From Roseibium sp. Sym1 (GTDB lineage: Bacteria > Pseudomonadota > Alphaproteobacteria > Rhizobiales > Stappiaceae), in NCBI RefSeq assembly GCF_027359675.1, contig NZ_CP114786.1, positions 1,492,501 to 1,556,500 on the forward strand: DNA of 64,000 nucleotides, given 5' to 3'. The translations under genes were made by a program, and so were the position numbers. Of the stretch, positions 1 through 64,000 are shown in pieces. Each line of letters starts with the position of its first letter. The first letter of the stretch is position 1. The notes under the pieces were generated by a model. That model searched no databases, had not been told where the DNA came from, and was given only the letters and a program-made list of their open reading frames with translations.

Positions 1-1238
1 CCCCGAACCGCATCGGGCAGTCCGACCACAACGGACGCCGCAACGGCGGGATGACTGTCGAGCACGGCCTCGACCTCTTCCGGATAGACATTCAGTCCGG
101 AGGTCACGATCATCCGGTTTTCCCGCCCGGTCAGAAACAGGAAGCCGTTTTCGTCGACATATCCGTGGTCACCGACGGTCAGCCAGCCATCCCGCCACCT
201 TGTATCGGGTGCCGTTCCGCATATGTAGCCGTGAAAGAGCATATGGCTGCGGACCCAGACCGGCCCGGACCGCCCCGCCGGAGACGGATCCCTTGGGTCG
301 CCGATCGCGATCTCGACGCCGTCCGCCGCCCGGCCGACCGAACCGGCCGGCACAGTGTCCCCGGGTGTGGCGATGGTGATGAAGCTGGTTTCAGAAGCGC
401 CGTAGAATTCGAACAGGCGCGCGCGCGGAAACACCGCCTTCAGGGCATCCCGGTCCGCCTCCCGCCATTTCGCGCCACTGGAGAGCACCTGTTTCACCGC
501 TTCCACGGGACCGGTGCGGCGCGCCGCCTCGGCGAGATAGTGAAGCTGGGTCGGCGTGGCATAAAGCACAGAGCCCGCCGCCGTTCCACCAAGGTCTGTG
601 AGAACCGAACGCGGGTCGAAGCGCGGCATCAGGACGACGTCCTGGCCCTGGGCCAGTCCGCAGACGGCGCCATAAAGATGCAGCGAATGGGTCAGCTGTC
701 CCGCGACAACGATGCGGTCCCGCGGCGACATGCCGAAGACGGCCGACGACAGCCGGAAGCTTTCCAGCCATGATCCATGGCTGCGGACATACCCCTTGGG
801 CGTTCCGCTCGATCCGGAGGTGAAGCCGGCATAAAAGAGGTCTTCCTGGCCGGGTGGCGTGCGGTCCGGCGCGTTCCGGGACCCGGCACTCGCATCCAAG
901 GCCGACAGTGCCGCAAAGCCGTCATCGTCGACCACCAGGTCCGGTGCGATGCGGTCGAGGACCGCCGCGGCCTGGGTCTGCGGCCAGTCCGGATCCATGA
1001 CCGTCGCGACCCGGCCGCTGCGGGCACATGCAAAGAAGCAGATCAGCAGGGCGACAGGGTCACGCTGGCGCAGGACGATCCGCCCTCCGCGCCTTGTCCG
1101 CCCGGCAAGGCCGAATGCCACGGCTTCTACCGCCCGGACCAGATCCTGCCGGCACAAACGGGACGGGCCGCACCTGAGCGCGGCCCGTCCGGGGTGTTCC
1201 TTCGCAAGCCGTTCGAGCCGGTCGCCGACAAAAGCCAT
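1..1238 (-). CDS. AMP-forming acyl-CoA synthetase, partial (C-terminus beyond left edge)
   Basis: Class I adenylate-forming enzyme that should activate a carboxylic acid as acyl-AMP and then load it on CoA. About 412 N-terminal residues are in the window. The AMP-binding loop TSGSSGTPKG is at residues 140-149, a YGASE motif follows near residue 275, and the GDHGY and TGRENRM segments of the hinge lie near residue 360. The C-terminal catalytic lysine would lie outside. The start MAFVGDRL is 22 bp after the bioY stop, with a GGAG upstream, so the gene is last in a bioM-bioN-bioY-ligase operon. Bacillus subtilis has a comparable bioY-ligase-thiolase cluster (yhfU-yhfT-yhfS). A role with pimelate or another biotin-related acid is inference; the substrate is not readable from sequence. 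Confidence 0.85.
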   Translation of the reverse strand, partial: MAFVGDRLERLAKEHPGRAALRCGPSRLCRQDLVRAVEAVAFGLAGRTRRGGRIVLRQRDPVALLICFFACARSGRVATVMDPDWPQTQAAAVLDRIAPDLVVDDDGFAALSALDASAGSRNAPDRTPPGQEDLFYAGFTSGSSGTPKGYVRSHGSWLESFRLSSAVFGMSPRDRIVVAGQLTHSLHLYGAVCGLAQGQDVVLMPRFDPRSVLTDLGGTAAGSVLYATPTQLHYLAEAARRTGPVEAVKQVLSSGAKWREADRDALKAVFPRARLFEFYGASETSFITIATPGDTVPAGSVGRAADGVEIAIGDPRDPSPAGRSGPVWVRSHMLFHGYICGTAPDTRWRDGWLTVGDHGYVDENGFLFLTGRENRMIVTSGLNVYPEEVEAVLDSHPAVAASVVVGLPDAVR

Positions 1239-1260
1239 GTCCCGGCCATCTCCCGAGCGG

Positions 1261-1815
1261 TCAGGACCGCGACAGCACGGCGCCCGGCAGTCCGCGCGCC
1301 ACGGTCTGCGCAATGATGGCCGTGGCCCCGACCTTGATCAGGTCGCCCGGAATGTAGATCGCGCTGCCCAGGGCGGCCTTCGGCAGAGACAGTCCGGCCA
1401 TCACGGCGACACCCGGAATGCCGAAGGCATAGACCACAAGGATGCCACCGACAGCCGAGGCGATGCCGGCGGAGACAAGGATGTTGACGTCACGGGTGGA
1501 CCGCATGATCCAGCCGGCGACAAAGGCACCGACCGGCCAGCCGACCAGAAAGCCGACGGACGGGCCCATGAACACGCCCAGACCGCCACGGCCACCGGCC
1601 AGAAGCGGCGCGCCGAGCGCCACCAGAAACAGGAAGAGAAGAACCGCAAGAGCGCCGCGGACAGGCCCGAGCATGACACCTGCCAGCATGACACCCAGGG
1701 TCTGCGCGGTGATCGGAACGCCACCCAGAAAGGCAATCGCGACCGGAGGAACGAGCCCCAGAGCCGCAATCAGGGCCGCGTAAAAAGCAATGTGCACGAG
1801 GGACCGGTCAGCCAT
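1261..1815 (-). CDS. bioY: Biotin transporter BioY (ECF S-component)
   Basis: Substrate-binding integral membrane subunit of the energy-coupling-factor biotin transporter. The 184-residue product is the usual BioY length and almost entirely hydrophobic, with about six membrane segments. It contains the family-typical stretch GGVPITAQTLGVMLAG near residues 31-46 and the glycine-rich GGRGGLGVFMGP near residues 74-85. An AGGTGA ribosome binding site precedes the ATG. It follows bioN by 146 bp, enough for a separate promoter. I looked for the BioR operator known in alphaproteobacteria (TTATMKATAA) and found no clear match. Confidence 0.95.
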   Translation of the reverse strand: MADRSLVHIAFYAALIAALGLVPPVAIAFLGGVPITAQTLGVMLAGVMLGPVRGALAVLLFLFLVALGAPLLAGGRGGLGVFMGPSVGFLVGWPVGAFVAGWIMRSTRDVNILVSAGIASAVGGILVVYAFGIPGVAVMAGLSLPKAALGSAIYIPGDLIKVGATAIIAQTVARGLPGAVLSRS

Positions 1816-1961
1816 TTTTTTGTCACCTTATTCTCGATGGTCAGGGCGCTGCCGCCAAGAAGCAATTCTACAGGTTGCCCCCGGGGAAACGCCGCGTCTT
1901 CTGTTGGCGGGATAGACCAATTTATTGGCGATTGCCAGTTCTATTCGACTTGTCTCCTAGG

Positions 1962-2570
1962 TTATCTTGACAGGCCTTCCGAACCGCCACGGGCCTTGAG
2001 CGCTTCGGCGACATTGTCCGACATGCGCAGCGACTGGATCGCGAACGGTGCCAGAAGGCGCCAGGAATTCCGTGACCCTGTGCGGGCCTGCCAGGCTTCG
2101 CGCAGCAGGCCGTAGACCAGCAGCATATGCGGCGCGAAGCGCAGCACCAGCGCCACGCCGAGCGCCGGCTTGCGCGATGACATTCCGAAAACCGCGAGCG
2201 GCCGGAACAGCGGCTGGACCGCCTCCAGCATGTCGTCCAGGCGGGTCGTGATCGACACGAAATTCGCCGCCAGGATCATCACCACCAGGCGCAGGACGAT
2301 GACGAAGCCGTCATAAAGGGTTCCCGATATCCAGTGCAGCGCCAGCAGGATGACAAGCACGAAGCCCAGGCCGCGCAACAGCTTCAGTTGTGCCAGGCCT
2401 TCCCGTCCGAGCGAGGCGTAACACAGGACCACCGCCGCCAGGCAGGCCAGGTAGACCCAGACGGAAACCATCTGGAACAGGACGATACTTGCAATGGCGA
2501 CCGTCAGCAGTTTCACACCCGCCGGCAGGCGGTGTGCCCAGCTGTCGCCCTGCAGGTAGATGGAGATCAT
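1962..2570 (-). CDS. bioN: Biotin ECF transporter T-component BioN (EcfT family)
   Basis: Transmembrane coupling subunit linking the BioM ATPase to BioY. The 202-residue protein has four to five hydrophobic segments, two of them early (residues 20-50), a long cytoplasmic helix, and the conserved Ala-Arg-Gly signature at the end (EALKARGG, about residues 190-197), which contacts the ATPase groove. The start overlaps the end of bioM by 4 bp (ATGA-type junction), indicating translational coupling. BioN is short relative to general EcfT proteins, as is usual for dedicated biotin systems. Confidence 0.92.
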   Translation of the reverse strand: MISIYLQGDSWAHRLPAGVKLLTVAIASIVLFQMVSVWVYLACLAAVVLCYASLGREGLAQLKLLRGLGFVLVILLALHWISGTLYDGFVIVLRLVVMILAANFVSITTRLDDMLEAVQPLFRPLAVFGMSSRKPALGVALVLRFAPHMLLVYGLLREAWQARTGSRNSWRLLAPFAIQSLRMSDNVAEALKARGGSEGLSR

Positions 2571-3343
2571 AACCCGGCAAACTCCGGTTTGCTGCCAAGC
2601 CGGTGGAGAATGTCCCGGCGGTAAGCCTCGCGCACCGCGTCGGGCGCTCCGTCCATGCGCAGGCGGCCGTCTTCCAGCCAGATCAGCCGGTCAAATCCGT
2701 CAAAGTGATCGAGATCGTGACTGACCATGACAATCTTCTGCGGCAGCGACAGGATCTTGTCGCGGATCCGCCTCGTCACCAGGGCGTCCAGGCTGGTCAT
2801 CGGTTCATCCAGAACCAGCAGCTTCGGCTCCATCACCAGGACCGCAAGGATGCAGATCAGCTGTTTCTGGCCTTCGGAAAGTTCCGTCACCGGTTTGCCG
2901 GCGAGCCCCTCGACACCATGCAGGGCCAGGAAGGACCGGGCGCGGCTGCGGCTTTCGTCCTTGCCCGCGCCGAGTTGGCTCAGGCCGAAGGCAATCTCTT
3001 CCTCGACGGTCGGGAAGATGGCCTGATGATCCGGGTTCTGGAACACGAAGCCGACATGGCGGGGCAGCTCGGGTTCCGCTTCCGCCGACGGCGCCCCGAA
3101 CAGACGCAGCGCTCCGCCGGTCGGGGCGCGCAGGCCGTTCAGCATGCGGACGAAGGAGCTCTTGCCCGATCCGTTGAGGCCGACAACGCCGATCCGGGCC
3201 TCATCCAGGGACAGCGTCAGGTCTTCCAGGATCGTCTTGCCGCCAAGGGCCAGTCCGACACGGTCAAACACCGCATAGGGGCTCGCCTCGGGATCGCAGA
3301 CCTGTGGCCGGTCCTTGTTTTTCTTTTTGGGCCAGAAAGCCAT
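2567..3343 (-). CDS. bioM: Biotin ECF transporter ATP-binding protein BioM
   Basis: Energising ATPase of the biotin transporter. Walker A GLNGSGKSS is at residues 55-63, the ABC signature reads LSEGQKQL, and Walker B is LLVLDEPMTSLD, followed by the H-loop VSHDLDH. I prefer the start MAFWPKKK (258 residues) because AGGTG lies just before it; an ATG 30 bp upstream (3373) keeps the frame but has no ribosome binding site. The N-terminal 20 residues are lysine-rich and not part of the ABC fold. First gene of the minus-strand bioMNY operon. Confidence 0.93.
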   Translation of the reverse strand: MAFWPKKKNKDRPQVCDPEASPYAVFDRVGLALGGKTILEDLTLSLDEARIGVVGLNGSGKSSFVRMLNGLRAPTGGALRLFGAPSAEAEPELPRHVGFVFQNPDHQAIFPTVEEEIAFGLSQLGAGKDESRSRARSFLALHGVEGLAGKPVTELSEGQKQLICILAVLVMEPKLLVLDEPMTSLDALVTRRIRDKILSLPQKIVMVSHDLDHFDGFDRLIWLEDGRLRMDGAPDAVREAYRRDILHRLGSKPEFAGL

Positions 3344-3477
3344 GTCACCTCGTCGCGGGTGGCGCGTCGCCATCGCCGGTCATTCGCATTTTGCCGCTTA
3401 TCGGCCGGAAACCGGTGCTTGTCAAAGAGGGATCCGGCGCCTTCCGACAGTCGCTGCTGCCTTTTTGAAGGAATGCC

Positions 3478-4887
3478 TCAGCCTACCGGGCGCGTGAGTT
3501 CGGGCAAGTCGGCCAATTGGTCGATCGTTGCGCGGATGCGTGTGAGAGCCCAGCGGAAGCGTTCATCGGACTCTTCCGAGCCGAAGGTCAGGCGCAGATA
3601 GGGGGCCGGTGCGTGCTCCTTGCCCTGGAAGTAGCGGGAAGACAAAACCGAAATGCCCTGGTGCGACAGCGCCGCCTGCAATGCATCGGCATCGACGGTT
3701 TCAGGCAGGCGCAGCCAGCCGAACACCTTGTTGACGTCGCCCTGCAGGAAATGGGGCGCAAGCAGGTCACGCGCGTTGAGAAAGCGCGTGCGGTTGGCCT
3801 TGCGCTTCAGGCGCAAGGTCTTGAAGAGATGCCCCTCGCGCACCCAGCCGGCAATCAGTTCCGCGGTGATCGGGGAGGCCATCCAGGTGCTTTCGCCGAT
3901 CTTATTGCGGATGCTGTCACCGAAGGTGGCCGGGACATGAACAAAGCCGATCCGGCTGCCCGGCGAGCAGACCTTGGAAATGCTGGCGATGGAGGCGGTG
4001 CGCTCCGGCGCGAGCGCGCCGAAGGCGGGCAGGGACTCGGGAAGGAACGGCGTATAGGGGTCGTCCTCGACGATCTTCAGATCGTGCCGCCGCGCGACCT
4101 CCACCAGGTTTTCGCGCTCAGTGACCGACATCGTGTGGGTGGTCGGGTTCTGCATGTTCGGCATCAGGAACACGCCGCGGACACCGTGGACCCTTGCCGC
4201 ATGCGCAAGAGCTTCCGGATCCATGGCGCCAAAGCCGCCATCCGCGCGGGTGAGGGCGGGCACGGGCACCGGCTTGAGACCGAGGCTGGCAAGCGAGGAA
4301 AAGATGGACGGATAGGTGAACCGGTCGACCGCAATTGCGTCTCCCGCGCGAAACAAGGCCTGGCAGGTCACCTGGATGCCGTGCTGGGCGCCGCACGTCA
4401 CGGCCACCCGGGCCGGATCCGCTTCCAGGCCGTAATCCTTGAACACCAGGACACCCGTCTCCCGGTGGGCCTTCAGCCCCTCGGAAGGCACGAAACCGTT
4501 GAGACGGTCGATACCGGCGGTGCGCGCCATGCGCACAAGGCCGTCGGACAGGCTCGGGTTGAGATGCGGATAGGCGAAGTTGCGCGCCAGGTCGCAACTG
4601 TCCGGCTCGTCTTCCCTGGGGGTCAACGGAGACACCTTCTGGGTTTCAGACGCGATATAGGTGCCGCGCCCGGTCTCTCCCTTGACCAGCCGGCGCCGCT
4701 CGGCCTCGCCATAGGCACGCGTGATCGTGCCGAGCGTGACGCCGAGCTGGTAGGCCAGCTCGCGCTGCGGCGGCAGCCGGTCGCCCTGTGCCAGTGCGCC
4801 CGCCTTGATGTCCGTTTCCAGCGCGTCGGCAATCGCCAGGTAGATCGGGCCGGACGCCGCCTCGATGTTCGGAATCCACATTGTCAT
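3478..4887 (-). CDS. MocR-family regulator (GntR HTH fused to class I aminotransferase)
   Basis: PLP-dependent transcription regulator. Residues about 12-75 form a GntR winged helix (GDRLPPQRELAYQLGV, then TITRAYGEAE), and residues about 105-460 a class I/II aminotransferase domain with the PLP lysine in SISKVCSPGSR and the NPTTHT and EDDPYTPF segments. The length of 469 fits MocR proteins. It is divergent from a LysE-type exporter across about 105 bp carrying repeated TTGTATC motifs, so the exporter is its likely target, perhaps sensing an amino acid through PLP chemistry. No clear ribosome binding site precedes either ATG (4887 or 4881), so the mRNA may be leaderless. Confidence 0.9.
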   Translation of the reverse strand: MTMWIPNIEAASGPIYLAIADALETDIKAGALAQGDRLPPQRELAYQLGVTLGTITRAYGEAERRRLVKGETGRGTYIASETQKVSPLTPREDEPDSCDLARNFAYPHLNPSLSDGLVRMARTAGIDRLNGFVPSEGLKAHRETGVLVFKDYGLEADPARVAVTCGAQHGIQVTCQALFRAGDAIAVDRFTYPSIFSSLASLGLKPVPVPALTRADGGFGAMDPEALAHAARVHGVRGVFLMPNMQNPTTHTMSVTERENLVEVARRHDLKIVEDDPYTPFLPESLPAFGALAPERTASIASISKVCSPGSRIGFVHVPATFGDSIRNKIGESTWMASPITAELIAGWVREGHLFKTLRLKRKANRTRFLNARDLLAPHFLQGDVNKVFGWLRLPETVDADALQAALSHQGISVLSSRYFQGKEHAPAPYLRLTFGSEESDERFRWALTRIRATIDQLADLPELTRPVG

Positions 4888-4975
4888 AGGAACAATGTTA
4901 TCATTGACTGATACAATTCCTCAAGCGCATTTATGTCTTCAAGCCATTTGTATCGATTGTATCGATATCTGTATT
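4880..4975. promoter_or_regulatory. Candidate MocR operator region between the regulator and lysE-type gene
   Basis: A perfect tandem repeat TTGTATCGA occupies 4948-4956 and 4957-4965, followed by a weaker TCTGTATTG. The complement of the same core, GATACAAT, is at 4910-4917. An ATTGT/ACAAT inverted repeat (4880-4884, 4892-4896) spans the MocR start codon. MocR/PdxR proteins are known to bind direct and inverted repeats in divergent promoters; assignment here is inferred from position. Confidence 0.5.
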
Positions 4976-4993
4976 GCCTGCCTGGAGACACAC

Positions 4994-5590
4994 ATGGACT
5001 TCGCGACCTTTTTCGCCTTCGCGGTGTTTGTCATCGTCATGACGGGCACGCCGGGGCCCGGAAACCTGACCTTTCTCGCCATCGGTGCGTCGGCCGGGTA
5101 CCGCACCGCCTTTCCGGTCATCGTCGCCTCGCAGATCGGATCGCTGCCGCTCAAGCTCAGCGTCGCCTATGGCCTCGGTCACGTGATGGCGGGAGGCGGT
5201 CCGATTGTTACCCTGTTCAAGGTGCTGAGCATGGCCTACATGACCTATCTCGCCTGGCGTATCATCTGTCTCTCCGTCCGGCCGAAGGGCGAGGTGGCCC
5301 TGCCGAGTTTCTGGGAAGGCCTCTTGATCCACCCGCTCAGTCCGAAGACCTGGGCCATGAACCTGGTGGCCTTTTCGACCTTTCTGGCGGGCAATGGTCT
5401 CGGCATTCACGAAAATGCCCTGATCCTCGTGAGCGGCTTCACCCTGGGCGGCATGGTGTTCCACTCCCTGTGGGCTCTGGTCGGCGTTTCCATCCTCGCC
5501 CTGATCGGCGATGGCCCGGTCATGCGCATGCTCACGGTATCGATGGCTGTTGCCATGATTGCGGCGACGCTTTGGGCCCTGCTGATCTAG
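4994..5590 (+). CDS. LysE/RhtB-family amino acid exporter
   Basis: Inner-membrane efflux protein of the LysE/RhtB/ArgO superfamily, exporting amino acids or related small molecules by proton exchange. The 198-residue length and about six hydrophobic helices fit the family. The N-terminal signature MTGTPGPGNLTFLAIG follows the first helix, and a second characteristic stretch, HPLSPKTWAMNLVAFSTF, lies near residues 112-130. The start MDFATFF has a GGAG at good spacing; longer in-frame starts run into the regulatory repeats and are unlikely. The divergent MocR regulator suggests induction by the exported amino acid. Confidence 0.88.
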   Translation: MDFATFFAFAVFVIVMTGTPGPGNLTFLAIGASAGYRTAFPVIVASQIGSLPLKLSVAYGLGHVMAGGGPIVTLFKVLSMAYMTYLAWRIICLSVRPKGEVALPSFWEGLLIHPLSPKTWAMNLVAFSTFLAGNGLGIHENALILVSGFTLGGMVFHSLWALVGVSILALIGDGPVMRMLTVSMAVAMIAATLWALLI

Positions 5591-5634
5591 GTTGCGGGAA
5601 AGGTTGGGCTTGTTCACGCGGCCGGGCCTGAAAC

Positions 5635-5656
5635 CCGGGCCGGTTTTCCGGCCCGG
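5635..5656. terminator. GC hairpin between convergent lysE-type and DUF1127 genes
   Basis: Nine-base arms CCGGGCCGG / CCGGCCCGG around a TTTT loop, 45 bp after the exporter stop and before the stop of the opposing DUF1127 gene. There is no long U tract on either strand, so it may act as a Rho-assisted or 3'-end-protecting hairpin. Confidence 0.4.
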
Positions 5657-5698
5657 TGGGCAAGACGCGCCACGCCGCCTGGAAGAATGTGCAGACCC

Positions 5699-5935
5699 TC
5701 ACTTGCGAAGCGAGCGGAGTTCCGCCTGCCACCTGTCTTCAAAGGATGGCAGGTCAGGGTTCGGGCCCAGCCCGATATCGTGACGCAGACTGGCGGGCAG
5801 GTCCGCCGCCGATTGCCTTTTCCGCCCCCCGGGCAGGCAGGCCTTCCACACAAGAAAGATAAGCCTTTTTAATGACTGAGTCCGACCTTGCCGTTGAACC
5901 ACACGGACTGCTTCATGTTCAAGGGATGACCGCAT
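5699..5935 (-). CDS. DUF1127-like small basic protein
   Basis: A 78-residue protein whose C-terminal half carries the DUF1127/YjiS hallmark: a leucine-rich helix ending in ASLRHDIGL, followed by a FEDRW tail. The start MRSSLEHE is chosen because AGGAG lies 8 nt upstream; ATG codons at 5941 and 5956 are also in frame. DUF1127 proteins are short arginine-rich proteins, some of which act in RNA turnover and in phosphate or carbon metabolism in alphaproteobacteria; the function of this one is unknown. It is divergent from a LysR regulator, with two palindromes between them. Confidence 0.72.
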   Translation of the reverse strand: MRSSLEHEAVRVVQRQGRTQSLKRLIFLVWKACLPGGRKRQSAADLPASLRHDIGLGPNPDLPSFEDRWQAELRSLRK

Positions 5936-5940
5936 TTCCA

Positions 5941-6032
5941 TAACTCCTGCTCTCATGGAGTTACATATCGGCCCGCAGCGCTTGTCCTACCAACGAAAAC
6001 TCGTTACTAATGCATAAGGGAAACTTATGCAT
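5941..6032. promoter_or_regulatory. Two palindromes in the DUF1127 / LysR divergent promoter
   Basis: TAACTCC-N9-GGAGTTA (5941-5947, 5957-5963) overlaps the start region of the DUF1127 gene. ATGCATAAG-N5-CTTATGCAT (arms 6010-6018 and 6024-6032) is a perfect 9-bp inverted repeat whose right arm runs into the LysR start codon. Both are placed to act as operators; the second fits LysR autoregulation. Confidence 0.5.
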
Positions 6033-6957
6033 GCCGATCCATCTTCCACCCCTGGCCGCCATTCGCGCCTTTGAGGCCGCGAGCCGCCATCTGAGTTTTA
6101 CCAAGGCCGGCGACGAACTCGGCATGACCCAGGCCGCCATCAGTTACCAGATCAAGCTTCTGGAGGAACGGCTCGGCTTTCAGCTGTTCACCCGCAAGAC
6201 GCGCAGGATCGAGTTGACCGATCAGGGCGCCCAGCTTTCGTCGCGGGTGATCGATGCCTTTTCCACCCTGCGCAGCGCCTTTGAAGACGTGACCGAGTTG
6301 AGCGCCGCCCAACTTGTCGTTTCCTCGAACACCACATTCGCGGTGAACTGGCTGGCCAACCGCCTGTTTCATTTCCAGATGCAGAATCCCGATATCGGCG
6401 TGCGCATCATGCCTTACGGGCCCCATTCGGAGCCGGATTTCAACGAGTCCGACATTGTCATATCCGCTTGCAAGGCGCCGCCGAAGAGCTGGTTCGCCCA
6501 CGAGATCGTGCGGGCGGACTTCTCGCCCATGCTGAGTCCGGGCCTTGCCGACACCATCGGCGGCATCAGGGTTCCCGAGGACCTCCTGAAACTGCCTTTG
6601 GTTGATCCGCAGGACCCCTGGTGGCAGATGTGGTTCCAGGCGGCGGGCCTGGAGGATGTCGACCTGAGCAACCATCCGAGTTCGCGCATGGGCTCACAGG
6701 CCCTTGAAGCCAACCGGGCCATCGCGGGTCAGGGCGTGGCCATCCTGACCCCCTATTTCTGCAAGACAGCGCTTGAAACCGGCCAACTGGTGCAACCGTT
6801 CAAGCTGACCTGCCGGGCAGATGACGAAAGCTGGTATCTCAGTTATCCGCCCGCACTCAGAACAAGCCGCAAGGTCCGCCTGTTCCGGGACTGGGTCCGC
6901 TCGGAACTGGAACGGGACGGCATGCCGGTTCAGGCGGCAATGGCGGTGGTGGCCTGA
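6031..6957 (+). CDS. LysR-type transcriptional regulator, GcvA-like
   Basis: LysR regulator of 308 residues. The N-terminal HTH begins PIHLPPLAAIRAFEAASRH, continues LSFTKAGDELGMTQAAISYQ, and ends in a long linker helix; the rest is the two-lobed effector-binding domain. The LPPL.A.RAFEA start is typical of the GcvA subgroup. I choose the ATG at 6031 over the one at 6010 because the homology starts there and an AGGG lies upstream. It is convergent with the BKACE operon, and the stops are 18 bp apart. Candidate targets are itself, the divergent DUF1127 gene and the neighbouring aminotransferase/BKACE operon. Confidence 0.9.
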   Translation: MPIHLPPLAAIRAFEAASRHLSFTKAGDELGMTQAAISYQIKLLEERLGFQLFTRKTRRIELTDQGAQLSSRVIDAFSTLRSAFEDVTELSAAQLVVSSNTTFAVNWLANRLFHFQMQNPDIGVRIMPYGPHSEPDFNESDIVISACKAPPKSWFAHEIVRADFSPMLSPGLADTIGGIRVPEDLLKLPLVDPQDPWWQMWFQAAGLEDVDLSNHPSSRMGSQALEANRAIAGQGVAILTPYFCKTALETGQLVQPFKLTCRADDESWYLSYPPALRTSRKVRLFRDWVRSELERDGMPVQAAMAVVA

Positions 6958-6980
6958 ACAGGGCCGACCGCCCGTTCAGG
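6953..6980. terminator. Hairpin spanning the convergent stops of the LysR and BKACE genes
   Basis: CCTGAAC (6953-6959) pairs with GTTCAGG (6974-6980), with an inner GGG/CCC. It covers the last codons of both convergent genes. No U run; a weak bidirectional terminator at best. Confidence 0.35.
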
Positions 6981-7794
6981 CAGACCGTCCGGTCATCAGG
7001 TTTTCCGCTTCCAGCGCCGCAACCAGGTCACGGACCCGGGCAGCATTGTCTTCCGCGACCCGGCCATCCCTGTTGCGGAAATTGTTCTCGAAGCCGATCC
7101 GCGCCTTGCCCCCCTTGCGGACCGCGTCGACCAGGCAATCCGTCTCCCGGTGTCCGAAGGCACATACGGCCCAGTCGAGCATCAGCGATCCCCGCCGTTC
7201 CTCCAGCTTTTGCAGGAACGGCTCCAGGTCCGCGGGTACGCTCTGCTGGCCGGCTGTATAACGCCCAAGCACGAACAAGATCTGATGGCCGGTGCCCGGG
7301 ACCACACCGGCGCCGGCAAGATCGACAAGCCGGTCCAGATCCTCGGGGCTGTACAAGATATGCTGGACCGCGCAATTCCGGTCCCGCATCCAGCCGTAGA
7401 AGGCCGCGGCCTCAGCCGTGTCCTCGTCGGGAACCATCTCCCGCAAGGCAATGGAGACGGCTTCAGGCTCGACGCTGCGGACCAGGGACCGCTGCTCTTG
7501 CGGGCTGTACCTGCCGACAGCCTCCGTCGTCACCTGAACCAGCATGCCGGGGACAGCGGTCTTCATTTCCGACAGGAGTTCACGGTAGAGACCGGCATCC
7601 AGGACATGGATCCCGTCCGCGTCACGGACATGGGCATGCAACGCGCCTGCCCCGGCCTCGAAACAGGCTTTCGCGGCCGCCACGGTTTCGCCGATCGTAA
7701 TGGGCACGGCCGGATGGTCGGCCTGTGTCCGGCGCGCGCCGTTTGGCGCCACCATGATCCCCGGCAGCGGCGGGCAGTCGGTCTTGCCGTGCAT
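6976..7794 (-). CDS. Beta-keto acid cleavage enzyme (BKACE, DUF849)
   Basis: Zn-dependent enzyme of the BKACE family, which condenses a beta-keto acid with acetyl-CoA and yields acetoacetate plus a new acyl-CoA. The N-terminal IMVAPNGAR segment and the metal-binding HAHVRD (H-x-H, about residue 53) are visible, as is the TTEAVGRY segment. At 272 residues it is slightly shorter than typical members (about 275-310). It is the second gene after a class III aminotransferase with only 3 bp between them. The substrate is unknown: members differ in the beta-keto acid used. Confidence 0.88.
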   Translation of the reverse strand: MHGKTDCPPLPGIMVAPNGARRTQADHPAVPITIGETVAAAKACFEAGAGALHAHVRDADGIHVLDAGLYRELLSEMKTAVPGMLVQVTTEAVGRYSPQEQRSLVRSVEPEAVSIALREMVPDEDTAEAAAFYGWMRDRNCAVQHILYSPEDLDRLVDLAGAGVVPGTGHQILFVLGRYTAGQQSVPADLEPFLQKLEERRGSLMLDWAVCAFGHRETDCLVDAVRKGGKARIGFENNFRNRDGRVAEDNAARVRDLVAALEAENLMTGRSA

Positions 7795-7797
7795 CGC

Positions 7798-9114
7798 TCA
7801 GAACACCGCCTTGAAGGCCCGGTCAAGCTTGTCCGTGAGTTCATCGACCTGGGCATCTTCGAAAATGAAGGGCGGGGCAAGCAACACATGGTCACCCACG
7901 ACGCCGTCGACGGTTCCGCCCATCGGATAACACATCAATCCGGCGTCCATCGCCGCCTTCTTGATGGCCTTGTTGACCCCCCGCTTGGGATCGAACGGTG
8001 TCTTGCTGCCCCGGTCCTCGACGATTTCGATCCCCCGGAACAGTCCCCTTCCCCGAATATCCCCGACATGCGGGTGCTGTCCGAAGGCCGCTCTCAGCGA
8101 CGCATCGAGCTTCTCACCCATCGGCTTGACCCGGTCGCCGATACCGCCGGTCAGTTTCCGGAAAACGGCCAGCGCCGCCGCACAGGCCGTCGGATGACCG
8201 ATATAGGTGTGACCATGCTGAAAAAAGCCGGATCCGGATTCGATTGCCGCATAGATGGCCGCGCTGCAGAACATCGCCCCGATCGGCTGGTAGCCCCCAC
8301 CGAGACCCTTGGCCGTGCACAGGATATCGGGAGCGACGCCGTCCTGCTCGCATGCAAACAGGGTACCGGTGCGGCCCATGCCGCACATGACCTCATCCAG
8401 GATCAGGAGAATGCCATGGCTGTCGCAGATGTCCCGGATGCGCTTGAAATAGCCCTCGACGGGGGGAATGGCACCGGCGGTCGCCCCGACGACCGGTTCC
8501 GCGACAAAGGCCATGACATTTTCTGGTCCGAGGCGCTGAATTTCCGTCTCCAGTTCGTTCGCGACACGCTGCCCGTATTCGAACGCGGTCTCGTCCTCGC
8601 GGCGCCCGCGATATTCGTAGCAGGGAGAAATGTGAGACGTCTCGATCATCAGCGGCGCAAACGGCTCGCGGCGCCACTGGTTGCCACCTGTCGCAAGAGC
8701 GCCGAGCGTATTGCCGTGATAGCTCTGACGGCGGGCGATCACCCGGTGGCGCGATGTTTCACCGATCTCCAGGAAATACTGGCGCGCCAGTTTCAGGGCC
8801 GCCTCCATGGCCTCCGAACCGCCTGAAACGAAATAGACCCGGTCCAACCCTTCCGGCGTATGCCGGACCAGGAGGTCCGCCAGTTCTTCGGCCGGTTCCG
8901 ACGTGAAGAAACCGGTATGCGCATAAGCGATCTTGTCGATCTGGTTTCTGATGGCGTCCAGCACGTCGGCATCGCTGTGCCCAAGGCAGGACACGGCTGC
9001 GCCACCGCACCCATCGAGGTATTTTTTCCCCGTTTTATCAATGATGTAGCAGCCATCTCCGGCAATTGCGACCGGCAAGCTGGCTTTGGTGTGGCGTGGA
9101 AAGACATGGGACAT
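7798..9114 (-). CDS. PLP-dependent class III aminotransferase
   Basis: Omega-aminotransferase fold of 438 residues. Visible motifs are SGGSEAMEAALKLARQY near residue 97, SYHGNTLGALA near 132, the conserved ILDEVMCGMGRTG (PLP-ring aspartate) and the Schiff-base lysine in LCTAKGLGGGYQP near residue 268. The DxxxCGGAAVSCLGHS N-terminal segment is typical of the family. First gene of the operon with BKACE. A reasonable pathway is that transamination of an omega- or beta-amino acid produces the keto acid that BKACE then cleaves; this is inference from adjacency. Confidence 0.88.
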   Translation of the reverse strand: MSHVFPRHTKASLPVAIAGDGCYIIDKTGKKYLDGCGGAAVSCLGHSDADVLDAIRNQIDKIAYAHTGFFTSEPAEELADLLVRHTPEGLDRVYFVSGGSEAMEAALKLARQYFLEIGETSRHRVIARRQSYHGNTLGALATGGNQWRREPFAPLMIETSHISPCYEYRGRREDETAFEYGQRVANELETEIQRLGPENVMAFVAEPVVGATAGAIPPVEGYFKRIRDICDSHGILLILDEVMCGMGRTGTLFACEQDGVAPDILCTAKGLGGGYQPIGAMFCSAAIYAAIESGSGFFQHGHTYIGHPTACAAALAVFRKLTGGIGDRVKPMGEKLDASLRAAFGQHPHVGDIRGRGLFRGIEIVEDRGSKTPFDPKRGVNKAIKKAAMDAGLMCYPMGGTVDGVVGDHVLLAPPFIFEDAQVDELTDKLDRAFKAVF

Positions 9115-9161
9115 GGCAGGAATTCCGGCAAGTGATCGTGTTGCGCCCCCACAGGGCGTGT

Positions 9162-9204
9162 TTCATTTGTATCAGAAAACAATCACTCCTGAAACATTTG
9201 TTTC
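9162..9204. promoter_or_regulatory. Palindrome upstream of the aminotransferase operon
   Basis: GAAAC-ATTT-GTTTC is a perfect inverted repeat at 9191-9204, preceded by TTTC...GAAA at about 9162-9179. It lies about 80 bp upstream of the aminotransferase start, in the divergent promoter it shares with the M15-like lipoprotein gene. Candidate operator; the regulator is unknown. Confidence 0.35.
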
Positions 9205-9306
9205 TTGCGGGAATTAACCACGTTTTTCATTACAATTTTAATCAAATTCGATGAGCCTAGGACCGGGGGACGACAACAATTCAGTTATCGACAAGGCTTG
9301 TTAGTC

Positions 9307-9723
9307 ATGCGTCAGCGCCTCATCGCCTGGATCCTTTTTTCCGGATTGACCATCTCCCTGGCCGGGTGCGGGACCGTGGCCGGTGTTTCGGGCATGGGCT
9401 GGATGACGGCGTCCCATAATTCGATCGAGTATGACGACTCGTCCTGGTGCGTGCCGCGCAAGCTGAAGAAGGTGCTCAACCGGGTTGCCAGCCGCTATGG
9501 CAAGGTCACGGTGCACTCCACCAAGCGCTGGTGGCTCGAAAACTGGTGGAAGGGCGGCGCCAAAAACAGCTATCACCTGAATTGCAGGGCAGTGGATTTC
9601 TCCGTGCGCGGCGATCCCTCCTCCGTCCTCGCTTTCCTGAAGTCGCAAAAAGCGGTTGGTGGCTACAAGCACTACGCCTCCGGCCACTATCACATCGACA
9701 CCGGACCACGCCGGACCTGGTGA
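9307..9723 (+). CDS. M15-like (YcbK/DUF882-type) peptidase lipoprotein
   Basis: Predicted lipoprotein of 138 residues. A hydrophobic signal segment ends in the lipobox LAGC (Cys about residue 19). The rest resembles zinc D-Ala-D-Ala carboxypeptidase-like domains: SYHLNCRAVDF matches the S-x-H-x(3)-A-x-D-type metal motif, with Cys where many members have Gly, and SGHYHID supplies the second H-x-H. A role in peptidoglycan trimming at the inner face of the envelope is likely from family. The start MRQRLIAW is chosen because it begins the signal peptide; the open frame extends 34 codons upstream through A+T-rich sequence. Confidence 0.8.
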   Translation: MRQRLIAWILFSGLTISLAGCGTVAGVSGMGWMTASHNSIEYDDSSWCVPRKLKKVLNRVASRYGKVTVHSTKRWWLENWWKGGAKNSYHLNCRAVDFSVRGDPSSVLAFLKSQKAVGGYKHYASGHYHIDTGPRRTW

Positions 9724-9735
9724 CCGACCAACCGC

Positions 9736-10095
9736 CTATTTCAATTCGCCGAGTTCCAGTGCCATCTCCCAGGCGACCGCATCGAAACCGATGAAGTTTT
9801 TCACTTCGCCCTCGACGATCGGCCGCCTGATCACCGACGGATGTTCGATCATCACGTCGAGCGCGCTCTTGGCGTCGACCACGCTGTCCTGGGTGGCTTC
9901 GTCGAGCCGGCGCCACGTCGTGCCGCGCTTGTTCAAGACCGCGTCCCAGCCGAATTCACCGACGAAACGGGCCAGCCGGTCGGCGTCGACCCCATCCTTC
10001 TTGTAATCGTGAAATTCATAGGCAACGCCCGCTTCCTCGAGAAACTTGCGCGCTTTCTTGACCGTGTCGCAATTCTTGATGCCGTAGACTTTCAT
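9736..10095 (-). CDS. ArsC/Spx-family reductase (YffB-like)
   Basis: Thioredoxin-fold protein of 119 residues with the motif GIKNCDTVKKARKFLEE at residues 5-21, where C9 is the single active-site cysteine. The later IRRPIVEG segment (about residues 89-96) is conserved in this family. Members are named arsenate reductase-like, but the YffB branch is thought to act on glutathione-linked substrates. The start MKVYGIKN has a GGAAAG upstream; the longer open frame is an artefact. Monocistronic, and convergent with the lipoprotein gene with 12 bp between stops. Confidence 0.85.
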   Translation of the reverse strand: MKVYGIKNCDTVKKARKFLEEAGVAYEFHDYKKDGVDADRLARFVGEFGWDAVLNKRGTTWRRLDEATQDSVVDAKSALDVMIEHPSVIRRPIVEGEVKNFIGFDAVAWEMALELGELK

Positions 10096-10378
10096 GAGTT
10101 CTTTCCGGTTGATTTTCCTGACCCGCACTGTGCCGACCGGCGCCGCGGTTTCAAGTCCGGTTGTCTCAAAAATCCGTGCTGGGGAAAACCGCTTTCCTTC
10201 CTGCGCGCGCATGCCCGCTGATGCCGGCTCCGTGCCCGCCGTCACTGGCCCTGCCGCCTGGGACACTCCAAGATGTAAAAACGCACGCCTTGACCTGATC
10301 CCCGCTCGGCGTTTGAAGTGGTGTACAAGCACGCGCACGGGAGACGCACCGGCCATCGGACCGGAGAATGATGAGCAC

Positions 10379-12148
10379 ATGGCTGAAAACCCATCCGGAA
10401 AGAACCCTCCGGCCAGCACGCCGACGGCGACGGCAAGGCCCGCACACGGCAAATTGGCCACGGCCGGCGGCATGATCGGCGGCGGCAATTGGCGCCAGCG
10501 GCTGCGACTGGCAAGCGGCCTGATCCTGTTCACGTTCTGCCTCAGCCATTTCTCCAATCATGCCCTTGGCATCATATCCTTCGAGGCAATGGACCAGGCT
10601 TCGATCTGGCACTATTGGGTCTGGCGCAGCCCGGTCGGCGAAACAGTGCTGATTGCCGCGGCAATCACCCATGTGCTGCTGGCCCTGTGGCGGACAAGCA
10701 AACGGCGCACGCTGAAAATGTCCCGCTGGGAACTCGCCCAGCTGACACTCGGCCTCTATATTCCCTGGCTGCTGATCCCACACATAACCACGACAATGGG
10801 CGCCGCATGGGAATTCGGGTTTTCGCCGGTCTACGAGCAGATGCTCACCATTCTGTGGCCGAACCTTGCGCTCAACCAGTCCATACTGCTGCTGGTCGTC
10901 TGGACCCACGCCATGATCGGCCTGCATTTCTGGCTGCGGCTTTATCCACTTTACCGGCGCCTCAGGCCGCTGGCCGCCGGCTTCGCGGTCGCCCTTCCCG
11001 TCCTTGCAATCTGGGGATGGATCGAAGGGGCGCGGCGTCTGGCGCTCAGCCGCGACGTCACGCTCAAGATCACGCCGGACCAGCAGGCCTGGGTCTATGA
11101 GGTGGTGGACCAGTTTCGTGCCGTCGTGTTCGGCCTGATTGCCGTCAGCCTGCTGGCAATCCTGATCCGCTACCTGATCGGCCTAAAGGCACGCAGCCTG
11201 TCGGTCACCTATCCCGGCGGGCTCGCCATCAAGGCCCAGCCGGGCGCAACCCTTCTGGAAATCAGCCGCGCGAACGATGTGCCGATTGCCTCGGTCTGCG
11301 GCGGCCGGGCCCGCTGCTCCACCTGCAGGGTCAAGGTCCTGGAAGGCGGCGAGTCCCTGGCCGCACCCGGCGTTTCCGAAGCCGCGGTCCTGAAACGGAT
11401 CGGTGCCGGTGCCGACATACGACTGGCTTGCCAGGTCCGGCCGCAAAACAACATCGCCGTGCAGCCGCTTGTCCCGGTCAAGGCCAGCCTTGCAGCCGGT
11501 GAGCACCTCAAGGATGCCTATCACTGGGGCGTCGAACAGGACGTGGTGGTGATGTTCGTGGACCTGCGCAATTTCACCGGCATCACCGAGTCCCAGCTGG
11601 CCTACGATGTCGTCTATCTCCTCAACAGCTATCTGGACCAGGCTTCCGAAGCCATTCGTGCCGAGGGCGGCTATGTCGACAAGTTCATCGGCGACGGCAT
11701 CATGGCGATCTTCGGAATGGATTGCGATCCGGCGACCGGGGCCCGGCAAGCCCTGGAAGCCAGCCGGCGCATCGAAACGGTCATGAAAGCGCTGGACGCG
11801 GAAAAGGGCCCGCAATTCCGCGATCCGATCCGGCTGGGAATTGGCCTGCATCTCGGACCAGCCATTCTCGGCAGGATCGGTGCCGCCGGCACCCAGGGCA
11901 GCCGGGGCGGACTGACCGCGCTCGGCGACGTGGTCAACACGGCCAGCCGGCTGGAATCTGAAAACAAGGCACATGACAGTTTTCTTGTGGTGTCCAAGGC
12001 CGTGATTGACGCTGCGGACGCGCGGATCGACGGTGCGGAAACCGCGGAAATCAAGGTTCGCGGCAAAGAAAAGCCCTTGCGAATCTTTGCCTTGCACAGC
12101 TTAGATGACCTCGTGCTGACGGAGGCTGAAGCTGACGGAAGCCGTTGA
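10379..12148 (+). CDS. Membrane cytochrome / [2Fe-2S] ferredoxin / adenylate cyclase fusion
   Basis: A 589-residue redox-linked class III nucleotide cyclase. Residues about 35-275 form five to six membrane helices with conserved histidines (LSHFSNHALG, THVLLALW, THAMIGLHFW), resembling the heme-b anchors of succinate:quinone oxidoreductases. Residues 280-370 are a plant-type ferredoxin domain with C307, C313, C316 and C351. Residues 385-580 are the cyclase: metal aspartates D395 (MFVDLRNFTG) and D439 (FIGDGIMAIFG), adenine-selecting K435 and the Asp of LGDVVN, and the transition-state N/R in VNTASR. All catalytic residues are present, so it should make cAMP. Rhizobial CyaC-type cyclases with heme anchors are known to respond to quinone redox state; the extra ferredoxin domain suggests electron input. 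Confidence 0.88.
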   Translation: MAENPSGKNPPASTPTATARPAHGKLATAGGMIGGGNWRQRLRLASGLILFTFCLSHFSNHALGIISFEAMDQASIWHYWVWRSPVGETVLIAAAITHVLLALWRTSKRRTLKMSRWELAQLTLGLYIPWLLIPHITTTMGAAWEFGFSPVYEQMLTILWPNLALNQSILLLVVWTHAMIGLHFWLRLYPLYRRLRPLAAGFAVALPVLAIWGWIEGARRLALSRDVTLKITPDQQAWVYEVVDQFRAVVFGLIAVSLLAILIRYLIGLKARSLSVTYPGGLAIKAQPGATLLEISRANDVPIASVCGGRARCSTCRVKVLEGGESLAAPGVSEAAVLKRIGAGADIRLACQVRPQNNIAVQPLVPVKASLAAGEHLKDAYHWGVEQDVVVMFVDLRNFTGITESQLAYDVVYLLNSYLDQASEAIRAEGGYVDKFIGDGIMAIFGMDCDPATGARQALEASRRIETVMKALDAEKGPQFRDPIRLGIGLHLGPAILGRIGAAGTQGSRGGLTALGDVVNTASRLESENKAHDSFLVVSKAVIDAADARIDGAETAEIKVRGKEKPLRIFALHSLDDLVLTEAEADGSR

Positions 12149-12167
12149 CGCGATTTCTGGAGGAGCC

Positions 12168-13346
12168 GTGGGCCGCACCTATTCACCGCGTGAAATGCTG
12201 GAAAAGCTGATTTCCTTCAACACCGTTTCCGACCGGAGCAATCTTGACCTGATTGCCTTTGTCGAGGACTACCTCGCCGGGTGGGGAGTTGCAACGCAAC
12301 GGGTCCCGGACCCGACCGGCGAGAAAGCCGGCCTGTTCACGCTGATCGGCCCCTGGACCGAAGGCGGGGCTGTCCTGTCCGCCCACACGGACGTGGTTCC
12401 GGTCGCCGGGCAGGACTGGTCCCGCGATCCGTTTACGGCCTGGGAAGACGGGGGCCGGCTTTATGGACGCGGCGCGGCGGACATGAAGGGGTTCGCGGCA
12501 ACCGTTCTGGCCAAGGTCCCCGATTTCCTGAATGCCGGCTTGCGCGTCCCGATACACATCGCTCTTTCCTATGACGAGGAGACCGGCTGCGACGGTGCGC
12601 GCCGGATCATCCCGGTCATGCTGGAACACGCCCCCCGCCCCGCGTTCGTGATTGTCGGCGAACCGACCAGCATGAAGGTGGTTACCGGACACAAGGGCAT
12701 CACGGTCCTGAGGACGCGGGTCACCGGTCATCCGGTCCATTCCAGCCAGCTGCACCGCGGCGTCTCCGCAATCTCGGTGGCCGCGAAACTGGTCGGTTGG
12801 CTGGACGGCAAGACGGCGGAAAACCGCTCGAAAGCCGACCCCGATTGCCCGTTCGAACCGCCCTACACCACCCTTCATTGCGGAACGATTGCCGGCGGAC
12901 AGGCGCACAACATCACGGCGCAGAGCTGTGAGTTCCTGACCGACATCCGCATGCTGCCCAGCGAATCAGCCGACCAGTGGCGCTCCGCCTACCGGCGGTT
13001 CATCGACACGGAGGCCCTGCCCGGCATGCTGGAGGTCTCGGAAAACTGCAGTGTCGAAGTTGAGGAACTCGCCGACGTTCCCGCCCTGGGCGATGAAGAC
13101 GACGGGCTTGCCGAGACGCTGGCCCGGCGCCTGACGGGTGACAATGCCCGCAACGTGGTTGTCTACGCAACCGAAGGCGGCCTGTTCCAGCATCACGGAC
13201 TGTCGACAGTGGTTTGCGGGCCGGGATCGATCGACCAGGCTCACCAGCCGGACGAATTTATCGAGCTATCCCAACTGGACCGCTGTGCCGCTTTTCTGGA
13301 CAGACTGGTTGACAGTTTGTCGCATTTGACAGCTGAACAGGTTTGA
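12168..13346 (+). CDS. argE: M20-family deacylase, acetylornithine deacetylase (ArgE) type
   Basis: Zinc aminoacylase of 392 residues that hydrolyses N-acyl amino acids. Metal ligands are in LSAHTDVVPV (His), YGRGAADMKGF (bridging Asp), SYDEETGCDGA (catalytic Glu-Glu) and, near the C-terminus, CGPGSIDQAHQPDEFI (His). The GTG start has GGAGG 4-5 nt upstream; there is no good ATG. It lies 19 bp after the cyclase gene and is followed by a peptide ABC transporter in the same direction. Rhizobia make arginine mainly through ArgJ, so a catabolic or salvage role on an imported acyl-amino acid or peptide is plausible; that is inference from context. Confidence 0.82.
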   Translation: MGRTYSPREMLEKLISFNTVSDRSNLDLIAFVEDYLAGWGVATQRVPDPTGEKAGLFTLIGPWTEGGAVLSAHTDVVPVAGQDWSRDPFTAWEDGGRLYGRGAADMKGFAATVLAKVPDFLNAGLRVPIHIALSYDEETGCDGARRIIPVMLEHAPRPAFVIVGEPTSMKVVTGHKGITVLRTRVTGHPVHSSQLHRGVSAISVAAKLVGWLDGKTAENRSKADPDCPFEPPYTTLHCGTIAGGQAHNITAQSCEFLTDIRMLPSESADQWRSAYRRFIDTEALPGMLEVSENCSVEVEELADVPALGDEDDGLAETLARRLTGDNARNVVVYATEGGLFQHHGLSTVVCGPGSIDQAHQPDEFIELSQLDRCAAFLDRLVDSLSHLTAEQV

Positions 13347-13456
13347 ACACAGGCAGTTACGGTGTCATAGTTCAAATTGACAGTGTGGATGCCCTGCCTG
13401 GCAGGGACATCGGGTCCGAAACTGATATTCCGGAAAACGGAAACAACGAGGGGACT

Positions 13457-15040
13457 ATGAACAAGAAAACCTATGTGATCGCCGCTGCTCTACTTGCAGT
13501 GGGAGCAGGATCGGCTGCGCAGGCCGAAACACTCAAATTCGCCTTTCAGGGAACCCTGAATGCGCTCGATCCCTACAGCTTGAACGAAACGTTCACGTTG
13601 TCCTCGCTGGGCAATACCTATGAAGGCCTGACACGCCGGGGCTCGGATCTTGCCATCGAGCCGGCGCTTGCCGAAAGCTGGGAAGTGATCGAACCGACCC
13701 GTTGGCGCTTTCATTTGCGCAAGGGCGTAAAGTTCCATAACGGCAGCGATTTTACCGCAGAAGATGTCGCCTTTTCGGTCGACCGCGTGCGCTCGGAAGG
13801 CTCGGACCTGACCACGCGCGTGCCTGCCGATGCCAAGGTGGAAATCGTCGACGACTATACGGTCGACTTCGTTCTCAACAGCCCGAACCCGATCCTGCAC
13901 TACGAGTGGGACACGTTCTACATCATGGACAAGGAGTGGACGACCGAGAACGACGCGGTCAAGGTCACTTCCGCCTCCGACACCACCCCGAACTACGCCG
14001 CGCTCAACGCCAATGGCACCGGGCCGTTCAAGATCACCAGCCACGAAGCCGGCGTGAAGACGGTTTATGAGAAAAACGATGGCTGGTGGGACGAAGCCAA
14101 GCACAATCTCGACACGGTCGAGTTCACGCCGATCGGATCCGACGCAACCCGCGTTGCGGCCTTGCTGTCCGGCGAGATGGACATGGTCTATCCGGTTCCC
14201 GTGCAGGACATCAAGCGCATCAACGACAATGCCGGCACGGTTGCTCTGACCGGACCGGAGCTCAGGACCATTTTCCTTGGCATGGACCAGATGCGCGACG
14301 AGCTGCTCTATTCCGATGTCAAGGGCAAGAACCCGATGAAGGACGCCCGCGTCCGCAAGGCGTTCTACCAGGCGATCGACATCGAGGCGATCAAGAAGAA
14401 GGTCATGCGCGACCTGTCAACGCCGTCCGCGATCATGGTTTCGCCGTTCCTGTTCTCCAAGGCCGGTGAGTTCGAACGCTATCCCTATGATCCGGAAGCC
14501 GCCAAGGCGCTGCTTGCCGAAGCCGGGTATCCGGACGGGTTCTCGATCGGCATGGACTGCCCGAACGACCGCTACGTCAATGACGAGGCGATCTGTCAGG
14601 CCGTTGCCGCGATGCTGGCGCGCATCAACGTGAAGGTGGATCTGAACGCACAACCGAAGGCGAAATACTTTGCCAAGATCCTGGCGTCGGGCGGCTACGA
14701 CACGTCCTTCTACCTGCTCGGCTGGACACCCGGCTCACTCGACAGCTGGAACGTCCTGTCGAACCTGATGAACTGCCGTGACGAAGCCGGCAAGGGTTCA
14801 CCGTTCAACAATGGCGGTTTCTGCGATGAAAAGATCGACAGCCTGACCGCGGAAATCCTGGTCGAGAACGACCCGGAAAAGCGCGACGAACTCATCGCCG
14901 AAGCCTTCAAGATCAGTCATGACAACGCCTATTACATCCCGCTGCACCAGCAGGGGCTGGCCTGGGGCGTTGCCGACGATATCGAGCTGGTCCAGCGCGC
15001 CGACAACCAGTTCAAGTTCCGTTTCGTGACCAAGAACTGA
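13457..15040 (+). CDS. Peptide/nickel-type ABC transporter substrate-binding protein (SBP family 5)
   Basis: Periplasmic binding protein of 527 residues with a Sec signal peptide (cleavage after AAQA, about residue 23). The SBP_bac_5 hallmark region FHLRKGVKFHNGSDFTAEDV is near residues 92-111, and NANGTGPF and the YKW-type C-terminal segment YYIPLHQQG follow. The start MNKKTYVIAA follows GAGGGGAC. First gene of a complete importer with two permeases and a double ATPase, and 110 bp after the argE-type gene, with which it may be co-transcribed. Confidence 0.93.
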   Translation: MNKKTYVIAAALLAVGAGSAAQAETLKFAFQGTLNALDPYSLNETFTLSSLGNTYEGLTRRGSDLAIEPALAESWEVIEPTRWRFHLRKGVKFHNGSDFTAEDVAFSVDRVRSEGSDLTTRVPADAKVEIVDDYTVDFVLNSPNPILHYEWDTFYIMDKEWTTENDAVKVTSASDTTPNYAALNANGTGPFKITSHEAGVKTVYEKNDGWWDEAKHNLDTVEFTPIGSDATRVAALLSGEMDMVYPVPVQDIKRINDNAGTVALTGPELRTIFLGMDQMRDELLYSDVKGKNPMKDARVRKAFYQAIDIEAIKKKVMRDLSTPSAIMVSPFLFSKAGEFERYPYDPEAAKALLAEAGYPDGFSIGMDCPNDRYVNDEAICQAVAAMLARINVKVDLNAQPKAKYFAKILASGGYDTSFYLLGWTPGSLDSWNVLSNLMNCRDEAGKGSPFNNGGFCDEKIDSLTAEILVENDPEKRDELIAEAFKISHDNAYYIPLHQQGLAWGVADDIELVQRADNQFKFRFVTKN

Positions 15041-15060
15041 CCCGGCAAACCTGGCCATCG

Positions 15061-15089
15061 ACGCTCCCGGCCACGCCGGGGGCGTATTT
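15061..15089 (+). terminator. Hairpin between binding-protein and permease genes
   Basis: An 11-bp stem (ACGCTCCCGGC with GCCGGGGGCGT, one GU pair) with a 3-nt loop, followed by ATTTT. Placed 20 bp after the binding-protein stop; such hairpins commonly stabilise or attenuate transcripts so that the binding protein is made in excess over permeases. Confidence 0.6.
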
Positions 15090-15114
15090 TCATTCTAGAT
15101 TGCAAAGAGCCGAG

Positions 15115-16089
15115 ATGATTGGATTTGCGACGCGCCGCATCCTGCAGGCGATGATTGTCATGCTGGTGGTCGCCCTGCTTGCCTTCACCATGTTCCGCTT
15201 TGTCGGCGATCCGATCAACCAGATGGTCGGCATTGAAACCTCCATCGAGGAACGCGAGGCCTTGCGGGAACGCCTGGGTCTGAACGACCCGATCCCGGTA
15301 CAGTTCATCCGGTTCATTTCCAACGCGGCCCAGTTCGATTTCGGCACGTCCTACCAGTTCCGGCAGCCGGTATCGGAACTGTTCGCCAAACGGATCCCGG
15401 CAACGCTGGAGCTCAGTTTCGCCTCGGCCCTGTTCGCCCTCGTGGTCGGCATTCCCATGGGCATCTATGCCGGTCTCAACCGGGAATCGCCGATATCAAA
15501 GCTGTTCCTGTCGGTCTCCCTTGTCGGCATCTCGTTGCCGACCTTCTTCATCGGCATCCTGCTGATCTTCCTGTTCTCCGTAACCCTGCAGTGGCTGCCC
15601 AGCTTCGGGCGCGGCGAGACCGTGCAGATCGGCTCCTGGTGGACCACCGGTTTCCTGACCGTGTCGGGTCTCAAGGCGCTGATCCTGCCGTCGATCACGC
15701 TCGGTCTCTACCAGATGACGCTGATCATGCGCCTGATCCGCGCGGAGATGCTGGAAGTCATCCGCACCGACTACATCAAGTTCGCCCGTGCCCGCGGCCT
15801 GCCGGACAGGCTGGTCAATTTCCGGCACGCCCTGAAAAACACGCTGGTCCCCGTCATCACCATCACGGGTCTGCAGCTCGGCTCGATCATCGCCTTCGCG
15901 ACCATCACCGAAACCGTGTTCCAGTGGCCGGGCATGGGCCTGATGTTCCTGCAGGCCGTCCAGAACGTCGATATTCCGATCATGTCCGCCTATCTGCTGC
16001 TGACCGCCTTTCTGTTCGTGGCGATCAATTTCATCGTCGACATCCTCTATTTCCTGATCGATCCGCGGCTGCGGGTCGGCCGGCCCTAA
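15115..16089 (+). CDS. Peptide ABC transporter permease, DppB type
   Basis: Inner-membrane channel subunit of 324 residues. The N-terminal helix (RRILQAMIVMLVVALLAF) and the following RFVGDPI segment are typical of DppB/OppB. The BPD_transp_1 domain covers about residues 95-320 with six helices in total; the cytoplasmic EAA-like loop lies at MLEVIRTDYIKFARARGLP. The ATG at 15115 is favoured over an in-frame TTG 15 bp upstream. Second gene of the importer. Confidence 0.93.
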   Translation: MIGFATRRILQAMIVMLVVALLAFTMFRFVGDPINQMVGIETSIEEREALRERLGLNDPIPVQFIRFISNAAQFDFGTSYQFRQPVSELFAKRIPATLELSFASALFALVVGIPMGIYAGLNRESPISKLFLSVSLVGISLPTFFIGILLIFLFSVTLQWLPSFGRGETVQIGSWWTTGFLTVSGLKALILPSITLGLYQMTLIMRLIRAEMLEVIRTDYIKFARARGLPDRLVNFRHALKNTLVPVITITGLQLGSIIAFATITETVFQWPGMGLMFLQAVQNVDIPIMSAYLLLTAFLFVAINFIVDILYFLIDPRLRVGRP

Positions 16090-16104
16090 GGGAGGCACAC
16101 GCGC

Positions 16105-17055
16105 ATGCCAACCGTCTCCAGCAACGACACCAGGGCCGCCGAACAGGGTCGCCTCAAGAAGATCGTCGACAGTGACCTGTTCCATTCCTTCCTGAAATCG
16201 AAAATCACCGTCGTGGCCGCCTGCGGCACGCTGATCCTGTTCCTGCTGGCCTTTTTGGCGCCCTGGATTGCGCCACATGACCCCTTCGACCTGGCCTCGA
16301 TCTCGATCCTGGACGCGCGCGTTCCGCCGGTCTGGATGGAATATGCCGATCCCCGTTTCCCGCTCGGCACGGATGACCAGGGCCGGGACATGCTGTCCGG
16401 AATTTTCTACGGCATGCGGATTTCCCTGATCGTCGGATTCTGCTCGGTCGCAGCGGCCGCCGTCCTTGGTATCACGCTCGGGCTGGTCGCGGGCTATTCG
16501 GGTGGGCGGGTCGACGCGATCATCATGCGCATCGCCGATGTCCAGCTGACCTTTCCCGCCATCCTGATTGCCCTTCTGATCGACGGTATCGCCGCCGGAA
16601 TTTTCGGTTCGATCGACAGGGAGGTTTTCGCTTTCTACATCCTGATCGTGTCTCTGGCGCTGTCCTTCTGGGTGCAATACGCGCGCACGGTGCGCGGCTC
16701 CACCATGGTGGAGAAGAACAAGGAATATGTGCAGGCCGCCCGGGTGATCGGCATTCCGCCGGTGATCATCATGGCACGGCATATCCTGCCGAACGTGATG
16801 GGCCCCGTCCTGGTGATCGCGACGATCAACCTTGCGCTCGCCATCGTCACAGAGGCGACGCTGTCATTCCTTGGCGTCGGCATGCCGCCCACCCAGCCGT
16901 CCCTCGGCACCCTGATCGCGGTCGGCAACGACTTCCTCTATTCGGGCGAATGGTGGATCGCGATCTTCCCCGGACTGGCGCTGGCGCTGCTGGTCCTGAA
17001 CGTCAATCTCCTGGGCGACTGGCTACGCGACGCCCTCAACCCGAAACTCCGGTGA
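16105..17055 (+). CDS. Peptide ABC transporter permease, DppC type
   Basis: Partner permease of 316 residues. The N-terminal OppC_N helix is LILFLLAFLAPWIAPHDPF, followed by the PLGTDDQGRD segment that marks DppC/OppC proteins. Six membrane helices follow. The EAA loop is at KEYVQAARVIGIPP. It starts 15 bp after the DppB-type stop with GGGAGG upstream, and ends 7 bp before the ATPase gene, so the three are tightly coupled. Confidence 0.93.
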   Translation: MPTVSSNDTRAAEQGRLKKIVDSDLFHSFLKSKITVVAACGTLILFLLAFLAPWIAPHDPFDLASISILDARVPPVWMEYADPRFPLGTDDQGRDMLSGIFYGMRISLIVGFCSVAAAAVLGITLGLVAGYSGGRVDAIIMRIADVQLTFPAILIALLIDGIAAGIFGSIDREVFAFYILIVSLALSFWVQYARTVRGSTMVEKNKEYVQAARVIGIPPVIIMARHILPNVMGPVLVIATINLALAIVTEATLSFLGVGMPPTQPSLGTLIAVGNDFLYSGEWWIAIFPGLALALLVLNVNLLGDWLRDALNPKLR

Positions 17056-17062
17056 GGCGGTC

Positions 17063-18799
17063 ATGAGCGTTCTTGATATCAAGGATCTGACGGTCGAGTT
17101 TCCGGCCCGCAAGTCCGTCTTTGTCGCCGTCGACGACGTCACCCTGAGCGTTGACGCCGGCAAGGTCCTCGGCGTTGTCGGTGAATCGGGCGCGGGCAAG
17201 TCGACGGTCGGCAATGCCGTGATCGGCCTGCTGCAGGAGCCCGGCCACATCGCCGGCGGCGAGATCTACCTGCACGGCCAGCGCATCGACCAGCTGTCCT
17301 ACCGCGAGAAACGCAAGTTGCGCGGCCGCAAGATCGGCATGATCTTTCAGGATCCGCTGACATCGCTCGATCCGCTGCAGACGGTCGAAAGCCAGCTGGT
17401 CGAAACCATCCGCACCCATCTGCCCCTGTCCGCCAGGGAAGCGCGGCAACGCGCCGTCGACCTGATCGACGCGGTCGGCATTCCCGACCCGGGCGAACGG
17501 ATCAAGCAGTATCCGCACCAGTTTTCCGGTGGTATGCGCCAGCGCGTGGTGATCGCGCTGGCCCTGTGCGCGGAGCCGGAGCTGGTGATCGCCGACGAGC
17601 CGACCACGGCACTCGACGTGTCCATCCAGGCACAGATCCTGGAGCTGATGAAGAAGCTGTGCGAAGAGCGCAACGTCGCCATGATGGTGATCACCCACGA
17701 CATGGGCGTGATCGCCGACATCACCGACCACGTCGCGGTGATGTATAACGGCGAGCTGGTGGAATACGGCGAGACCATCCAGGTGCTCGGCGCGCCGAAC
17801 CACCCCTATACCCAGAGCCTGATCTCGGCCGTTCCACGGCCGGACATCCGGGTCGAGCGCTTCCCGGTGGTCAACTATATCGAAAAGGCGGGCACGCCCC
17901 AGAAACAGATCGATATCTCGACCCATTGGCTCGGCAAGGTGCGGGATTACGACAAGGTCGACGGGCCGCTGGTAAAAATCCGAGATCTCGACATGCGCTT
18001 CGAGACGCGCGGATCGGTGTTTCCGTCGCGGCGGAAGTATTTCCAGGCGGTCAAGAAGGTCAGCTTCGACATCCTGGAAGGCGAGACTTTCGGCCTCGTC
18101 GGTGAAAGCGGGTCGGGCAAATCGACCATCGCGCGCCTGATCACCGGTCTCTACCAGCCGAGCGGCGGTTCGATCCAGTTCGGCAGCACCGAACTGACCT
18201 CGCTGAAGAACCGCCGGGATGTCCTGGCCATGCGGCGCCAGATGCAGATGATCTTCCAGGATCCCTATTCTTCGCTCAATGCGCGCATGCGGGTGAGCGA
18301 CATCATCGCCGAACCGATCAGGTTTCACCGCCTTGCCTCGGGCAATGCCGAAGTCCGGCAGATCGTCGACGATCTTCTGGACCATGTCGGGCTGGGTGCG
18401 GCGGCGGGCAGGAAGTTCCCGCACGAATTCTCCGGTGGTCAGCGTCAACGCATCTCGATCGCCAGGGCCCTGGCGACCCGGCCGCGCTTTCTGATCTGCG
18501 ATGAGCCGACATCCGCGCTCGATGTCTCCATCCAGGCGCAGATCCTCAATCTTCTGAAAGACTTGCAGGAAGAGCTCGGCCTGACCATGCTGTTCATCAG
18601 CCACGACCTCGCGGTCATCCGGCAGATGTGCAACCGCATCGGCGTGATGCGCAACGGCGAATTGTGTGAAGTGGCCGATTGCGATCAGCTCTTCGACGCC
18701 CCGCAACACGCGTACACGCGGGAGCTACTGTCGCTCATGCCTTCGCTGGAATTGCTGTCTCGCGCCAACCTCCAGACTGCCGGGCACCTTGCTGGCTGA
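17063..18799 (+). CDS. Peptide ABC transporter double ATP-binding protein (DppD-DppF fusion)
   Basis: A 578-residue protein with two complete ABC modules, as in GsiA/YejF. Module 1: Walker A GESGAGKST (about residue 40), signature FSGGMRQRV, Walker B VIADEPTTALD. Module 2 from about residue 305: Walker A GESGSGKST, signature FSGGQRQRI, Walker B LICDEPTSALD. An oligopeptide/dipeptide C-terminal segment (HPYTQSLISAVPRPD) sits between them. Both modules look catalytically competent. Last gene of the importer; about 600 bp of non-coding DNA follows. Confidence 0.95.
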   Translation: MSVLDIKDLTVEFPARKSVFVAVDDVTLSVDAGKVLGVVGESGAGKSTVGNAVIGLLQEPGHIAGGEIYLHGQRIDQLSYREKRKLRGRKIGMIFQDPLTSLDPLQTVESQLVETIRTHLPLSAREARQRAVDLIDAVGIPDPGERIKQYPHQFSGGMRQRVVIALALCAEPELVIADEPTTALDVSIQAQILELMKKLCEERNVAMMVITHDMGVIADITDHVAVMYNGELVEYGETIQVLGAPNHPYTQSLISAVPRPDIRVERFPVVNYIEKAGTPQKQIDISTHWLGKVRDYDKVDGPLVKIRDLDMRFETRGSVFPSRRKYFQAVKKVSFDILEGETFGLVGESGSGKSTIARLITGLYQPSGGSIQFGSTELTSLKNRRDVLAMRRQMQMIFQDPYSSLNARMRVSDIIAEPIRFHRLASGNAEVRQIVDDLLDHVGLGAAAGRKFPHEFSGGQRQRISIARALATRPRFLICDEPTSALDVSIQAQILNLLKDLQEELGLTMLFISHDLAVIRQMCNRIGVMRNGELCEVADCDQLFDAPQHAYTRELLSLMPSLELLSRANLQTAGHLAG

Positions 18800-19413
18800 C
18801 GGGTCAAGTCCCTGAAGATGAGTCTTTTTTCAAAATCAGGCGAGTCGCCGGCTTGACTCGGCCGGCTCGTCCGATTCTCGGTCGGCCGCCATCCGATAAC
18901 CACAATCCAGACCGTACCCGGCAGATTTTGCCGTTGCTGCCGTCGGCGATTTTATCTCTCAAGTCAAACGTGAACCGGCCCCTGGCAAACCAAGAAATAA
19001 ACAAACTGTTAACGGCCCGACGACACTTCAGAACACCGAAAAAAGGACACTCTAAAAGTTAAAAGGGAGAGCCGTGAGGCCCTCCCGTTAATATACCATA
19101 CCCCGAAAGAAAATTCGTCCACTGGACTACCATTTCTCGACCCTTAAATATCATGGGTCTTCTCAAAAATTTTCAATATTATTCTACGTCACCTTGAAAT
19201 TGACTCAAGATCTTCTCTGCACAAATGCTCGGCAATTTTATCAGGTTACAGCCCGCAATCCGGGCATCCAGCCGTTCTCCGCAATGCCGTGCCATTGCCC
19301 GCACAAGGTTGGTCCTGCATTTTTTGACTGTCGCCCCGGGCACAAACCTTCCGTTCCTCGTCCGCCGCCCGCCAAACCAAACACAGTTTCCCCGTCACGG
19401 AAGTCAACCGGCC
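18800..19413. other. 614-bp non-coding stretch with an A+T-rich core
   Basis: No convincing gene. The first 150 bp hold a weak GCCGGC-N8-GCCGGC hairpin near 18850. From about 18960 to 19200 the base composition is strikingly A+T-rich for this genome, and it contains a hairpin at 19065-19086. The final 200 bp lead to the P-type-like gene. It should contain the promoter of that gene, but I cannot place it. Confidence 0.6.
19061..19086 (-). terminator. Terminator-like hairpin read on the minus strand
   Basis: GGGAGAGCC (19065-19073) pairs with GGCCCTCCC (19078-19086) around GTGA, with one A/C mismatch. On the minus strand the stem is followed by TTTTAACTTTT. No minus-strand gene lies immediately upstream of it, so it could end a small antisense or intergenic RNA; on the plus strand it has no U tract. 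Confidence 0.35.
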
Positions 19414-20973
19414 ATGCCGAAAATTTCTTTGAATTCAATACTCTGGCTGCTTTCCCTTTCGTTTGCGGCAGCGTTTCTTGTCCTGGCCTGCATAGCAACC
19501 TCAGCCGAGCTTGCGTCCCTGTCGGCTGCAATGATGCTTCTCGGCAAGTACAGCGCCCTATTTTTCAGCATGTTTTCTTCGATTTTTTCTCTTTTGGCTC
19601 TTTCTTTCTCTCTGAACGCGCCCCCGGGTCGCCCGTTAACCATTTATACTGTCGTTGTTGGGGCGTTTCTGCTTGGAACTGCCTTCTGCTTTCAACTGGC
19701 CGGACTTCGGAGCGACGGCGCCCAAGCGCTGGCCCTCGCTGCCGGGTTTCTCATGATCTTGCGCGCGTTCGGTGTTGTGCTGTTGCCGCCACGCGGAGAC
19801 CACAGCGGCGTTGCCGAGGCCAACCTTGCGCTGTCGCTCGCGCTTGGCGCGGCCGCGGCATGGTGGATTTTCGTCGATCTGACATCCGCCGCGGTCGTGC
19901 TCGCGGTCACCCTGCTGATGGCCTGGCCGTATCTTCTCGACGGCATCAATGCCTTTGCCGACAAGGTGTTTCACAGGGCGGCGCTCGGCGCAGGGGCGCG
20001 TGAGCTGGCGCCGGGCGCCTTCCGCAAGATTGCACGGGCGCGCGATATCCTGATCGACAAGGCCGCCGTCATGTCCGGACCCGACCTGATGGTCACCAAT
20101 GTCATGGCGTTCAACAACGAACCCAAGACGCTGCTTGCCGTGGCGGCGTCCGCGGAGGCCCAGTCCAGCCATCCGGTTGCCCAGGCGCTGCGTCAGCTGG
20201 CCGCGCAATGGCATGTCTCCCTGAAAATGCCGGACCGGTTCGAACCGGCGCCCGGCCTGGGCGTTGTCGCCCTGCTGGGTGGCCAAACAGTGGTCATCGG
20301 AACCACGGACCTTTTGAAGCAACTCCGGATCGACAGTTTCACCGCGGATGCCATCGCCCGCTCGCTCGAGGCGGACGGCAAGACCGTGTTGCGGGTGGCG
20401 GTCGGCGGCCGTGTCGTCGGAGTGCTCGGCCTGGAGGGAACCCTGCGTCAGGATGCCGGGGTCGCCGGCATGGCGCTGCGCAGGGAAGGACTGGTGCCCT
20501 GGCTCGTCAGCGGCGACAGCCTGAAGACACGCGAGGCCCTTGCCGGCATGCTTGGCCTGGAACTTCCTGACGACCCGCGTCCGGGCGAGACTGTCCAGGA
20601 AGCCGCAACCCGTGCCTTTCCGGCCGGCGCTCCGCTGATCCTGGCCCTGTCCCAGGACCGCAGGTCGCTGGAACTGCGCGAGATCCATACATCCGTCCAG
20701 CCCGGGCAGGACCAGACACAGCCCTTGATCGCGGTCAGCGATACCGACGATATCGGCGCCTTTCCCGCGCTCAAGGCCCTGGCCATGCGCCGCAACCGCC
20801 TGGCGCTTCGCGCGCGCCGCCTGCTCACCGGGCTGTCGGCCGCAGGCGGGCTCTGCGCTGCCCTGGCGCTCATGCCGCTGGTGGCGGCGCCCATGCTGTT
20901 TGTCCTCGGCCTGATGATCCTGTGGACCTTTGCCCGTTTTTCGGTCTCCGACCCTGCAGTCAGCCCGGACTGA
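19414..20973 (+). CDS. Degenerate P1B-type ATPase-like membrane protein
   Basis: A 519-residue protein aligning by motif order to heavy-metal P-type ATPases but with the catalytic sites lost. The CPC helix is replaced by AWPYLLDG (about residue 170), the phosphorylation motif DKTGT by DKAAV (ILIDKAAVMSG), and the hinge GDGxNDxP is absent; only VSDTDD is near that place. Retained are the SSHPVAQAL (HP) motif and PAPGLGVVA of the nucleotide domain, GTTDLL, and GDSLKTREALAGMLGLE. Four to six N-terminal helices and a C-terminal hairpin remain. There is no metal-binding N-terminal domain. Probably a pseudoenzyme with a regulatory or scaffold role. The start MPKISLNS has GGAAG upstream; function unknown. 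Confidence 0.75.
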   Translation: MPKISLNSILWLLSLSFAAAFLVLACIATSAELASLSAAMMLLGKYSALFFSMFSSIFSLLALSFSLNAPPGRPLTIYTVVVGAFLLGTAFCFQLAGLRSDGAQALALAAGFLMILRAFGVVLLPPRGDHSGVAEANLALSLALGAAAAWWIFVDLTSAAVVLAVTLLMAWPYLLDGINAFADKVFHRAALGAGARELAPGAFRKIARARDILIDKAAVMSGPDLMVTNVMAFNNEPKTLLAVAASAEAQSSHPVAQALRQLAAQWHVSLKMPDRFEPAPGLGVVALLGGQTVVIGTTDLLKQLRIDSFTADAIARSLEADGKTVLRVAVGGRVVGVLGLEGTLRQDAGVAGMALRREGLVPWLVSGDSLKTREALAGMLGLELPDDPRPGETVQEAATRAFPAGAPLILALSQDRRSLELREIHTSVQPGQDQTQPLIAVSDTDDIGAFPALKALAMRRNRLALRARRLLTGLSAAGGLCAALALMPLVAAPMLFVLGLMILWTFARFSVSDPAVSPD

Positions 20974-21231
20974 CCGGCAATTGCGCCAATCTCAGCCTCC
21001 GGAACCAAATTCGCGGGACACTGCCTTTACAGGCACCGAGAGCTGGTGTTTATCGATGTTGGACATGGACCCGCGCATTGTCCGCTCAGGCCGTTCGAGC
21101 CTTGATGAGCGGCGCACAGTCTCCCGGCACGACTGTGCAGATCTTTCCTTGCTTTTTCGCGCCTCAAGGACGCCTGAACGCATGGTCTTCGGGTCCCGGG
21201 CCAAAAGAGATGCGATGAGGGACAAGGCGCC

Positions 21232-23031
21232 ATGAGCGACACAAGATATCCGAAGCTGCGGTCCGCCGCCTGGTTCAACAATCCGGACAATCCGGGAATG
21301 ACCGCACTTTATATCGAGCGCTACCTCAATTTCGGACTCACACGGGAAGAACTGCAGTCCGGCAAGCCGATTATCGGCATTGCCCAGACCGGTTCCGATC
21401 TCTCGCCCTGCAACCGGCACCATCTGGAACTGGCCAAGCGCGTGCGCGAAGGCATCCGGGAGGCCGGGGGCATTGCCTTCGAGTTTCCGGTGCACCCGAT
21501 CCAGGAGACCGGCAAGCGCCCGACGGCGACCCTCGACCGCAACCTCGCCTATCTGGGCCTGGTCGAACTGCTCTACGGCTATCCGATAGACGGTGTCGTC
21601 CTGACCATCGGCTGCGACAAGACCACGCCCGCCTGCCTGATGGCGGCCGCGACCGTGAACATTCCGGCGATCGCGCTGTCCGTCGGCCCCATGCTCAACG
21701 GCTGGCACAAGGGCGAGCGCACCGGCTCCGGCACGATTGTCTGGAAGGCCCGGCAGATGCTGGCGGCCGGGGAAATCGACTATGAAGGCTTCATGGACCT
21801 GGTCGCCTCGTCCGCGCCGTCGGTCGGCTATTGCAACACCATGGGCACGGCAACAACCATGAACTCCCTAGCCGAGGCCCTCGGCATGCAGCTTCCCGGC
21901 GCAGCAGCCATCCCCGCTCCCTACAGGGAGCGCGGGGCCATCTCCTTCGAAACCGGCAAGCGGATCGTGGAGATGGTGCATGAGGACATGAAACCGTCCG
22001 ACATCATGACCCGCGAAGCGTTCGAAAATGCCATCGTCGTCAATTCGGCGATCGGCGGCTCGACCAACGCGCCGATCCACCTCAACGGCATTGCCCGCCA
22101 TCTGGGCGTCGAACTCGACAATGACGACTGGCAGGCCATCGGCCATGACGTGCCGCTTCTGGTCAACCTGCAGCCGGCCGGCGAGTATCTCGGCGAGGAC
22201 TATTTCCATGCCGGCGGCGTGCCGGCCGTCGTTGCCGAACTGATGCGGAACGGCAAACTGCCCCATCCGCATGCGATTACCGCCAACGGCAGGTCCATGG
22301 GCGCCAATTGCGACGGCGTCACCACCGATCTGCCGGACGTGATCAAGCCTTTCAACGCGCCGATGAAGGAAAAGGCCGGCTTCATCAACCTGAAGGGCAA
22401 TCTCTTCAACAGCGCGATCATGAAGACCAGCGTGATTTCGGACGAATTCCGCAACCGCTACCTGTCCAATCCGGACGACCCTGACGCCTTTGAAGGCCGG
22501 GCCGTCGTCTTCGAGGGACCGGAAGACTATCACCATCGCATTGAGGACCCCGGCCTGGCCATCGACGAACACTGCATGCTGTTCATTCGCGGCACCGGTC
22601 CCATCGGCTATCCGGGCGGGGCGGAAGTGGTCAACATGCAGCCGCCGGCAGCCCTGATCAAACGCGGCATCACGGAGCTGCCGTGCATTGGCGACGGCCG
22701 TCAGTCGGGCACCTCCGGCTCGCCCTCGATCCTGAATGCCTCGCCGGAAGCTGCCGCAATGGGCGGGCTGGCGTTGCTTCAGTCCGGCGACAGGGTCCGT
22801 ATCGACCTGAGAAAGGGCACCGCCAATATCCTGGTTTCCGATGCGGAGCTGGCGGAACGGCGCGCGGCGCTGGAAGCCGCGGGCGGTTTCAAGGTGGCCG
22901 AAAGCCAGACCCCCTGGCAGGAGATCCAGCGATCGATGATCGGACAGTTCGACAAGGGCATGGTGCTGGAACCGGCGGTCAAGTACCGGGACGTGGCCCA
23001 CACGAAGGGGCTGCCACGGGACAATCACTGA
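21232..23031 (+). CDS. xylD: IlvD/Edd-family sugar-acid dehydratase, D-xylonate dehydratase type
   Basis: Fe-S dehydratase of 599 residues converting a sugar acid to its 2-keto-3-deoxy form. Cluster cysteines are in [20 protein letters not shown] and GYCNTMGT. The N-terminal sequence ([38 protein letters not shown]) and the C-terminal LEPAVKYRD...PRDNH closely recall Caulobacter XylD rather than the biosynthetic dihydroxy-acid dehydratase IlvD. No other pentose genes are adjacent, so the exact sugar acid is uncertain. The ATG follows GGACAAGGCGCC; the 258 bp upstream hold no convincing gene. Confidence 0.78.
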
Positions 23032-23090
23032 TCTGATAATCTTGTCACGTGCATCGCGCCAGGCGGCGCGAAATGCTGAAAAACTGCTTC

Positions 23091-23113
23091 ATTGCCGGGC
23101 TTGACCCGGCAAT
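23091..23113. repeat. Intact REP-like palindrome (ATTGCCGGG-CTTGA-CCCGGCAAT)
   Basis: Perfect 9-bp arms around a CTTGA loop. The same loop with GG/CC borders (GG-TCAAG-CC or its complement) is the site where all three copies of the 312-bp element in this window have inserted, so this is an uninterrupted target unit, 71 bp from one of them. Confidence 0.7.
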
Positions 23114-23184
23114 CCAATCCGTGACTGCGCCACAACGGAAGAGCAGTAAAGGCGCCGCAACGGCCTGGATCCCATGGCCAAGCC

Positions 23185-23372
23185 CACTGCTGTCCGGTTT
23201 AACGCGGCTCAATTACTACAGGTCATTGATTCATTGTCGATATTTACACTTCTCCTGGTCCGGGACACGTAGCGCCTTACCGCTTGCGCCCCTCTCCCCC
23301 TCCAGGGGGAGACTGGAACAAGCGGCATAGCCTGATTGTGGTCTGAGGTTCCTGCTTAACCGGACAGCAGTG
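23185..23372 (-). mobile_element. Deleted copy (188 bp) of the CACTGCTGTCCGGTT element
   Basis: Ends are CACTGCTGTCCGGTT and its inverted complement. Both outer thirds match the 312-bp copies at 31850 and 32245 in reverse orientation, but the central ~124 bp between two C/G-rich CTCCCCCTCCAG palindromes are missing, leaving one such palindrome. Flanking 9-mers are GGCCAAGCC (23176-23184) and GGTCAAGCC (23373-23381), an 8/9 target duplication within an ATCCC...GGGAT palindrome. No coding capacity. Confidence 0.75.
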
Positions 23373-23519
23373 GGTCAAGCCACGGGATGACGAAGCATGT
23401 GACGAAATTCTCCTGGCCGAATTCAACCCGTTCAATTTCACACTTGACGATTACGTAAACGGCATGCTTCAAGAAGGCAACATCGGGCTTCGGCCCCAAT
23501 CCAGACGGGAGAAGATGAC

Positions 23520-23801
23520 ATGTCCTTGGAACAACTGACCGAAGGTGTGCGCGCTAAAGTGGCCGACGGCGGCATCGAGGAAGCGGTGAAATTCGACCTC
23601 GGCGAGACTGGCGTGATTTTCCTGCAGGGCTCCGACGTCTCCAACAAGGACGAAGACGCAGACTGCACCATCAAGATGAGCGCAGAGGACCTTGCCGACC
23701 TGCTGTCCGGCGAGCTGAACCCGACAGCGGCCTTCATGGGCGGCAAGATGCAGGTGGAAGGCGACATGAGCGTCGCCATGAAACTGGGCAGCATCGTCTG
23801 A
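23520..23801 (+). CDS. SCP2 sterol-carrier-domain protein
   Basis: Stand-alone SCP2 domain of 93 residues, a small lipid-binding fold with a hydrophobic tunnel. Family features include VKFDLGETGVIFL (first strands), ADCTIKMSAEDLADLLSGELNP and the C-terminal AFMGGKMQVEGDMSVAMKL. Such proteins bind fatty acyl chains or sterol-like lipids; the ligand here is unknown. The ATG follows GGAGAAG. Monocistronic, between the repeat region and the PAS-GGDEF-EAL gene. Confidence 0.92.
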   Translation: MSLEQLTEGVRAKVADGGIEEAVKFDLGETGVIFLQGSDVSNKDEDADCTIKMSAEDLADLLSGELNPTAAFMGGKMQVEGDMSVAMKLGSIV

Positions 23802-24064
23802 GATCGGTCTCTTGAGGCAGAGGCCTTGCCGGAAAGCGGAGAAGCTGGCCATCAGCTTTTCCGCCTGTGAATTGTCTTGGCAAGGTGAAGTAGTTCTTTG
23901 AAGTTTTTTTAATAGTCTCGCGCTATCTATAATAACGGGAAAAGTAATAGGTATTTTTCCCTATACAACAGCACAAACGCTCCGGCTGGAACATTTGAAG
24001 AGGCCGAGGCGCTTGTGTCTGCCGTGGCTTTTACAAGATCTGCTCGGTTCCGAGATTGTTGAAA

Positions 24065-26608
24065 ATGGGTCAAGGATACGCGCCAGGGGAGATGGCCGAC
24101 GACGTCGACATTATGCGGTCGGTGTTTGCCTGTGCGCCAAGCAACATCACGGTCTTCGACAACAGTGGCCGGATATTGCTGGCGAACTCGGCGCTCCAGG
24201 CCCGTCGCGATGTCAATTTCGAAGACGTTTTCGAAAAGTTCCCCGACGAGCTCTCCAGCCCCCTGAACCTGTCCCACCTCCCGGAGGCAATCCGGCAGAC
24301 AGCAGCGCAGGCCGAACCGAGGGTCCTGGAAATTCCGTATGAAAATGCGCAAGGCACCGCCGGTATCCATATCATCAATCTGGTTCCGGCACTGAGCGAT
24401 ACGGGGCACGTCAAGTATGTCATTGGCTATAGCCGGAACATCGCCGATGTCGCCAAGCTCAATGCCGCCGTCGCCGAAGATCAGTTGCATGCCGCGGTCA
24501 AGGTCCTGCCTGACATTTTCTGGATAAAGGACACCGAAGGCAGATATGTGCTGTGCAACGAGCAATTCGATCTGTTTAACGGGATCGAGCGAGGCAGCAT
24601 GCTCGGCAAGAGGCCTTCGGACCTCGGCAGCGGGCCCATATACGACCTGCACAAAAAGACGGACGAACAGGCCCTTGCCTCAAAGGAGCCGGTCAGGTTC
24701 GAACTGGAACTCCCTCCCGATCAGGAAAACGGAATCCGGCATTACGAGGTGCAGAAAACCGCCATTCTCGATAGCCAGGGCAAGATTTCCGGACTGCTCG
24801 GAATGGCGCGCAACGTTACCGAGCGGCACAAGCTTGAGGAGGAACTGCGAACCCGGGAACGGGAATACCGTCACCTGGCGGAGCATTTGCCGGACTGCCT
24901 GATCCGCTACGATGCCCGCGCAAATCCGGTTTACATGAACGCCGCTCTCCTGACCTTGCTGAAGGATCGATTTGGCATCGAAGCCAGGGAGTTGATGGAG
25001 GGAAAAAGAGGCTTCCCGCCGAATACCGCGGCTTTCGACAGCGTGCACCAGACGGCGCTCAAGGCGCTGGAAAGCGGACAGCCGCAACAAATCGAAGAAT
25101 CCTTCCAGTGCCTCGACGGCAGCACGATTGTCGAGGAAATACGGCTGTTTCCGGAGTTTGACGACACGGGTGAAACAACATCGGTCGTCGGTATCGGCCG
25201 CGACATAACCGCGAAAAAAATCGCGGAGCGGGACCTCAGGGCGAAGGAGCGGGAGCTGCGGAGGCTGGCCTTTACCGATACCCTGACGGGACTGGCCAAC
25301 CGGGCCACGTTCACCACGACGTTGGCGGAACAGTTGGAGCGTGCCACCTCGACCGGAAAGAAAATTGCGCTTCTCACCCTGGATATCGACGGTCTCAAGT
25401 CGATCAATGACACGCTTGGACATGCCACGGGCGACGCGCTTCTTCAAAAGATGGCCAAACGCCTGCGGAAAGCCGCCAAAACGGCAAGCTGGATCGGCAG
25501 GCTCGGAGGCGACGAATTCGCGCTGATCCTGTCCGGTCTGGACGCCGCCGAATGCGCCGAAAAACTCGCGGAACAGATCATCGAGCTGGCCAGCCAGCCA
25601 ATGACGCTGGAAGGCAACAGGATCAATGTCTCCATGAGCGTTGGTATCACCGTCGGTCCCGATGACAGCCCCAGTGCCCTTACCCTGTTCCGCTATTCGG
25701 ACATCGCGCTTTATGCCGCAAAGTCACAGGGACGGGGACACTACCGTCGATACAGCGAGGACTTGAGCCGGGCGATCAACAAGCGCTTCGAGTTTGAAGC
25801 CATGATCAACGAGGGTCTGCGCTCAGAGCAGTTCGTCGCCTATTTCCAGCCCAAGACCAATCTGGCGAGCCTGCAGGTGCGAGGTGCCGAGGCGCTTTGC
25901 CGTTGGCGGCACCCTGAAAAGGGGTTCATCTCGCCGGCCGAGTTCATTCCCCTGGCCGAAGAGACAGGACAGATCCTGGAAATCGGCCGGCGCGTTCTGA
26001 AACAGACATGCCAGGTCGCCGTCGAATGCAACAAGGACAGGACCGACCCGTTCGTGATTGCGGTGAACGTTTCCTCCCGGCAATTGCTGTATGGAGGTTT
26101 TCTCAACACGCTGCGCGATTGCCTGGAGGAAACGGGGTGCAAGGCCTCGTGGCTGGAGCTGGAAATCACCGAAAGCATCCTTCTTACCGACGATGAAGCC
26201 ATCATCGAAACACTGGAAACAATCACCGGCCTTGGAACAATGGTTTCGCTGGACGACTTCGGCACCGGTTATTCGGCATTGAGCTATCTTCTGAAGTTTC
26301 CCATTTCCGGTCTCAAGATCGATCAGTCCTTCATTCGCGAAGTCGACAAGGGCGGAAAGCAGGAAGTTCTCGTGCGCACCATCCTCACCATGGCGCAGAG
26401 CCTTGGCCTGAAAACCGTTGCGGAAGGCATTGAAACCAGGGAAATCGCCGCTCAGCTCACAGAGCTTGGATGCGACGAAGGGCAGGGTTATTTCTGGCAC
26501 CGGCCGATGAGCGCGGACAACCTGCTCGAGCTCGCAAGACAGCGCAACGGCGCAAGGGCGGGAATTGCGGAACGGTCCGGCACGCCTCGGACCGCAGTCA
26601 GGATGTAG
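24065..26608 (+). CDS. PAS-PAS-PAS-GGDEF-EAL cyclic-di-GMP enzyme
   Basis: An 847-residue soluble sensor with both c-di-GMP domains. Three PAS-like segments cover about residues 15-135, 150-260 and 275-400. The GGDEF domain has an intact active site (GGDEF 481-485), but the inhibitory I-site RxxD is replaced by KTAS, so product inhibition should be weak. The EAL domain keeps EAL at 609-611, VNVSSRQL, ELEITES, DDFGTGYS, the KID lysine and VAEGIET, so phosphodiesterase activity is expected. No transmembrane helix. The start is uncertain: ATG 24065 or 24092 (the latter abuts AGGGGAG). Transcribed alone; the PAS ligand is unknown. Confidence 0.9.
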   Translation: MGQGYAPGEMADDVDIMRSVFACAPSNITVFDNSGRILLANSALQARRDVNFEDVFEKFPDELSSPLNLSHLPEAIRQTAAQAEPRVLEIPYENAQGTAGIHIINLVPALSDTGHVKYVIGYSRNIADVAKLNAAVAEDQLHAAVKVLPDIFWIKDTEGRYVLCNEQFDLFNGIERGSMLGKRPSDLGSGPIYDLHKKTDEQALASKEPVRFELELPPDQENGIRHYEVQKTAILDSQGKISGLLGMARNVTERHKLEEELRTREREYRHLAEHLPDCLIRYDARANPVYMNAALLTLLKDRFGIEARELMEGKRGFPPNTAAFDSVHQTALKALESGQPQQIEESFQCLDGSTIVEEIRLFPEFDDTGETTSVVGIGRDITAKKIAERDLRAKERELRRLAFTDTLTGLANRATFTTTLAEQLERATSTGKKIALLTLDIDGLKSINDTLGHATGDALLQKMAKRLRKAAKTASWIGRLGGDEFALILSGLDAAECAEKLAEQIIELASQPMTLEGNRINVSMSVGITVGPDDSPSALTLFRYSDIALYAAKSQGRGHYRRYSEDLSRAINKRFEFEAMINEGLRSEQFVAYFQPKTNLASLQVRGAEALCRWRHPEKGFISPAEFIPLAEETGQILEIGRRVLKQTCQVAVECNKDRTDPFVIAVNVSSRQLLYGGFLNTLRDCLEETGCKASWLELEITESILLTDDEAIIETLETITGLGTMVSLDDFGTGYSALSYLLKFPISGLKIDQSFIREVDKGGKQEVLVRTILTMAQSLGLKTVAEGIETREIAAQLTELGCDEGQGYFWHRPMSADNLLELARQRNGARAGIAERSGTPRTAVRM

Positions 26609-26680
26609 GGCCGATCCCGGCCCGAAGCGTTTTCCCTCCAACCTGGCCCGTTCAATGAGCTGGACCTCCGGAGTACCGCC

Positions 26681-26710
26681 AAACAAAACGGCGGCCCCGA
26701 AGAGCCGCCG
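26681..26710 (-). terminator. Rho-independent terminator of the dctPQM operon
   Basis: CGGCGGC (26689-26695) pairs with GCCGCCG (26704-26710) over an 8-nt loop; read on the minus strand it is followed by TTTTGTTT. It lies 28 bp beyond the dctM stop and also faces the end of the GGDEF-EAL gene. Confidence 0.7.
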
Positions 26711-26737
26711 CCTCAAGTTTCTGGATGGTCCGGACCG

Positions 26738-28342
26738 CTACCGGTTGGTTATGATTTCCGGGCCCATCAGGCTGTAGGGCAGCCAGGTGGACAGGGCCGG
26801 GACATAGGTCACCAGGATCAGGAACAGCAGCAGGATGGCCACGAACGGTGCCGCCGCCTTGACCACCTGCACCAGACTCATCCCCGTTATCCCCGAGGTC
26901 ACGAACAGGTTGAGGCCGATCGGCGGCGTGATCATGCCGATTTCCATGTTGACCACCATGATGATGCCGAGATGGATCGGATCGACACCGAGTTCGATGC
27001 CGATCGGAAACACCACCGGCGCCACGATCAGGAGCAGGCCCGACGGTTCCATGAACTGGCCGCCCAGCAGCAGCAGCAGGTTGACCGCGATCAGGAAGGT
27101 GAACCAGTTGAAGCCCGCGCCGACCATCAGGTCCGTGATAGCCTGGGGAATGCGCTCGGACGTCAGCACGTGGGCGAAGAGCAGCGCGTTGACGATGATG
27201 AACATCAGCATGATGGTTGTCTTCGCCGCGTCCACCATCACCTTCTTGGTGTCCTTGTGGAACATGGCCGGAAAGAACTTCCAACCGATCAGTCCAAGGT
27301 TGCGACCCCAGACCTTGCCGCCGACGGCAAGTGTGGCCGGAAGTGCGGCCGGTGCAACACCGTGGCGCAGGATCGGATAGCCGATCAGGGCCGCCAGCAG
27401 GACAGCCGCGCTATCGATACCGAAAAAGCCGGCGCGGTCGGTGAAGGCATAGGCAAGGTCGGACCAGACGAACATGGCCACAACCGCATAGGTGATCGCT
27501 TTGAAGCCGGCCAGTCCCAGGTCTCCATCCTCGTCCGTGACCCAACGGATACCGGCCAGCGGACCCATGTCACGATAGACGAACAGGGCCACAAGGCAGG
27601 CATAGACGGCGGCCACGGCCGCAGCTTCGGTGGGCGTGAAGATGCCGCCATAGATGCCGCCAAGGATGATCACCATCAGGAACAGGCCGACGGCCGCTTC
27701 GGTCATGGCATGCCAGATTTCCTTGAATCCGGGCCAGGGCTGGGCAGGCAGGTCCTTGACGCGCGCCATGACGTAAATGGCGATCATCAGCATCAGGCCC
27801 GCGATCAGGCCGGGCACGACCCCGGCCAGGAACATGCGGCCGACGGATACGTTGGTTGCCGCGGCATAGACCACCATCACGATGGAGGGCGGGATCAGGA
27901 TACCGAGCGTGCCCGCATTGGCGATGACGCCGGCCGCGAATTCCTTGGTGTAGCCCGCCTGGCGCATGCCGGCGATGGCAATCGTGCCGATGGCCACAAC
28001 GGTCGCCGGAGACGACCCGGACAGCGCGGCGAACATCATGCAGGCGAAAACGCCGGCAATGGCAAGGCCGCCGCGGATCGAGCCGACGGTCGCGATCGAG
28101 AAGCGGATGATGCGCTTGGCAACACCCCCGGTTGACATGAAGGCCGAGGCCAGGATGAAGAACGGGATCGCCAGCAGGGTGTAGTTCTGCGAGGCCGTGA
28201 ACAGCTGCAGGGCGACCGAAGAGATCGAATCGTTGGAGAAGATGGCGATCGCCAGAACGCTCGACAGGCCGAGGGAGATGGAGATCGGAACGCCCAGGAA
28301 CAGAAAGCCGAGGACGAGGATAAAGAGAATTGCTGCTTCCAT
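26738..28342 (-). CDS. dctM: TRAP transporter large permease (DctM) with central insertion
   Basis: The 12-helix ion-coupled permease subunit of a TRAP transporter. The N-terminal FLFLGVPISISLGLSS and the LSGSSPATVVAIGTIA and IGMITPPIGLNLFV segments are characteristic. At 534 residues it is about 105 residues longer than the usual ~427. The extra part lies between DMGPLAGI and KKVMVDAAKTT and contains two hydrophobic segments. Third gene after dctP and dctQ, 10 bp downstream of dctQ. Co-occurrence with DctB/DctD suggests dicarboxylate uptake, but TRAP ligands cannot be read from the permease. Confidence 0.92.
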   Translation of the reverse strand: MEAAILFILVLGFLFLGVPISISLGLSSVLAIAIFSNDSISSVALQLFTASQNYTLLAIPFFILASAFMSTGGVAKRIIRFSIATVGSIRGGLAIAGVFACMMFAALSGSSPATVVAIGTIAIAGMRQAGYTKEFAAGVIANAGTLGILIPPSIVMVVYAAATNVSVGRMFLAGVVPGLIAGLMLMIAIYVMARVKDLPAQPWPGFKEIWHAMTEAAVGLFLMVIILGGIYGGIFTPTEAAAVAAVYACLVALFVYRDMGPLAGIRWVTDEDGDLGLAGFKAITYAVVAMFVWSDLAYAFTDRAGFFGIDSAAVLLAALIGYPILRHGVAPAALPATLAVGGKVWGRNLGLIGWKFFPAMFHKDTKKVMVDAAKTTIMLMFIIVNALLFAHVLTSERIPQAITDLMVGAGFNWFTFLIAVNLLLLLGGQFMEPSGLLLIVAPVVFPIGIELGVDPIHLGIIMVVNMEIGMITPPIGLNLFVTSGITGMSLVQVVKAAAPFVAILLLFLILVTYVPALSTWLPYSLMGPEIITNR

Positions 28343-28352
28343 TGTCCCGGCC

Positions 28353-28973
28353 TCAGTCCTTCAGAACGTCTTTGTTTTCGGCAACGAGGTCTTCCGCCTC
28401 ATGCGCGGCGATCATCATCTCGCGCTCGCCGGTCATGATCTGCCAGGCCGCCTGAATGCAGCGGAACAGGAAGAGGGCAAGGCCGATCGGAAGGATCAGG
28501 TAGGCAATCCAGCGCTGCACACGCTCCTGGGTGCCGAAATTCTCGATAATGACTTCGGGATAGCGCAGATCGTCGAGACCGATGCCGATCTTGTACATCT
28601 TCATCCAGTAGTCGATGGCGCCGCCCCGGGTGTTGAGCCCGAAGATGTGCAGCCATTCGGACCACAGGAGGGTCAGGGCGTAGACAACCCCACACAGGGC
28701 ACCGAACACCGCCACGACCCGGAACATCGGTTTCGGAAACAGCCGGATGACAGCGTCGACCCCAAGATGCGAGCCGATCTTCACGCCGTAGCTCATGCCG
28801 AACAGGATCAGCCAGGCGAACAGGATACGTGTGAGTTCCAGAGCACCGGTCCAGCCGGAATTAAAGCCGTATCGCGCCACCACCTGGGTGAAGGATACGA
28901 TGGTCATGGCCGCCAGAAGGAAGGCAAGGACGCCCTCCTCGAAGCGCGTGACCCAGTTGTCGACGCGTTGCAT
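28353..28973 (-). CDS. dctQ: TRAP transporter small permease (DctQ)
   Basis: Four-helix membrane partner of DctM. The first helix follows NWVTRFEEGVLAFLLAAM, and the conserved region WTGALELTRILFAWLILFGMSYG lies near residues 39-61. At 206 residues it is longer than many DctQ proteins (about 160-180) because of an extra hydrophilic loop (LNTRGGAIDYWMKMYKIGIG) before the last helix. It is between dctP and dctM, separated from dctP by 127 bp that contain a hairpin. Confidence 0.9.
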   Translation of the reverse strand: MQRVDNWVTRFEEGVLAFLLAAMTIVSFTQVVARYGFNSGWTGALELTRILFAWLILFGMSYGVKIGSHLGVDAVIRLFPKPMFRVVAVFGALCGVVYALTLLWSEWLHIFGLNTRGGAIDYWMKMYKIGIGLDDLRYPEVIIENFGTQERVQRWIAYLILPIGLALFLFRCIQAAWQIMTGEREMMIAAHEAEDLVAENKDVLKD

Positions 28974-29054
28974 GCGTTTCCCCCGAAATAGGTCTCTTGA
29001 ATTCTTGCAGGCCGGGCGGCTCAGCTGGCCGGTGCGACCTCAGGACCTTGGCAG

Positions 29055-29077
29055 AAGGGCCGGACGAACCGGCCCTT
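29055..29077 (-). terminator. Intercistronic hairpin between dctP and dctQ
   Basis: AAGGGCCGG (29055-29063) and CCGGCCCTT (29069-29077) form a perfect 9-bp stem with a 5-nt loop, 24 bp after the dctP stop. There is no U tract, so it more likely stabilises the dctP mRNA end or partly attenuates dctQM, giving the excess of binding protein expected for this transporter. Confidence 0.55.
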
Positions 29078-29100
29078 CCACGTCTTGGTTTTCAAAACCG

Positions 29101-30108
29101 TCAGCTGGCGTTGTTCGCAGCAGAGGCGGCGTCGATCAGATCCTTGCCGATGTCGCCTTCGAACTTGCTCCAGACCGGCTTCATGGTATCGACCCAGGCC
29201 TTGCGCTGTTCCGGGGTCAGTTCACGGATGGTGGAGCCGGCATCCAGAATGTTCTGGCGGTTGGCGGCTTCCTTCGCGGCGACCTTGCCGTTGGCGGTCG
29301 CGGTGACTTCTTCCACGATGGTCATGAACTGGTCACGAACGGCCGGATCCAGGCTGTCGAGCCATTCGTCGGAGGTGACGAGCAGATAGGCCAGCAGCTG
29401 GTGGTTGGTTTCGGTGATGCCGTCCTGCACCTCGAAGAACTTCTGGGTGTAGATGTTGGACCAGGAGTTTTCCTGACCGTCGACAACACCGGTCTGCAGG
29501 GCGCCGTAGACTTCCTTGAAAGCCAGTTTCTGGGCGTTTGCCCCCATGGCTTCGATCATTGCCACGGCAACGTCGGAGGTCTGGACGCGGAACTTCAGGC
29601 CCTTGGCGTCGCTGGGAACCAGCAGCGGCTTGTTGGCCGAGAACTGCTTCAGGCCGGAGCTCCAGTAGCCGAGGCCCTGGAAACCGTAGTCGGTCATGGA
29701 GTTCAGGAGTTCCTTGCCGTCCGGGCCGGTGGTGAAGCGGTCAACCGCTGCCAGGTCCTGGAACAGGAACGGCAGGTCGAACAGACGGAACTTCAGCGTG
29801 TAGGCCTCGAACTTGGAAAGGGACGGCGCAGCAAGCTGGACGTCGCCGAGCAGCAGGGCTTCCATCACCTTGTCATCGTCGAAGAGCTGCGAGTTCGGGA
29901 ACACCTGCATGCAGGCGGTGCCGTTCATCTCATCATTGACGCGTTCCGCCAGAAGCGTGGCAGCGTCGCCTTTCGGGTGGCCGGTCGCGGCAACCACGTG
30001 GCTGAACTTGATGACGATTTCGCCGTCATCACAAGCGTCGGCCGCATAGGCGTTGGCGGAAAAGGCAAGGGACGCCGCGGTTGCTGCGGCGAGAGCGAAT
30101 TTTTTCAT
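29101..30108 (-). CDS. dctP: TRAP transporter periplasmic binding protein (DctP)
   Basis: Solute receptor of a TRAP system, 335 residues with a Sec signal peptide (MKKFALAAATAASLAF, cleavage after AYA). The carboxylate-binding arginine is in GLKFRVQTSDVAVAMIEAMG near residue 170, and the GALQTGVVDGQENSW segment is family-typical. The start is MKKFALAA with GGAGGA upstream; the 12-codon longer frame begins inside the 5' leader. A sigma54 promoter lies about 75 bp upstream, so expression is probably switched by the DctB/DctD pair encoded nearby. Confidence 0.92.
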   Translation of the reverse strand: MKKFALAAATAASLAFSANAYAADACDDGEIVIKFSHVVAATGHPKGDAATLLAERVNDEMNGTACMQVFPNSQLFDDDKVMEALLLGDVQLAAPSLSKFEAYTLKFRLFDLPFLFQDLAAVDRFTTGPDGKELLNSMTDYGFQGLGYWSSGLKQFSANKPLLVPSDAKGLKFRVQTSDVAVAMIEAMGANAQKLAFKEVYGALQTGVVDGQENSWSNIYTQKFFEVQDGITETNHQLLAYLLVTSDEWLDSLDPAVRDQFMTIVEEVTATANGKVAAKEAANRQNILDAGSTIRELTPEQRKAWVDTMKPVWSKFEGDIGKDLIDAASAANNAS

Positions 30109-30182
30109 CGGATGTCCTCCCAGACATTTCAGTATGACGGCCATTCGGGCCGGACAGCACGGTGGCTGGTCGGCTCCCGGTT

Positions 30183-30199
30183 CGCAAACAGCGTGCCAA
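30183..30199 (-). promoter_or_regulatory. Sigma54 (-24/-12) promoter of dctPQM
   Basis: On the minus strand the sequence reads TTGGCAC-GCTGT-TTGCG, matching TGGCAC-N5-TTGCW with the obligatory GG and GC exactly 10 bp apart. The predicted start site is near 30172, about 64 nt before the dctP ATG. Activation needs an enhancer-binding protein, and DctD (32632-33972) is the obvious candidate. Confidence 0.8.
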
Positions 30200-30296
30200 G
30201 TGCCGCCAGCTCTTGAAAAAGCGCCGGTTTCCGCAGGTTAACAAATTGTTGCTCCCAGACCTAGCCGAAGTGGCTCCCTAGGGAATGGGTAGATAG

Positions 30297-30336
30297 CGAC
30301 ACATGAAGGGGAGGCGATGGGTCGGAATCGACACAT
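30297..30336. promoter_or_regulatory. Direct repeats CGACACAT upstream of the dctP promoter
   Basis: CGACACAT occurs at 30297-30304 and 30329-30336, 32 bp apart (about three helical turns), 100-150 bp upstream of the sigma54 promoter. The position suits an upstream activating sequence for an enhancer-binding protein. They do not match the known rhizobial DctD site that I recall, so assignment is tentative. Confidence 0.35.
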
Positions 30337-30366
30337 CGCGAGCAGGTCCGGGCCTCTGCCGGGTGC

Positions 30367-31278
30367 CTATTGCCAGAGCGCACCGCTTTTCGGATCGTGC
30401 CGCAACGGCGTTTCAAGACGTGCGAGCTTGTCCGGGTTGCGGATGATGAAGATCCGGTCGATCCGGCCATCACCGTCATAGCCGAGCGTCAGCGCCGTCA
30501 CGACGCGGGCATCCTCCAGCAGGAGAAAACCCCGCAATCCGTTGATGTTGCAAGGCTGGATGGGGCCGCCGCCCCACAGGCGGGACATGATCCGCGCGAC
30601 ATATTTGGCGACCCCCGCCCGGCCTTCCAGAACCCGTCCAAGGGCAGTCGCCTTGCCACCGCCATCGGACTGGAACTGGACCGTTTCCGCCAGAAGACCG
30701 CTGAGCTGCTCGGTGGAACCGCTTTCCAGCGCTTTCAGAAAAGCATCCAGCATGCGCTGCTGGTGATCGGGCGAAGGCACAAAGCGGGATGCCGGGTCCT
30801 GAATATGCCTGCCGGCACGCGACACCAGCTGACGGCAGGCCTGTTCGCTGACACCCAGCGCCGCCGCGACCTCACCATAGGGCTTGCCGAAGACCTCCCG
30901 CAGCAGGTAGGCCGCGCGTTCCTTCGGACTGAGCCGCTCCATGAGCAGAAGAAATGCTGTTGTCAGCGACTGGGCCCGCTCCAGATCGGCCTCCGGGTCC
31001 GACCCGGCGTCGATCTGGAGCGGCTCGGGAATCCACGGGCCGACATAGTCGACCCGCTTCCGGTGTGCGGCCTTCAGACCATCCAGGCAGCAATTGGTGC
31101 AGACCGTGGTCAGGAAGGCTTCCGGATTGGCAATCGCGGCGGTGTCCGCCCCCTGCCATTTCAGAAACGTGTCCTGAACCGCGTCCTCCGCGTCCGCCAT
31201 GGAGCCGAGCATTCGGTAGGCGAGGCCGAGGAGGCGGGGACGGATGCTGTCAAAAATTTCCCTGTCTGAACGATCCAT
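30367..31278 (-). CDS. ECF41-family RNA polymerase sigma factor with SnoaL-like C-terminal domain
   Basis: Extracytoplasmic-function sigma factor of 303 residues. Region 2 (LAYRMLGSMADAEDAVQDTF) and region 4 (LSPKERAAYLLREVFGKPYGEVA) are followed by a 130-residue SnoaL-like extension that replaces a separate anti-sigma factor. All three group ECF41 motifs are recognisable: WIPEP (about residue 84), DGGGK (about 193) and NPDKL (about 283). In this group the C-terminal extension controls activity. It lies 12 bp downstream of a CMD-family gene, the standard ECF41 partner, and behind a perfect ECF41 promoter, implying autoregulation. Signal unknown. Confidence 0.93.
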   Translation of the reverse strand: MDRSDREIFDSIRPRLLGLAYRMLGSMADAEDAVQDTFLKWQGADTAAIANPEAFLTTVCTNCCLDGLKAAHRKRVDYVGPWIPEPLQIDAGSDPEADLERAQSLTTAFLLLMERLSPKERAAYLLREVFGKPYGEVAAALGVSEQACRQLVSRAGRHIQDPASRFVPSPDHQQRMLDAFLKALESGSTEQLSGLLAETVQFQSDGGGKATALGRVLEGRAGVAKYVARIMSRLWGGGPIQPCNINGLRGFLLLEDARVVTALTLGYDGDGRIDRIFIIRNPDKLARLETPLRHDPKSGALWQ

Positions 31279-31290
31279 CGGCCGGTCCCG

Positions 31291-31722
31291 TCAGTGGTTG
31301 GAAACCTGCACGCGGTTCCACAGGTTGATCATGGCGACCGCTGCGGTGATCGCGCTGATCTGGGTTTCGCTGAAGTGTTTGAGAAGATCCGAGCGCAGGG
31401 CGTCATAGTCAGTCTTTGGATCGAGACTGGTCAGCGCCTCGGTCCAGGCAAAGGCCGCCTTTTCCGCGTCCGTGAAATCGTCCACGTGGCGCCAGACGAT
31501 CACGCGCTGCAGCCGTTCCTGGCTCTCGCCGTCACTGAGGGCTTCTTCCGTGTGCATCTTGACACAATAGGCGCACTGGTTGATCTGGGAGGCGCGCAGA
31601 TCGATCAGGTGGCGCAATTTCGGCTCCAGGCCGGACTTGCCGATCTCACCGCTTGCGGCAACGAAGCGCTTCACGATGTCGGGAACGTTTTCATAGTGGT
31701 TGATGGCTGTCGAAGTCGTCAT
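31291..31722 (-). CDS. Carboxymuconolactone decarboxylase (CMD/AhpD-like) protein
   Basis: A 143-residue AhpD-like fold protein with the redox motif CAYCVKMHTEEAL (CxxC plus His) near residues 50-62. Such proteins act as thiol peroxidases or alkylhydroperoxidases; the exact substrate is unknown. In ECF41 loci the CMD/oxidoreductase/epimerase genes are the sigma factor targets. The start MTTSTAIN has GGAAG 6-7 nt upstream; the longer open frame starts inside the promoter. First gene of the CMD-sigma operon. Confidence 0.9.
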   Translation of the reverse strand: MTTSTAINHYENVPDIVKRFVAASGEIGKSGLEPKLRHLIDLRASQINQCAYCVKMHTEEALSDGESQERLQRVIVWRHVDDFTDAEKAAFAWTEALTSLDPKTDYDALRSDLLKHFSETQISAITAAVAMINLWNRVQVSNH

Positions 31723-31763
31723 GAGTGTCTTCCAATCGAGGGTTAAGGGAGTGACACAAGGGT

Positions 31764-31790
31764 GACGAACGCCGGATCCGGTTTGTGACA
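31764..31790 (-). promoter_or_regulatory. ECF41-type promoter of the CMD-sigma operon
   Basis: Read on the minus strand: TGTCACA (31790-31784), a 16-bp spacer, then CGTC (31767-31764). This is an exact match to the published ECF41 target TGTCACA-N16-CGTC. The predicted transcript would start near 31757, about 35 nt before the CMD start codon. Confidence 0.85.
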
Positions 31791-31849
31791 TGGGCGATGT
31801 CTTTTTTGAAGTCGCTGACAGGCAACGGCATGGATTGCAGGGTCAAGCC

Positions 31850-32161
31850 CACTGCTGTCCGGTTAAGCAGGAACCTCTGACCACAATCAGGCTATGCCGC
31901 TTGTTCCAGTCTCCCCCCTGGAGGGGGAGATGTCTCCGATAGGAGACAGAGGGGGGCTCAACCTCTCGGCAAACAAGGCCTTTTTCGAATTCGCGGAACC
32001 GCTGCGCCCCCCCTCTGTCCGGTTCCCGGACATCTCCCCCTCCAGGGGGGAGAGGGGCGCAAGCGGTAAGGCGCTACGTGTCCCGGATCGGAAAAAGCGG
32101 AAATATCGACAATGAATCAATGACCTGTTGAACATGGGCCGAGTTAAACCGGACAGCAGTG
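31850..32161 (+). mobile_element. 312-bp transposase-less element, copy B
   Basis: Perfect 15-bp terminal inverted repeats CACTGCTGTCCGGTT / AACCGGACAGCAGTG. The flanking 9-bp direct repeat GGTCAAGCC is at 31841-31849 and 32162-32170. Removing the element restores an ATTGCAGGG-TCAAG-CCCTGCAAT palindrome. Internally it is rich in C/G palindromes (CTCCCCCCTGGAGGGGGAG and its partner near 32030). It has no transposase; open frames within it look spurious. A MITE-like, non-autonomous element. Confidence 0.85.
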
Positions 32162-32244
32162 GGTCAAGCCCTGCAATGACGAAATTACATAAAGCTATCG
32201 CAATTCCGGTCCACACCTCTGCTCCGTCATCCCATGGCTTGACC

Positions 32245-32556
32245 CACTGCTGTCCGGTTAAGCAGGAACCTCTGACCACAATCAGGCTATGCCGCTTGTT
32301 CCAGTCTCCCCCCCGGAGGGGGAGATGTCTCCGATAGGAGACAGAGGGGGGCTCAACCTCTCGGCAAACAAGGCCTTTTTCGAATTCGCGGAACCGCTGC
32401 GCCCCCCCTCTGTCCGGTTCCCGGACATCTCCCCCTCCAGGGGGGAGAGGGGCGCAAGCGGTAAGGCGCTACGTGTCCCGGATCGGAAAAAGCGGAAATA
32501 TCGACAATGAATCAATGACCTGCTGAACATGGACCGAGTTAAACCGGACAGCAGTG
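32245..32556 (+). mobile_element. 312-bp transposase-less element, copy C
   Basis: Nearly identical to copy B, same length and orientation, 83 bp downstream of it. The 9-bp target duplication GGCTTGACC is at 32236-32244 and 32557-32565, inside an ATCCCATGG-CTTGA-CCATGGGAT palindrome. A few substitutions against copy B show in the visible sequence (for example one base in the first C-run, and GGGCC versus GGACC near the right end), so the two copies are recent or homogenised. Confidence 0.85.
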
Positions 32557-32631
32557 GGCTTGACCATGGGATCATGCCGCCACATCGCCTCGGGACACTT
32601 CATCGAGACAATTGAACCCGGTGTCTGCAAT

Positions 32632-33972
32632 TCAAGCCGGCATCGCCTCTTCCTTGCCGAGCCCGTATTTGCGCATCTTCTCGTAGAGCGCCTTGCGCGA
32701 CAGGCCGAGATTTTCATAAGTCGGCTTGATGGCACCGTCATTGCGCTTCAGTTCGGCCGCAATCAACGCCCTTTCATAGGCGGCAACCTGGTCGAACAGC
32801 GTGGAGCCGGCCGCGCCCGCCGGTTCCGTGACCTGTTCCACCCCGAGCACGAACCGGTCGGCAACATTGCGCAGTTCGCGCACGTTTCCGGACCAGTCGC
32901 GGGCCATCAGGCCGGCCAGATATTCCTCGCTGATATCGGGAATTTCCCGGCGGTAACGGGCACGCGCCTCCACCGCGAGATGCCGGAACAGGAGCGGGAT
33001 GTCCTGGAGCCGGTCCCGCAGCGGCGGGATGGCAACATTGACGACATTCAGCCGGTAGAACAGGTCGAGACGAAAGCGCCCTTCCTTGCCGGCGGCTTCC
33101 AGGTCCTCCTTGGTGGCGGCGATGAAACGCACATCGAGTTCGATCGACTTGTTGGATCCGAGCCGCTCGATCGTGCGGGTTTCGATTACCCGCAAGAGCT
33201 TGACCTGGAGTTCCAGCGGCATGGATTCGATTTCGTCCAGGAACACCGATCCGCCATGGGCATGCTCCAGCTTGCCGATGCGCTGACCGCTGGCGCCTGT
33301 AAAGGCTCCCTTTTCGTGACCGAACAATTCGGATTCGATGATTTCCGCCGGCAGGGCGCCGCAATTGAGGGCCACAAAGGGCTTGTCGCGGCGTGGTCCC
33401 TCGTCGTGCAGCGCCCGGGCGACAACCTCCTTGCCCGACCCTGTCTCGCCCAGGATGAGAACGTCCGCATCGGTCGCGGCCAGCGCGGTCACGTTCCGCC
33501 GGAGCAGATCCATGGCGGGCGTGCGTCCGACCAGCCGGCTTTCCAGGCCCGTCCTGTCCGCCAGTTCCTCGCGCAGCTTGCGGTTTTCAAGAACCAGCCT
33601 GCGCTTGTCCAGCGCACGTTCGACCACGGATGCCAGGTGCGCGACGGAGAAGGGTTTTTCCAGGAAGTCATAGGCGCCGGCACGCATGGCCTCCACGGCG
33701 AGCGGAACATCACCATGACCCGTGATCAGGACGACCGGCAGGGCCGGATCGATCTCGAAGGCCATTTTCATCACCTGAAAACCATCCGTGCCCGGCATGC
33801 GGATATCGGTGACCAGAACGCCGTAAAAATCGCGGTTGACCCGTTCAAGGGCCGCCTCGGGCGTGCCGGTTGCAAAGACTTTCTGCCCGGACAGTTCCAG
33901 CCCCTGCGTCAGGGACCCGCGCAAGTCCTCCTCATCGTCAACCAGCAGAACAGTCGCCTGATCCATTTGCAC
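32632..33972 (-). CDS. dctD: Sigma54-dependent response regulator, DctD type
   Basis: Enhancer-binding protein of 446 residues. Receiver domain with acidic pair D12/D13 and phospho-acceptor D56 in VTDIRMPG; AAA+ domain with Walker A GETGSGKE (about residue 176), the sigma54-contact loop GAFTGA (about residue 245) and FLDEIESMPLELQ; C-terminal Fis-type helix-turn-helix (NLGLSRKALYEKMRKYGLG). It starts 8 bp after the sensor kinase. The likely target is the sigma54 promoter upstream of dctP. Confidence 0.93.
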   Translation of the reverse strand: MQMDQATVLLVDDEEDLRGSLTQGLELSGQKVFATGTPEAALERVNRDFYGVLVTDIRMPGTDGFQVMKMAFEIDPALPVVLITGHGDVPLAVEAMRAGAYDFLEKPFSVAHLASVVERALDKRRLVLENRKLREELADRTGLESRLVGRTPAMDLLRRNVTALAATDADVLILGETGSGKEVVARALHDEGPRRDKPFVALNCGALPAEIIESELFGHEKGAFTGASGQRIGKLEHAHGGSVFLDEIESMPLELQVKLLRVIETRTIERLGSNKSIELDVRFIAATKEDLEAAGKEGRFRLDLFYRLNVVNVAIPPLRDRLQDIPLLFRHLAVEARARYRREIPDISEEYLAGLMARDWSGNVRELRNVADRFVLGVEQVTEPAGAAGSTLFDQVAAYERALIAAELKRNDGAIKPTYENLGLSRKALYEKMRKYGLGKEEAMPA

Positions 33973-33980
33973 GTAGTCCC

Positions 33981-35765
33981 TTATTCCGCCGCCAGAACAT
34001 ATTCGTCGGCCACCGGCAGGCGCATGGTGAACATGGCCCCGCCCTCGTCGAGATTCGCCGCCTTCAGTGTGCCGGAGAAGTCATGGACGATCTTGTACGC
34101 GATCGACAAGCCCAGACCGAGGCCCGCCCCGACATCCTTGGTGGTAAAAAAGGGATCGAAGACCTGGGGCAGGGACTCCGCATCAATACCGGGACCATTG
34201 TCGGCAACCGTCAGCACGGCCTGATCGCCTTCCCGATGCAACGACAGCGCCACCTTGGGCAGAGGACTGTTGGCAACGGCATCGACCGCGTTGGACAGCA
34301 GATTGACCACCACCTGCTCAAGACGGATGCGTCCGCCCTTGACGATGATGTCCTCTTCCGGGAGCACGAGATCCAGGGTCACCTGTTTCTGTTTTATCTG
34401 GGGCTGCAGGAGGAGAGTTGCCTCGTCCACCACCTGGCGCAGGGATACCGGCTTGATGTCGGTGCCGGACTTGCGCGTGAACCCCTTCAGCGTCTTTGCA
34501 ATCTCGGCCATCCGGGTAACCATGCCCTCGATCCGGCCAAGATTGGTCTTGGCCTCCGTGGCGCGGCCACGTTCGATCAGCATGCCGGCGATTTCCGCAT
34601 CCGAGCGAATGGCCGCAAGAGGCTGGTTGTATTCATGGCTGAGCGCCGCCGACATGCGCCCGAGGGTGGCCAGCTTGGCCGTCTGCACCAGTTCGGCCTG
34701 GGCCAGACGCAGATCGGACTCGGCCTGTTCTCGTTCGCGCACCTCGCGCTCCAGTCGAACGTTGGCCTTGCGCAGATCCGCAGTCCGGCTCTGGACACGG
34801 CGTTCCAGGCGCAGAGCTTCCGCGCGGGAGCGCCGTTCCTGTCGACGGAATTCCGCTCGCCGCGCGATCAGGATGGCCAGCCCGCCGGCGGCGATCACAC
34901 ACACCAGGAGCGCCACCAGCATGGCCCAGCCAGACCTCTGGCGCGCATCGTCGATATCGACAAGCGAACGGACCTGCCAGCCGAGCACCGCCACGTTTTC
35001 CCGCAGTTGCATATGAGCATCGCTCGCAGGCGCCACTGGAACCAACAGTGCGAGCCTTTCAAGCGGCGACATGTCGGCAATGTCCCTGCCGAGGTCGAGC
35101 TCCTCCATGGTCTTGCCGCGCCACTCCGGCATGTTGCTCACAACCACCCGGCCATCCGTATCCAGAGCAAAGATCGTGTCCTTGCTGAGCGCCCAGGCCT
35201 GTTCGACATCGTCCAGGCTGACCCGCACGGCCACGATGCCGACGATCTCGTTTCCCCGCCGCAGTGGCGAGGCGAACACGTAATTCGAAGCACGATCCGG
35301 TGTTCCGGGAATGAGCTGGCGGCCGAGTTGACCCAGTTTGGCCTGTTCGAATGCTTGCCGGATCTGGTCGGCGCCACCGATGGAACTCGCGGGCACCCCG
35401 GCATGGCTGGACACCACGACCTCGCCGTCGGCATCCATCAGCCAGATTTCCTCGGCCCCCGACATGCCGGCCGCGATCGCGGTGATGCCGGGATCCAGAA
35501 AAGGACCATCACCGTAAAGCAGGTCGCTGATGTCCGGTCCACGCGCAAGCAGCGGCGACAGCAGCCGGAACTTGTCGAGCAACCGCTCCAGAACGGCGGT
35601 CTGCACGGCCAGATTGGCCCTGGCACCCGTCTCCAGTTCCGCCAGGGTGATCCTGAGGCTGGCAAGACCCGTCAGCCAAAGGACCAGCACCGTCGCCAGC
35701 ACGAGCGACGCTCCGATCCCGATTTTCAGCTTGCGCCAGCTCCGGCGCAGGGGTTTGCCTATCAT
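33981..35765 (-). CDS. dctB: C4-dicarboxylate-type sensor histidine kinase, DctB family
   Basis: Membrane kinase of 594 residues. A helix at about residues 12-32 and another near 290-312 enclose a periplasmic double-PAS (dCache-like) sensor. A coiled coil follows (RRVQSRTADLRKANVRLERE), then H-box ALSHEYNQPLAAIRSDA, N-box LLSNAVDAV, D-box VADNGPGID and G-box GLGLGLSIAYKIV, all intact. The start MIGKPLRRSW is preferred; an ATG at 35792 is also possible, and the longer frame is spurious. Paired with dctD. Confidence 0.9.
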   Translation of the reverse strand: MIGKPLRRSWRKLKIGIGASLVLATVLVLWLTGLASLRITLAELETGARANLAVQTAVLERLLDKFRLLSPLLARGPDISDLLYGDGPFLDPGITAIAAGMSGAEEIWLMDADGEVVVSSHAGVPASSIGGADQIRQAFEQAKLGQLGRQLIPGTPDRASNYVFASPLRRGNEIVGIVAVRVSLDDVEQAWALSKDTIFALDTDGRVVVSNMPEWRGKTMEELDLGRDIADMSPLERLALLVPVAPASDAHMQLRENVAVLGWQVRSLVDIDDARQRSGWAMLVALLVCVIAAGGLAILIARRAEFRRQERRSRAEALRLERRVQSRTADLRKANVRLEREVREREQAESDLRLAQAELVQTAKLATLGRMSAALSHEYNQPLAAIRSDAEIAGMLIERGRATEAKTNLGRIEGMVTRMAEIAKTLKGFTRKSGTDIKPVSLRQVVDEATLLLQPQIKQKQVTLDLVLPEEDIIVKGGRIRLEQVVVNLLSNAVDAVANSPLPKVALSLHREGDQAVLTVADNGPGIDAESLPQVFDPFFTTKDVGAGLGLGLSIAYKIVHDFSGTLKAANLDEGGAMFTMRLPVADEYVLAAE

Positions 35766-35827
35766 GGCGCCAGTATACCCAAGCCGGACCATCCGTGAAG
35801 CCGCCGAGACCGGCCTGTCTCTTTGCG

Positions 35828-36940
35828 TCAAGGCGTCGTGCGATAACTGTCGGCCAGTGCCGGTGCCCGCTGGCGCCGGTCGATGGCCACGCTCTTGATC
35901 AGCACCGTGACTTCCCTGCCCACATGAAGGTCGAGTTCGGCGACGGAAGCCCGGGTGATGCGCGCGCGCAGTGTCTGGCCGCGCACCGAGCACAGGATTT
36001 CCGCATAGGGACCGGATTCACTGGAAATGCTGGTGATGACGGCGGCAAACGCATTTCGGATGGACAGGCCTTCGGGCGGGTGAAGGGCCAGCGCCACGTC
36101 CCGCGCGCGGATACGAAGGCGGACAGCGTCGCCCATCGCCGCCGCCATGTCGGGAATCTGAAGAACGGCGCCGCCGATGTCGACATCGGTCAGGCCCCAG
36201 TCCGGGTCGATCCTGGCAACGGTCCCCTCCAGGAGCGCGCCTGCCTCGTGCCGGCCGGTCGCCTTGCCGAGGTCCGTCCGCGCCAGCATGTCCGCCACCG
36301 GTCCGAAAGCGGGCGTTTTGCCATCCGACAGGATCACCAGCGTGTTGGAAAGGCGGGCGACCTCCTCGATGGAATGGCTGACATAGAGGATCGGAATGCC
36401 GGCTTCGGCGCACAGCCGGTCCAGGTAGGGCAGAATGTCGTTGCGCCGGGCCTGGTCCAGGTTTGCCAGCGGTTCGTCCATGATCAGCAGGCGCGGATCC
36501 GACAGCAGGGCGCGGCCGATGGCGACGCGCTGCTTTTCCCCGCCGGACAGTGTTCTCGGCATGCGCTCGAGCAGGCTTCCCAGTCCGAGCAGGTCGACCA
36601 CTTCGGACATGTCGCGCGTCCCGGCCCTGCGTCCGGCCCAGCGCGCATAGGTGAGATTGGCGCGGACGCTCAGGTGTGGAAACAGCCGCGCATCCTGGAA
36701 GACATGACCGACACGCCGCGCCTGGACGGGCAGATCGATGCCCTTGTCCGCGTCGAACAGGACCGTGCCGTTGACGGCGATGCGCCCGCGCGACGGGGTC
36801 AGCAGTCCCGCGATCATGTTTGTGAGCGAGGTCTTGCCGGCGCCGGACTGGCCAAACAGGGACGTCACGCCGCCACTGCTCCTGAAGCAGGCCTCGAGTG
36901 TCATCTGTCCGACATGGCCGGCGATGTCGACATCAAGCAT
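35828..36940 (-). CDS. modC: Molybdate ABC transporter ATP-binding protein ModC
   Basis: ATPase of 370 residues. Walker A GQSGAGKTS near residue 33, signature LSGGEKQRVAIGRALL, Walker B LLIMDEPLANLD, H-loop VSHSIEE. Residues about 290-360 form a TOBE/Mop-like domain that binds molybdate and senses internal oxyanion. It overlaps modB by 8 bp. Supplies molybdenum for the cofactor; moeB, a cofactor-pathway gene, is also in the window but not linked. Confidence 0.94.
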   Translation of the reverse strand: MLDVDIAGHVGQMTLEACFRSSGGVTSLFGQSGAGKTSLTNMIAGLLTPSRGRIAVNGTVLFDADKGIDLPVQARRVGHVFQDARLFPHLSVRANLTYARWAGRRAGTRDMSEVVDLLGLGSLLERMPRTLSGGEKQRVAIGRALLSDPRLLIMDEPLANLDQARRNDILPYLDRLCAEAGIPILYVSHSIEEVARLSNTLVILSDGKTPAFGPVADMLARTDLGKATGRHEAGALLEGTVARIDPDWGLTDVDIGGAVLQIPDMAAAMGDAVRLRIRARDVALALHPPEGLSIRNAFAAVITSISSESGPYAEILCSVRGQTLRARITRASVAELDLHVGREVTVLIKSVAIDRRQRAPALADSYRTTP

Positions 36941-37640
36941 GGCCGGCTCCCATGCGCGCGCGCAATCGCCGGACCAGAAGCTCGGAGGCGATCAGCGCTG
37001 CGAAGGCAACAATTGTGGCGATCAGGGTGAGCCGGAAGGCCGCCAGATCGCCGCTCGGGGTCTGCGTGGCGGTGTAGAGCGCAAGCGCCAGGGTGCGGGT
37101 CTCGCCGGGGATATTGGAGACAAACGTGATGGTCGCACCGAACTCGCCCATGGCCTTTGCGAACCCCAGGATCGCACCGCCGAGGATTCCGGGCAGGGCC
37201 AGCGGAAGGGTGATCGTGAGGAAGGCAACCAGCCGACGCGCTCCGAGAGACTTGGCCGCCTCCTCCAGCTTTTCGTCAACGGCCTCGAAGGATATCCGGA
37301 TCGGCCGCACCATCAGCGGAAAGGCCATCACCCCCGCCGCGAGCGCGGCGCCGGTCCAGTTGAAGGCAAAGCTGATGCCCAGGGTGTTTTCCAGAAAGGC
37401 ACCGACGGGCCCCTTTCGGCCGAAGGTCAGCAGCAGGACGTAGCCCGTGACGACGGGCGGCAGAACCAGCGGCAAATGCACAAGCGCGTTGACGATGCCG
37501 TGACCGGCAAAACGGTATCTCGCCAGCAGATAGGCAATCAGGACGGCCATTGGCAACGCGACGAGGAGCGCCGTCGCGGCAACCTTGAGCGTGAGCACAA
37601 GCGCCTGCCATTCACCGGGCTGAAGAGAGAAGAAATCCAC
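36933..37640 (-). CDS. modB: Molybdate ABC transporter permease ModB
   Basis: Channel subunit of 235 residues with five to six helices. FSLQPGEWQALVLTLKVA at the N-terminus, the LPPVVTGYVLLLTFGRKG segment near residues 60-77 and the EAA-like loop ARRLVAFLTITLPLALPG are typical of ModB. Middle gene of modA-modB-modC, 48 bp after modA, overlapping modC. Confidence 0.94.
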   Translation of the reverse strand: MDFFSLQPGEWQALVLTLKVAATALLVALPMAVLIAYLLARYRFAGHGIVNALVHLPLVLPPVVTGYVLLLTFGRKGPVGAFLENTLGISFAFNWTGAALAAGVMAFPLMVRPIRISFEAVDEKLEEAAKSLGARRLVAFLTITLPLALPGILGGAILGFAKAMGEFGATITFVSNIPGETRTLALALYTATQTPSGDLAAFRLTLIATIVAFAALIASELLVRRLRARMGAGHA

Positions 37641-37688
37641 GTTTGTTCAGTCTGTTGGTTCCGGTCGCAGGCCGTTCTTGTCTGACCC

Positions 37689-38447
37689 TCATCCGTTATC
37701 GGCCACAAAGCCGAGGGAGCGCAAGACCTCCTGTGCCGCTGGACCTGCCAGAAAGTCCAGGAATTGCGACGCGGCGCCCCTGTCGCCTTCCCCGGTCAGC
37801 GCCGCAAGATAGCGGATCCGGGGATGACTGCCTTCCGGAAACTCATAAAGGATAGTGACCCCGGGCTCGATCAGGGCGTCGGTCCTGTAAACGAGACCGG
37901 CGGGTGTATCGCCGCGTACCACGGCCGTCAGCGCGACCCGGACATTTTCCATCGGTGCAAGCGCATGCGAAACCGTCGACCAGAGGCCCTGGTGCTCAAG
38001 CGCCGCCTTGCCGTAGCGCCCGGCGGGCACCGTGTCGGGATCGGCCATGGCCAGACGGTGCCCATCAAGCCGCTCCTGCAGATCCGCCGCCGCAGGCTCA
38101 AGGGCTGCACTGCCTTTCGCCCCGATCAGGACAATCGCGTTGGAGGCAAAATCCCGGATCGTGTCCGCCTCGACCACCCCCGCGTCGCGGACATAGTCCA
38201 TCCAGGCGGCGTCGGCGGAAATGAATACGTCGGCAGGGGCGCCCGCCTCGATCTGCCTTGCCAGGGTGCCGGTGCCCGCAAAGGAAAACACCACCGCGGT
38301 TCCGGTCTCCTCCTCGAAGGCCGCGCCGATGGCCTCCATCGCCTCGCGCAGGCTCGCCGCGGCAAAGACCGTCAACGGCTCGGCGGCCCGGGTAGGGAGC
38401 AGCGTGGAAAGCATCAAAACCGAAATGAAAAGCAGGCGCCGCATCAA
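37689..38447 (-). CDS. modA: Molybdate-binding protein ModA
   Basis: Periplasmic binding protein of 252 residues with a signal peptide (cleavage after PTRA, about residue 20). Binding-site segments include FAAASLREAMEAIG, SFAGTGTLARQIEAGAPADVFISAD split by a loop, and DTVPAGRYGKAAL near residue 137, which is diagnostic for oxyanion-binding ModA. First gene of modABC. I see no ModE-box or molybdenum-cofactor riboswitch in the 210 bp upstream. Confidence 0.94.
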   Translation of the reverse strand: MMRRLLFISVLMLSTLLPTRAAEPLTVFAAASLREAMEAIGAAFEEETGTAVVFSFAGTGTLARQIEAGAPADVFISADAAWMDYVRDAGVVEADTIRDFASNAIVLIGAKGSAALEPAAADLQERLDGHRLAMADPDTVPAGRYGKAALEHQGLWSTVSHALAPMENVRVALTAVVRGDTPAGLVYRTDALIEPGVTILYEFPEGSHPRIRYLAALTGEGDRGAASQFLDFLAGPAAQEVLRSLGFVADNG

Positions 38448-38657
38448 GACCTCGTTCCGTCCAACCGTGCAACCAGGGTCGGGACCCTAGCTAAGCCCTT
38501 TGCACGGCAGCTTCAATAGGGCCGACGACGGCGGCCGGGCAGCCGTCGGCTTCGGAAGAACCGGTCTTGACCCCTTTTTCCGGGCCCGCTCGCAAATCGG
38601 GTCGTTCCTGTCCGGCGGTCTGCCTATGGTCGTCCCAGATCAGCCAAGGAGACAAAA

Positions 38658-39125
38658 ATGTTCCAGATCCAAGCTTTGCCCGCCGCCAGCTTTTCCCATC
38701 TCTACGGTCTGAGCGACGCCGAACTCGCTCGGAAGAATATCCAGGTGCATTATTCCGACGGCGCCTTTCCCTGCCGGGTGTCACTCAAGGACGTGGCCGA
38801 GGGAACACGCGTGTTGCTGCTCAATTTCGAGCACCAGCCGGGCGAATCACCCTACCGGTCGCGCCATGCGATCTTCGTTGCCGACGGCGCCGAGGAAAAC
38901 CATCCGGAAGCCGGCACGGTGCCGGAAGCGATTGCCTGCCGCCTTCTTTCGGTTCGCGCGTTCAACCGGGATCATGAAATGATCGACGCGGATGTCATCG
39001 AGGGTCGTGAGGTCGACACCCTGATCAACAGGTTCTTCGACAATCCGCAGGTCGACTACATCCACCTGCATTTTGCGCGCCGCGGCTGTTTCGCCGCCAG
39101 CGTTACCCGCACAGCCTGGGCATAA
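38658..39125 (+). CDS. DUF1203 family protein
   Basis: A 155-residue cytoplasmic protein matching DUF1203 in length and in the central block PCRVSLKDVAEGTRVLLLNF followed by SPYRSRHAIFV, and in the C-terminal FFDNPQVDYIHLHFARRGCF. No catalytic motif is obvious and the function of the family is not known. The ATG follows AAGGAGAC. Monocistronic, divergent from modABC. Confidence 0.88.
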   Translation: MFQIQALPAASFSHLYGLSDAELARKNIQVHYSDGAFPCRVSLKDVAEGTRVLLLNFEHQPGESPYRSRHAIFVADGAEENHPEAGTVPEAIACRLLSVRAFNRDHEMIDADVIEGREVDTLINRFFDNPQVDYIHLHFARRGCFAASVTRTAWA

Positions 39126-39607
39126 CCGAATTTCACGGACGCCTGTGCACGCCCCGGAGGTCATTTCCTCAAGACATGCCTCCGGGTCTTGCCCGAGAGT
39201 GCCTTGCCTGTGCAGGACGTTGCGGTCACTGCCGAGGCCATCGGTTCTCTTCCGGTTCTCATGCCGGCGGATCCTCCAACCTGTTTTAAGATCTTGTGCC
39301 CACAGGCTTTTCCAGTCCGGCAAGAGTTTCATTCGTGCCGGAGACGCCGGCGAAACGGGTATTCTTCAGACATTTTTCTCCCCCGCCGTTCCGGGCAGAT
39401 GAGCGTCCGTTCCCGGCGCGACTGTCAGTTTTGCATCCGCATGACAAGGTCCGCGTCACCCGCAGCAGCTTTTTCGGAACTGGCGCCCTGTTTCGGAGTA
39501 AACTGGTGCTTCACGGAACAACCCCGTCACGCTCATAAGGGAACCACATTGCCGCGCCGAACCAGGGCGTGCATCATTGGAAATTACACTTACCGGGAGA
39601 TCTTGCC
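39126..39607. other. 482-bp gap with no convincing gene
   Basis: Contains a hairpin CCCGGAGG / CCTCCGGG (39153-39160, 39179-39186) just after the DUF1203 gene, without a U run. The remainder has short overlapping frames rich in Pro, Arg and Ser without coding character. The leader of the PEP-mutase-family gene, with GGGAG before its ATG, is at the end. Confidence 0.5.
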
Positions 39608-40453
39608 ATGTCTACTGCTGCCGACCGCCGTGCCGCCTTCAAGGCGCTCCACGAAAAGGGACGGGCCTTCCTGATGCCGAACCCCTTTGACATCGGCACC
39701 GCCCGGATCCTGGACGGATTGCGATTCGACGCGATGGCGACCTCCAGCGCAGGTTATGCCTGGACCCGTGGCGTCAAGGATGCCGAAGGCCTGATCACGC
39801 GCGACGCCGCCCTGTCCCACGCCGCCGAAATCATCGGTGCCACCACGCTGCCGGTGAACGGCGACCTGGAGAATGGTTTCGGCGACAGCCCGGACGACGT
39901 CGTGGAAACAGTGAAGGGCGCTATCGAGGTCGGGCTGGCCGGCTGCTCGATCGAGGACTACAGCCAGGACCCCAGACATCCCTATTACGATCTCGATCTC
40001 GCCGTTGACCGGATCAAGGCTGCGGTCGAAGCCAAAAACGGGACGGCGCCCGATTTCGTTCTCACGGCGCGCAGCGAAGGGCCGGTTCAGACCGAGCATG
40101 AACTTGAGGAAACCATCAAGCGGCTCAATGCCTTCGCGGCGGCCGGCGCCGACTGCATCTACGCGCCTCAGCTGAAGGACCGCGAGCAGATTTCCAGGGT
40201 TCTGGACGCGGTCGAGGCGCCTGTGAACATTCTGGCCGGGCGCAAGAATTTCCACCTCACCCGCAAGGAGCTTGGGGACATGGGAGTCACGCGTGTCTCG
40301 ATCGGGGCGGGCCTTGCCAGGATTGCCTTCGATGCCTTCATCGCGGCGGCGGAAGACATGAAGGGCGGCGGAGCCTTCGGATGTTTCGACCGTGCCGAAA
40401 CCATGCCGGAGGGCGCCGCCGATTTCGAAAGCTTCATGAAGGCGAGGCTCTGA
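39608..40453 (+). CDS. Isocitrate lyase/PEP mutase superfamily enzyme
   Basis: TIM-barrel enzyme of 281 residues. FLMPNPFDIGTARIL opens the barrel, the metal-binding region reads PVNGDLENGFG (instead of the more common DxDxGYG), followed by GLAGCSIEDY and the PDFVLTARSEG strand. It lacks the KKCGH catalytic loop of true isocitrate lyase, so carbon-carbon or carbon-phosphorus lyase activity on another oxo-acid (as in PEP mutase or oxaloacetase relatives) is likelier. The start MSTAADRR has GGGAG at good spacing. The GNAT gene follows 6 bp later, so they are co-transcribed. Confidence 0.88.
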   Translation: MSTAADRRAAFKALHEKGRAFLMPNPFDIGTARILDGLRFDAMATSSAGYAWTRGVKDAEGLITRDAALSHAAEIIGATTLPVNGDLENGFGDSPDDVVETVKGAIEVGLAGCSIEDYSQDPRHPYYDLDLAVDRIKAAVEAKNGTAPDFVLTARSEGPVQTEHELEETIKRLNAFAAAGADCIYAPQLKDREQISRVLDAVEAPVNILAGRKNFHLTRKELGDMGVTRVSIGAGLARIAFDAFIAAAEDMKGGGAFGCFDRAETMPEGAADFESFMKARL

Positions 40454-40459
40454 CGGACC

Positions 40460-40924
40460 ATGGACGAGGCCTCCTCACCTGCCGCGCCTTCACCGGCCCG
40501 CCCGGAGGATGCTCCGGCCCTGAAGGCCCTGGCCGACAGGGCCTATGCCCATTACATCCCGGTCATCGACGCGATACCGGCGCCGATGCAGGCCGACTAT
40601 GCGGAAATGGTCCGCGATCACGAGGTCTGGACGATCCGTTCCAATGGCGCTCTCAGTGCCAGCCTCGTGCTCATCAACCGTGACGACCACCTGCTGATCG
40701 AAAGCATAGCGGTCGACCCGGACAGCCAGGGCAGGGGATACGGCCGGCGCCTGCTCGACTGGTCGCGGCGCCGGGCGGTGGTGCTCGGCCAGACCGATCT
40801 TCGACTCTACACCAATGTCCTGATGACCGACAACCGCGCCTGGTACCGGCGTGCCGGGTTCGCGGAAACCCACGAGGAACAGCGCGGCGACAAACGGATC
40901 GTGCACATGCGTTTGACCTTGTGA
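40460..40924 (+). CDS. GNAT-family N-acetyltransferase
   Basis: A 154-residue acetyltransferase. Motif A is intact: VDPDSQGRGYGRRLLDWS near residues 87-104 with the QGRGYG acetyl-CoA pyrophosphate loop; the C-terminal AWYRRAGF motif B follows near residue 125. The acceptor substrate is unknown. It is the second gene of the pair with the PEP-mutase-family gene and ends 6 bp before the stop of the opposing AEC permease gene. Confidence 0.9.
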   Translation: MDEASSPAAPSPARPEDAPALKALADRAYAHYIPVIDAIPAPMQADYAEMVRDHEVWTIRSNGALSASLVLINRDDHLLIESIAVDPDSQGRGYGRRLLDWSRRRAVVLGQTDLRLYTNVLMTDNRAWYRRAGFAETHEEQRGDKRIVHMRLTL

Positions 40925-40929
40925 GGCGA

Positions 40930-41823
40930 TCAGCCGGTGGCCCAGAAGGTCAGCACCAGCGGCAGCGTGACCAGTGTCAGGATCGTCGAGACAAAGATGA
41001 AGCCCGCCACGCCGGGCGCATCGTCCGGCTGGTACTGCGCCACCGCAAGGTAGCTCGCGACCGATGGCGGCATGAAGCACAGCAGCACGATCACGCTTTC
41101 GATCTTGGAATCCAGGGTCAGGATGCTTGTCAGCACGAAGGCGGCGATGGCGCCGTTGATGATGTGCACCGCCGAGAGGAAAAACGCCCGAACAAGTCCG
41201 CCGATCTCCAGCGTTGCCAGGGAGTGACCCAGGGTCAGCAGCATGACGGGCACGGCCAGCCCCGCCAGGATTGTCAGGCTCTGGTCCACCGGACCCGGCA
41301 GCTTCAGCCCGGTGGCCAGGAGAAACAGCGCAATGACGACGGCATAGACAACCGGTTGCCGGGCCAGGGTGGCAAGATCCGGACGGCCCATCGGCAATGC
41401 CTGGCCGATGGTGAAAATGGCGACCAGCACCACGACGACGAACCCGATGGCAACGGCGGCTCCTTCCGGGCCGAAGGCAAGGGTCGCGACCGGAAATCCG
41501 ATATTGCCGACGTTGATCAGCATCATCGGAGCCAGATAGGCCTTGATGGGCAGACGCAGGACCCGGAGAACAAGAAATCCGAGCAGGCCGAGAAGCAGGA
41601 CAAGCCCGGCGGCGGCCGTCATGACGATCAGGAAGGTGTGGAGCTGAATGTGTTCCTTCGCCAGATGCGACAGGATCAGCGCCGGATAGCCGACATTGGC
41701 GACCAGTGCACCGAAAAGCTTCCTGTCGAAAGGGGCCTTGATCCTGGCGAGGCCGAAGCCAAGCAGGACACACAGGAGCACCGGCAGCATGACATTGACG
41801 ACATGATCGAAAATTACCGCCAC
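40930..41823 (-). CDS. AEC-family (auxin efflux carrier-like) permease
   Basis: Membrane transporter of 297 residues with about ten hydrophobic helices in two five-helix halves. Typical segments are LLGFGLARI, NVGYPALILSHLA and the mid-protein INVGNIGFPVATLAFG, which contains the Asn/Pro crossover region. Family members export organic acids such as malate or small aromatics. A GTG start at 41823 is chosen because GAGGGG lies 8 nt upstream; an ATG at 41862 has no ribosome binding site. Confidence 0.88.
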   Translation of the reverse strand: MAVIFDHVVNVMLPVLLCVLLGFGLARIKAPFDRKLFGALVANVGYPALILSHLAKEHIQLHTFLIVMTAAAGLVLLLGLLGFLVLRVLRLPIKAYLAPMMLINVGNIGFPVATLAFGPEGAAVAIGFVVVVLVAIFTIGQALPMGRPDLATLARQPVVYAVVIALFLLATGLKLPGPVDQSLTILAGLAVPVMLLTLGHSLATLEIGGLVRAFFLSAVHIINGAIAAFVLTSILTLDSKIESVIVLLCFMPPSVASYLAVAQYQPDDAPGVAGFIFVSTILTLVTLPLVLTFWATG

Positions 41824-41886
41824 CTGACGCCCCTCCCACTCTGCCCCGAAGGCTGCCCGCACCTTTCCGGAACACCGGATTGCAGG

Positions 41887-41914
41887 CGCTCCGGGCAGAA
41901 CGGGGCCCGGAGCG
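41887..41914 (-). terminator. GC-rich hairpin downstream of rsgA
   Basis: CGCTCCGGGC (41887-41896) pairs perfectly with GCCCGGAGCG (41905-41914), starting 13 bp after the rsgA stop. No U tract follows on the minus strand. Confidence 0.4.
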
Positions 41915-41926
41915 TCCGAAAAGGCG

Positions 41927-43021
41927 CTAGTCGCGCCCCCACTTCGATTGCTTCTTGTCCTTCATGATACCCCGGACCATCTTGCCAAAAGCCTTATCCC
42001 TGGAGCGCCGCTCGGCCAGGCTGGCGGAGTTGAAGGCTTCCTCGGCCTTCAGCTTGCGCCACCGTGCCAGCCTGGTCGGATCCAGGTCACCGCTTCCGAT
42101 CGCTTCCCGCACGGCGCATCCCGGTTCGCTTTCATGAAGGCAATTCTTGAAGCGGCAGCCGGTTGCAAGGTCGTTCAGGTCGGCGAACAGGTCCTCGATA
42201 CCGGAGGCCGCGTCGGTGAGCTGCAATTCGCGCATGCCGGGCGTATCGAGCACCAGGCAGCCACCCGGGACAAGATGCAGCTGGCGGCGCGTGGTCGTGT
42301 GCCGGCCCTTGGCATCGTCCTCGCGGATCCCCTGTGTCGCGATCTCCTGCGTGCCGGCGAGCGCGTTGGTGAGCGTCGACTTGCCCACGCCGCTTGACCC
42401 CAGAAACGCCACGGTCTGACCGGGCTTGCACCACGCGACCAGTTTTTCCCGCGGTTCCTCGCCGCGGGCATCAAGCGTGACGACCGGAACGAGATCGGAG
42501 ATCGCGCGGGCCTGTTCGACAAAGTCCAACGGGGTGTCGACCAGGTCGGATTTCGTCAGCACGATCACCGGCGTTATCTGCGCCTCGAAGGCAACGGCGA
42601 TATACCGTTCCATCCGGGCGATATTGAAGTCCTGGTTGCAGGAGGAAACGACAAAGGCCGTCTCTATGTTGGCGGCGATCAGCTGGACCTGCCGGTCCGT
42701 GCCGGGGGCGCGCCGTTTCAGCAGGCTCTTGCGCTCCAGGACGCGACTTGCGGCAGGCTGGTCGCGGTCCATGAGAACCCAGTCGCCGACCGTCGCCTCG
42801 ATGCGGGGCGGCAGGCTGCCGTCGATGCCGTCGCCGATCACGTGCAACGCATTGCGATGCACCTCGACGACACGAACGGGCGGCGTTCGCTCAAGCGCGT
42901 CCGCGCTGATCTGCTGGGCAAAAAAGGGCTGCCAGCCCAGCGCCTGGAGGGTCGAGGCGGGCTGGTTCTGAGGTTTCGGTCCGTTGGCCGAAGGAAAGAA
43001 GTCGGAATAGTTCCGTGGCAT
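41927..43021 (-). CDS. rsgA: Ribosome small-subunit-dependent GTPase RsgA
   Basis: Circularly permuted GTPase assisting 30S maturation, 364 residues. An N-terminal OB-fold (EATVGDWVLM) precedes the permuted G motifs: TKSD (G4, about residue 158), GSSGVGKST (G1, about 210), the LVPGG segment and DTPGMREL (G3). A zinc finger, CRFKNCLHESEPGC, lies near residues 294-307. All are intact. No strong ribosome binding site is visible. It is separated by 188 bp from the upstream HTH-citrate synthase gene on the same strand. Confidence 0.95.
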   Translation of the reverse strand: MPRNYSDFFPSANGPKPQNQPASTLQALGWQPFFAQQISADALERTPPVRVVEVHRNALHVIGDGIDGSLPPRIEATVGDWVLMDRDQPAASRVLERKSLLKRRAPGTDRQVQLIAANIETAFVVSSCNQDFNIARMERYIAVAFEAQITPVIVLTKSDLVDTPLDFVEQARAISDLVPVVTLDARGEEPREKLVAWCKPGQTVAFLGSSGVGKSTLTNALAGTQEIATQGIREDDAKGRHTTTRRQLHLVPGGCLVLDTPGMRELQLTDAASGIEDLFADLNDLATGCRFKNCLHESEPGCAVREAIGSGDLDPTRLARWRKLKAEEAFNSASLAERRSRDKAFGKMVRGIMKDKKQSKWGRD

Positions 43022-43209
43022 TGGATGTCTCGTGATTTAAACACACGTCGTCGGGCGCCCGCGCAGGGCGCCGGTTCATGTATTTTCGGCTCTCCGCTCT
43101 CGTGAGAGCCGGATCACGCAATCTCTGACATCAAATCTCCATGGTCGCGCGGGAACGCGCTCTTCTCAGGTAGCTGCTGCCCGCCCGGTTTTCAAGGCTC
43201 TGCCGATGC
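43022..43209. other. Hairpin-rich 188-bp gap upstream of rsgA
   Basis: Contains CGGCTCTC / GAGAGCCG around 43088-43112 and a strong GGGCGCC...GGCGCC fold near 43058-43080. On the minus strand these would be the rsgA leader or the 3' end of the citrate synthase transcript. No open frame and no recognisable riboswitch. Confidence 0.4.
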
Positions 43210-44379
43210 CTATTCCGGGCGTTCGCCGACATAGGCCGCTCTCGGACGGATCTGTTCCGGAGCCGCATATTGCTCCAGCGCATGGGCGATCCAGCCGGTC
43301 ATGCGGCCCGCGCAGAAGATGATCTTGCCGGCGTCCTTCGGCAGGTCATAGGTCTTCTGGATCGCCGCCAGCGCCAGGTCGACATTCGGCGAAACGCCGA
43401 ACAGGTCCCGGGCAATGGTGATCAGGCCCGGCAGACGGCGGACGAAGGCATGATCCGGCTCGCTGCGGTAAAGCACCTCCAAGAGGTAATCCGCACGCGG
43501 ATCCTCGTCGCCATAGATGGAATGGCCGAAGCCGGGCAGGGGTTCGCCGCGGCTGAGCCGGTCGGACAGCTTCGCCTCGATATCGGTCTCCGGTGCGATC
43601 GAGGACAGCCAGGCCGTCGCCCGGTCGGACGCGGCACCGTGGCGCGGACCGGCAAAGGCGCCCAGGCCGGACAGCAGGGCGGCGTGAAGCGGAGCCCGCG
43701 TGGACGCGGCGCACCGGGTCGCAAAGGCGCTGGTGTTGAGCTCGTGATCGGCGCAAAGAACCAGCGCGGCGCGGATCACGTTTTTCGCCGAGGACGACAC
43801 GTCGAAGGCGCTGGCGATCCGGGTATGGATCGGCACGGCGACCGGATCCGTGTTCAGGAGGACGGCCACGGAATAGCGCAGCAGCGCCGCCCCCTTTGCC
43901 TGCAGCAACTTCGGTGCCTGGGTGTAGGCGGCGCGGTCCTGCAGCGGCCAGGCGGCGAGCCCCATCATCAGCCGGTCGAGCGCGCCCAGACCGGGCGGCA
44001 GTTCCGGCGGCGCCATCGGCGCTTCCTCGGCAAAGGGATCGCGGTCGCAGTTCCAGAGTAGCGTTGCCACCGTTTCCAGCGTCGAGGTTTCCGCCAGGTC
44101 GACGGCCCGGCGCCCCCTGTAGACCGGTCCGACTTCGGAAATCAGCGTGAGTTCCGTCTCCAGCACGGGATCACCGGTGAGCGGGCGGGACCCGGCGTGG
44201 TCATCGGCGGCCTTGCGGCCCTTGAGACGGCGCACGTCGGCGGCGTCGTAGCGGCGTTTCTTGCCGGGCCCGGCAATGGAGGAAATCAGGCCCCGGCTGA
44301 CATAGGCATAGAGCGTGGCCGGCTGCACGCCGAGTTCGGCGGCCGCCTCGCGGGCGGAAAGGTAGATCGGCTTGGTCAT
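43210..44379 (-). CDS. MerR-like HTH fused to citrate synthase domain
   Basis: A 389-residue fusion. Residues 5-55 are an excisionase/MerR-type helix-turn-helix (LSAREAAAELGVQPATLYAYVSR, then KRRYDAADVRRL). Residues about 70-385 are a citrate synthase fold that keeps the three catalytic positions: His in GPRHGAA, His in GFGHSIYG and Asp in NVDLALAAI. It may therefore bind oxaloacetate or acyl-CoA and act as a metabolite-sensing regulator, an enzyme, or both. It is divergent from a second citrate synthase gene across 77 bp containing perfect palindromes. No ribosome binding site is visible, suggesting a leaderless mRNA. Confidence 0.88.
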   Translation of the reverse strand: MTKPIYLSAREAAAELGVQPATLYAYVSRGLISSIAGPGKKRRYDAADVRRLKGRKAADDHAGSRPLTGDPVLETELTLISEVGPVYRGRRAVDLAETSTLETVATLLWNCDRDPFAEEAPMAPPELPPGLGALDRLMMGLAAWPLQDRAAYTQAPKLLQAKGAALLRYSVAVLLNTDPVAVPIHTRIASAFDVSSSAKNVIRAALVLCADHELNTSAFATRCAASTRAPLHAALLSGLGAFAGPRHGAASDRATAWLSSIAPETDIEAKLSDRLSRGEPLPGFGHSIYGDEDPRADYLLEVLYRSEPDHAFVRRLPGLITIARDLFGVSPNVDLALAAIQKTYDLPKDAGKIIFCAGRMTGWIAHALEQYAAPEQIRPRAAYVGERPE

Positions 44380-44394
44380 GCATTGATTTTATGT

Positions 44395-44410
44395 ATCAAT
44401 ATTGATCAAT
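44395..44410. promoter_or_regulatory. Overlapping palindromes between the two citrate synthase genes
   Basis: ATCAATATTGAT (44395-44406) and ATTGATCAAT (44401-44410) are both perfect palindromes and overlap, 16-47 bp from the two divergent start codons. This is the expected position for the operator of the HTH-citrate synthase protein. Confidence 0.55.
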
Positions 44411-44456
44411 GCAATTGGCTTCTCCTATCTGGCTCCAAACCAAAGAGGAGAGACCC

Positions 44457-45560
44457 ATGACAGAAGCGCCAAGTCCCGCCCGGATGACCCCGGACCCGAT
44501 TGCCGGTCTGGAAGGTGTCGTTGCAGCCAACACCGCCCTCAGCCATGTTGACGGCCAGAACGGCATCCTGGTCCTGCGCGGCCACCTGATCGAGGACATA
44601 GCCGGCAAGGTCCCGTTTGAATCCGCGGTCGGCCGGCTCTGGCAGGATGTCGACCTTGCCGGGACAGCTTCTTTGCAGGCCGCCTTCGGCAAGGCCCGAC
44701 TCGCGGCTTTCGGAGTGGTCCCCGTTCTGGAGGCCGCGCCGGCGGACCTTACCGTCTATGAACGCATGCAGCTTGGTCTTGCAGCCCTGCCGGTCAGCGG
44801 CGGCCTGCCGCCCGCCGTTGCCGTCAGCGGCGCCCTGCCGGTGTTCCTCGCAGCCTGCCACCGGATCGCCGGCGGTCTCGCGCCGCTTGCCCCCGACAGC
44901 ACGCTGGAAACCGCCACCGACCTGTTGCGCATGCTGAACGGTCAAATGCCGACCGGCGCCCATGCGGAAGCGCTGAACCGTTATCTCGTCACGATCCTGG
45001 ATCACGGCCTCAATGCCTCCACCTTCACCGCAAGGGTGATCGGTTCGACCCAGGCGGATCTCAAACAGGCGGTGCTCGGCGCCATGGGGGCGCTCAGCGG
45101 CCCCTTGCATGGCGGCGCGCCGGGGCCGGTGCTCGACATGATCGACGCCATCGGCACGCCGGACAACGCGGAAGCCTGGATCACCGGGGCGCTGGAACGC
45201 AAAGAACGGCTGATGGGCTTTGGCCACCGGATCTACCGGACACGGGACCCGCGGGCGGACGTGCTGAAAGCGGGCCTGCGCAAGCTCGGTGCCGACAATC
45301 CGAAGGTGCAACTCGCCGAAAGCATCGAAGAGGCCGCGCTGGCTGCGCTCCGCAAGGCCAAGCCGGACCGGCCGCTGGACACCAATGTGGAGTTCTATAC
45401 CGCCGTGTTACTGGATGCGATCGGCATCGACCGGACCCTGTTCACACCGCTCTTTGCCACAGGCCGCACACCGGGCTGGTGCGCCCATGTGCTGGAACAA
45501 CAGGCCACCGGCAAGCTGATCCGCCCGTCCTCGCATTATGTCGGGCCGGCGCCTGCCTGA
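44457..45560 (+). CDS. Citrate synthase-family protein (citrate/methylcitrate synthase)
   Basis: A 367-residue citrate synthase fold without an HTH. Catalytic histidines are in GPLHGGAPG (about residue 219) and MGFGHRIYRTRDPRA (about residue 256). The expected catalytic Asp (NVDFY) is Glu here (NVEFYTAVLL), which should alter turnover or specificity. The N-terminal GLEGVVAANTALSHVDGQ...LRGHLIEDIA is the standard RGY/I-entry region. GAGGAG precedes the ATG at 44457. Divergent from the HTH-citrate synthase gene, which probably controls it. Its last 25 bp overlap the end of the opposing LysR gene. Confidence 0.88.
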   Translation: MTEAPSPARMTPDPIAGLEGVVAANTALSHVDGQNGILVLRGHLIEDIAGKVPFESAVGRLWQDVDLAGTASLQAAFGKARLAAFGVVPVLEAAPADLTVYERMQLGLAALPVSGGLPPAVAVSGALPVFLAACHRIAGGLAPLAPDSTLETATDLLRMLNGQMPTGAHAEALNRYLVTILDHGLNASTFTARVIGSTQADLKQAVLGAMGALSGPLHGGAPGPVLDMIDAIGTPDNAEAWITGALERKERLMGFGHRIYRTRDPRADVLKAGLRKLGADNPKVQLAESIEEAALAALRKAKPDRPLDTNVEFYTAVLLDAIGIDRTLFTPLFATGRTPGWCAHVLEQQATGKLIRPSSHYVGPAPA

Positions 45561-46483
45561 CCTTCCCGTGGAACCGCGGTTTTGGCATTCAGCCTGTAAA
45601 TCATGTCGCGCACCCACATGTGGAGGGGTGCGCGATGGTTGACGGCTGTCCAGACCAGTCCGATCGTGACCGAGGTCTCGACCGGACAGGCAATTGTCCG
45701 CAAGCCTTCGCTGACCGCCTTGGACAGGCGCGCCGGCACGGTTGCCACAAGGTTGGATCCCCGGACAAGACGCCCCAGCCCCGCGGGACTTGGCACGCGC
45801 AGAACGACTTTCAACGCCTTTGCCTTGCCCATGCGTTCGAGTTCGATCAGGTAGCGTGAACGCCATTGGCCGCCATAGGTGACCAGCACATGGTCGAGGC
45901 CGAGATACTCCTCCAGGCTCAGGTCTCCTTCCGCCATGGGGTGTGCCGGATCCACCAGGCAGACATAGCGGTCCTGGTAAAGGTCGCGTCTGTAGAAATT
46001 CGGATCGGACCGTTCAAACGGACCAATGAGAAGGTCCGCCTCGTTGCGCGTCAGACGTTCATGCCCGATCCCGGAAGCGTCGATGATTTCAAGTTCCAGG
46101 TTCGGCGCTTCACGGGTCAGCGTCTTCACGATGTCCGGGACAATCAGAACCCGTTCGTAGAAATTGCAGGCAATGATGAATTTCTGCGAGACCGTCTTGG
46201 GGTCGAAGTCCGGTGGTGCTGCAAGCTGCCGGAACTCTGCCGTCAGGCGTTTTGCCTCCTGAACGATGTCCTCGCAGCGTCTGGTGGCGTGCAACCGCCT
46301 CGCCTGGCGCACGAAAAGCGGATCCTGGAACACCTGCCTGAGCTTGTTGACCGTGTAACTGACGGCCGACTGGTTGACGCCAAGTTCTTCGGCTGCCCGT
46401 GTGAAAGACCGGAACTGGTGCACCCAGATCAGGACCTGCAGGGCGCGGAAGTCAATGTCCAGCGGGTCGACGGGTTTCGTCAT
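45536..46483 (-). CDS. LysR-type transcriptional regulator, NodD/aromatic-catabolism type
   Basis: A 315-residue LysR protein. HTH: IDFRALQVLIWVHQFRSFTR followed by AAEELGVNQSAVSYTVNKLR; the effector domain begins near residue 90. The start MTKPVDPL has GGGAG 7 nt upstream. It is divergent from the P450/ferredoxin/TRAP-binding-protein operon, and the 141-bp gap carries an AAAATCAA/TTGATTTT inverted repeat, so it most likely activates that operon in response to its substrate. The inducer is unknown. Confidence 0.9.
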   Translation of the reverse strand: MTKPVDPLDIDFRALQVLIWVHQFRSFTRAAEELGVNQSAVSYTVNKLRQVFQDPLFVRQARRLHATRRCEDIVQEAKRLTAEFRQLAAPPDFDPKTVSQKFIIACNFYERVLIVPDIVKTLTREAPNLELEIIDASGIGHERLTRNEADLLIGPFERSDPNFYRRDLYQDRYVCLVDPAHPMAEGDLSLEEYLGLDHVLVTYGGQWRSRYLIELERMGKAKALKVVLRVPSPAGLGRLVRGSNLVATVPARLSKAVSEGLRTIACPVETSVTIGLVWTAVNHRAPLHMWVRDMIYRLNAKTAVPREGQAGAGPT

Positions 46484-46523
46484 CAGGCTCCCTTTCCCGC
46501 CCGCGTGAACCACTGCGGGAGGT

Positions 46524-46575
46524 AAAATCAAAAAATTCGATCCTAGTCATAAAGTCAATCGTATTGCTTGATTTT
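46524..46575. promoter_or_regulatory. Inverted repeat in the LysR / P450 divergent promoter
   Basis: AAAATCAA (46524-46531) and TTGATTTT (46568-46575) are perfect complements, centred between the two divergent genes. The spacing fits the two half-footprints of a LysR tetramer. Candidate operator. Confidence 0.45.
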
Positions 46576-46624
46576 ATTCCCGCGATCTACTGTTGGGCAT
46601 GCTTGAACTGGGAGGAGATGGCGG

Positions 46625-47800
46625 ATGGCGGTCGCACCGGTCGACGAGACCCTGACCCTGACGGAACTGACGCGGGACCCTTATCCAATATACCGGCGCA
46701 TGCGCGCTGAGACGCCGATCGTGCGTGTGCCGGCTGCGAGCCGGATTTTCCTGACCAAGGCGAAGCACACCAAGATGGTGAAGGACGATCCGGACCTGTT
46801 CAGTTCCGACGATCCGGTTACGCCGATGCGCCGGGCCTTTCTGGCGCACACCCTGATGCGCAAGGACGGCGAGGAACACCGGCGCGAGCGCATGGCCATG
46901 CAGCCGGCGTTTTCGCCGAAGGTGATCAAGACCGACTGGGCCGATCTTTACCGGAAAATCGCCGCGGAATATCTCGATCGCCTGCCGCGTGGTGAAACCG
47001 TGGACCTGTTTTCCGCACTGTGCGGGCCGATCGCCGCCAGGATCCTGGCGCACATTCTCGGTCTCGACGAGGTCAGCGACGCGGACATGCAACGCTGGTC
47101 CCAGGTGCTGATCGACGGTGCCGGCAATTTCGGTTTCGCGGACGGGCCCTTCGCAAAATCGGACGCCGCCAATGCCGAGATGGACGCGGTCTTCGACAGC
47201 CTTCTGGAGCGCCACCGGGCTGAACCCAACAATTCCGCGCTGTCGGTGATGCTCAACGCCAAGAACCCGATCCCGATGAGCCAGATCTACGCGAATATCA
47301 AGATCGCCATCGGCGGCGGCATCAACGAGCCGCGCGATGCGCTGGCGACCATCCTTTACGGCCTTTTGAGCAACCCTGACCAGCTGGAGGAAGTGAAACG
47401 CCAGGAGGCATGGGCGGACGCGTTCGAGGAGGGCGTTCGCTGGGTGGCACCGATCCAGGCCTCGTCCCGCAGGGCCACACGCGATCTTCAGATCGACGGA
47501 ATCGACATTCCCGAAGGCGTGACGCTGATGACGATCCAGGCCTCGGCCAATCGCGACGAGGACCTCTACGAGGACGGTGAAAGCTTCAACGTCTTTCGAA
47601 AGAAGGCGCCGCACCAGGCTTTCGGCAGCGGCCCGCACCATTGTGCCGGTGCCCATATCTCGCGCCGCACCGTGGGAGAAATCCTGCTGCCGATGCTGTT
47701 CGAACGATTCCCGGACATGAGGCTGGACAAGGCCGAGGATGTCGTGTGGAGCGGGTTCGGCTTCCGGGGGCCCTTGAACCTGCCGGTCAGACTGGGCTGA
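46625..47800 (+). CDS. Cytochrome P450
   Basis: Soluble bacterial P450 of 391 residues. The heme-binding loop AFGSGPHHCAGAHISRR carries the ligand cysteine near residue 341. The I-helix reads IGGGINEPRDAL instead of AGxxTT, so the conserved acid-alcohol pair is missing, a variation seen in a subset of bacterial P450s. The K-helix ExxR may correspond to EGVRWVAP (about residue 265). First gene of an operon with a ferredoxin 9 bp downstream and a TRAP binding protein. Substrate unknown. Confidence 0.92.
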   Translation: MAVAPVDETLTLTELTRDPYPIYRRMRAETPIVRVPAASRIFLTKAKHTKMVKDDPDLFSSDDPVTPMRRAFLAHTLMRKDGEEHRRERMAMQPAFSPKVIKTDWADLYRKIAAEYLDRLPRGETVDLFSALCGPIAARILAHILGLDEVSDADMQRWSQVLIDGAGNFGFADGPFAKSDAANAEMDAVFDSLLERHRAEPNNSALSVMLNAKNPIPMSQIYANIKIAIGGGINEPRDALATILYGLLSNPDQLEEVKRQEAWADAFEEGVRWVAPIQASSRRATRDLQIDGIDIPEGVTLMTIQASANRDEDLYEDGESFNVFRKKAPHQAFGSGPHHCAGAHISRRTVGEILLPMLFERFPDMRLDKAEDVVWSGFGFRGPLNLPVRLG

Positions 47801-47809
47801 GGAGATCCC

Positions 47810-48133
47810 ATGGTACAGATAACCTTCGTCCAGCCGGACGGCAGCCAGACGACCGTTGACGCCGACGAAGGCGCAAGCGTCATGGAAACCGCCGTCAACA
47901 ACGGCGTGGACGGCATTTTCGCCGAATGCGGCGGGGCGATGATGTGCGCGACCTGTCATTGCTACGTCGACGAGGCCTGGGCCGGGAAAACCGGGCCGCG
48001 TGTCGACGGCGAGGACGACATGCTGGAATGCGCGGCCGCCGAAATGCGCGAAACCTCGCGCCTGTCGTGCCAGCTCAAGGTCAGTGAGGAACTTGACGGA
48101 CTGATCGTGCACCTGCCGACGGAACAGGCCTGA
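47810..48133 (+). CDS. [2Fe-2S] ferredoxin, adrenodoxin/putidaredoxin type
   Basis: A 107-residue electron carrier. Cluster cysteines are in ECGGAMMCATCHCY (C-x5-C-x2-C, near residues 40-48) with the fourth in RLSCQLK (about residue 87). The DEDDM-like acidic stretch GEDDMLECA is the usual reductase/P450 docking face. It immediately follows the P450, so it is its probable redox partner. No ferredoxin reductase gene is nearby; that function must come from elsewhere. Confidence 0.94.
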   Translation: MVQITFVQPDGSQTTVDADEGASVMETAVNNGVDGIFAECGGAMMCATCHCYVDEAWAGKTGPRVDGEDDMLECAAAEMRETSRLSCQLKVSEELDGLIVHLPTEQA

Positions 48134-48184
48134 GATCAGCACCTGAAAAACCGCAGGCGGTGTCTGAAAAAAAGGGAGGAAAAC

Positions 48185-49237
48185 ATGTCGACATATAAGA
48201 GTTTGAGGCTGTTCGCCGCCGGGGCGGTCGTTGCCGCCACCGGCCTGCTGGGCGGGATTGCGGCGCCTGCCGATGCCGCCGAGGTCACGCTACGGCTGCA
48301 CCAGATGCTGCCGGCCCAGGCGAGCGTTCCGAAGAACATCCTCGAACCGTGGATGGCCCGCATCAACGAGGAATCCGACGGGCGGATCGAGATCCAGCAC
48401 TTTCCTGCCATGCAGCTCGGCGGCAAGCCGCCGGAACTGATCGATCAGGCCATCGACGGCGTCGCCGACATCGTCTGGACGCTGCCAGGCTATACGCCCG
48501 GGCGTTTCCCCCGGACCGAGGTCTTCGAGCTGCCGTTTGTCATGACCAATGCGGAAGCCGTCTCACGCGCTTTCTGGCAGCTGGCCGAGGAAACCATGCT
48601 GGACGAGGACTTCAAGGACATGAAGGTGCTCGGTCTCTGGGTGCACGGTCCCGGCCTGATCCACTCCAAGGAGCCGATCGACTCGCTGGACGACCTCAAT
48701 GGCGTCAAGCTGCGCGCGCCCACGCGCGTGACCAACGACATGTTCAAGTCGCTCGGCGCAACCCCGGTCGGCATGCCTGTGCCGGCGGTTCCCGAAGCCC
48801 TTTCCAAGGGCGTGATCGACGCCACGGTCGTGCCCTGGGAGGTGACCGGTGCCCTGAAGATCAACGAACTGGTCAGCAACCACACGGATTTTGGGGATGA
48901 CCCCCTCTATACGGCAACCTTTGTTCTGGCCATGAACCGGGCCACCTATGACGCCCTTCCGGATGACCTGAAGGAGGTGATCGACCGGAATTCGGGCCTG
49001 AACCTGTCGGCCTTTGCCGGAAAGCAGATGCAGGTGGATGACGCCGCGCCGCGCGACACGGCGATTGCCGAGGGAGGCAACATCATCGAGCTCTCGTCTG
49101 AAGAGATTGCGCGCTGGAAGGAAGCCGCCGCTCCCACCAAGGACAAGTGGATCGCCGAAATGGACGAAAAGGGCATGGACGGAACCGGTCTCTACCAGCG
49201 CGCGACGGAGCTGATCGCGGAAAACACGTCGCAATAA
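48185..49237 (+). CDS. TRAP transporter periplasmic binding protein, DctP family (orphan)
   Basis: A 350-residue solute receptor with a signal peptide (MSTYKSLRLFAAGAVVAATG, cleavage after ADA). The ligand arginine is in GVKLRAPTRVTNDMFKSLGA near residue 178, and EALSKGVIDATVVPWE is the family helix. GGGAGG precedes the ATG. It lies 51 bp after the ferredoxin gene and is followed by a terminator, so no DctQ or DctM is encoded in this operon. It probably captures the P450 substrate or a product and works with permeases encoded elsewhere. Confidence 0.9.
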   Translation: MSTYKSLRLFAAGAVVAATGLLGGIAAPADAAEVTLRLHQMLPAQASVPKNILEPWMARINEESDGRIEIQHFPAMQLGGKPPELIDQAIDGVADIVWTLPGYTPGRFPRTEVFELPFVMTNAEAVSRAFWQLAEETMLDEDFKDMKVLGLWVHGPGLIHSKEPIDSLDDLNGVKLRAPTRVTNDMFKSLGATPVGMPVPAVPEALSKGVIDATVVPWEVTGALKINELVSNHTDFGDDPLYTATFVLAMNRATYDALPDDLKEVIDRNSGLNLSAFAGKQMQVDDAAPRDTAIAEGGNIIELSSEEIARWKEAAAPTKDKWIAEMDEKGMDGTGLYQRATELIAENTSQ

Positions 49238-49350
49238 CGGGAGAAAATCGGCCAAAACGACATGGGCGGCAGCGGCTCTCCCCACAGGGCCGGTGCCAAT
49301 CAAACCCTGCGCGGTTGCCATCGCGAAAACCGTGTGACAAGGGCCGGTTG

Positions 49351-49396
49351 TCCGGGCGCTCTGACGTTTGCCGCTTCAGAGCGCCCGGATCTTTTT
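49351..49396 (+). terminator. Rho-independent terminator of the P450 operon
   Basis: A 14-bp perfect stem, TCCGGGCGCTCTGA (49351-49364) with TCAGAGCGCCCGGA (49376-49389), over an 11-nt loop, followed by TCTTTTT. It lies 114 bp after the binding-protein stop and also abuts the end of the opposing DUF533 gene. Confidence 0.9.
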
Positions 49397-49406
49397 GGGC
49401 TGACTT

Positions 49407-50156
49407 TTATCCGGCCATTTCCGCTTCGCGCACGGCCAGTTCGATTTCCTCGACAAGACCCTGCTCCAGACCGAGACGGGCGGCGAGCATCTGCAGGTAG
49501 GCCTGTTCGGCCGGATGATCCGGATCGATGGCAAGCCGGGAGGCCGCGTAGATCTCGGCGGCGGTTTCCTCGCACGTGGCACTGGCAACGACCTTGTCGA
49601 GATCGAGCGGCGACCTCAACTCGTCCATCAGGAAGGCCTTTGCCTCGCTGTCGAGACCGGCCTCGTCGATCTTGGCAAAGATCCGGTCCTGTTCGTCCCG
49701 GTCGATATGGCCGTCGGCCTTGGCCGCGGCGATCATGGCCGACAGCAGGGAAACGGCCGCCTGATTTTCACCGCCCGGTTGTTCGCGCGGGTCGAAGGCC
49801 GTGCCGCGCGGGGCTTCGATCGGGATCGGCTCGTCCTGCGGGTATTGCGGGCGCGGCATGTTCTGCTGATTGGCCTTGTGGCCCTGGTAAGCCTTGTAGG
49901 CGAGGCCCGCGACCAGCGCGAGGCCGCCATAGGTCACCGCCTTCTTGCCGATCTTGCGGCCCGACTTGGTGCCAAGCAGCAGACCGGCCAGCCCGCCCAG
50001 CGCCAGGCCACCGCCCTGGGACGACAGGAAATCCTTGCCCTGGGACAGCAGGTCTCCGGACCCGCCACGCTGTGCCGCGCCACTACCGGACTGGCCATAC
50101 TGGCCGCCGCCCTGGCTTCCCAGAAACTGATCCAGCAAGGATTTTGCATCGAACAT
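49407..50156 (-). CDS. DUF533 / TerB-like inner-membrane protein
   Basis: A 249-residue protein in three parts: a Gly/Gln/Ser-rich N-terminal segment (residues 1-45), a glycine-rich membrane-associating stretch (GGLALGGLAGLLLG and AVTYGGLALVAGLAYKAYQG), and a C-terminal alpha-helical TerB-like domain (AAKADGHIDRDEQDRIFAKI) similar to tellurite-resistance TerB. DUF533 proteins are widespread; their role is unclear. The start MFDAKSLLDQF is where homology begins, with GGAG about 10 nt upstream (minus strand). Confidence 0.85.
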   Translation of the reverse strand: MFDAKSLLDQFLGSQGGGQYGQSGSGAAQRGGSGDLLSQGKDFLSSQGGGLALGGLAGLLLGTKSGRKIGKKAVTYGGLALVAGLAYKAYQGHKANQQNMPRPQYPQDEPIPIEAPRGTAFDPREQPGGENQAAVSLLSAMIAAAKADGHIDRDEQDRIFAKIDEAGLDSEAKAFLMDELRSPLDLDKVVASATCEETAAEIYAASRLAIDPDHPAEQAYLQMLAARLGLEQGLVEEIELAVREAEMAG

Positions 50157-50292
50157 TCTTGGCTCCTTAATATGGCCGCTGACTTGGGTGAAAACCAACC
50201 GTCCTATCAAATGGGAATTTCTGCAAGCGGCGCAAGTTTGCGTTACATCTGCTTACAGACGACCGGTCGAACCGGTTCAAGCGAGGTTTGAC

Positions 50293-50832
50293 TTGATCAC
50301 ACGCCTTTCTGATTGCCGGCCGCTCCTTCGGCTTGTGTTGCTGCCCCTGGTGCTTTTTGCTAGCGATGCGCGGGCGTTCCCGGTGAACGATGCCACGGAT
50401 GCCTATTCCCCGGTTGCCGAAGCGGACCTTGCGGACCGGTTCGCGAAGATTCTGGCACAGGCGGGAGAAAGCACAACGGGCCGTCTGTTTGCCTTTCACG
50501 TGAAGGGTTGTGCCTCCGGGAAACGGCCTGGCATTTCCGTCACGATCCACACGGTTCAGGACAGGGGGCTGCCGCACGGCGACGAATACCCGACCTATGT
50601 TCTTGTCACGAGAGGCGATCCCAGCCTGACCGAGCTGACTTTCAGGACCCGTGCTGGAAAACGGCTCTACATGGCCGACACGTTCTCGTGCCAACCCGAT
50701 ACATGTCTGCTGTCCGCGCAGCAGGGCTATTCCGATACCTGCCTGTCCGACCCCTTCGGCAAACCCGCACCCGATCTGCCCGGACTGCGCAAGGATTTCT
50801 GGTCGGACCTGATCAGGCTGTTCGGTCTTTGA
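50293..50832 (+). CDS. Secreted hypothetical protein
   Basis: Unrecognised protein of about 179 residues. A hydrophobic signal peptide (LLRLVLLPLVLFAS) ends at ARA, giving a mature protein beginning FPVND. The mature part has four cysteines near the C-terminal half (TFSCQPDTCLL, DTCLS, and one in VKGCASG), consistent with disulfides in the periplasm. No known domain. The TTG start is chosen because GAGG lies 6 nt upstream and it begins the signal peptide; an ATG at 50188 would add a non-hydrophobic extension. Confidence 0.65.
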   Translation: MITRLSDCRPLLRLVLLPLVLFASDARAFPVNDATDAYSPVAEADLADRFAKILAQAGESTTGRLFAFHVKGCASGKRPGISVTIHTVQDRGLPHGDEYPTYVLVTRGDPSLTELTFRTRAGKRLYMADTFSCQPDTCLLSAQQGYSDTCLSDPFGKPAPDLPGLRKDFWSDLIRLFGL

Positions 50833-50838
50833 GACCCT

Positions 50839-51312
50839 TCAGGACGATCCGAGCGGCAACAGATTGTCGTCCTTCAGTGTCTCCATCGCGATCGACGAGC
50901 GCACGTGATGGACGGCTTCCTGCGGCAGGAGTTCGTCATTGATGATGTTGCTGAGCGCCTTCAGGTCCGGCACCACAATCTTGAGCATGTAGTCGAGATC
51001 GCCGGTCAGCGTGTGGGCCTCCTGCACCTCCGGCATCGCCGTGACCATGTTGCGGAATTTCCGTGCGTTTTCCCTGGTATGCGCGCCGAGCGTCACACCG
51101 ACAAAGGCGGTTACGGTCAGGCCAAGGGCTTCCGGGTCGAGCGCTGCGCGGTAACGGCGGATGACGCCGGCCTCCTCCAGCTTGCTGCGCCGGCGCGACA
51201 CCTGGCTGGCGGACAGGCTGATGATCTCGCCCAGCTCCGCATTGGTCAGTGCGGCGTTGTCCTGCAAGGCCGCCAGCAATTTCACATCAAAGCTATCCAG
51301 GGCAATTGTCAT
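50839..51312 (-). CDS. Lrp/AsnC-family transcriptional regulator
   Basis: A 157-residue regulator. N-terminal HTH (LDSFDVKLLAALQDNAALTN then AELGEIISLSASQVSRRRSK) and a C-terminal RAM/ASNC ligand domain (VTAFVGVTLGAH, EVQEAHTLTGDLDYMLKIVV). The start MTIALDSF has GGGAAAG upstream. It is divergent from hppD with near-perfect TGTGTGCAA/TTGCACACA repeats between, so it probably senses tyrosine, phenylalanine or a related amino acid and controls hppD. Confidence 0.92.
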   Translation of the reverse strand: MTIALDSFDVKLLAALQDNAALTNAELGEIISLSASQVSRRRSKLEEAGVIRRYRAALDPEALGLTVTAFVGVTLGAHTRENARKFRNMVTAMPEVQEAHTLTGDLDYMLKIVVPDLKALSNIINDELLPQEAVHHVRSSIAMETLKDDNLLPLGSS

Positions 51313-51331
51313 GCGCACTTTCCCCTTTGTA

Positions 51332-51379
51332 TGCACGTTGTGTGCAAGATCTTACGCGAAAACACGTGGATTGCACACA
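51332..51379. promoter_or_regulatory. Candidate Lrp operator in the lrp-hppD divergent region
   Basis: TGTGTGCAA (51339-51347) and TTGCACACA (51371-51379) are perfect inverted copies, 32 bp apart; ATGCACG adjoining the first copy gives a second local palindrome (51331-51347). The spacing of three helical turns suits octameric Lrp-type binding. Confidence 0.55.
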
Positions 51380-51439
51380 CGCTGCGCGCATCTCCCGGCA
51401 TCCTGAACGAAATGAATTTCTTCGAGAGGATTGCCAGCC

Positions 51440-52552
51440 ATGGGACCGTTTCCGCACAACGCACCGCCAGCCGAGATCACGCCGGAAAATCCCGCCGGCA
51501 CGGACGGCTTCGAATTCGTCGAATTCGCCCATCCGGATCCGGAAAAGCTGGATGTGCTGTTTCGCAAGATGGGCTATGTGCCGGTCGCCAGGCACAAGAG
51601 CAAGGACATCACGCTCTACCGCCAGGGCGACATCACCTATGTGCTGAACGCCGAACCAGGCAGCTTCGGCATGAAGTTCGTCGAAACCCATGGTCCGTGT
51701 GCGCCATCGATGGCGTGGCGTGTCGTCGATGCCCAAAAGGCTTTCGAGCATGCCGTTGCCAGGGGCGCGACACCCTATGAAGGCGACGACAAGACCCTGG
51801 ACGTTCCGGCCATTGTCGGCATTGGCGGCTCGCTGCTCTATTTCGTCGACACCTATGGCGACAAGGGCTCGGCCTATTCCAGGGATTTCAACTGGCTGCG
51901 CGAGTTCGACCCGAAACCGGAAGGCGTCGGCTTTTATTATCTCGACCACCTGACCCACAATGTCTATCGAGGCAACATGGACAAGTGGTGGGACTTCTAT
52001 CGCGACCTGTTCAACTTCAAGCAGATTCATTTCTTCGACATCGACGGCCGCATCACCGGCCTGGTCAGCCGGGCAATCACCAGCCCCTGCGGCAAGATCC
52101 GCATTCCGCTGAACGAATCCAAGGACGACACCAGCCAGATCGAGGAATATCTGAAGAAATACAACGGCGAAGGCATCCAGCACATCGCCGTCGGCACGGA
52201 TGACATCTATTCAAGCACCGACAAGCTGGCCGAAAACGAGCTGAAATTCATGCCCGGCCCGCCGGAGACCTATTACGAGATGTCCCACAAGCGGGTGACC
52301 GGCCACAGCGAGCCGATCGAACGCATGAAGCGCCACGGTATCCTGATCGACGGTGAAGGCGTCGTCGACGGCGGCATGACCAAGATCCTCCTGCAGATCT
52401 TCTCCAAAACCGTCATCGGTCCGATCTTCTTCGAATTCATCCAGCGCAAGGGTGATGAGGGCTTCGGGGAGGGCAATTTCCGCGCCCTGTTCGAGTCGAT
52501 CGAGGAAGACCAGATTCGACGCGGAGTGCTCAAGACCGAAGCTGCCGAGTGA
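51440..52552 (+). CDS. hppD: 4-hydroxyphenylpyruvate dioxygenase
   Basis: Non-heme iron dioxygenase converting 4-hydroxyphenylpyruvate to homogentisate in tyrosine breakdown. The 370-residue length fits. The two-domain vicinal-oxygen-chelate fold carries the 2-His-1-carboxylate triad: His in FYYLDHLTHNV (about residue 172), His in GIQHIAVGT (about residue 253) and Glu in IFFEFIQRKG (about residue 336). ATG 51440 is preferred over a TTG 9 bp upstream. No maiA, hmgA or fahA is adjacent; the divergent Lrp gene is its likely regulator. Confidence 0.95.
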   Translation: MGPFPHNAPPAEITPENPAGTDGFEFVEFAHPDPEKLDVLFRKMGYVPVARHKSKDITLYRQGDITYVLNAEPGSFGMKFVETHGPCAPSMAWRVVDAQKAFEHAVARGATPYEGDDKTLDVPAIVGIGGSLLYFVDTYGDKGSAYSRDFNWLREFDPKPEGVGFYYLDHLTHNVYRGNMDKWWDFYRDLFNFKQIHFFDIDGRITGLVSRAITSPCGKIRIPLNESKDDTSQIEEYLKKYNGEGIQHIAVGTDDIYSSTDKLAENELKFMPGPPETYYEMSHKRVTGHSEPIERMKRHGILIDGEGVVDGGMTKILLQIFSKTVIGPIFFEFIQRKGDEGFGEGNFRALFESIEEDQIRRGVLKTEAAE

Positions 52553-52575
52553 ATCCCCCTTGCCGGTTGCTTTGG

Positions 52576-52615
52576 AAGGCCGTTTTTCCGAGAGGGGAAA
52601 CGGCCTTGTTCTTTT
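52576..52615 (+). terminator. Rho-independent terminator of hppD
   Basis: AAGGCCGTTT (52576-52585) and AAACGGCCTT (52598-52607) form a perfect 10-bp stem with a 12-nt loop, followed by GTTCTTTT, 24 bp after the hppD stop. Confidence 0.88.
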
Positions 52616-52693
52616 GGAGGGCGCACAAGCATCTCGGTACTGTTTTGGTACCGGCTTGCCAATCGTACCGGCGAGTTGCCGACAATCCTCGGA

Positions 52694-52743
52694 GGTCCTC
52701 CCGGGCAAGCGCAGCGCGACCCGGGACCCACTCATTTCCAGAG
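52694..52743. repeat. Half copy of the interspersed repeat seen at 54268
   Basis: Shares AAGCGCAGCGCGA, GGGACCCA and TTTCCAGAGC, in that order and spacing, with the left half of the repeat at 54268-54413. The right half with its GATTGGGTCCC arm is missing. Confidence 0.55.
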
Positions 52744-53009
52744 CAGAATTTTTGGTACAGCAGCTCTCGCGGCAAATAGTGCGAGGCTTGTGCAAGCGGC
52801 AGCGAGAGCAGGCCGGGGCGACACCTGAGTTTGCCGTGAAGCCGCAACCAACCGGCAGCTTTCGCACTACAAAAAACCCTGCGCAGCCTGGCCCTTCTCG
52901 AGAACCCATAAAAAAACTTATGTTTTTTTGCCTCGGCAACCGCTTGAATTCATTTCGCTTTTCCGATCCGAAAAGGGTTTCTGCAGGAGTCCTCGGTCGA
53001 ATTTTTCAT

Positions 53010-53130
53010 TCGTTAAGGAAGAAGTCCGGAGGGCAAGGGTTTTACTGTCAGAGGCTGCCGAGTAGGCCCTCTGTTGCATTGTCTAAGCACAAACTTTTAT
53101 ACCTCCGCGCCCCACGCGGAGGTTTTTTTT
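53010..53130 (+). ncRNA. Candidate small RNA ending in a strong terminator
   Basis: No open frame, but a perfect terminator (53102-53130) is preceded by a CAGAGG...CCTCTG hairpin near 53050-53075. No plus-strand gene other than hppD, which has its own terminator 500 bp earlier, could use this terminator. The 5' end is unknown; I could not match it to 6S, SRP or other known RNAs. Confidence 0.35.
53102..53130 (+). terminator. Strong Rho-independent terminator without an upstream gene
   Basis: CCTCCGCG (53102-53109) and CGCGGAGG (53115-53122) with a 5-nt loop, followed by eight T. It stands just beyond the gshB stop but is in the wrong orientation to serve gshB. Confidence 0.85.
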
Positions 53131-53134
53131 GCCC

Positions 53135-54079
53135 TCAGGCCTTCACCTTCGCTTCCAGCACGTCCCAGACCATCGCCGCCACGTCCGGACCGCCGAGATT
53201 GCGGATGGCACGGATGCCGGTCGGGGCGGTGACGTTGATCTCGGTGAGCCGGCCGTCAATGACGTCGATGCCGACCAGGATAAGGCCTTTTGCCTTCAGC
53301 GACGGGCCGAGGCGGGCGCAGATATCCCGTTCGCGGTCGGTGAGGTCGCTGTCGGTCGGTGCACCGCCGCGGACCATGTTGGACCTGAGGTCGCCCGCCG
53401 CCGGCACCCGGTTGACCGCGCCGGCGAATTCGCCGTCGACCAGCAGGATTCGCTTGTCGCCGTGTTTGACGTTGGGCAGGAACTGCTGAATCACCCAGGG
53501 CTCGCGGAAGGTCGCGGCGAAGAAGTCGTAAAGCGATCCGTAGTTGAGATCGTCCTCGGTAATCCGGAACACCGCCGCGCCGCCATGGCCGAACAGCGGT
53601 TTCATGACGATGTCGCCAAATTCCTCGCGGAAGAGATCGATTTCGGCCCGGTCCTTGGTGATCAGGGTCGGCGGCATCAGGTCGGCGAATTCGGTGACGA
53701 ACAGTTTTTCCGGCGCATTGCGCACATGCATCGGATCGTTGACCACCAGCGTATCGGGGTGGATCTTTTCAAGAATATGCGTCGCGGCGATATAGGACAG
53801 ATCGAAAGGCGGATCCTGGCGCATCAGCACCACGTCCATGTCTCGCATGTTGAAACGCTGCGGCTTGTCGAAACTGAAATGCCTGCCCGTCTCGTCGCGC
53901 ACCTCGACAGGTTCCAGCGTGCAGAAGACATCGTCGCCGCGCATCGCCAGGCGGTCGGGCGTGTAGTGGTAGAGCGCGTGACCCCGCGCCTGGGCCTCCA
54001 ACATCATCGCGAAGGCGCTGTCACCGGCAATGTTGATGGTCGAGATATGGTCCATCTGGACCGCAACTTTCAAAGCCAT
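53135..54079 (-). CDS. gshB: Glutathione synthetase
   Basis: ATP-grasp ligase joining gamma-glutamylcysteine and glycine, 314 residues. [21 protein letters not shown] opens the N-terminal domain; [19 protein letters not shown], the ATP-grasp [20 protein letters not shown], and metal ligands in [23 protein letters not shown] (split by strand ends) are all present. The start MALKVAVQ has GGGAG upstream. No partner gene is adjacent; gshA is not in the window. Confidence 0.95.
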
Positions 54080-54267
54080 GAGGCAACTCCCGGCGGGCGG
54101 CACGTCACGGGTGCCATTGGGATTTCAGAACGGTTGGTCCAGATATGCGGTGCGGGTGGGCGAATGTCCAGAGGGGGCGGGCCTTGAGAAGCGTGTCAGC
54201 CTTGTGATCAGGGCCGTCTATCCGCTTGAGGTGCCCATATGGCATTGACTTTTTCCAAACCCACCGA

Positions 54268-54413
54268 GGTCATCCCCGACGAGCGCAGCGCGATCGGGGA
54301 CCCAATCGTTTCCAGAGCGTGCGCTTAGGGATCTTCGCCGTACCGCACTCCATTTCCTAATAGTCTGATTTGCGGAGCGGTGGATTGGGTCCCGGCTCGA
54401 GGCCGGGATGACC
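54268..54413. repeat. 146-bp interspersed repeat with nested inverted repeats
   Basis: The outer arms GGTCATCCC / GGGATGACC (54268-54276, 54405-54413) enclose inner arms GGGACCCAATC / GATTGGGTCCC (54297-54307, 54383-54393), and each side forms its own hairpin (CCCCGA...TCGGGG; CCCGG...CCGGG). Non-coding and part of the otherwise empty 417-bp gap between gshB and moeB. A related half copy is at 52694. Confidence 0.75.
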
Positions 54414-54496
54414 GCAGGAGAAGGGGCGCTTGTGGTGGTTCAATCAAAGGCCCGTAAAACACAGATCGTCGGCCTTATACCAATGTCCGATCAGGC

Positions 54497-55300
54497 TCAC
54501 GCCTCTTCGAGCAGCTCCGTCCAGCTCTTCGGATTGTCGCCGTTGAGCGGGTTCTTCGGGGACCGCCTGTAGCGAATGGTTTCCATGCGGAAGGTGCGGG
54601 CGTCAAACAGGATCATGCGGCCGACCAGGCTCTCGCCGGTGCCGGTCAGTTCCTTGATCACCTCCATCGCCTGCATGGCGCCGATGATGCCGGTGAGCGC
54701 GCCAAGCACCCCGGCCTGCTCGCAGGTCGGCAGCAAGCCGTCGCGCGGCTTTTGCGGGAACAGGCAGCGATAGGTCGGGTTCGCCTCCCCGGCTTCATTG
54801 GTCTCGAACGGTTTCAGCGTGGTGATCGAGCCGTCGAACTGGCCGACGGCGGCGGTCACCAGCGGTTTTTGCGCGTAGAAACAGGCGTCCGAGACCAGGT
54901 AGCGGGTGTCGAAATTGTCCGAGCCGTCGACCACCAGGTCGTAGTTCGAGACCAGGGCCATGGCGTTGTGACCCGCGATCCGGGTCGGATGCGGCTCGAC
55001 AATGACATTGGGATTGAGGCGGGCAATCGCTTCCGCGGCGCTGGCGACCTTGGGCTCGCCAAGCTGGTCGGTGTCGTGGATCACCTGGCGCTGCAGGTTC
55101 GACAGCGACACCGTGTCATCGTCGACAATGCCGAGCGTGCCGATGCCCGCTGCCGCCAGGTATTGCAGCACCGGCGCGCCGAGGCCGCCGGCGCCGATCA
55201 CCAGCACCCGGGCCTTTTTCAGCTTCTGCTGCCCGGCCCCGCCGATGTCCTGCATGACGATGTGGCGGGCGTAACGTTCCAGTTCGGCGGGGGAGAGCAT
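54497..55300 (-). CDS. moeB: Molybdopterin-synthase adenylyltransferase MoeB (HesA/MoeB/ThiF family)
   Basis: E1-like enzyme of 267 residues that adenylates the C-terminus of MoaD (or ThiS). RYARHIVMQDIGGAGQQKL at the N-terminus, the nucleotide loop GAGGLGAPVLQYLAAAG (residues 37-53), DDDTVSLSNLQRQ and VDGSDNFDTRYLVSDAC match the family, as does the TCEQAGVLGALTGI segment. No rhodanese tail. Monocistronic; 53 bp separate it from hrcA upstream on the same strand. Confidence 0.9.
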   Translation of the reverse strand: MLSPAELERYARHIVMQDIGGAGQQKLKKARVLVIGAGGLGAPVLQYLAAAGIGTLGIVDDDTVSLSNLQRQVIHDTDQLGEPKVASAAEAIARLNPNVIVEPHPTRIAGHNAMALVSNYDLVVDGSDNFDTRYLVSDACFYAQKPLVTAAVGQFDGSITTLKPFETNEAGEANPTYRCLFPQKPRDGLLPTCEQAGVLGALTGIIGAMQAMEVIKELTGTGESLVGRMILFDARTFRMETIRYRRSPKNPLNGDNPKSWTELLEEA

Positions 55301-55353
55301 TCTTTTTCCTGCTAAATGGTTTCGGCGGCACGACGTTGATCTGGATCCGTCAC

Positions 55354-56403
55354 CTAACCCAACACCCGGCTGACCAGCCGGGCGGTGTAGTCCACCATCG
55401 GGATGACGCGGGCGTAGTTCAGCCGCGTCGGGCCGATGACGCCAAGCACGCCGACGATGCGCTGGTTGCTGTCCCGGTAGGGTGAGACCACCAGCGAGGA
55501 GCCCGAGAGCGAAAAGAGGTTGTTTTCCGAACCGATGAAGATGCGGACGCCATCGCCCTTTTCGGCAAGGCCCAGAAGCTGGATGAGTTCCTTCTTGTTT
55601 TCCAGGTCGTCGAACAGGAGGCGGATGCGCTCGAGATCCTCGGCCGCTTCCAGGTCGGTCAGAAGATTGGAGCGGCCGCGCACGATCAGCGTGCCGGGAT
55701 CGCTCGCGCTTTCGCCGCCCCAGACGGCAAGGCCCGTGTTGATCACTTTCTGGCTGAGCTGGTCGAGTTCGGCCTGGTCCGCATCGCGCACCTTCTCCAG
55801 TTCTGAGCGGATTTCCGACAGTGTCTTTCCCTGGATCTGGGCGTTCAGGTAGTTCGAGGCCTCGACCAGCGCCGAGGCCGGCAGGTTCGCCGGCAGTTCC
55901 AGGACACGGTTCTCCACCGAACCGTCATCGCTGACCATGACCACCAGGGCCTTTTGCGGTTCGATGCGCACGAACTCGATGTGTTTCAGGCGCATGTCGG
56001 TCTTGTGGGTCAGCACGACGCCGGCGCCCATGGACAGGCCCGACAGCATCTGGCTGGCCTCGGTCAGCACCTGTTCGGCCGAGTTGGCCCGCTGGGACGC
56101 CCGCACCTGGACGTCGATCTGGCGCCGCTCCTCCTGGGTGAGGTCACCGACCTCCAGCAGGGCATCGACGAAGAAGCGCAACCCGATCTCTGTCGGCAGG
56201 CGGCCCGCACTGGTATGCGGCGAATGCAGAAGCCCCATATGCTCCAGGTCCGACATCACGTTGCGGACCGAGGCCGGGGACAGGGACATGGCCAGGTTGC
56301 GCGACACGTTGCGCGATCCGACCGGTTCGCCGGTCTCGAGATAGGTCTCGACGATGGCGCGGAAGATTTCTCTGGATCTCTTGTCGAGGTCACTCAGGCT
56401 CAA
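55354..56403 (-). CDS. hrcA: Heat-inducible transcription repressor HrcA
   Basis: Repressor of CIRCE-controlled chaperone genes, 349 residues. Winged helix: [20 protein letters not shown] followed by [20 protein letters not shown], then [17 protein letters not shown]; the GAF-like effector/dimer domain ends [22 protein letters not shown] start at 56403 ([10 protein letters not shown]) is preferred because GGAGA lies 8 nt upstream; the ATG at 56460 adds a cysteine-rich extension without a ribosome binding site. Divergent from rph, as is common in Rhizobiales; no CIRCE element is visible here. Confidence 0.94.
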
Positions 56404-56599
56404 GGCTCGGGTCTCCGTTGGACAGGCACCGCATCGGGGCCCGCAGCAATTCCACCCCAAGATATAGGCGCAAAACAGTGTCCGCGTGAAGTATCGCCTT
56501 TCCGGGCCTTTACGCCGATGGAAGTTGAGGTCTACAAGGCCTCAACGAACACACTGGAAACTGCGGTTTCCGCCTGATCCAAGGTTGAAAGGGATTTCA

Positions 56600-57313
56600 A
56601 TGCGTCCGTCCAAACGCGCCGCCGACGAACTTCGTGCCGTCACCCTCGAGCGTGGTGTGTCCAAACATGCCGAAGGGTCCTGCCTGGTCAAGTTCGGCGA
56701 CACCCATGTCCTGTGCACCGCCAGCCTGGAGGAGCGGGTGCCGCCATGGCTGCGCGGCCAGAACCGGGGCTGGGTGACCGCCGAATACGGCATGCTGCCC
56801 CGCGCCACCGGCGACCGCATGCGCCGCGAGGCCACCGCCGGCAAGCAGTCCGGCCGGACCCAGGAGATCCAGCGCCTGATCGGCCGCTCCCTGCGCGCCG
56901 TTGTCGACCTGCAGGCCCTCGGTGAAGCCCAGATCAGCATCGACTGCGACGTCATCCAGGCCGATGGCGGCACCCGGACCGCCGCGATCACCGGCGCCTG
57001 GGTGGCGCTGCGCGACTGCGTCGAATGGATGAAGGCGCGCGACATGGTCAAGGCCAATGTCCTGAAGGACCATATCGCGGCGATCTCCTGCGGCATTTAC
57101 GAAGGCGCCCCGGTCCTCGACCTGGACTACGCCGAGGACAGCACCGCCGAAACGGATGCCAATTTTGTCATGACGGGCTCCGGCGGCATCGTCGAGATCC
57201 AGGGCACCGCCGAAGGCGCACCGTTCTCCGAAGACGAGTTCAATCAGCTTCTGGGCCTTGCCAAGACCGGCATCGGCCGCCTGGTCGACCTCCAGAAGAT
57301 GGCCATTCTGTAA
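56600..57313 (+). CDS. rph: Ribonuclease PH
   Basis: Phosphorolytic 3'-5' exoribonuclease that trims tRNA 3' ends, 237 residues. [32 protein letters not shown], the phosphate-binding [20 protein letters not shown] and catalytic-site [18 protein letters not shown] are all intact. The start follows AAAGGGA. It begins the rph-rdgB-hemW run, with 12 bp before rdgB. Confidence 0.97.
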
Positions 57314-57325
57314 AGGAAGCGCTCC

Positions 57326-57967
57326 ATGAGCCACCGCACGCTGGACCCCGGCAAGCTTGTCGTTGCCAGCCACAACAAGGGCAAGATCCGCGAGATCAAC
57401 GAGTTGCTGCAGCCCTACGGTTTCGACGTGGTGTCCGCGGGTGACCTCGACCTGCCGGAACCGGACGAGACCGGCCTGACCTTCGAGGCGAATGCCTCGC
57501 TGAAGGCGCAGGCGGCCGCCAGGGCGTCCGGGTTTCCGGCGCTGGCCGATGACAGCGGCTTCTGCGTGGCCGCCCTCGGCGGCGATCCCGGAATCTATTC
57601 GGCCAGGTGGGCCGGACCGGACAAGGATTTCGCCATGGCGATGCGCACCGTCGAGGAAAAGCTGCAAGCGGCCGGCGCGACCGACGACGCCCGGCGCCGG
57701 GGCTCTTTCGTGGCGGTGCTGTGCCTGGCCTGGCCGGACGGCCATGAGGAATATTTCCGGGGCGAGGTCGAGGGCCAGGTCGTCTGGCCGCCCCGCGGCA
57801 CGCAGGGCTTCGGCTATGACCCGATGTTCCAGCCGGACGGGCACGCGCGCACATTCGGCGAAATGAGTTCGGAAGAAAAACACGGCTGGGGCAAGGATAC
57901 TCCCGCCCTGTCGCACCGCTCCCGGGCCTTTGAAATATTCGCGGCCGGGTGCCTGGAAGGAAACTGA
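57326..57967 (+). CDS. rdgB: RdgB/HAM1 family XTP/dITP pyrophosphatase
   Basis: House-cleaning nucleotide pyrophosphatase that removes dITP and XTP, 213 residues. [18 protein letters not shown] binds the substrate phosphates, [14 protein letters not shown] and [16 protein letters not shown] supply metal ligands, and the C-terminal GFGYDPMF and LSHRSRAF motifs close the base pocket. Second gene of the rph operon, ending 2 bp before the hemW start. Confidence 0.97.
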
Positions 57968-57969
57968 AC

Positions 57970-59133
57970 GTGACGTCGCAAGGGGCAACCGAAGGCGGTT
58001 TCGGCATTTATGTGCATTGGCCGTTCTGCGCGGCCAAATGCCCGTATTGCGACTTCAATTCCCATGTCCGCCACCAGCCCGTCGACCAGGCCCGGTTTGC
58101 CGCCGCGTTCGAACGGGAGCTGGCCTATTTCGCCGATCTCACCAGGGGCAAGACGGTTCAATCCGTGTTCCTGGGCGGCGGCACGCCCTCCCTGATGGAG
58201 CCGGCGACGGTCGAGCGCATCCTGGCCGCCATTTCCGGCCACTGGTCCATGGACGAGGCCGTGGAAATCTCCATGGAAGCCAATCCGTCCTCGGTCGAGG
58301 CGGAGCGGTTTCGCGGCTACCGTGCCGCCGGCGTCAACCGGGTGTCCCTTGGTGTCCAGTCCCTCATCGACACGGATCTGAAACTGCTGGGCCGCCTTCA
58401 TGACGCCCGGACCGCGCGCAAGGCCGTCGAAACCGCACGGGAAACGTTCCCGCGGCTGTCCTTCGACCTGATCTACGCGCGGCCGGGCCAGACGCTTGCG
58501 GGTTGGGAACAGGAGCTGCGGGAGGCCATCGCGCTGGCGGCCGATCACCTGTCGCTCTACCAGCTGACCATCGAGGAAGGCACACCTTTCTACACGCTGT
58601 ACCATGCCGGCAAACTGAAGATGCCGGACCCGGAGCTCGGCGCGCAATTCTACGAACTGACCCAGGACGTTACGGCCGCCGCGGGTCTGCCGGCCTATGA
58701 GGTCTCCAACCATGCCCGGCCGGGCGCGGAATGCCGCCACAACCTGGTCTACTGGCGCTATGGCGATTACGTCGGTGTCGGCCCCGGCGCCCATGGCCGC
58801 CTGACCGTCGGCGTCAACCGGCTGGCGGCATCCACCGAGCGCCATCCGGAGACCTGGCTGGAAAATGTCGAGCATCACGGCCACGCCATGATCGAGAATG
58901 CCGGCCTGTCGGAGGAGGAACAGGGCGACGAATTCCTGCTCATGGGCCTGCGCCTGAGCGAGGGCATCGACCTGAAACGCTACGAGCGCTATGCTCACAG
59001 GAGCGTCGATCCGCTCCGTCTGAACGCACTTTTGGAACATGGCATGGTGGAAGAACTCGGGGAAAACCGCATTCGGGCAACACGCGACGGTTTTTTTGTG
59101 CTCGATGCGGTGGTCGCCGATCTGGCCGCCTGA
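57970..59133 (+). CDS. hemW: Radical SAM heme chaperone HemW
   Basis: HemN-like radical SAM protein of 387 residues. The [4Fe-4S] motif is in HWPFCAAKCPYCDF (CxxxCxxC), followed by SVFLGGGTPSLM and SMEANPSS. It lacks the N-terminal extension of HemN (coproporphyrinogen dehydrogenase), so it is assigned as HemW, which inserts heme into proteins. The GTG start at 57970 follows AAGGAAA; the ATG at 57949 would overlap rdgB. Third gene of the operon. Confidence 0.93.
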   Translation: MTSQGATEGGFGIYVHWPFCAAKCPYCDFNSHVRHQPVDQARFAAAFERELAYFADLTRGKTVQSVFLGGGTPSLMEPATVERILAAISGHWSMDEAVEISMEANPSSVEAERFRGYRAAGVNRVSLGVQSLIDTDLKLLGRLHDARTARKAVETARETFPRLSFDLIYARPGQTLAGWEQELREAIALAADHLSLYQLTIEEGTPFYTLYHAGKLKMPDPELGAQFYELTQDVTAAAGLPAYEVSNHARPGAECRHNLVYWRYGDYVGVGPGAHGRLTVGVNRLAASTERHPETWLENVEHHGHAMIENAGLSEEEQGDEFLLMGLRLSEGIDLKRYERYAHRSVDPLRLNALLEHGMVEELGENRIRATRDGFFVLDAVVADLAA

Positions 59134-59194
59134 CGCGGCACGCTTCATCGTTAAAATAATGCTACCAAGTTGATTAAATTGTTTTATCCAGCCT

Positions 59195-59322
59195 TGTGCA
59201 TTGCACAGTGTTTTGGCGGGAAAATGTCTTTTGCCGCAGTCCTCGGCAGTTAGGAGCGGTTTCAAATAACAATTAGCAGTATTGCGAGCGGCATCAGGCC
59301 TAGCTATCCTGTTGCGATGCAA
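59195..59322. promoter_or_regulatory. TGC/GCA palindromes upstream of phaZ
   Basis: TGTGCA-T-TGCACA (59195-59207) and TTGC-GAT-GCAA (59312-59322) lie in the 282-bp leader of the PHB depolymerase gene. TGC...GCA palindromes are the kind of site described for PhaR, the PHB-responsive repressor of alphaproteobacteria; assignment is from resemblance only. Confidence 0.4.
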
Positions 59323-59415
59323 TAGATGGTGAAAATAACAAAGAGCCGCAAAATCATGTTTACGAAATTTGCCAATGGAGCGGCCACTGGATTGTTCAAC
59401 CAAGGAGAGACGTCT

Positions 59416-60978
59416 TTGCCGTTCTATCACCTTTATGAGTTGAACCACGCAGCCATGGCGCCCTTCCGGGCCATGGCCGACATGACACGGCTCTATTTCC
59501 AAAACCCCCTCAATCCCTTGACCCATACCAGCTACGGGCGGTCCATTGCCGCCGGCTGCGAGGTCCTGGAGCGCACGACGCGGCGCTACGGCAAGCCGGA
59601 ATTCGGCCTGAAGGAAACGACCGTCAGCGGCGTGCGTGTTCCCGTTCGCGAGGTTTGCGTCTGGGACCGGCCGTTCTGCGACCTGATCCATTTCGAGCGT
59701 GGCGTGACCTCGCACCGCAACGATCCCAAGATCCTGATCGTCGCGCCCATGTCCGGCCACTACGCGACCCTGCTGCGCGGCACGGTCGAGGCGTTGCTGC
59801 CCTACGCGGATGTCTACATCACCGACTGGATCGATGCGCGCATGGTGCCCATCCAGGACGGCAAGTTCGATCTGGACGACTACATCGACTACATCATCTC
59901 GATGTTGCACTTCCTCGGGCCCGATGCCCATGTGCTTGGCGTGTGCCAGCCCTCCGTGCCCGTGCTCGCCGCCGTCGCGGTGATGGAGGACCGTGAAGAT
60001 CCTTATGTCCCGGCCACCATGACGCTGATGGGCGGCCCGATCGACACCCGCGTCGCGCCGACGGCGGTCAACGATCTCGCCGTCAACAAGGGCATCGACT
60101 GGTTCAAGAACAACGTCGTCATGAAAGTGCCCTTCCCGCATCCGGGTTTCATGCGGGACGTCTATCCGGGCTTCCTGCAGCTGTCCGGGTTCATGAGCAT
60201 GAACCTCGACCGGCACATGACCGCGCACCGGGAGTTCTTCCAGCACCTGGTGGAAGGCGACGGCGACAACGCCGAGAAACACCGCGATTTCTACGACGAA
60301 TATCTCGCCGTGATGGACCTGACCGCCGAGTTCTATCTGCAGACCGTGGAAACCGTGTTCATCGATCACGCCCTGCCGAACGGGACGATGACCCACAACG
60401 GCCGTCTGGTGGATTGCTCCAGGATCACCCGCACCGCGCTTCTGACGGTGGAGGGCGAGAAGGACGACATCACCGGACGTGGCCAGACCAAGGCCGCCCA
60501 CGCGTTGTGCACCAATCTCGCGGACGACATGAAGGCCCATTACGAGCAGCCGAATGTCGGCCATTACGGCGTCTTCAACGGCTCGCGCTGGCGGTCGGAA
60601 ATTGCCCCGCGCGTGATGGATTTCATCCGTTCGAACCGCACGGACCTGCCGCGCAACACGGCCAGGCCCGCTCCGTCGAAGGTGGAGGCTCCCGCGCCCA
60701 AGCCGGCAAAGACAGCCGCGAAAAGCGCCGCCGGACCGCTGGAAAGCATCCTCCTGGTCAAGCCGGACGGCGTCGCGGACGATCTGAAGGCCATCAGCGG
60801 TGTCGGCCCCAAGCTGGAATCGGCGCTCAACGAGGCCGGTATCTTCCATTACTGGCAGATTGCCGGGCTGACGGCGGAGCAGATCGAGGCCCTGGACTCC
60901 AAGCTCGACTTCCGCGGCCGCATCGCCCGGGACAACTGGATCGAACAGGCCCGCCAGCTCTCCGAAACGGTGAGCTGA
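59416..60978 (+). CDS. phaZ: Intracellular PHB depolymerase PhaZ with C-terminal helix-hairpin-helix domain
   Basis: Alpha/beta hydrolase that mobilises stored polyhydroxybutyrate, 520 residues. The N-terminus PFYHLYELNHAAMAPFRAMA matches intracellular PhaZ proteins; nucleophile Cys177 is in LGVCQPSVPVLA, and the His of NVGHYGVF (about residue 380) completes the site. An Ala/Pro/Lys-rich linker (about 415-440) leads to a 60-residue helix-hairpin-helix domain (DLKAISGVGPKLESALNEAG, then WQIAGLTAEQIEALD), like that appended to some NuoE proteins. A TTG start is preferred: AGGAGA is 7 nt upstream and homology starts there. ATG codons at 59326 and 59356 are in frame but poor. Confidence 0.88.
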   Translation: MPFYHLYELNHAAMAPFRAMADMTRLYFQNPLNPLTHTSYGRSIAAGCEVLERTTRRYGKPEFGLKETTVSGVRVPVREVCVWDRPFCDLIHFERGVTSHRNDPKILIVAPMSGHYATLLRGTVEALLPYADVYITDWIDARMVPIQDGKFDLDDYIDYIISMLHFLGPDAHVLGVCQPSVPVLAAVAVMEDREDPYVPATMTLMGGPIDTRVAPTAVNDLAVNKGIDWFKNNVVMKVPFPHPGFMRDVYPGFLQLSGFMSMNLDRHMTAHREFFQHLVEGDGDNAEKHRDFYDEYLAVMDLTAEFYLQTVETVFIDHALPNGTMTHNGRLVDCSRITRTALLTVEGEKDDITGRGQTKAAHALCTNLADDMKAHYEQPNVGHYGVFNGSRWRSEIAPRVMDFIRSNRTDLPRNTARPAPSKVEAPAPKPAKTAAKSAAGPLESILLVKPDGVADDLKAISGVGPKLESALNEAGIFHYWQIAGLTAEQIEALDSKLDFRGRIARDNWIEQARQLSETVS

Positions 60979-61126
60979 CCGGTTGGTTTGTGGGTGCCCG
61001 TGACGGGCACCCATAACTTGCCTCCGAAAGTCCGGTTTTTTTGTCGCGGTCCGGCCGACGCTATTGATTCCCGGCATTGGGGCCAATACAAGAACCGGTC
61101 AGACAGCGAGGCCGGAGGTTTCTTTA

Positions 61127-61819
61127 GTGCTCAATATTTTCATCGGATTCGATCCCCGCGAAGCGGTTGCCTATCACGTCTGCGCCAACAGCCTGACGCG
61201 CCTGTCGAGCGACGTTCTCGCGATCACGCCGATCTCGCTCCACAACCTGAAGACCTACCAGGAGACCCACACCGACGGGTCCAACCATTTCATCTACACG
61301 CGGTTCCTGATCCCGCACCTGATGAACTACAACGGCTGGGCGCTGTTCATGGACGGCGACATGATCGTGCGGGACGACATTGCCAAGCTGTTCGCCATGC
61401 GCGACGAAAGCAAGGCGGTCATGTGTGTCCATCACGACTACGAGACCCGCCAGACCACCAAGTATCTCGGCTCGAAAAACGAAAACTATCCGCGCAAGAA
61501 CTGGTCGAGCGTCGTTCTTTGGAACTGCGCCCATCCGGCCAACAAGGTGGTCACCCCGGATTTCGTGATGAACGGGACCGGCGCGCAGCTGCACCGCTTC
61601 ACCTGGCTCGAGGACGACCAGATCGGCGAACTGCCGATCGAGTGGAACTGGCTGCCGGATGAGTTCGGCCCGAACCCGGATGCCAAGCTGCTGCATTTCA
61701 CGCTCGGAACACCCTGTTTCCACGAATATGCCAACGCGCCGATGGCCGCCGAATGGCACCGGGAAAAACTGCTGGCGAACTATTCCGCACAACATGTGAT
61801 TGACGGACCGTTCGACTGA
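61127..61819 (+). CDS. Glycosyltransferase, GT8-like
   Basis: A 230-residue nucleotide-sugar transferase fold. IFIGFDPREAVAYHVCANSL starts the Rossmann-like domain and the metal-binding DxD motif is in LFMDGDMIV near residue 80. HFTLGTPCFHEY near the C-terminus resembles the HxxG..KP region of GT8 enzymes. The acceptor is unknown; a role in surface polysaccharide or lipid glycosylation is plausible. The GTG start at 61127 has GGAGG 8 nt upstream; an ATG 63 bp earlier has no ribosome binding site. Followed by a strong terminator. Confidence 0.85.
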   Translation: MLNIFIGFDPREAVAYHVCANSLTRLSSDVLAITPISLHNLKTYQETHTDGSNHFIYTRFLIPHLMNYNGWALFMDGDMIVRDDIAKLFAMRDESKAVMCVHHDYETRQTTKYLGSKNENYPRKNWSSVVLWNCAHPANKVVTPDFVMNGTGAQLHRFTWLEDDQIGELPIEWNWLPDEFGPNPDAKLLHFTLGTPCFHEYANAPMAAEWHREKLLANYSAQHVIDGPFD

Positions 61820-61854
61820 ACGCAACCGTCTTTTTCCTGAAATAACAATCAGCT

Positions 61855-61889
61855 AACCCCGGTTGATGCCCGCATCAACCGGGGTTTTT
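61855..61889 (+). terminator. Rho-independent terminator after the glycosyltransferase gene
   Basis: AACCCCGGTTGATG (61855-61868) pairs perfectly with CATCAACCGGGGTT (61873-61886) around a 4-nt loop, running into TTTTT. Confidence 0.93.
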
Positions 61890-61984
61890 CATTGCCGTTC
61901 ATCTGTGACCGGCATCACGAATCCTTGAAGGCAGCCTCGGCAATCCCCACTTGGAATGCGTGGATGTCTTGAATGGATAGGACG

Positions 61985-62404
61985 ATGACAACGACCAAAA
62001 GTTGCATGATCAAACCTGCCTGGACGCCGGCGACCATCGGCCTGATGGTGCTGGGGTTCGTGGTGTTCTGGCCGCTTGGCCTTGCCATGCTCGCGTATAT
62101 TCTGTGGGGCGACCGTTTCGAGAACATGCTCCGCGATGCGAAGGATCAATGGCGGGGCAGCCCGCTGAAGGGAGCATTTGAACAGATGAATACCACCGGT
62201 TACGCGCGTACGGGCAACGTCGCGTTCGACGATTACCGCGAACGTGAGCTGAAGCGCCTGGAGGAAGAGCGGGCCAAGCTCGACGCCATGCGCGCCGATT
62301 TCGACGATTTCCTGCGGGAACTGCGCCGCGCGCGCGACCAGGAGGAATTCGATCGCTTCATGGCCAACCGGGGCCGCAGCAGCAGCGACGCCGCTCCGCT
62401 GTAA
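61985..62404 (+). CDS. DUF2852 family membrane protein
   Basis: A 139-residue protein with one strong hydrophobic segment (TIGLMVLGFVVFWPLGLAML, about residues 17-36) and a long charged C-terminal helix (RELKRLEEERAKLDAMRADF), likely a coiled coil. This matches DUF2852, a family of alphaproteobacteria of unknown function. The start MTTTKSCM is chosen at 61985; an ATG at 61973 or at 62006 is possible. Monocistronic, between two terminators. Confidence 0.88.
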   Translation: MTTTKSCMIKPAWTPATIGLMVLGFVVFWPLGLAMLAYILWGDRFENMLRDAKDQWRGSPLKGAFEQMNTTGYARTGNVAFDDYRERELKRLEEERAKLDAMRADFDDFLRELRRARDQEEFDRFMANRGRSSSDAAPL

Positions 62405-62443
62405 GTCCTTCCCCTCCCGGACCCGTTCCCGGACGGCCAGACC

Positions 62444-62473
62444 GAAAGCGGCGCTTGGAAAAGCGCCGCTTTC
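62444..62473 (+). terminator. Hairpin terminator after the DUF2852 gene
   Basis: GAAAGCGGCGCTT (62444-62456) and AAGCGCCGCTTTC (62461-62473) form a perfect 13-bp stem with a GGAA tetraloop, 40 bp after the stop, followed by GTCGTTT. Confidence 0.75.
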
Positions 62474-62582
62474 GTCGTTTCAGGGCCCGGGCAGGAGGCC
62501 GGGACACGACTTTTGAATTGCCCGCCGGCGGGGGAAAATGCTCTACACTTTGAGCAACTGATTCGCTTGGGCACCGCCTTTC

Positions 62583-63320
62583 ATGTTTTCACGCGCCGGC
62601 AGGAAACCCCTGCCTGACCATATCGAAATCGACGACGGCACCCGCGCCGTCCGCATCCGCCTGAAGGCCAACCCGCGGGCACAGCGCTACCTGCTGCGCC
62701 TGCCCGCCGACAGGTCCGGGCCGGTGCTGACGGTCCCCAGGGGCGGCAACCTGGCCCGCGCCGAGCATTTCGCGCGCCAGCATATCGACTGGCTGCTGGA
62801 GCGGCTCCAGGACCGGCCGGAACACGTTCCTTTCTCTCCCGGCGATCTCGTTCCCCTGCGCGGAGACGACCATGTCATCGTGCCGACGGGAAAACTGCGC
62901 GGCCTGGTCAGCGCCGGCGAAACGGAGGACGGATACCCGGCCCTTCTTGTTCCGGGCGCTGAAGATCATATTCCGCGCAAGGTCACGTCCTGGCTCAAGG
63001 AACAGGCCCGGGCGGACATCACCCGGCAGGCGGGCCTGCACGCCGCGGCGATCGGCAGGAAGATCGCCGCGATCAGCATTCGCGACACCAGGAGCCGCTG
63101 GGGCTCCTGCGCCTCCAACGGGCGCCTGTCCTTTTCGTGGCGCCTGATCCTGGCGCCGCCGGAAATTCTCGACTATGTCGCCGCCCACGAAGTCGCGCAT
63201 CTTAAGGAAATGAACCATTCCGCCCGGTTCTGGCGCCTGTGCGAACACCTGGCGCCGCAAACGCCGGGCGCCCGCATCTGGCTGAAGGAAAACGGCCAGC
63301 GCCTGCACGGATACGGGTAA
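62583..63320 (+). CDS. YgjP-like zinc metallopeptidase (M48-related, DUF45)
   Basis: A 245-residue cytoplasmic protein. The catalytic motif AAHEVAHLKEMNHSARFW (HExxH plus a third His five residues later) is near residues 198-215, and the preceding TRSRWGSCASNGRLSFSWRL is the conserved YgjP/WLM block. No signal peptide. Family members are putative metallohydrolases without a settled substrate. The ATG follows a weak ribosome binding site; its own promoter must be in the 110 bp after the upstream terminator. Confidence 0.9.
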   Translation: MFSRAGRKPLPDHIEIDDGTRAVRIRLKANPRAQRYLLRLPADRSGPVLTVPRGGNLARAEHFARQHIDWLLERLQDRPEHVPFSPGDLVPLRGDDHVIVPTGKLRGLVSAGETEDGYPALLVPGAEDHIPRKVTSWLKEQARADITRQAGLHAAAIGRKIAAISIRDTRSRWGSCASNGRLSFSWRLILAPPEILDYVAAHEVAHLKEMNHSARFWRLCEHLAPQTPGARIWLKENGQRLHGYG

Positions 63321-63362
63321 CCAGGGCATATGCCAGTGCTCTGGGCTGTCACGACAGCCTAG

Positions 63363-63592
63363 GGTCAGGACTCATTAATTTGATTGAAATGGCGCGATAA
63401 GCGGGCTTCCTGCCCGGTTGAGCGGTGTGACGCAGCAGATCGAAGCCGTTTTTGCGTCCCTCCGGGATAGGGTGAATTTGCCCGGCAACGTCGTTGCAAA
63501 TCTTTGGAAACCGGACGGTTTCCTGCGGATTCGCGCCTCGTATCCGAACAAATTCATCCCTACCATTTCATTCAAATTAATAGGTCCTGACC
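63363..63592. mobile_element. 230-bp MITE-like element with ~30-bp terminal inverted repeats
   Basis: The ends GGTCAGGAC...GAAATGG and its inverted copy match at 27 of 30 positions. The element is bracketed by CTAG on both sides (63359-63362, 63593-63596), consistent with a 4-bp duplication as made by IS5-type transposases. It has no transposase. The right CTAG includes the TAG stop of the EamA gene, which is preserved on both the filled and the restored empty site. Confidence 0.72.
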
Positions 63593-64000
63593 CTAGCTCT
63601 GTTGTCTTCGCGCAGGGATCACAGACTTGAGAATCCGTGCGCCAAGTTGATTGACGCCGAGCCCCGCCACCACAAGCACTGCCGCGGCCAGTTTCCAGCT
63701 TTCGAGCGCCTCGTCCAGCAAGACGGCCGCCGACAGAAACCCGACCACCGGGACCAGCAGCGTAAAAGGTGCCACGACGGCAGCCGGATATCTGGAAAGC
63801 AGTGTGCTCCAGATGAAAAAGCCCAGCAACGTCGTCGGGTAGACCACGTAGAAAAGAGCTGCTGCGCCGCCGAGGGTCAGGTGTTCAATTGCCTGACCGA
63901 GCTGCCGGGGCCCTTCAAGGGCAAGGGATAACAACAGCAGCGGCAGAGGTGCGACGAGGCTGCCCCAGGCGACCAGCGCAAGCATGTCCACGCGGCCGAT
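63593..64000 (-). CDS. EamA-family (DMT) transporter, partial (N-terminus beyond right edge)
   Basis: The last 135 residues of a drug/metabolite transporter, open to the right edge. The visible part is the second EamA repeat: VDMLALVAWGSLVAPLPLLL, then LLGFFIWSTLLSRYPAAVVAPF, the conserved LLVPVVGFLSAAVLLDEALE and a final helix AAVLVVAGLGVNQLG. The WSxLxPxxP-like start and the LLxPVxGxxSAxxxLxE block fit the EamA (O-acetylserine/cysteine exporter) subgroup. An internal ATG at 63991 is not the true start. Confidence 0.88.
   Translation of the reverse strand: MGRVDMLALVAWGSLVAPLPLLLLSLALEGPRQLGQAIEHLTLGGAAALFYVVYPTTLLGFFIWSTLLSRYPAAVVAPFTLLVPVVGFLSAAVLLDEALESWKLAAAVLVVAGLGVNQLGARILKSVIPARRQQS

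Follow-up and report, generated by a model that had tools for sequence, protein, structure and literature searches.

Short repeated elements in Roseibium sp. Sym1 are, in our reading, mobilized in trans by an insertion sequence (IS) of the IS4 family whose transposase carries a DUF4372 domain, and pasted on the axis of palindromic CGTC REPs, where both symmetry and a loosely defined core would be selected; we put the probability of this reading at roughly 0.8. The elements came to light in the window, the whole 64,000-nucleotide stretch of DNA that was analysed, which belongs to a genome of 7.26 Mb (G000 below). Visible in the sequence are the common ends, the target duplications, the choice of site, the likeness of IS and MITE sites, arms that pair although they change, and hybrid insertions that have no intact partner repeat nearby.

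Elements on the axis of palindromic repeats

The two 312-bp copies in the window (Table 1) differ from each other at 3 of 312 positions and are neighboured by an AhpD-like gene on one side and an NtrC-like response regulator gene on the other, and a third copy, of 188 bp, is found downstream of a gene of the dihydroxy-acid dehydratase type. The 15-mer CACTGCTGTCCGGTT occurs six times without mismatch, at both ends of each of the three copies, confirming the perfect inverted ends described in the first-pass annotation of this DNA; with up to 2 mismatches permitted, shuffled sequences contained 0.16 matches on average. The same annotation placed every copy between 9-bp repeats, which is exactly the case for copy 1 (GGTCAAGCC) and copy 2 (GGCTTGACC), but the duplication of copy 3 is imperfect (GGCCAAGCC versus GGTCAAGCC, 8/9 matching). 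Its main observation stands as well: excision in silico restores palindromes with 9-bp arms at both 312-bp sites, ATTGCAGGG-TCAAG-CCCTGCAAT for copy 1 and ATCCCATGG-CTTGA-CCATGGGAT for copy 2, and the element lies on the axis of REP-like repeats whose arms vary around a near-constant GG-N5-CC centre. The two copies fill both REPs of one dimer, with CGTC inside. As single-stranded DNA, copy 1 folds strongly (z = -8.8); no Rfam family of structured RNAs matched the window at the gathering threshold, on which ground we rejected a previously described RNA of this type.

Table 1. Positions of the elements, their duplications and their target repeats in the window, and of a second DUF4372 IS elsewhere in G000.
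Feature	Position	Strand	Remark
Empty partner REP next to copy 3	23088..23120	+	TTGCCGG arms
Tail half of copy 3's REP	23166..23184	.	ends in GGCCAAGCC
MITE-like copy 3, 188 bp, internally deleted	23185..23372	-	matches element positions 312-197 + 81-1
CGTC half of copy 3's REP	23373..23392	.	starts with GGTCAAGCC
REP 1, CCA-tail half	31830..31849	-	arm ATTGCAGGG
Target duplication (9 bp), left of copy 1	31841..31849	.	GGTCAAGCC
312-bp MITE-like copy 1	31850..32161	+	15-bp inverted ends; 19 near-full-length genome matches
RIME-like inner repeat	31897..32066	+	element positions 48-217; also found alone
Target duplication (9 bp), right of copy 1	32162..32170	.	GGTCAAGCC
REP 1, CGTC half	32162..32181	-	arm CCCTGCAAT, ATGACG end
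REP 2, CGTC half	32225..32244	+	CGTCATCCCATGGCTTGACC
Target duplication (9 bp), left of copy 2	32236..32244	.	GGCTTGACC
312-bp MITE-like copy 2	32245..32556	+	3 differences from copy 1
Target duplication (9 bp), right of copy 2	32557..32565	.	GGCTTGACC
REP 2, CCA-tail half	32557..32579	+	tail 1 base short relative to other REPs
Second DUF4372 IS, three copies	G000:C1:5621540-5622658, 2785213-2786325, 126298-127395		L065, L067, L069

Copies across the genome

A search of G000 with the 312-bp sequence, one of the checks that had been proposed along with a tabulation of the flanking 9-mers, gave 81 matches, 19 of them near full length (1-312 or 1-308), with two of these 19 lying in the window; the other matches were to the ends only or to the inner repeat only. 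Our table holds 29 two-ended copies of 188 to 1,271 bp and leaves out 4223027, one end of which has decayed, as well as the single ends 2801888 and 3628790. With flanks read by eye, REP halves lie on both sides of 25/29 copies, on one side only of two (1574389, 2586814) and on neither side of another two (3852724, 5506163). Seventeen of the 25 sit inside one REP, including 1779473 with a decayed repeat, and eight join halves of two REPs. An exact 9-bp duplication flanks 13 of the 29 copies and a direct repeat at 7/9 or better 19; the flanks are mirrored in 8 and neither direct nor mirrored in 2. The first-pass annotation held that copies lacking a 9-bp duplication, or lying outside palindromes, would speak against it. 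Both kinds exist in part: direct duplications are missing from 8/29 copies, apparently as a result of flanks that derive from two different REPs, and two copies lie off REPs on both sides, with two more on one side.

Copies that are 97-100% identical occupy distant loci with unlike arms, several of them between exact duplications, and the genome also contains REPs that are empty but have arms identical to those of occupied ones. On these grounds we rejected the possibility that the palindrome halves are part of the element. The same two observations make it very improbable that we are dealing with fossil or domesticated repeats that spread through recombination and duplication of REP regions, with no transposition, even though hybrid flanks (8/29 copies) and the many copies that are only 85-93% identical would suit such a history; at that identity, the copies concerned are old.

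The inner part of the element matches relatives and intergenic repeats of rhizobial plasmids. Since the inner repeat (positions 48-217) is also found without the ends, both in other genomes and in G000 (891222, 2774181, 2863400, 6380567), the arrangement is a nest, with a repeat in a MITE in a REP. We also observed relatives of 446-557 bp at G000:C1 339043, 1779473, 153214, 4195021 and 6660580, whose end regions are common with the 312-bp element and whose interiors are unlike.

An IS4-family insertion sequence with the same ends

A full-length IS with the MITE's ends had been suggested as the way to identify a transposase that was considered unknown, and the search for one was successful. An intact 1,271-bp IS at G000:C1:237669-238939 carries these ends, is flanked by a GGTCAAGCC duplication in a palindrome and encodes a 384-residue transposase (P0001). 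The IS is intact, has the MITE's ends and lies in the MITE's own genome at a site of the same type, which makes its transposase a strong candidate for the mobilizing enzyme.

Several features assign this IS to the IS4 family. Its transposase scores 112.6 bits for DDE_Tnp_1 and 88 for DUF4372, and 249.8 against the NCBIfam model transpos_IS4_1 (cut-off 115). In alignments of 41 and 40 sequences, every residue of the DDE triad (D122, D188, E293) and of the YREK signature (Y286-R289-E293-K300) is invariant or reaches at least 90% conservation. The direct repeats measure 9 bp, where about 10 are expected. The element also agrees with subgroup IS4Sa (5'-CA------T ends, 1150-1750 bp, 8-10-bp repeats) in its ends, CACTACTGT..., its length of 1,271 bp and its 9-bp repeat. 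The predicted structure of the transposase has a mean pLDDT of 87.5, and a PDB sequence search returned no match. Only the 15-18 terminal bases are common to the MITE and the IS, which led us to reject an origin of the MITE by internal deletion of the 1,271-bp IS. Being short and multicopy, flanked by target duplications and sharing its inverted ends with an autonomous element, the 312-bp unit is, by its sequence features, probably non-autonomous and MITE-like.

Matches to the transposase at E up to 1e-30 were found in 4/41 genomes (G000, G011, G012 and G040), with 96% identity to the G000 protein in the congeners G011 and G012 and 60% in G040. Both copies in G012 and the one two-ended copy in G011 lie in REPs; of the single ends in G011, 8/11 adjoin REP halves and three (L066, L075, L076) have no clear REP. 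DUF4372 is uncommon, being present in 13/385 genomes of the class, and relatives of P0001 were found in 16/397 genomes of the order.

Symmetry of target sites across the family

Of 144 loci carrying members of the family, 66 were counted as distinct clean insertions; the others had no recognisable ends (26), had too short a flank (9), duplicated another insertion in the count (12) or lacked a clean duplication (31). Several of the 66 represent the same IS in one genome (e.g., L245, L255 and L259) and 4 come from G000. The null was obtained by local position sampling and computed on 67 rows, as L064 and L111, which are reverse complements of each other, were both included.

An uninterrupted stem of at least 6 bp is centred on the duplication in 28/66 insertions (local null 0.63%), a stem of at least 8 bp in 23/66 (0.08%), and all six of the six positions outside the duplication pair in 18/66 (0.06%). 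For new sites we had set the prediction, before the search, that at least 70% would have at least 5/6 pairs: among clean sites found order-wide, 7/9 did, from 4/6 genomes, or 7/10 including one site on a viral contig. Pairing was also scored for individual arm cells. In the close clade, with 18 distinct sites, 104/144 arm cells pair (75.7 on average in 2000 shuffles, with a maximum of 92). The second clade has 53/88 (mean 37.9, maximum 52) and the remaining group 116/256 (mean 83.1, maximum 110), with the pair-type count being reached by 38/2000 and 42/2000 shuffles, respectively; this excess points to weak symmetry there, too.

Palindromic targets are clustered in the phylogeny of the transposases. 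On a tree of 66 rows, in which one insertion appears twice and from which L124 and L231 are absent, the palindrome label changes 9 times (shuffled mean 21.8, with 0/500 as low), and insertions with and without a palindrome number 18:5 in the P0001 clade, 9:2 in the second clade and 3:27 in a large group. Unlike cores, namely, CGCTTTCGCG, TGTGAAAACG, TGCGAAGGCA and GCCTGCGGGC, also lie on palindrome axes, as at L235 (GTCATACC-TGCGAAGGCA-GGTATGAC). The second DUF4372 IS of G000 (40-43% identity, three copies) uses a CGC-TTTC-GCG centre with 7-bp stems and 10-bp duplications, and L124 and L154 lie in terminator-like hairpins that precede T-runs. Among more distant relatives, L149, L153 and L157 are inserted in GGTCAGAGT/ACTCTGACC sites, a motif of RAYT-associated repeats.

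The first-pass annotation proposed that the transposase recognises a hairpin loop. Across the family this is plausible in light of the 28/66 insertions with stems of at least 6 bp; however, 38/66 have no such stem, and the enzyme may instead recognise a dyad in duplex DNA. A bolder version, which we regard as possible but would sooner doubt, is that the DUF4372/IS4 clade picks its targets by DNA structure, inserting into extruded stem-loops whatever their arms, with each lineage homing to the hairpins its host offers (CGTC REPs with a 5-bp loop, CGTC-1-like repeats with a 4-bp loop, terminators) and with the two loops of a dimer being bridged in one event that deletes the spacer.

Core versus symmetry

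An alternative to reading symmetry is that the transposase reads the 9-bp duplex core GG-N5-CC, in the manner of IS10 and IS50, with the arms being incidental and the tolerated cores occurring mainly in REPs. In the close clade, the core is indeed constrained (GGTCAAGCC and near variants) while the arms vary, and Tn5 targets are often palindromic, according to the available excerpts of PMC1525189. The distribution of one core in G000 argues the other way. In a sample of 93 GGCTTGACC sites, taken with D/H at the pattern ends only, 33 adjoin element ends, 9 are empty and palindromic (one of them, 2337498, weakly so) and 51 are empty and non-palindromic. The 33 element-adjoining sites group into 20 clusters, all of which include one REP half or more, and no occupied cluster is non-palindromic (flanks by eye; Fisher 2.8e-12). 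This contrast is confounded, as many non-palindromic 9-mers may be located within genes and so be subject to selection against insertions. The two off-REP copies (3852724, 5506163) have cores other than GGCTTGACC. Taken with the unlike cores that lie on palindrome axes elsewhere in the family, the 51 empty sites incline us to consider reading of the core by itself unlikely, though it deserves to be kept in mind.

REP dimers and hybrid flanks

Each target repeat in G000 has a stem of 9 bp and a loop of 5 bp, with AT pairs, a CGTC end and a CCA tail, and the repeats occur as dimers. They thus agree in end, AT pair, stem, loop, tail and dimers with the CGTC REP superfamily, for which excerpts of the published survey give a CGTC end, an AT pair, an 8-9-bp stem, a 4-5-bp loop and a CCA tail, with dimers mostly having CGTC outside (PMC3733652). 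A partner REP that is intact or nearly so lies within 135 bp of 13 of the 17 copies that sit in a single REP (by eye), and in the other four, which form two pairs, the partner REP is filled by another copy.

Judged from their flanks, the eight hybrids resemble dimers that have lost their middle part. Seven have CGTC on both outer sides, with one arm of the TTGCAGG or TTGCTGG type and the other of the CCATGG type, and one has tails on both; within 135 bp of the seven we saw no intact partner REP, and 153214 has a weak GGCTTGACC site close by and 2795467 a different palindrome. The 7:1 orientation and the lack of an intact partner REP within this distance disfavour an origin of most hybrids by large chromosomal inversions and would better fit local events at dimers.

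Mirrored flanks recur across the family. Among the 31 insertions without a clean duplication, 9 are mirrored at 7/9 or more flank positions, and L191, with its ends correctly placed, is a tenth. The outer sides are CGTC on both sides at L115 and L121 and tails on both at L125, and L114, L118 and L191 have outer flanks like those of one REP but carry two 9-bp core copies that are mutually inverted. At E up to 1e-20, a single such IS, with mirrored flanks, is present in each of the assemblies of L114, L115, L118 and L121, and additional IS matches are present in those of L125 and L129. Draft assemblies limit how these mirrored flanks may be read. At L193, on a plasmid of Rhizobium etli IE4771, another left end, accompanied by a REP half, is located ∼330 bp upstream of the IS, which suggests that the neighbouring partner REP is occupied by a short element.

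These cases bear on whether hybrids could form in one step, with the element's ends joining different loops of a REP dimer and the spacer being lost, as opposed to two insertions followed by recombination. The one-step route strikes us as improbable. It would suit the scarcity of doubly filled dimers in G000 (only 2, with co-oriented elements, versus 8 hybrids) and the single IS with mirrored flanks in the assemblies of L114, L115, L118 and L121. On the other hand, ordinary recombination yields the same product and is the explanation given for the hybrid repeats of ISRm22 in the excerpted text of PMC1525189; inverted double insertions may vanish as unstable palindromes; repeats collapse in draft assemblies, of which those of L125 and L129 hold more matches; and L114, L118 and L191 fit neither route cleanly.

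Comparison of orthologous loci gave no clean empty site among 11 congener loci, 10 of which provided both flanking blocks, nor did two flank searches in G011/G012. By eye, a REP pair of this kind was absent from 9/10 of the congener gaps. The tenth, L210 in G013, corresponds to window 31792-32631 and contains a REP pair with the arm types in swapped order: one REP is empty, and the second is occupied by an element of 292 bp that has the same ends, is otherwise unrelated and is flanked by a GACTTGATC duplication.

A model for insertion

In the model that we favour, the transposase of G000:C1:237669-238939 would bind the 15-18-bp ends common to the IS and the MITE, cut the element out and insert it on the axis of a CGTC-type REP through cuts staggered by 9 bp, which cover the 5-bp loop and 2 stem bp on each side. 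Target choice would depend on palindromic symmetry and the loosely conserved GG-N5-CC core, with no fixed arm sequence, as a two-fold symmetric transposase-DNA complex may prefer two-fold symmetric targets. At a REP dimer, both REPs could be hit; subsequent loss of the spacer would leave a single element flanked by halves from two REPs. Mobilization in trans, the cut-and-paste mode, the way the target is read and the order of events at dimers are all points that we infer from sequence comparison.

Comparison with known systems

That REP-targeting ISs are known, as noted in the first-pass annotation, is borne out: in the excerpts of a 2006 study, REP-associated ISs span five families, and the IS4-family ISRm22 inserts at the axis of palindromy (PMC1525189). 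Its further remark, that no description of this element was known, is in line with our literature search, in which, among the matches listed, there was no account of this MITE or of an IS4 clade targeting CGTC REPs; most subscription papers and ISfinder lay outside that search. Insertion into REPs, including by the IS4-family ISRm22, has thus been described before, and what the present analysis adds is the MITE family together with a candidate transposase for CGTC REPs.

ISRm22 of Sinorhizobium meliloti resembles the present IS in belonging to the IS4 family, in its axial insertion into REPs and in having some hybrid repeats (PMC1525189; PMC2266710). All 10 of its 10 copies lie in REPs, some with hybrid repeats for which recombination was invoked (PMC1525189), and it was placed in subgroup IS4Sa, with marked target specificity (PMC2266710), as far as these partial texts go. 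It differs in its reported 6-bp repeats, and the accessible text mentions no MITE.

Closer in sequence is ISRel1 of Rhizobium etli, with 57% amino acid identity to P0001. Our script did not find its ends in L196, the locus named ISRel1, or in the neighbour-like L197; its relatives L192 to L195 all have 9-bp repeats, two of them in clear REPs. An ISRm16-like IS of Sinorhizobium meliloti has 40% identity. Its copy on pSymB of strain 1021 (L199) is unannotated; in other strains, similar copies bear the name ISRm16. A palindrome with a 12-bp stem surrounds L199, whose 9-bp repeat lies on the axis, and the relatives L198, L200 and L202 have no such stem or no repeat. This IS differs from ours in its repeat and core and has the ends CAGGGCTGTCCGGGG.

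The middle of the MITE resembles RIME (rhizobial intergenic mosaic element), in that intergenic repeats of rhizobial plasmids match it; unlike those, the repeat is here carried inside a MITE. IS1272, of the IS1182 family, offers another parallel. It, too, has inverted repeats as targets but replaces them and makes no target duplication, according to excerpts of PMC5678879; replacement of this type was rejected for our elements, 13/29 copies of which keep exact duplications.

The CGTC REPs, finally, are palindromes of the alphaproteobacteria and form a large class; for them, the excerpted 2013 survey reported no dedicated transposase and few, fortuitous associations with transposase genes (PMC3733652). 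Compared with that published picture, one IS4 clade here repeatedly inserts into such repeats, which links a MITE family and a candidate transposase to them. Since the arms in the close clade change yet still pair, the choice between symmetry, sequence and an extruded hairpin becomes directly testable on natural targets.
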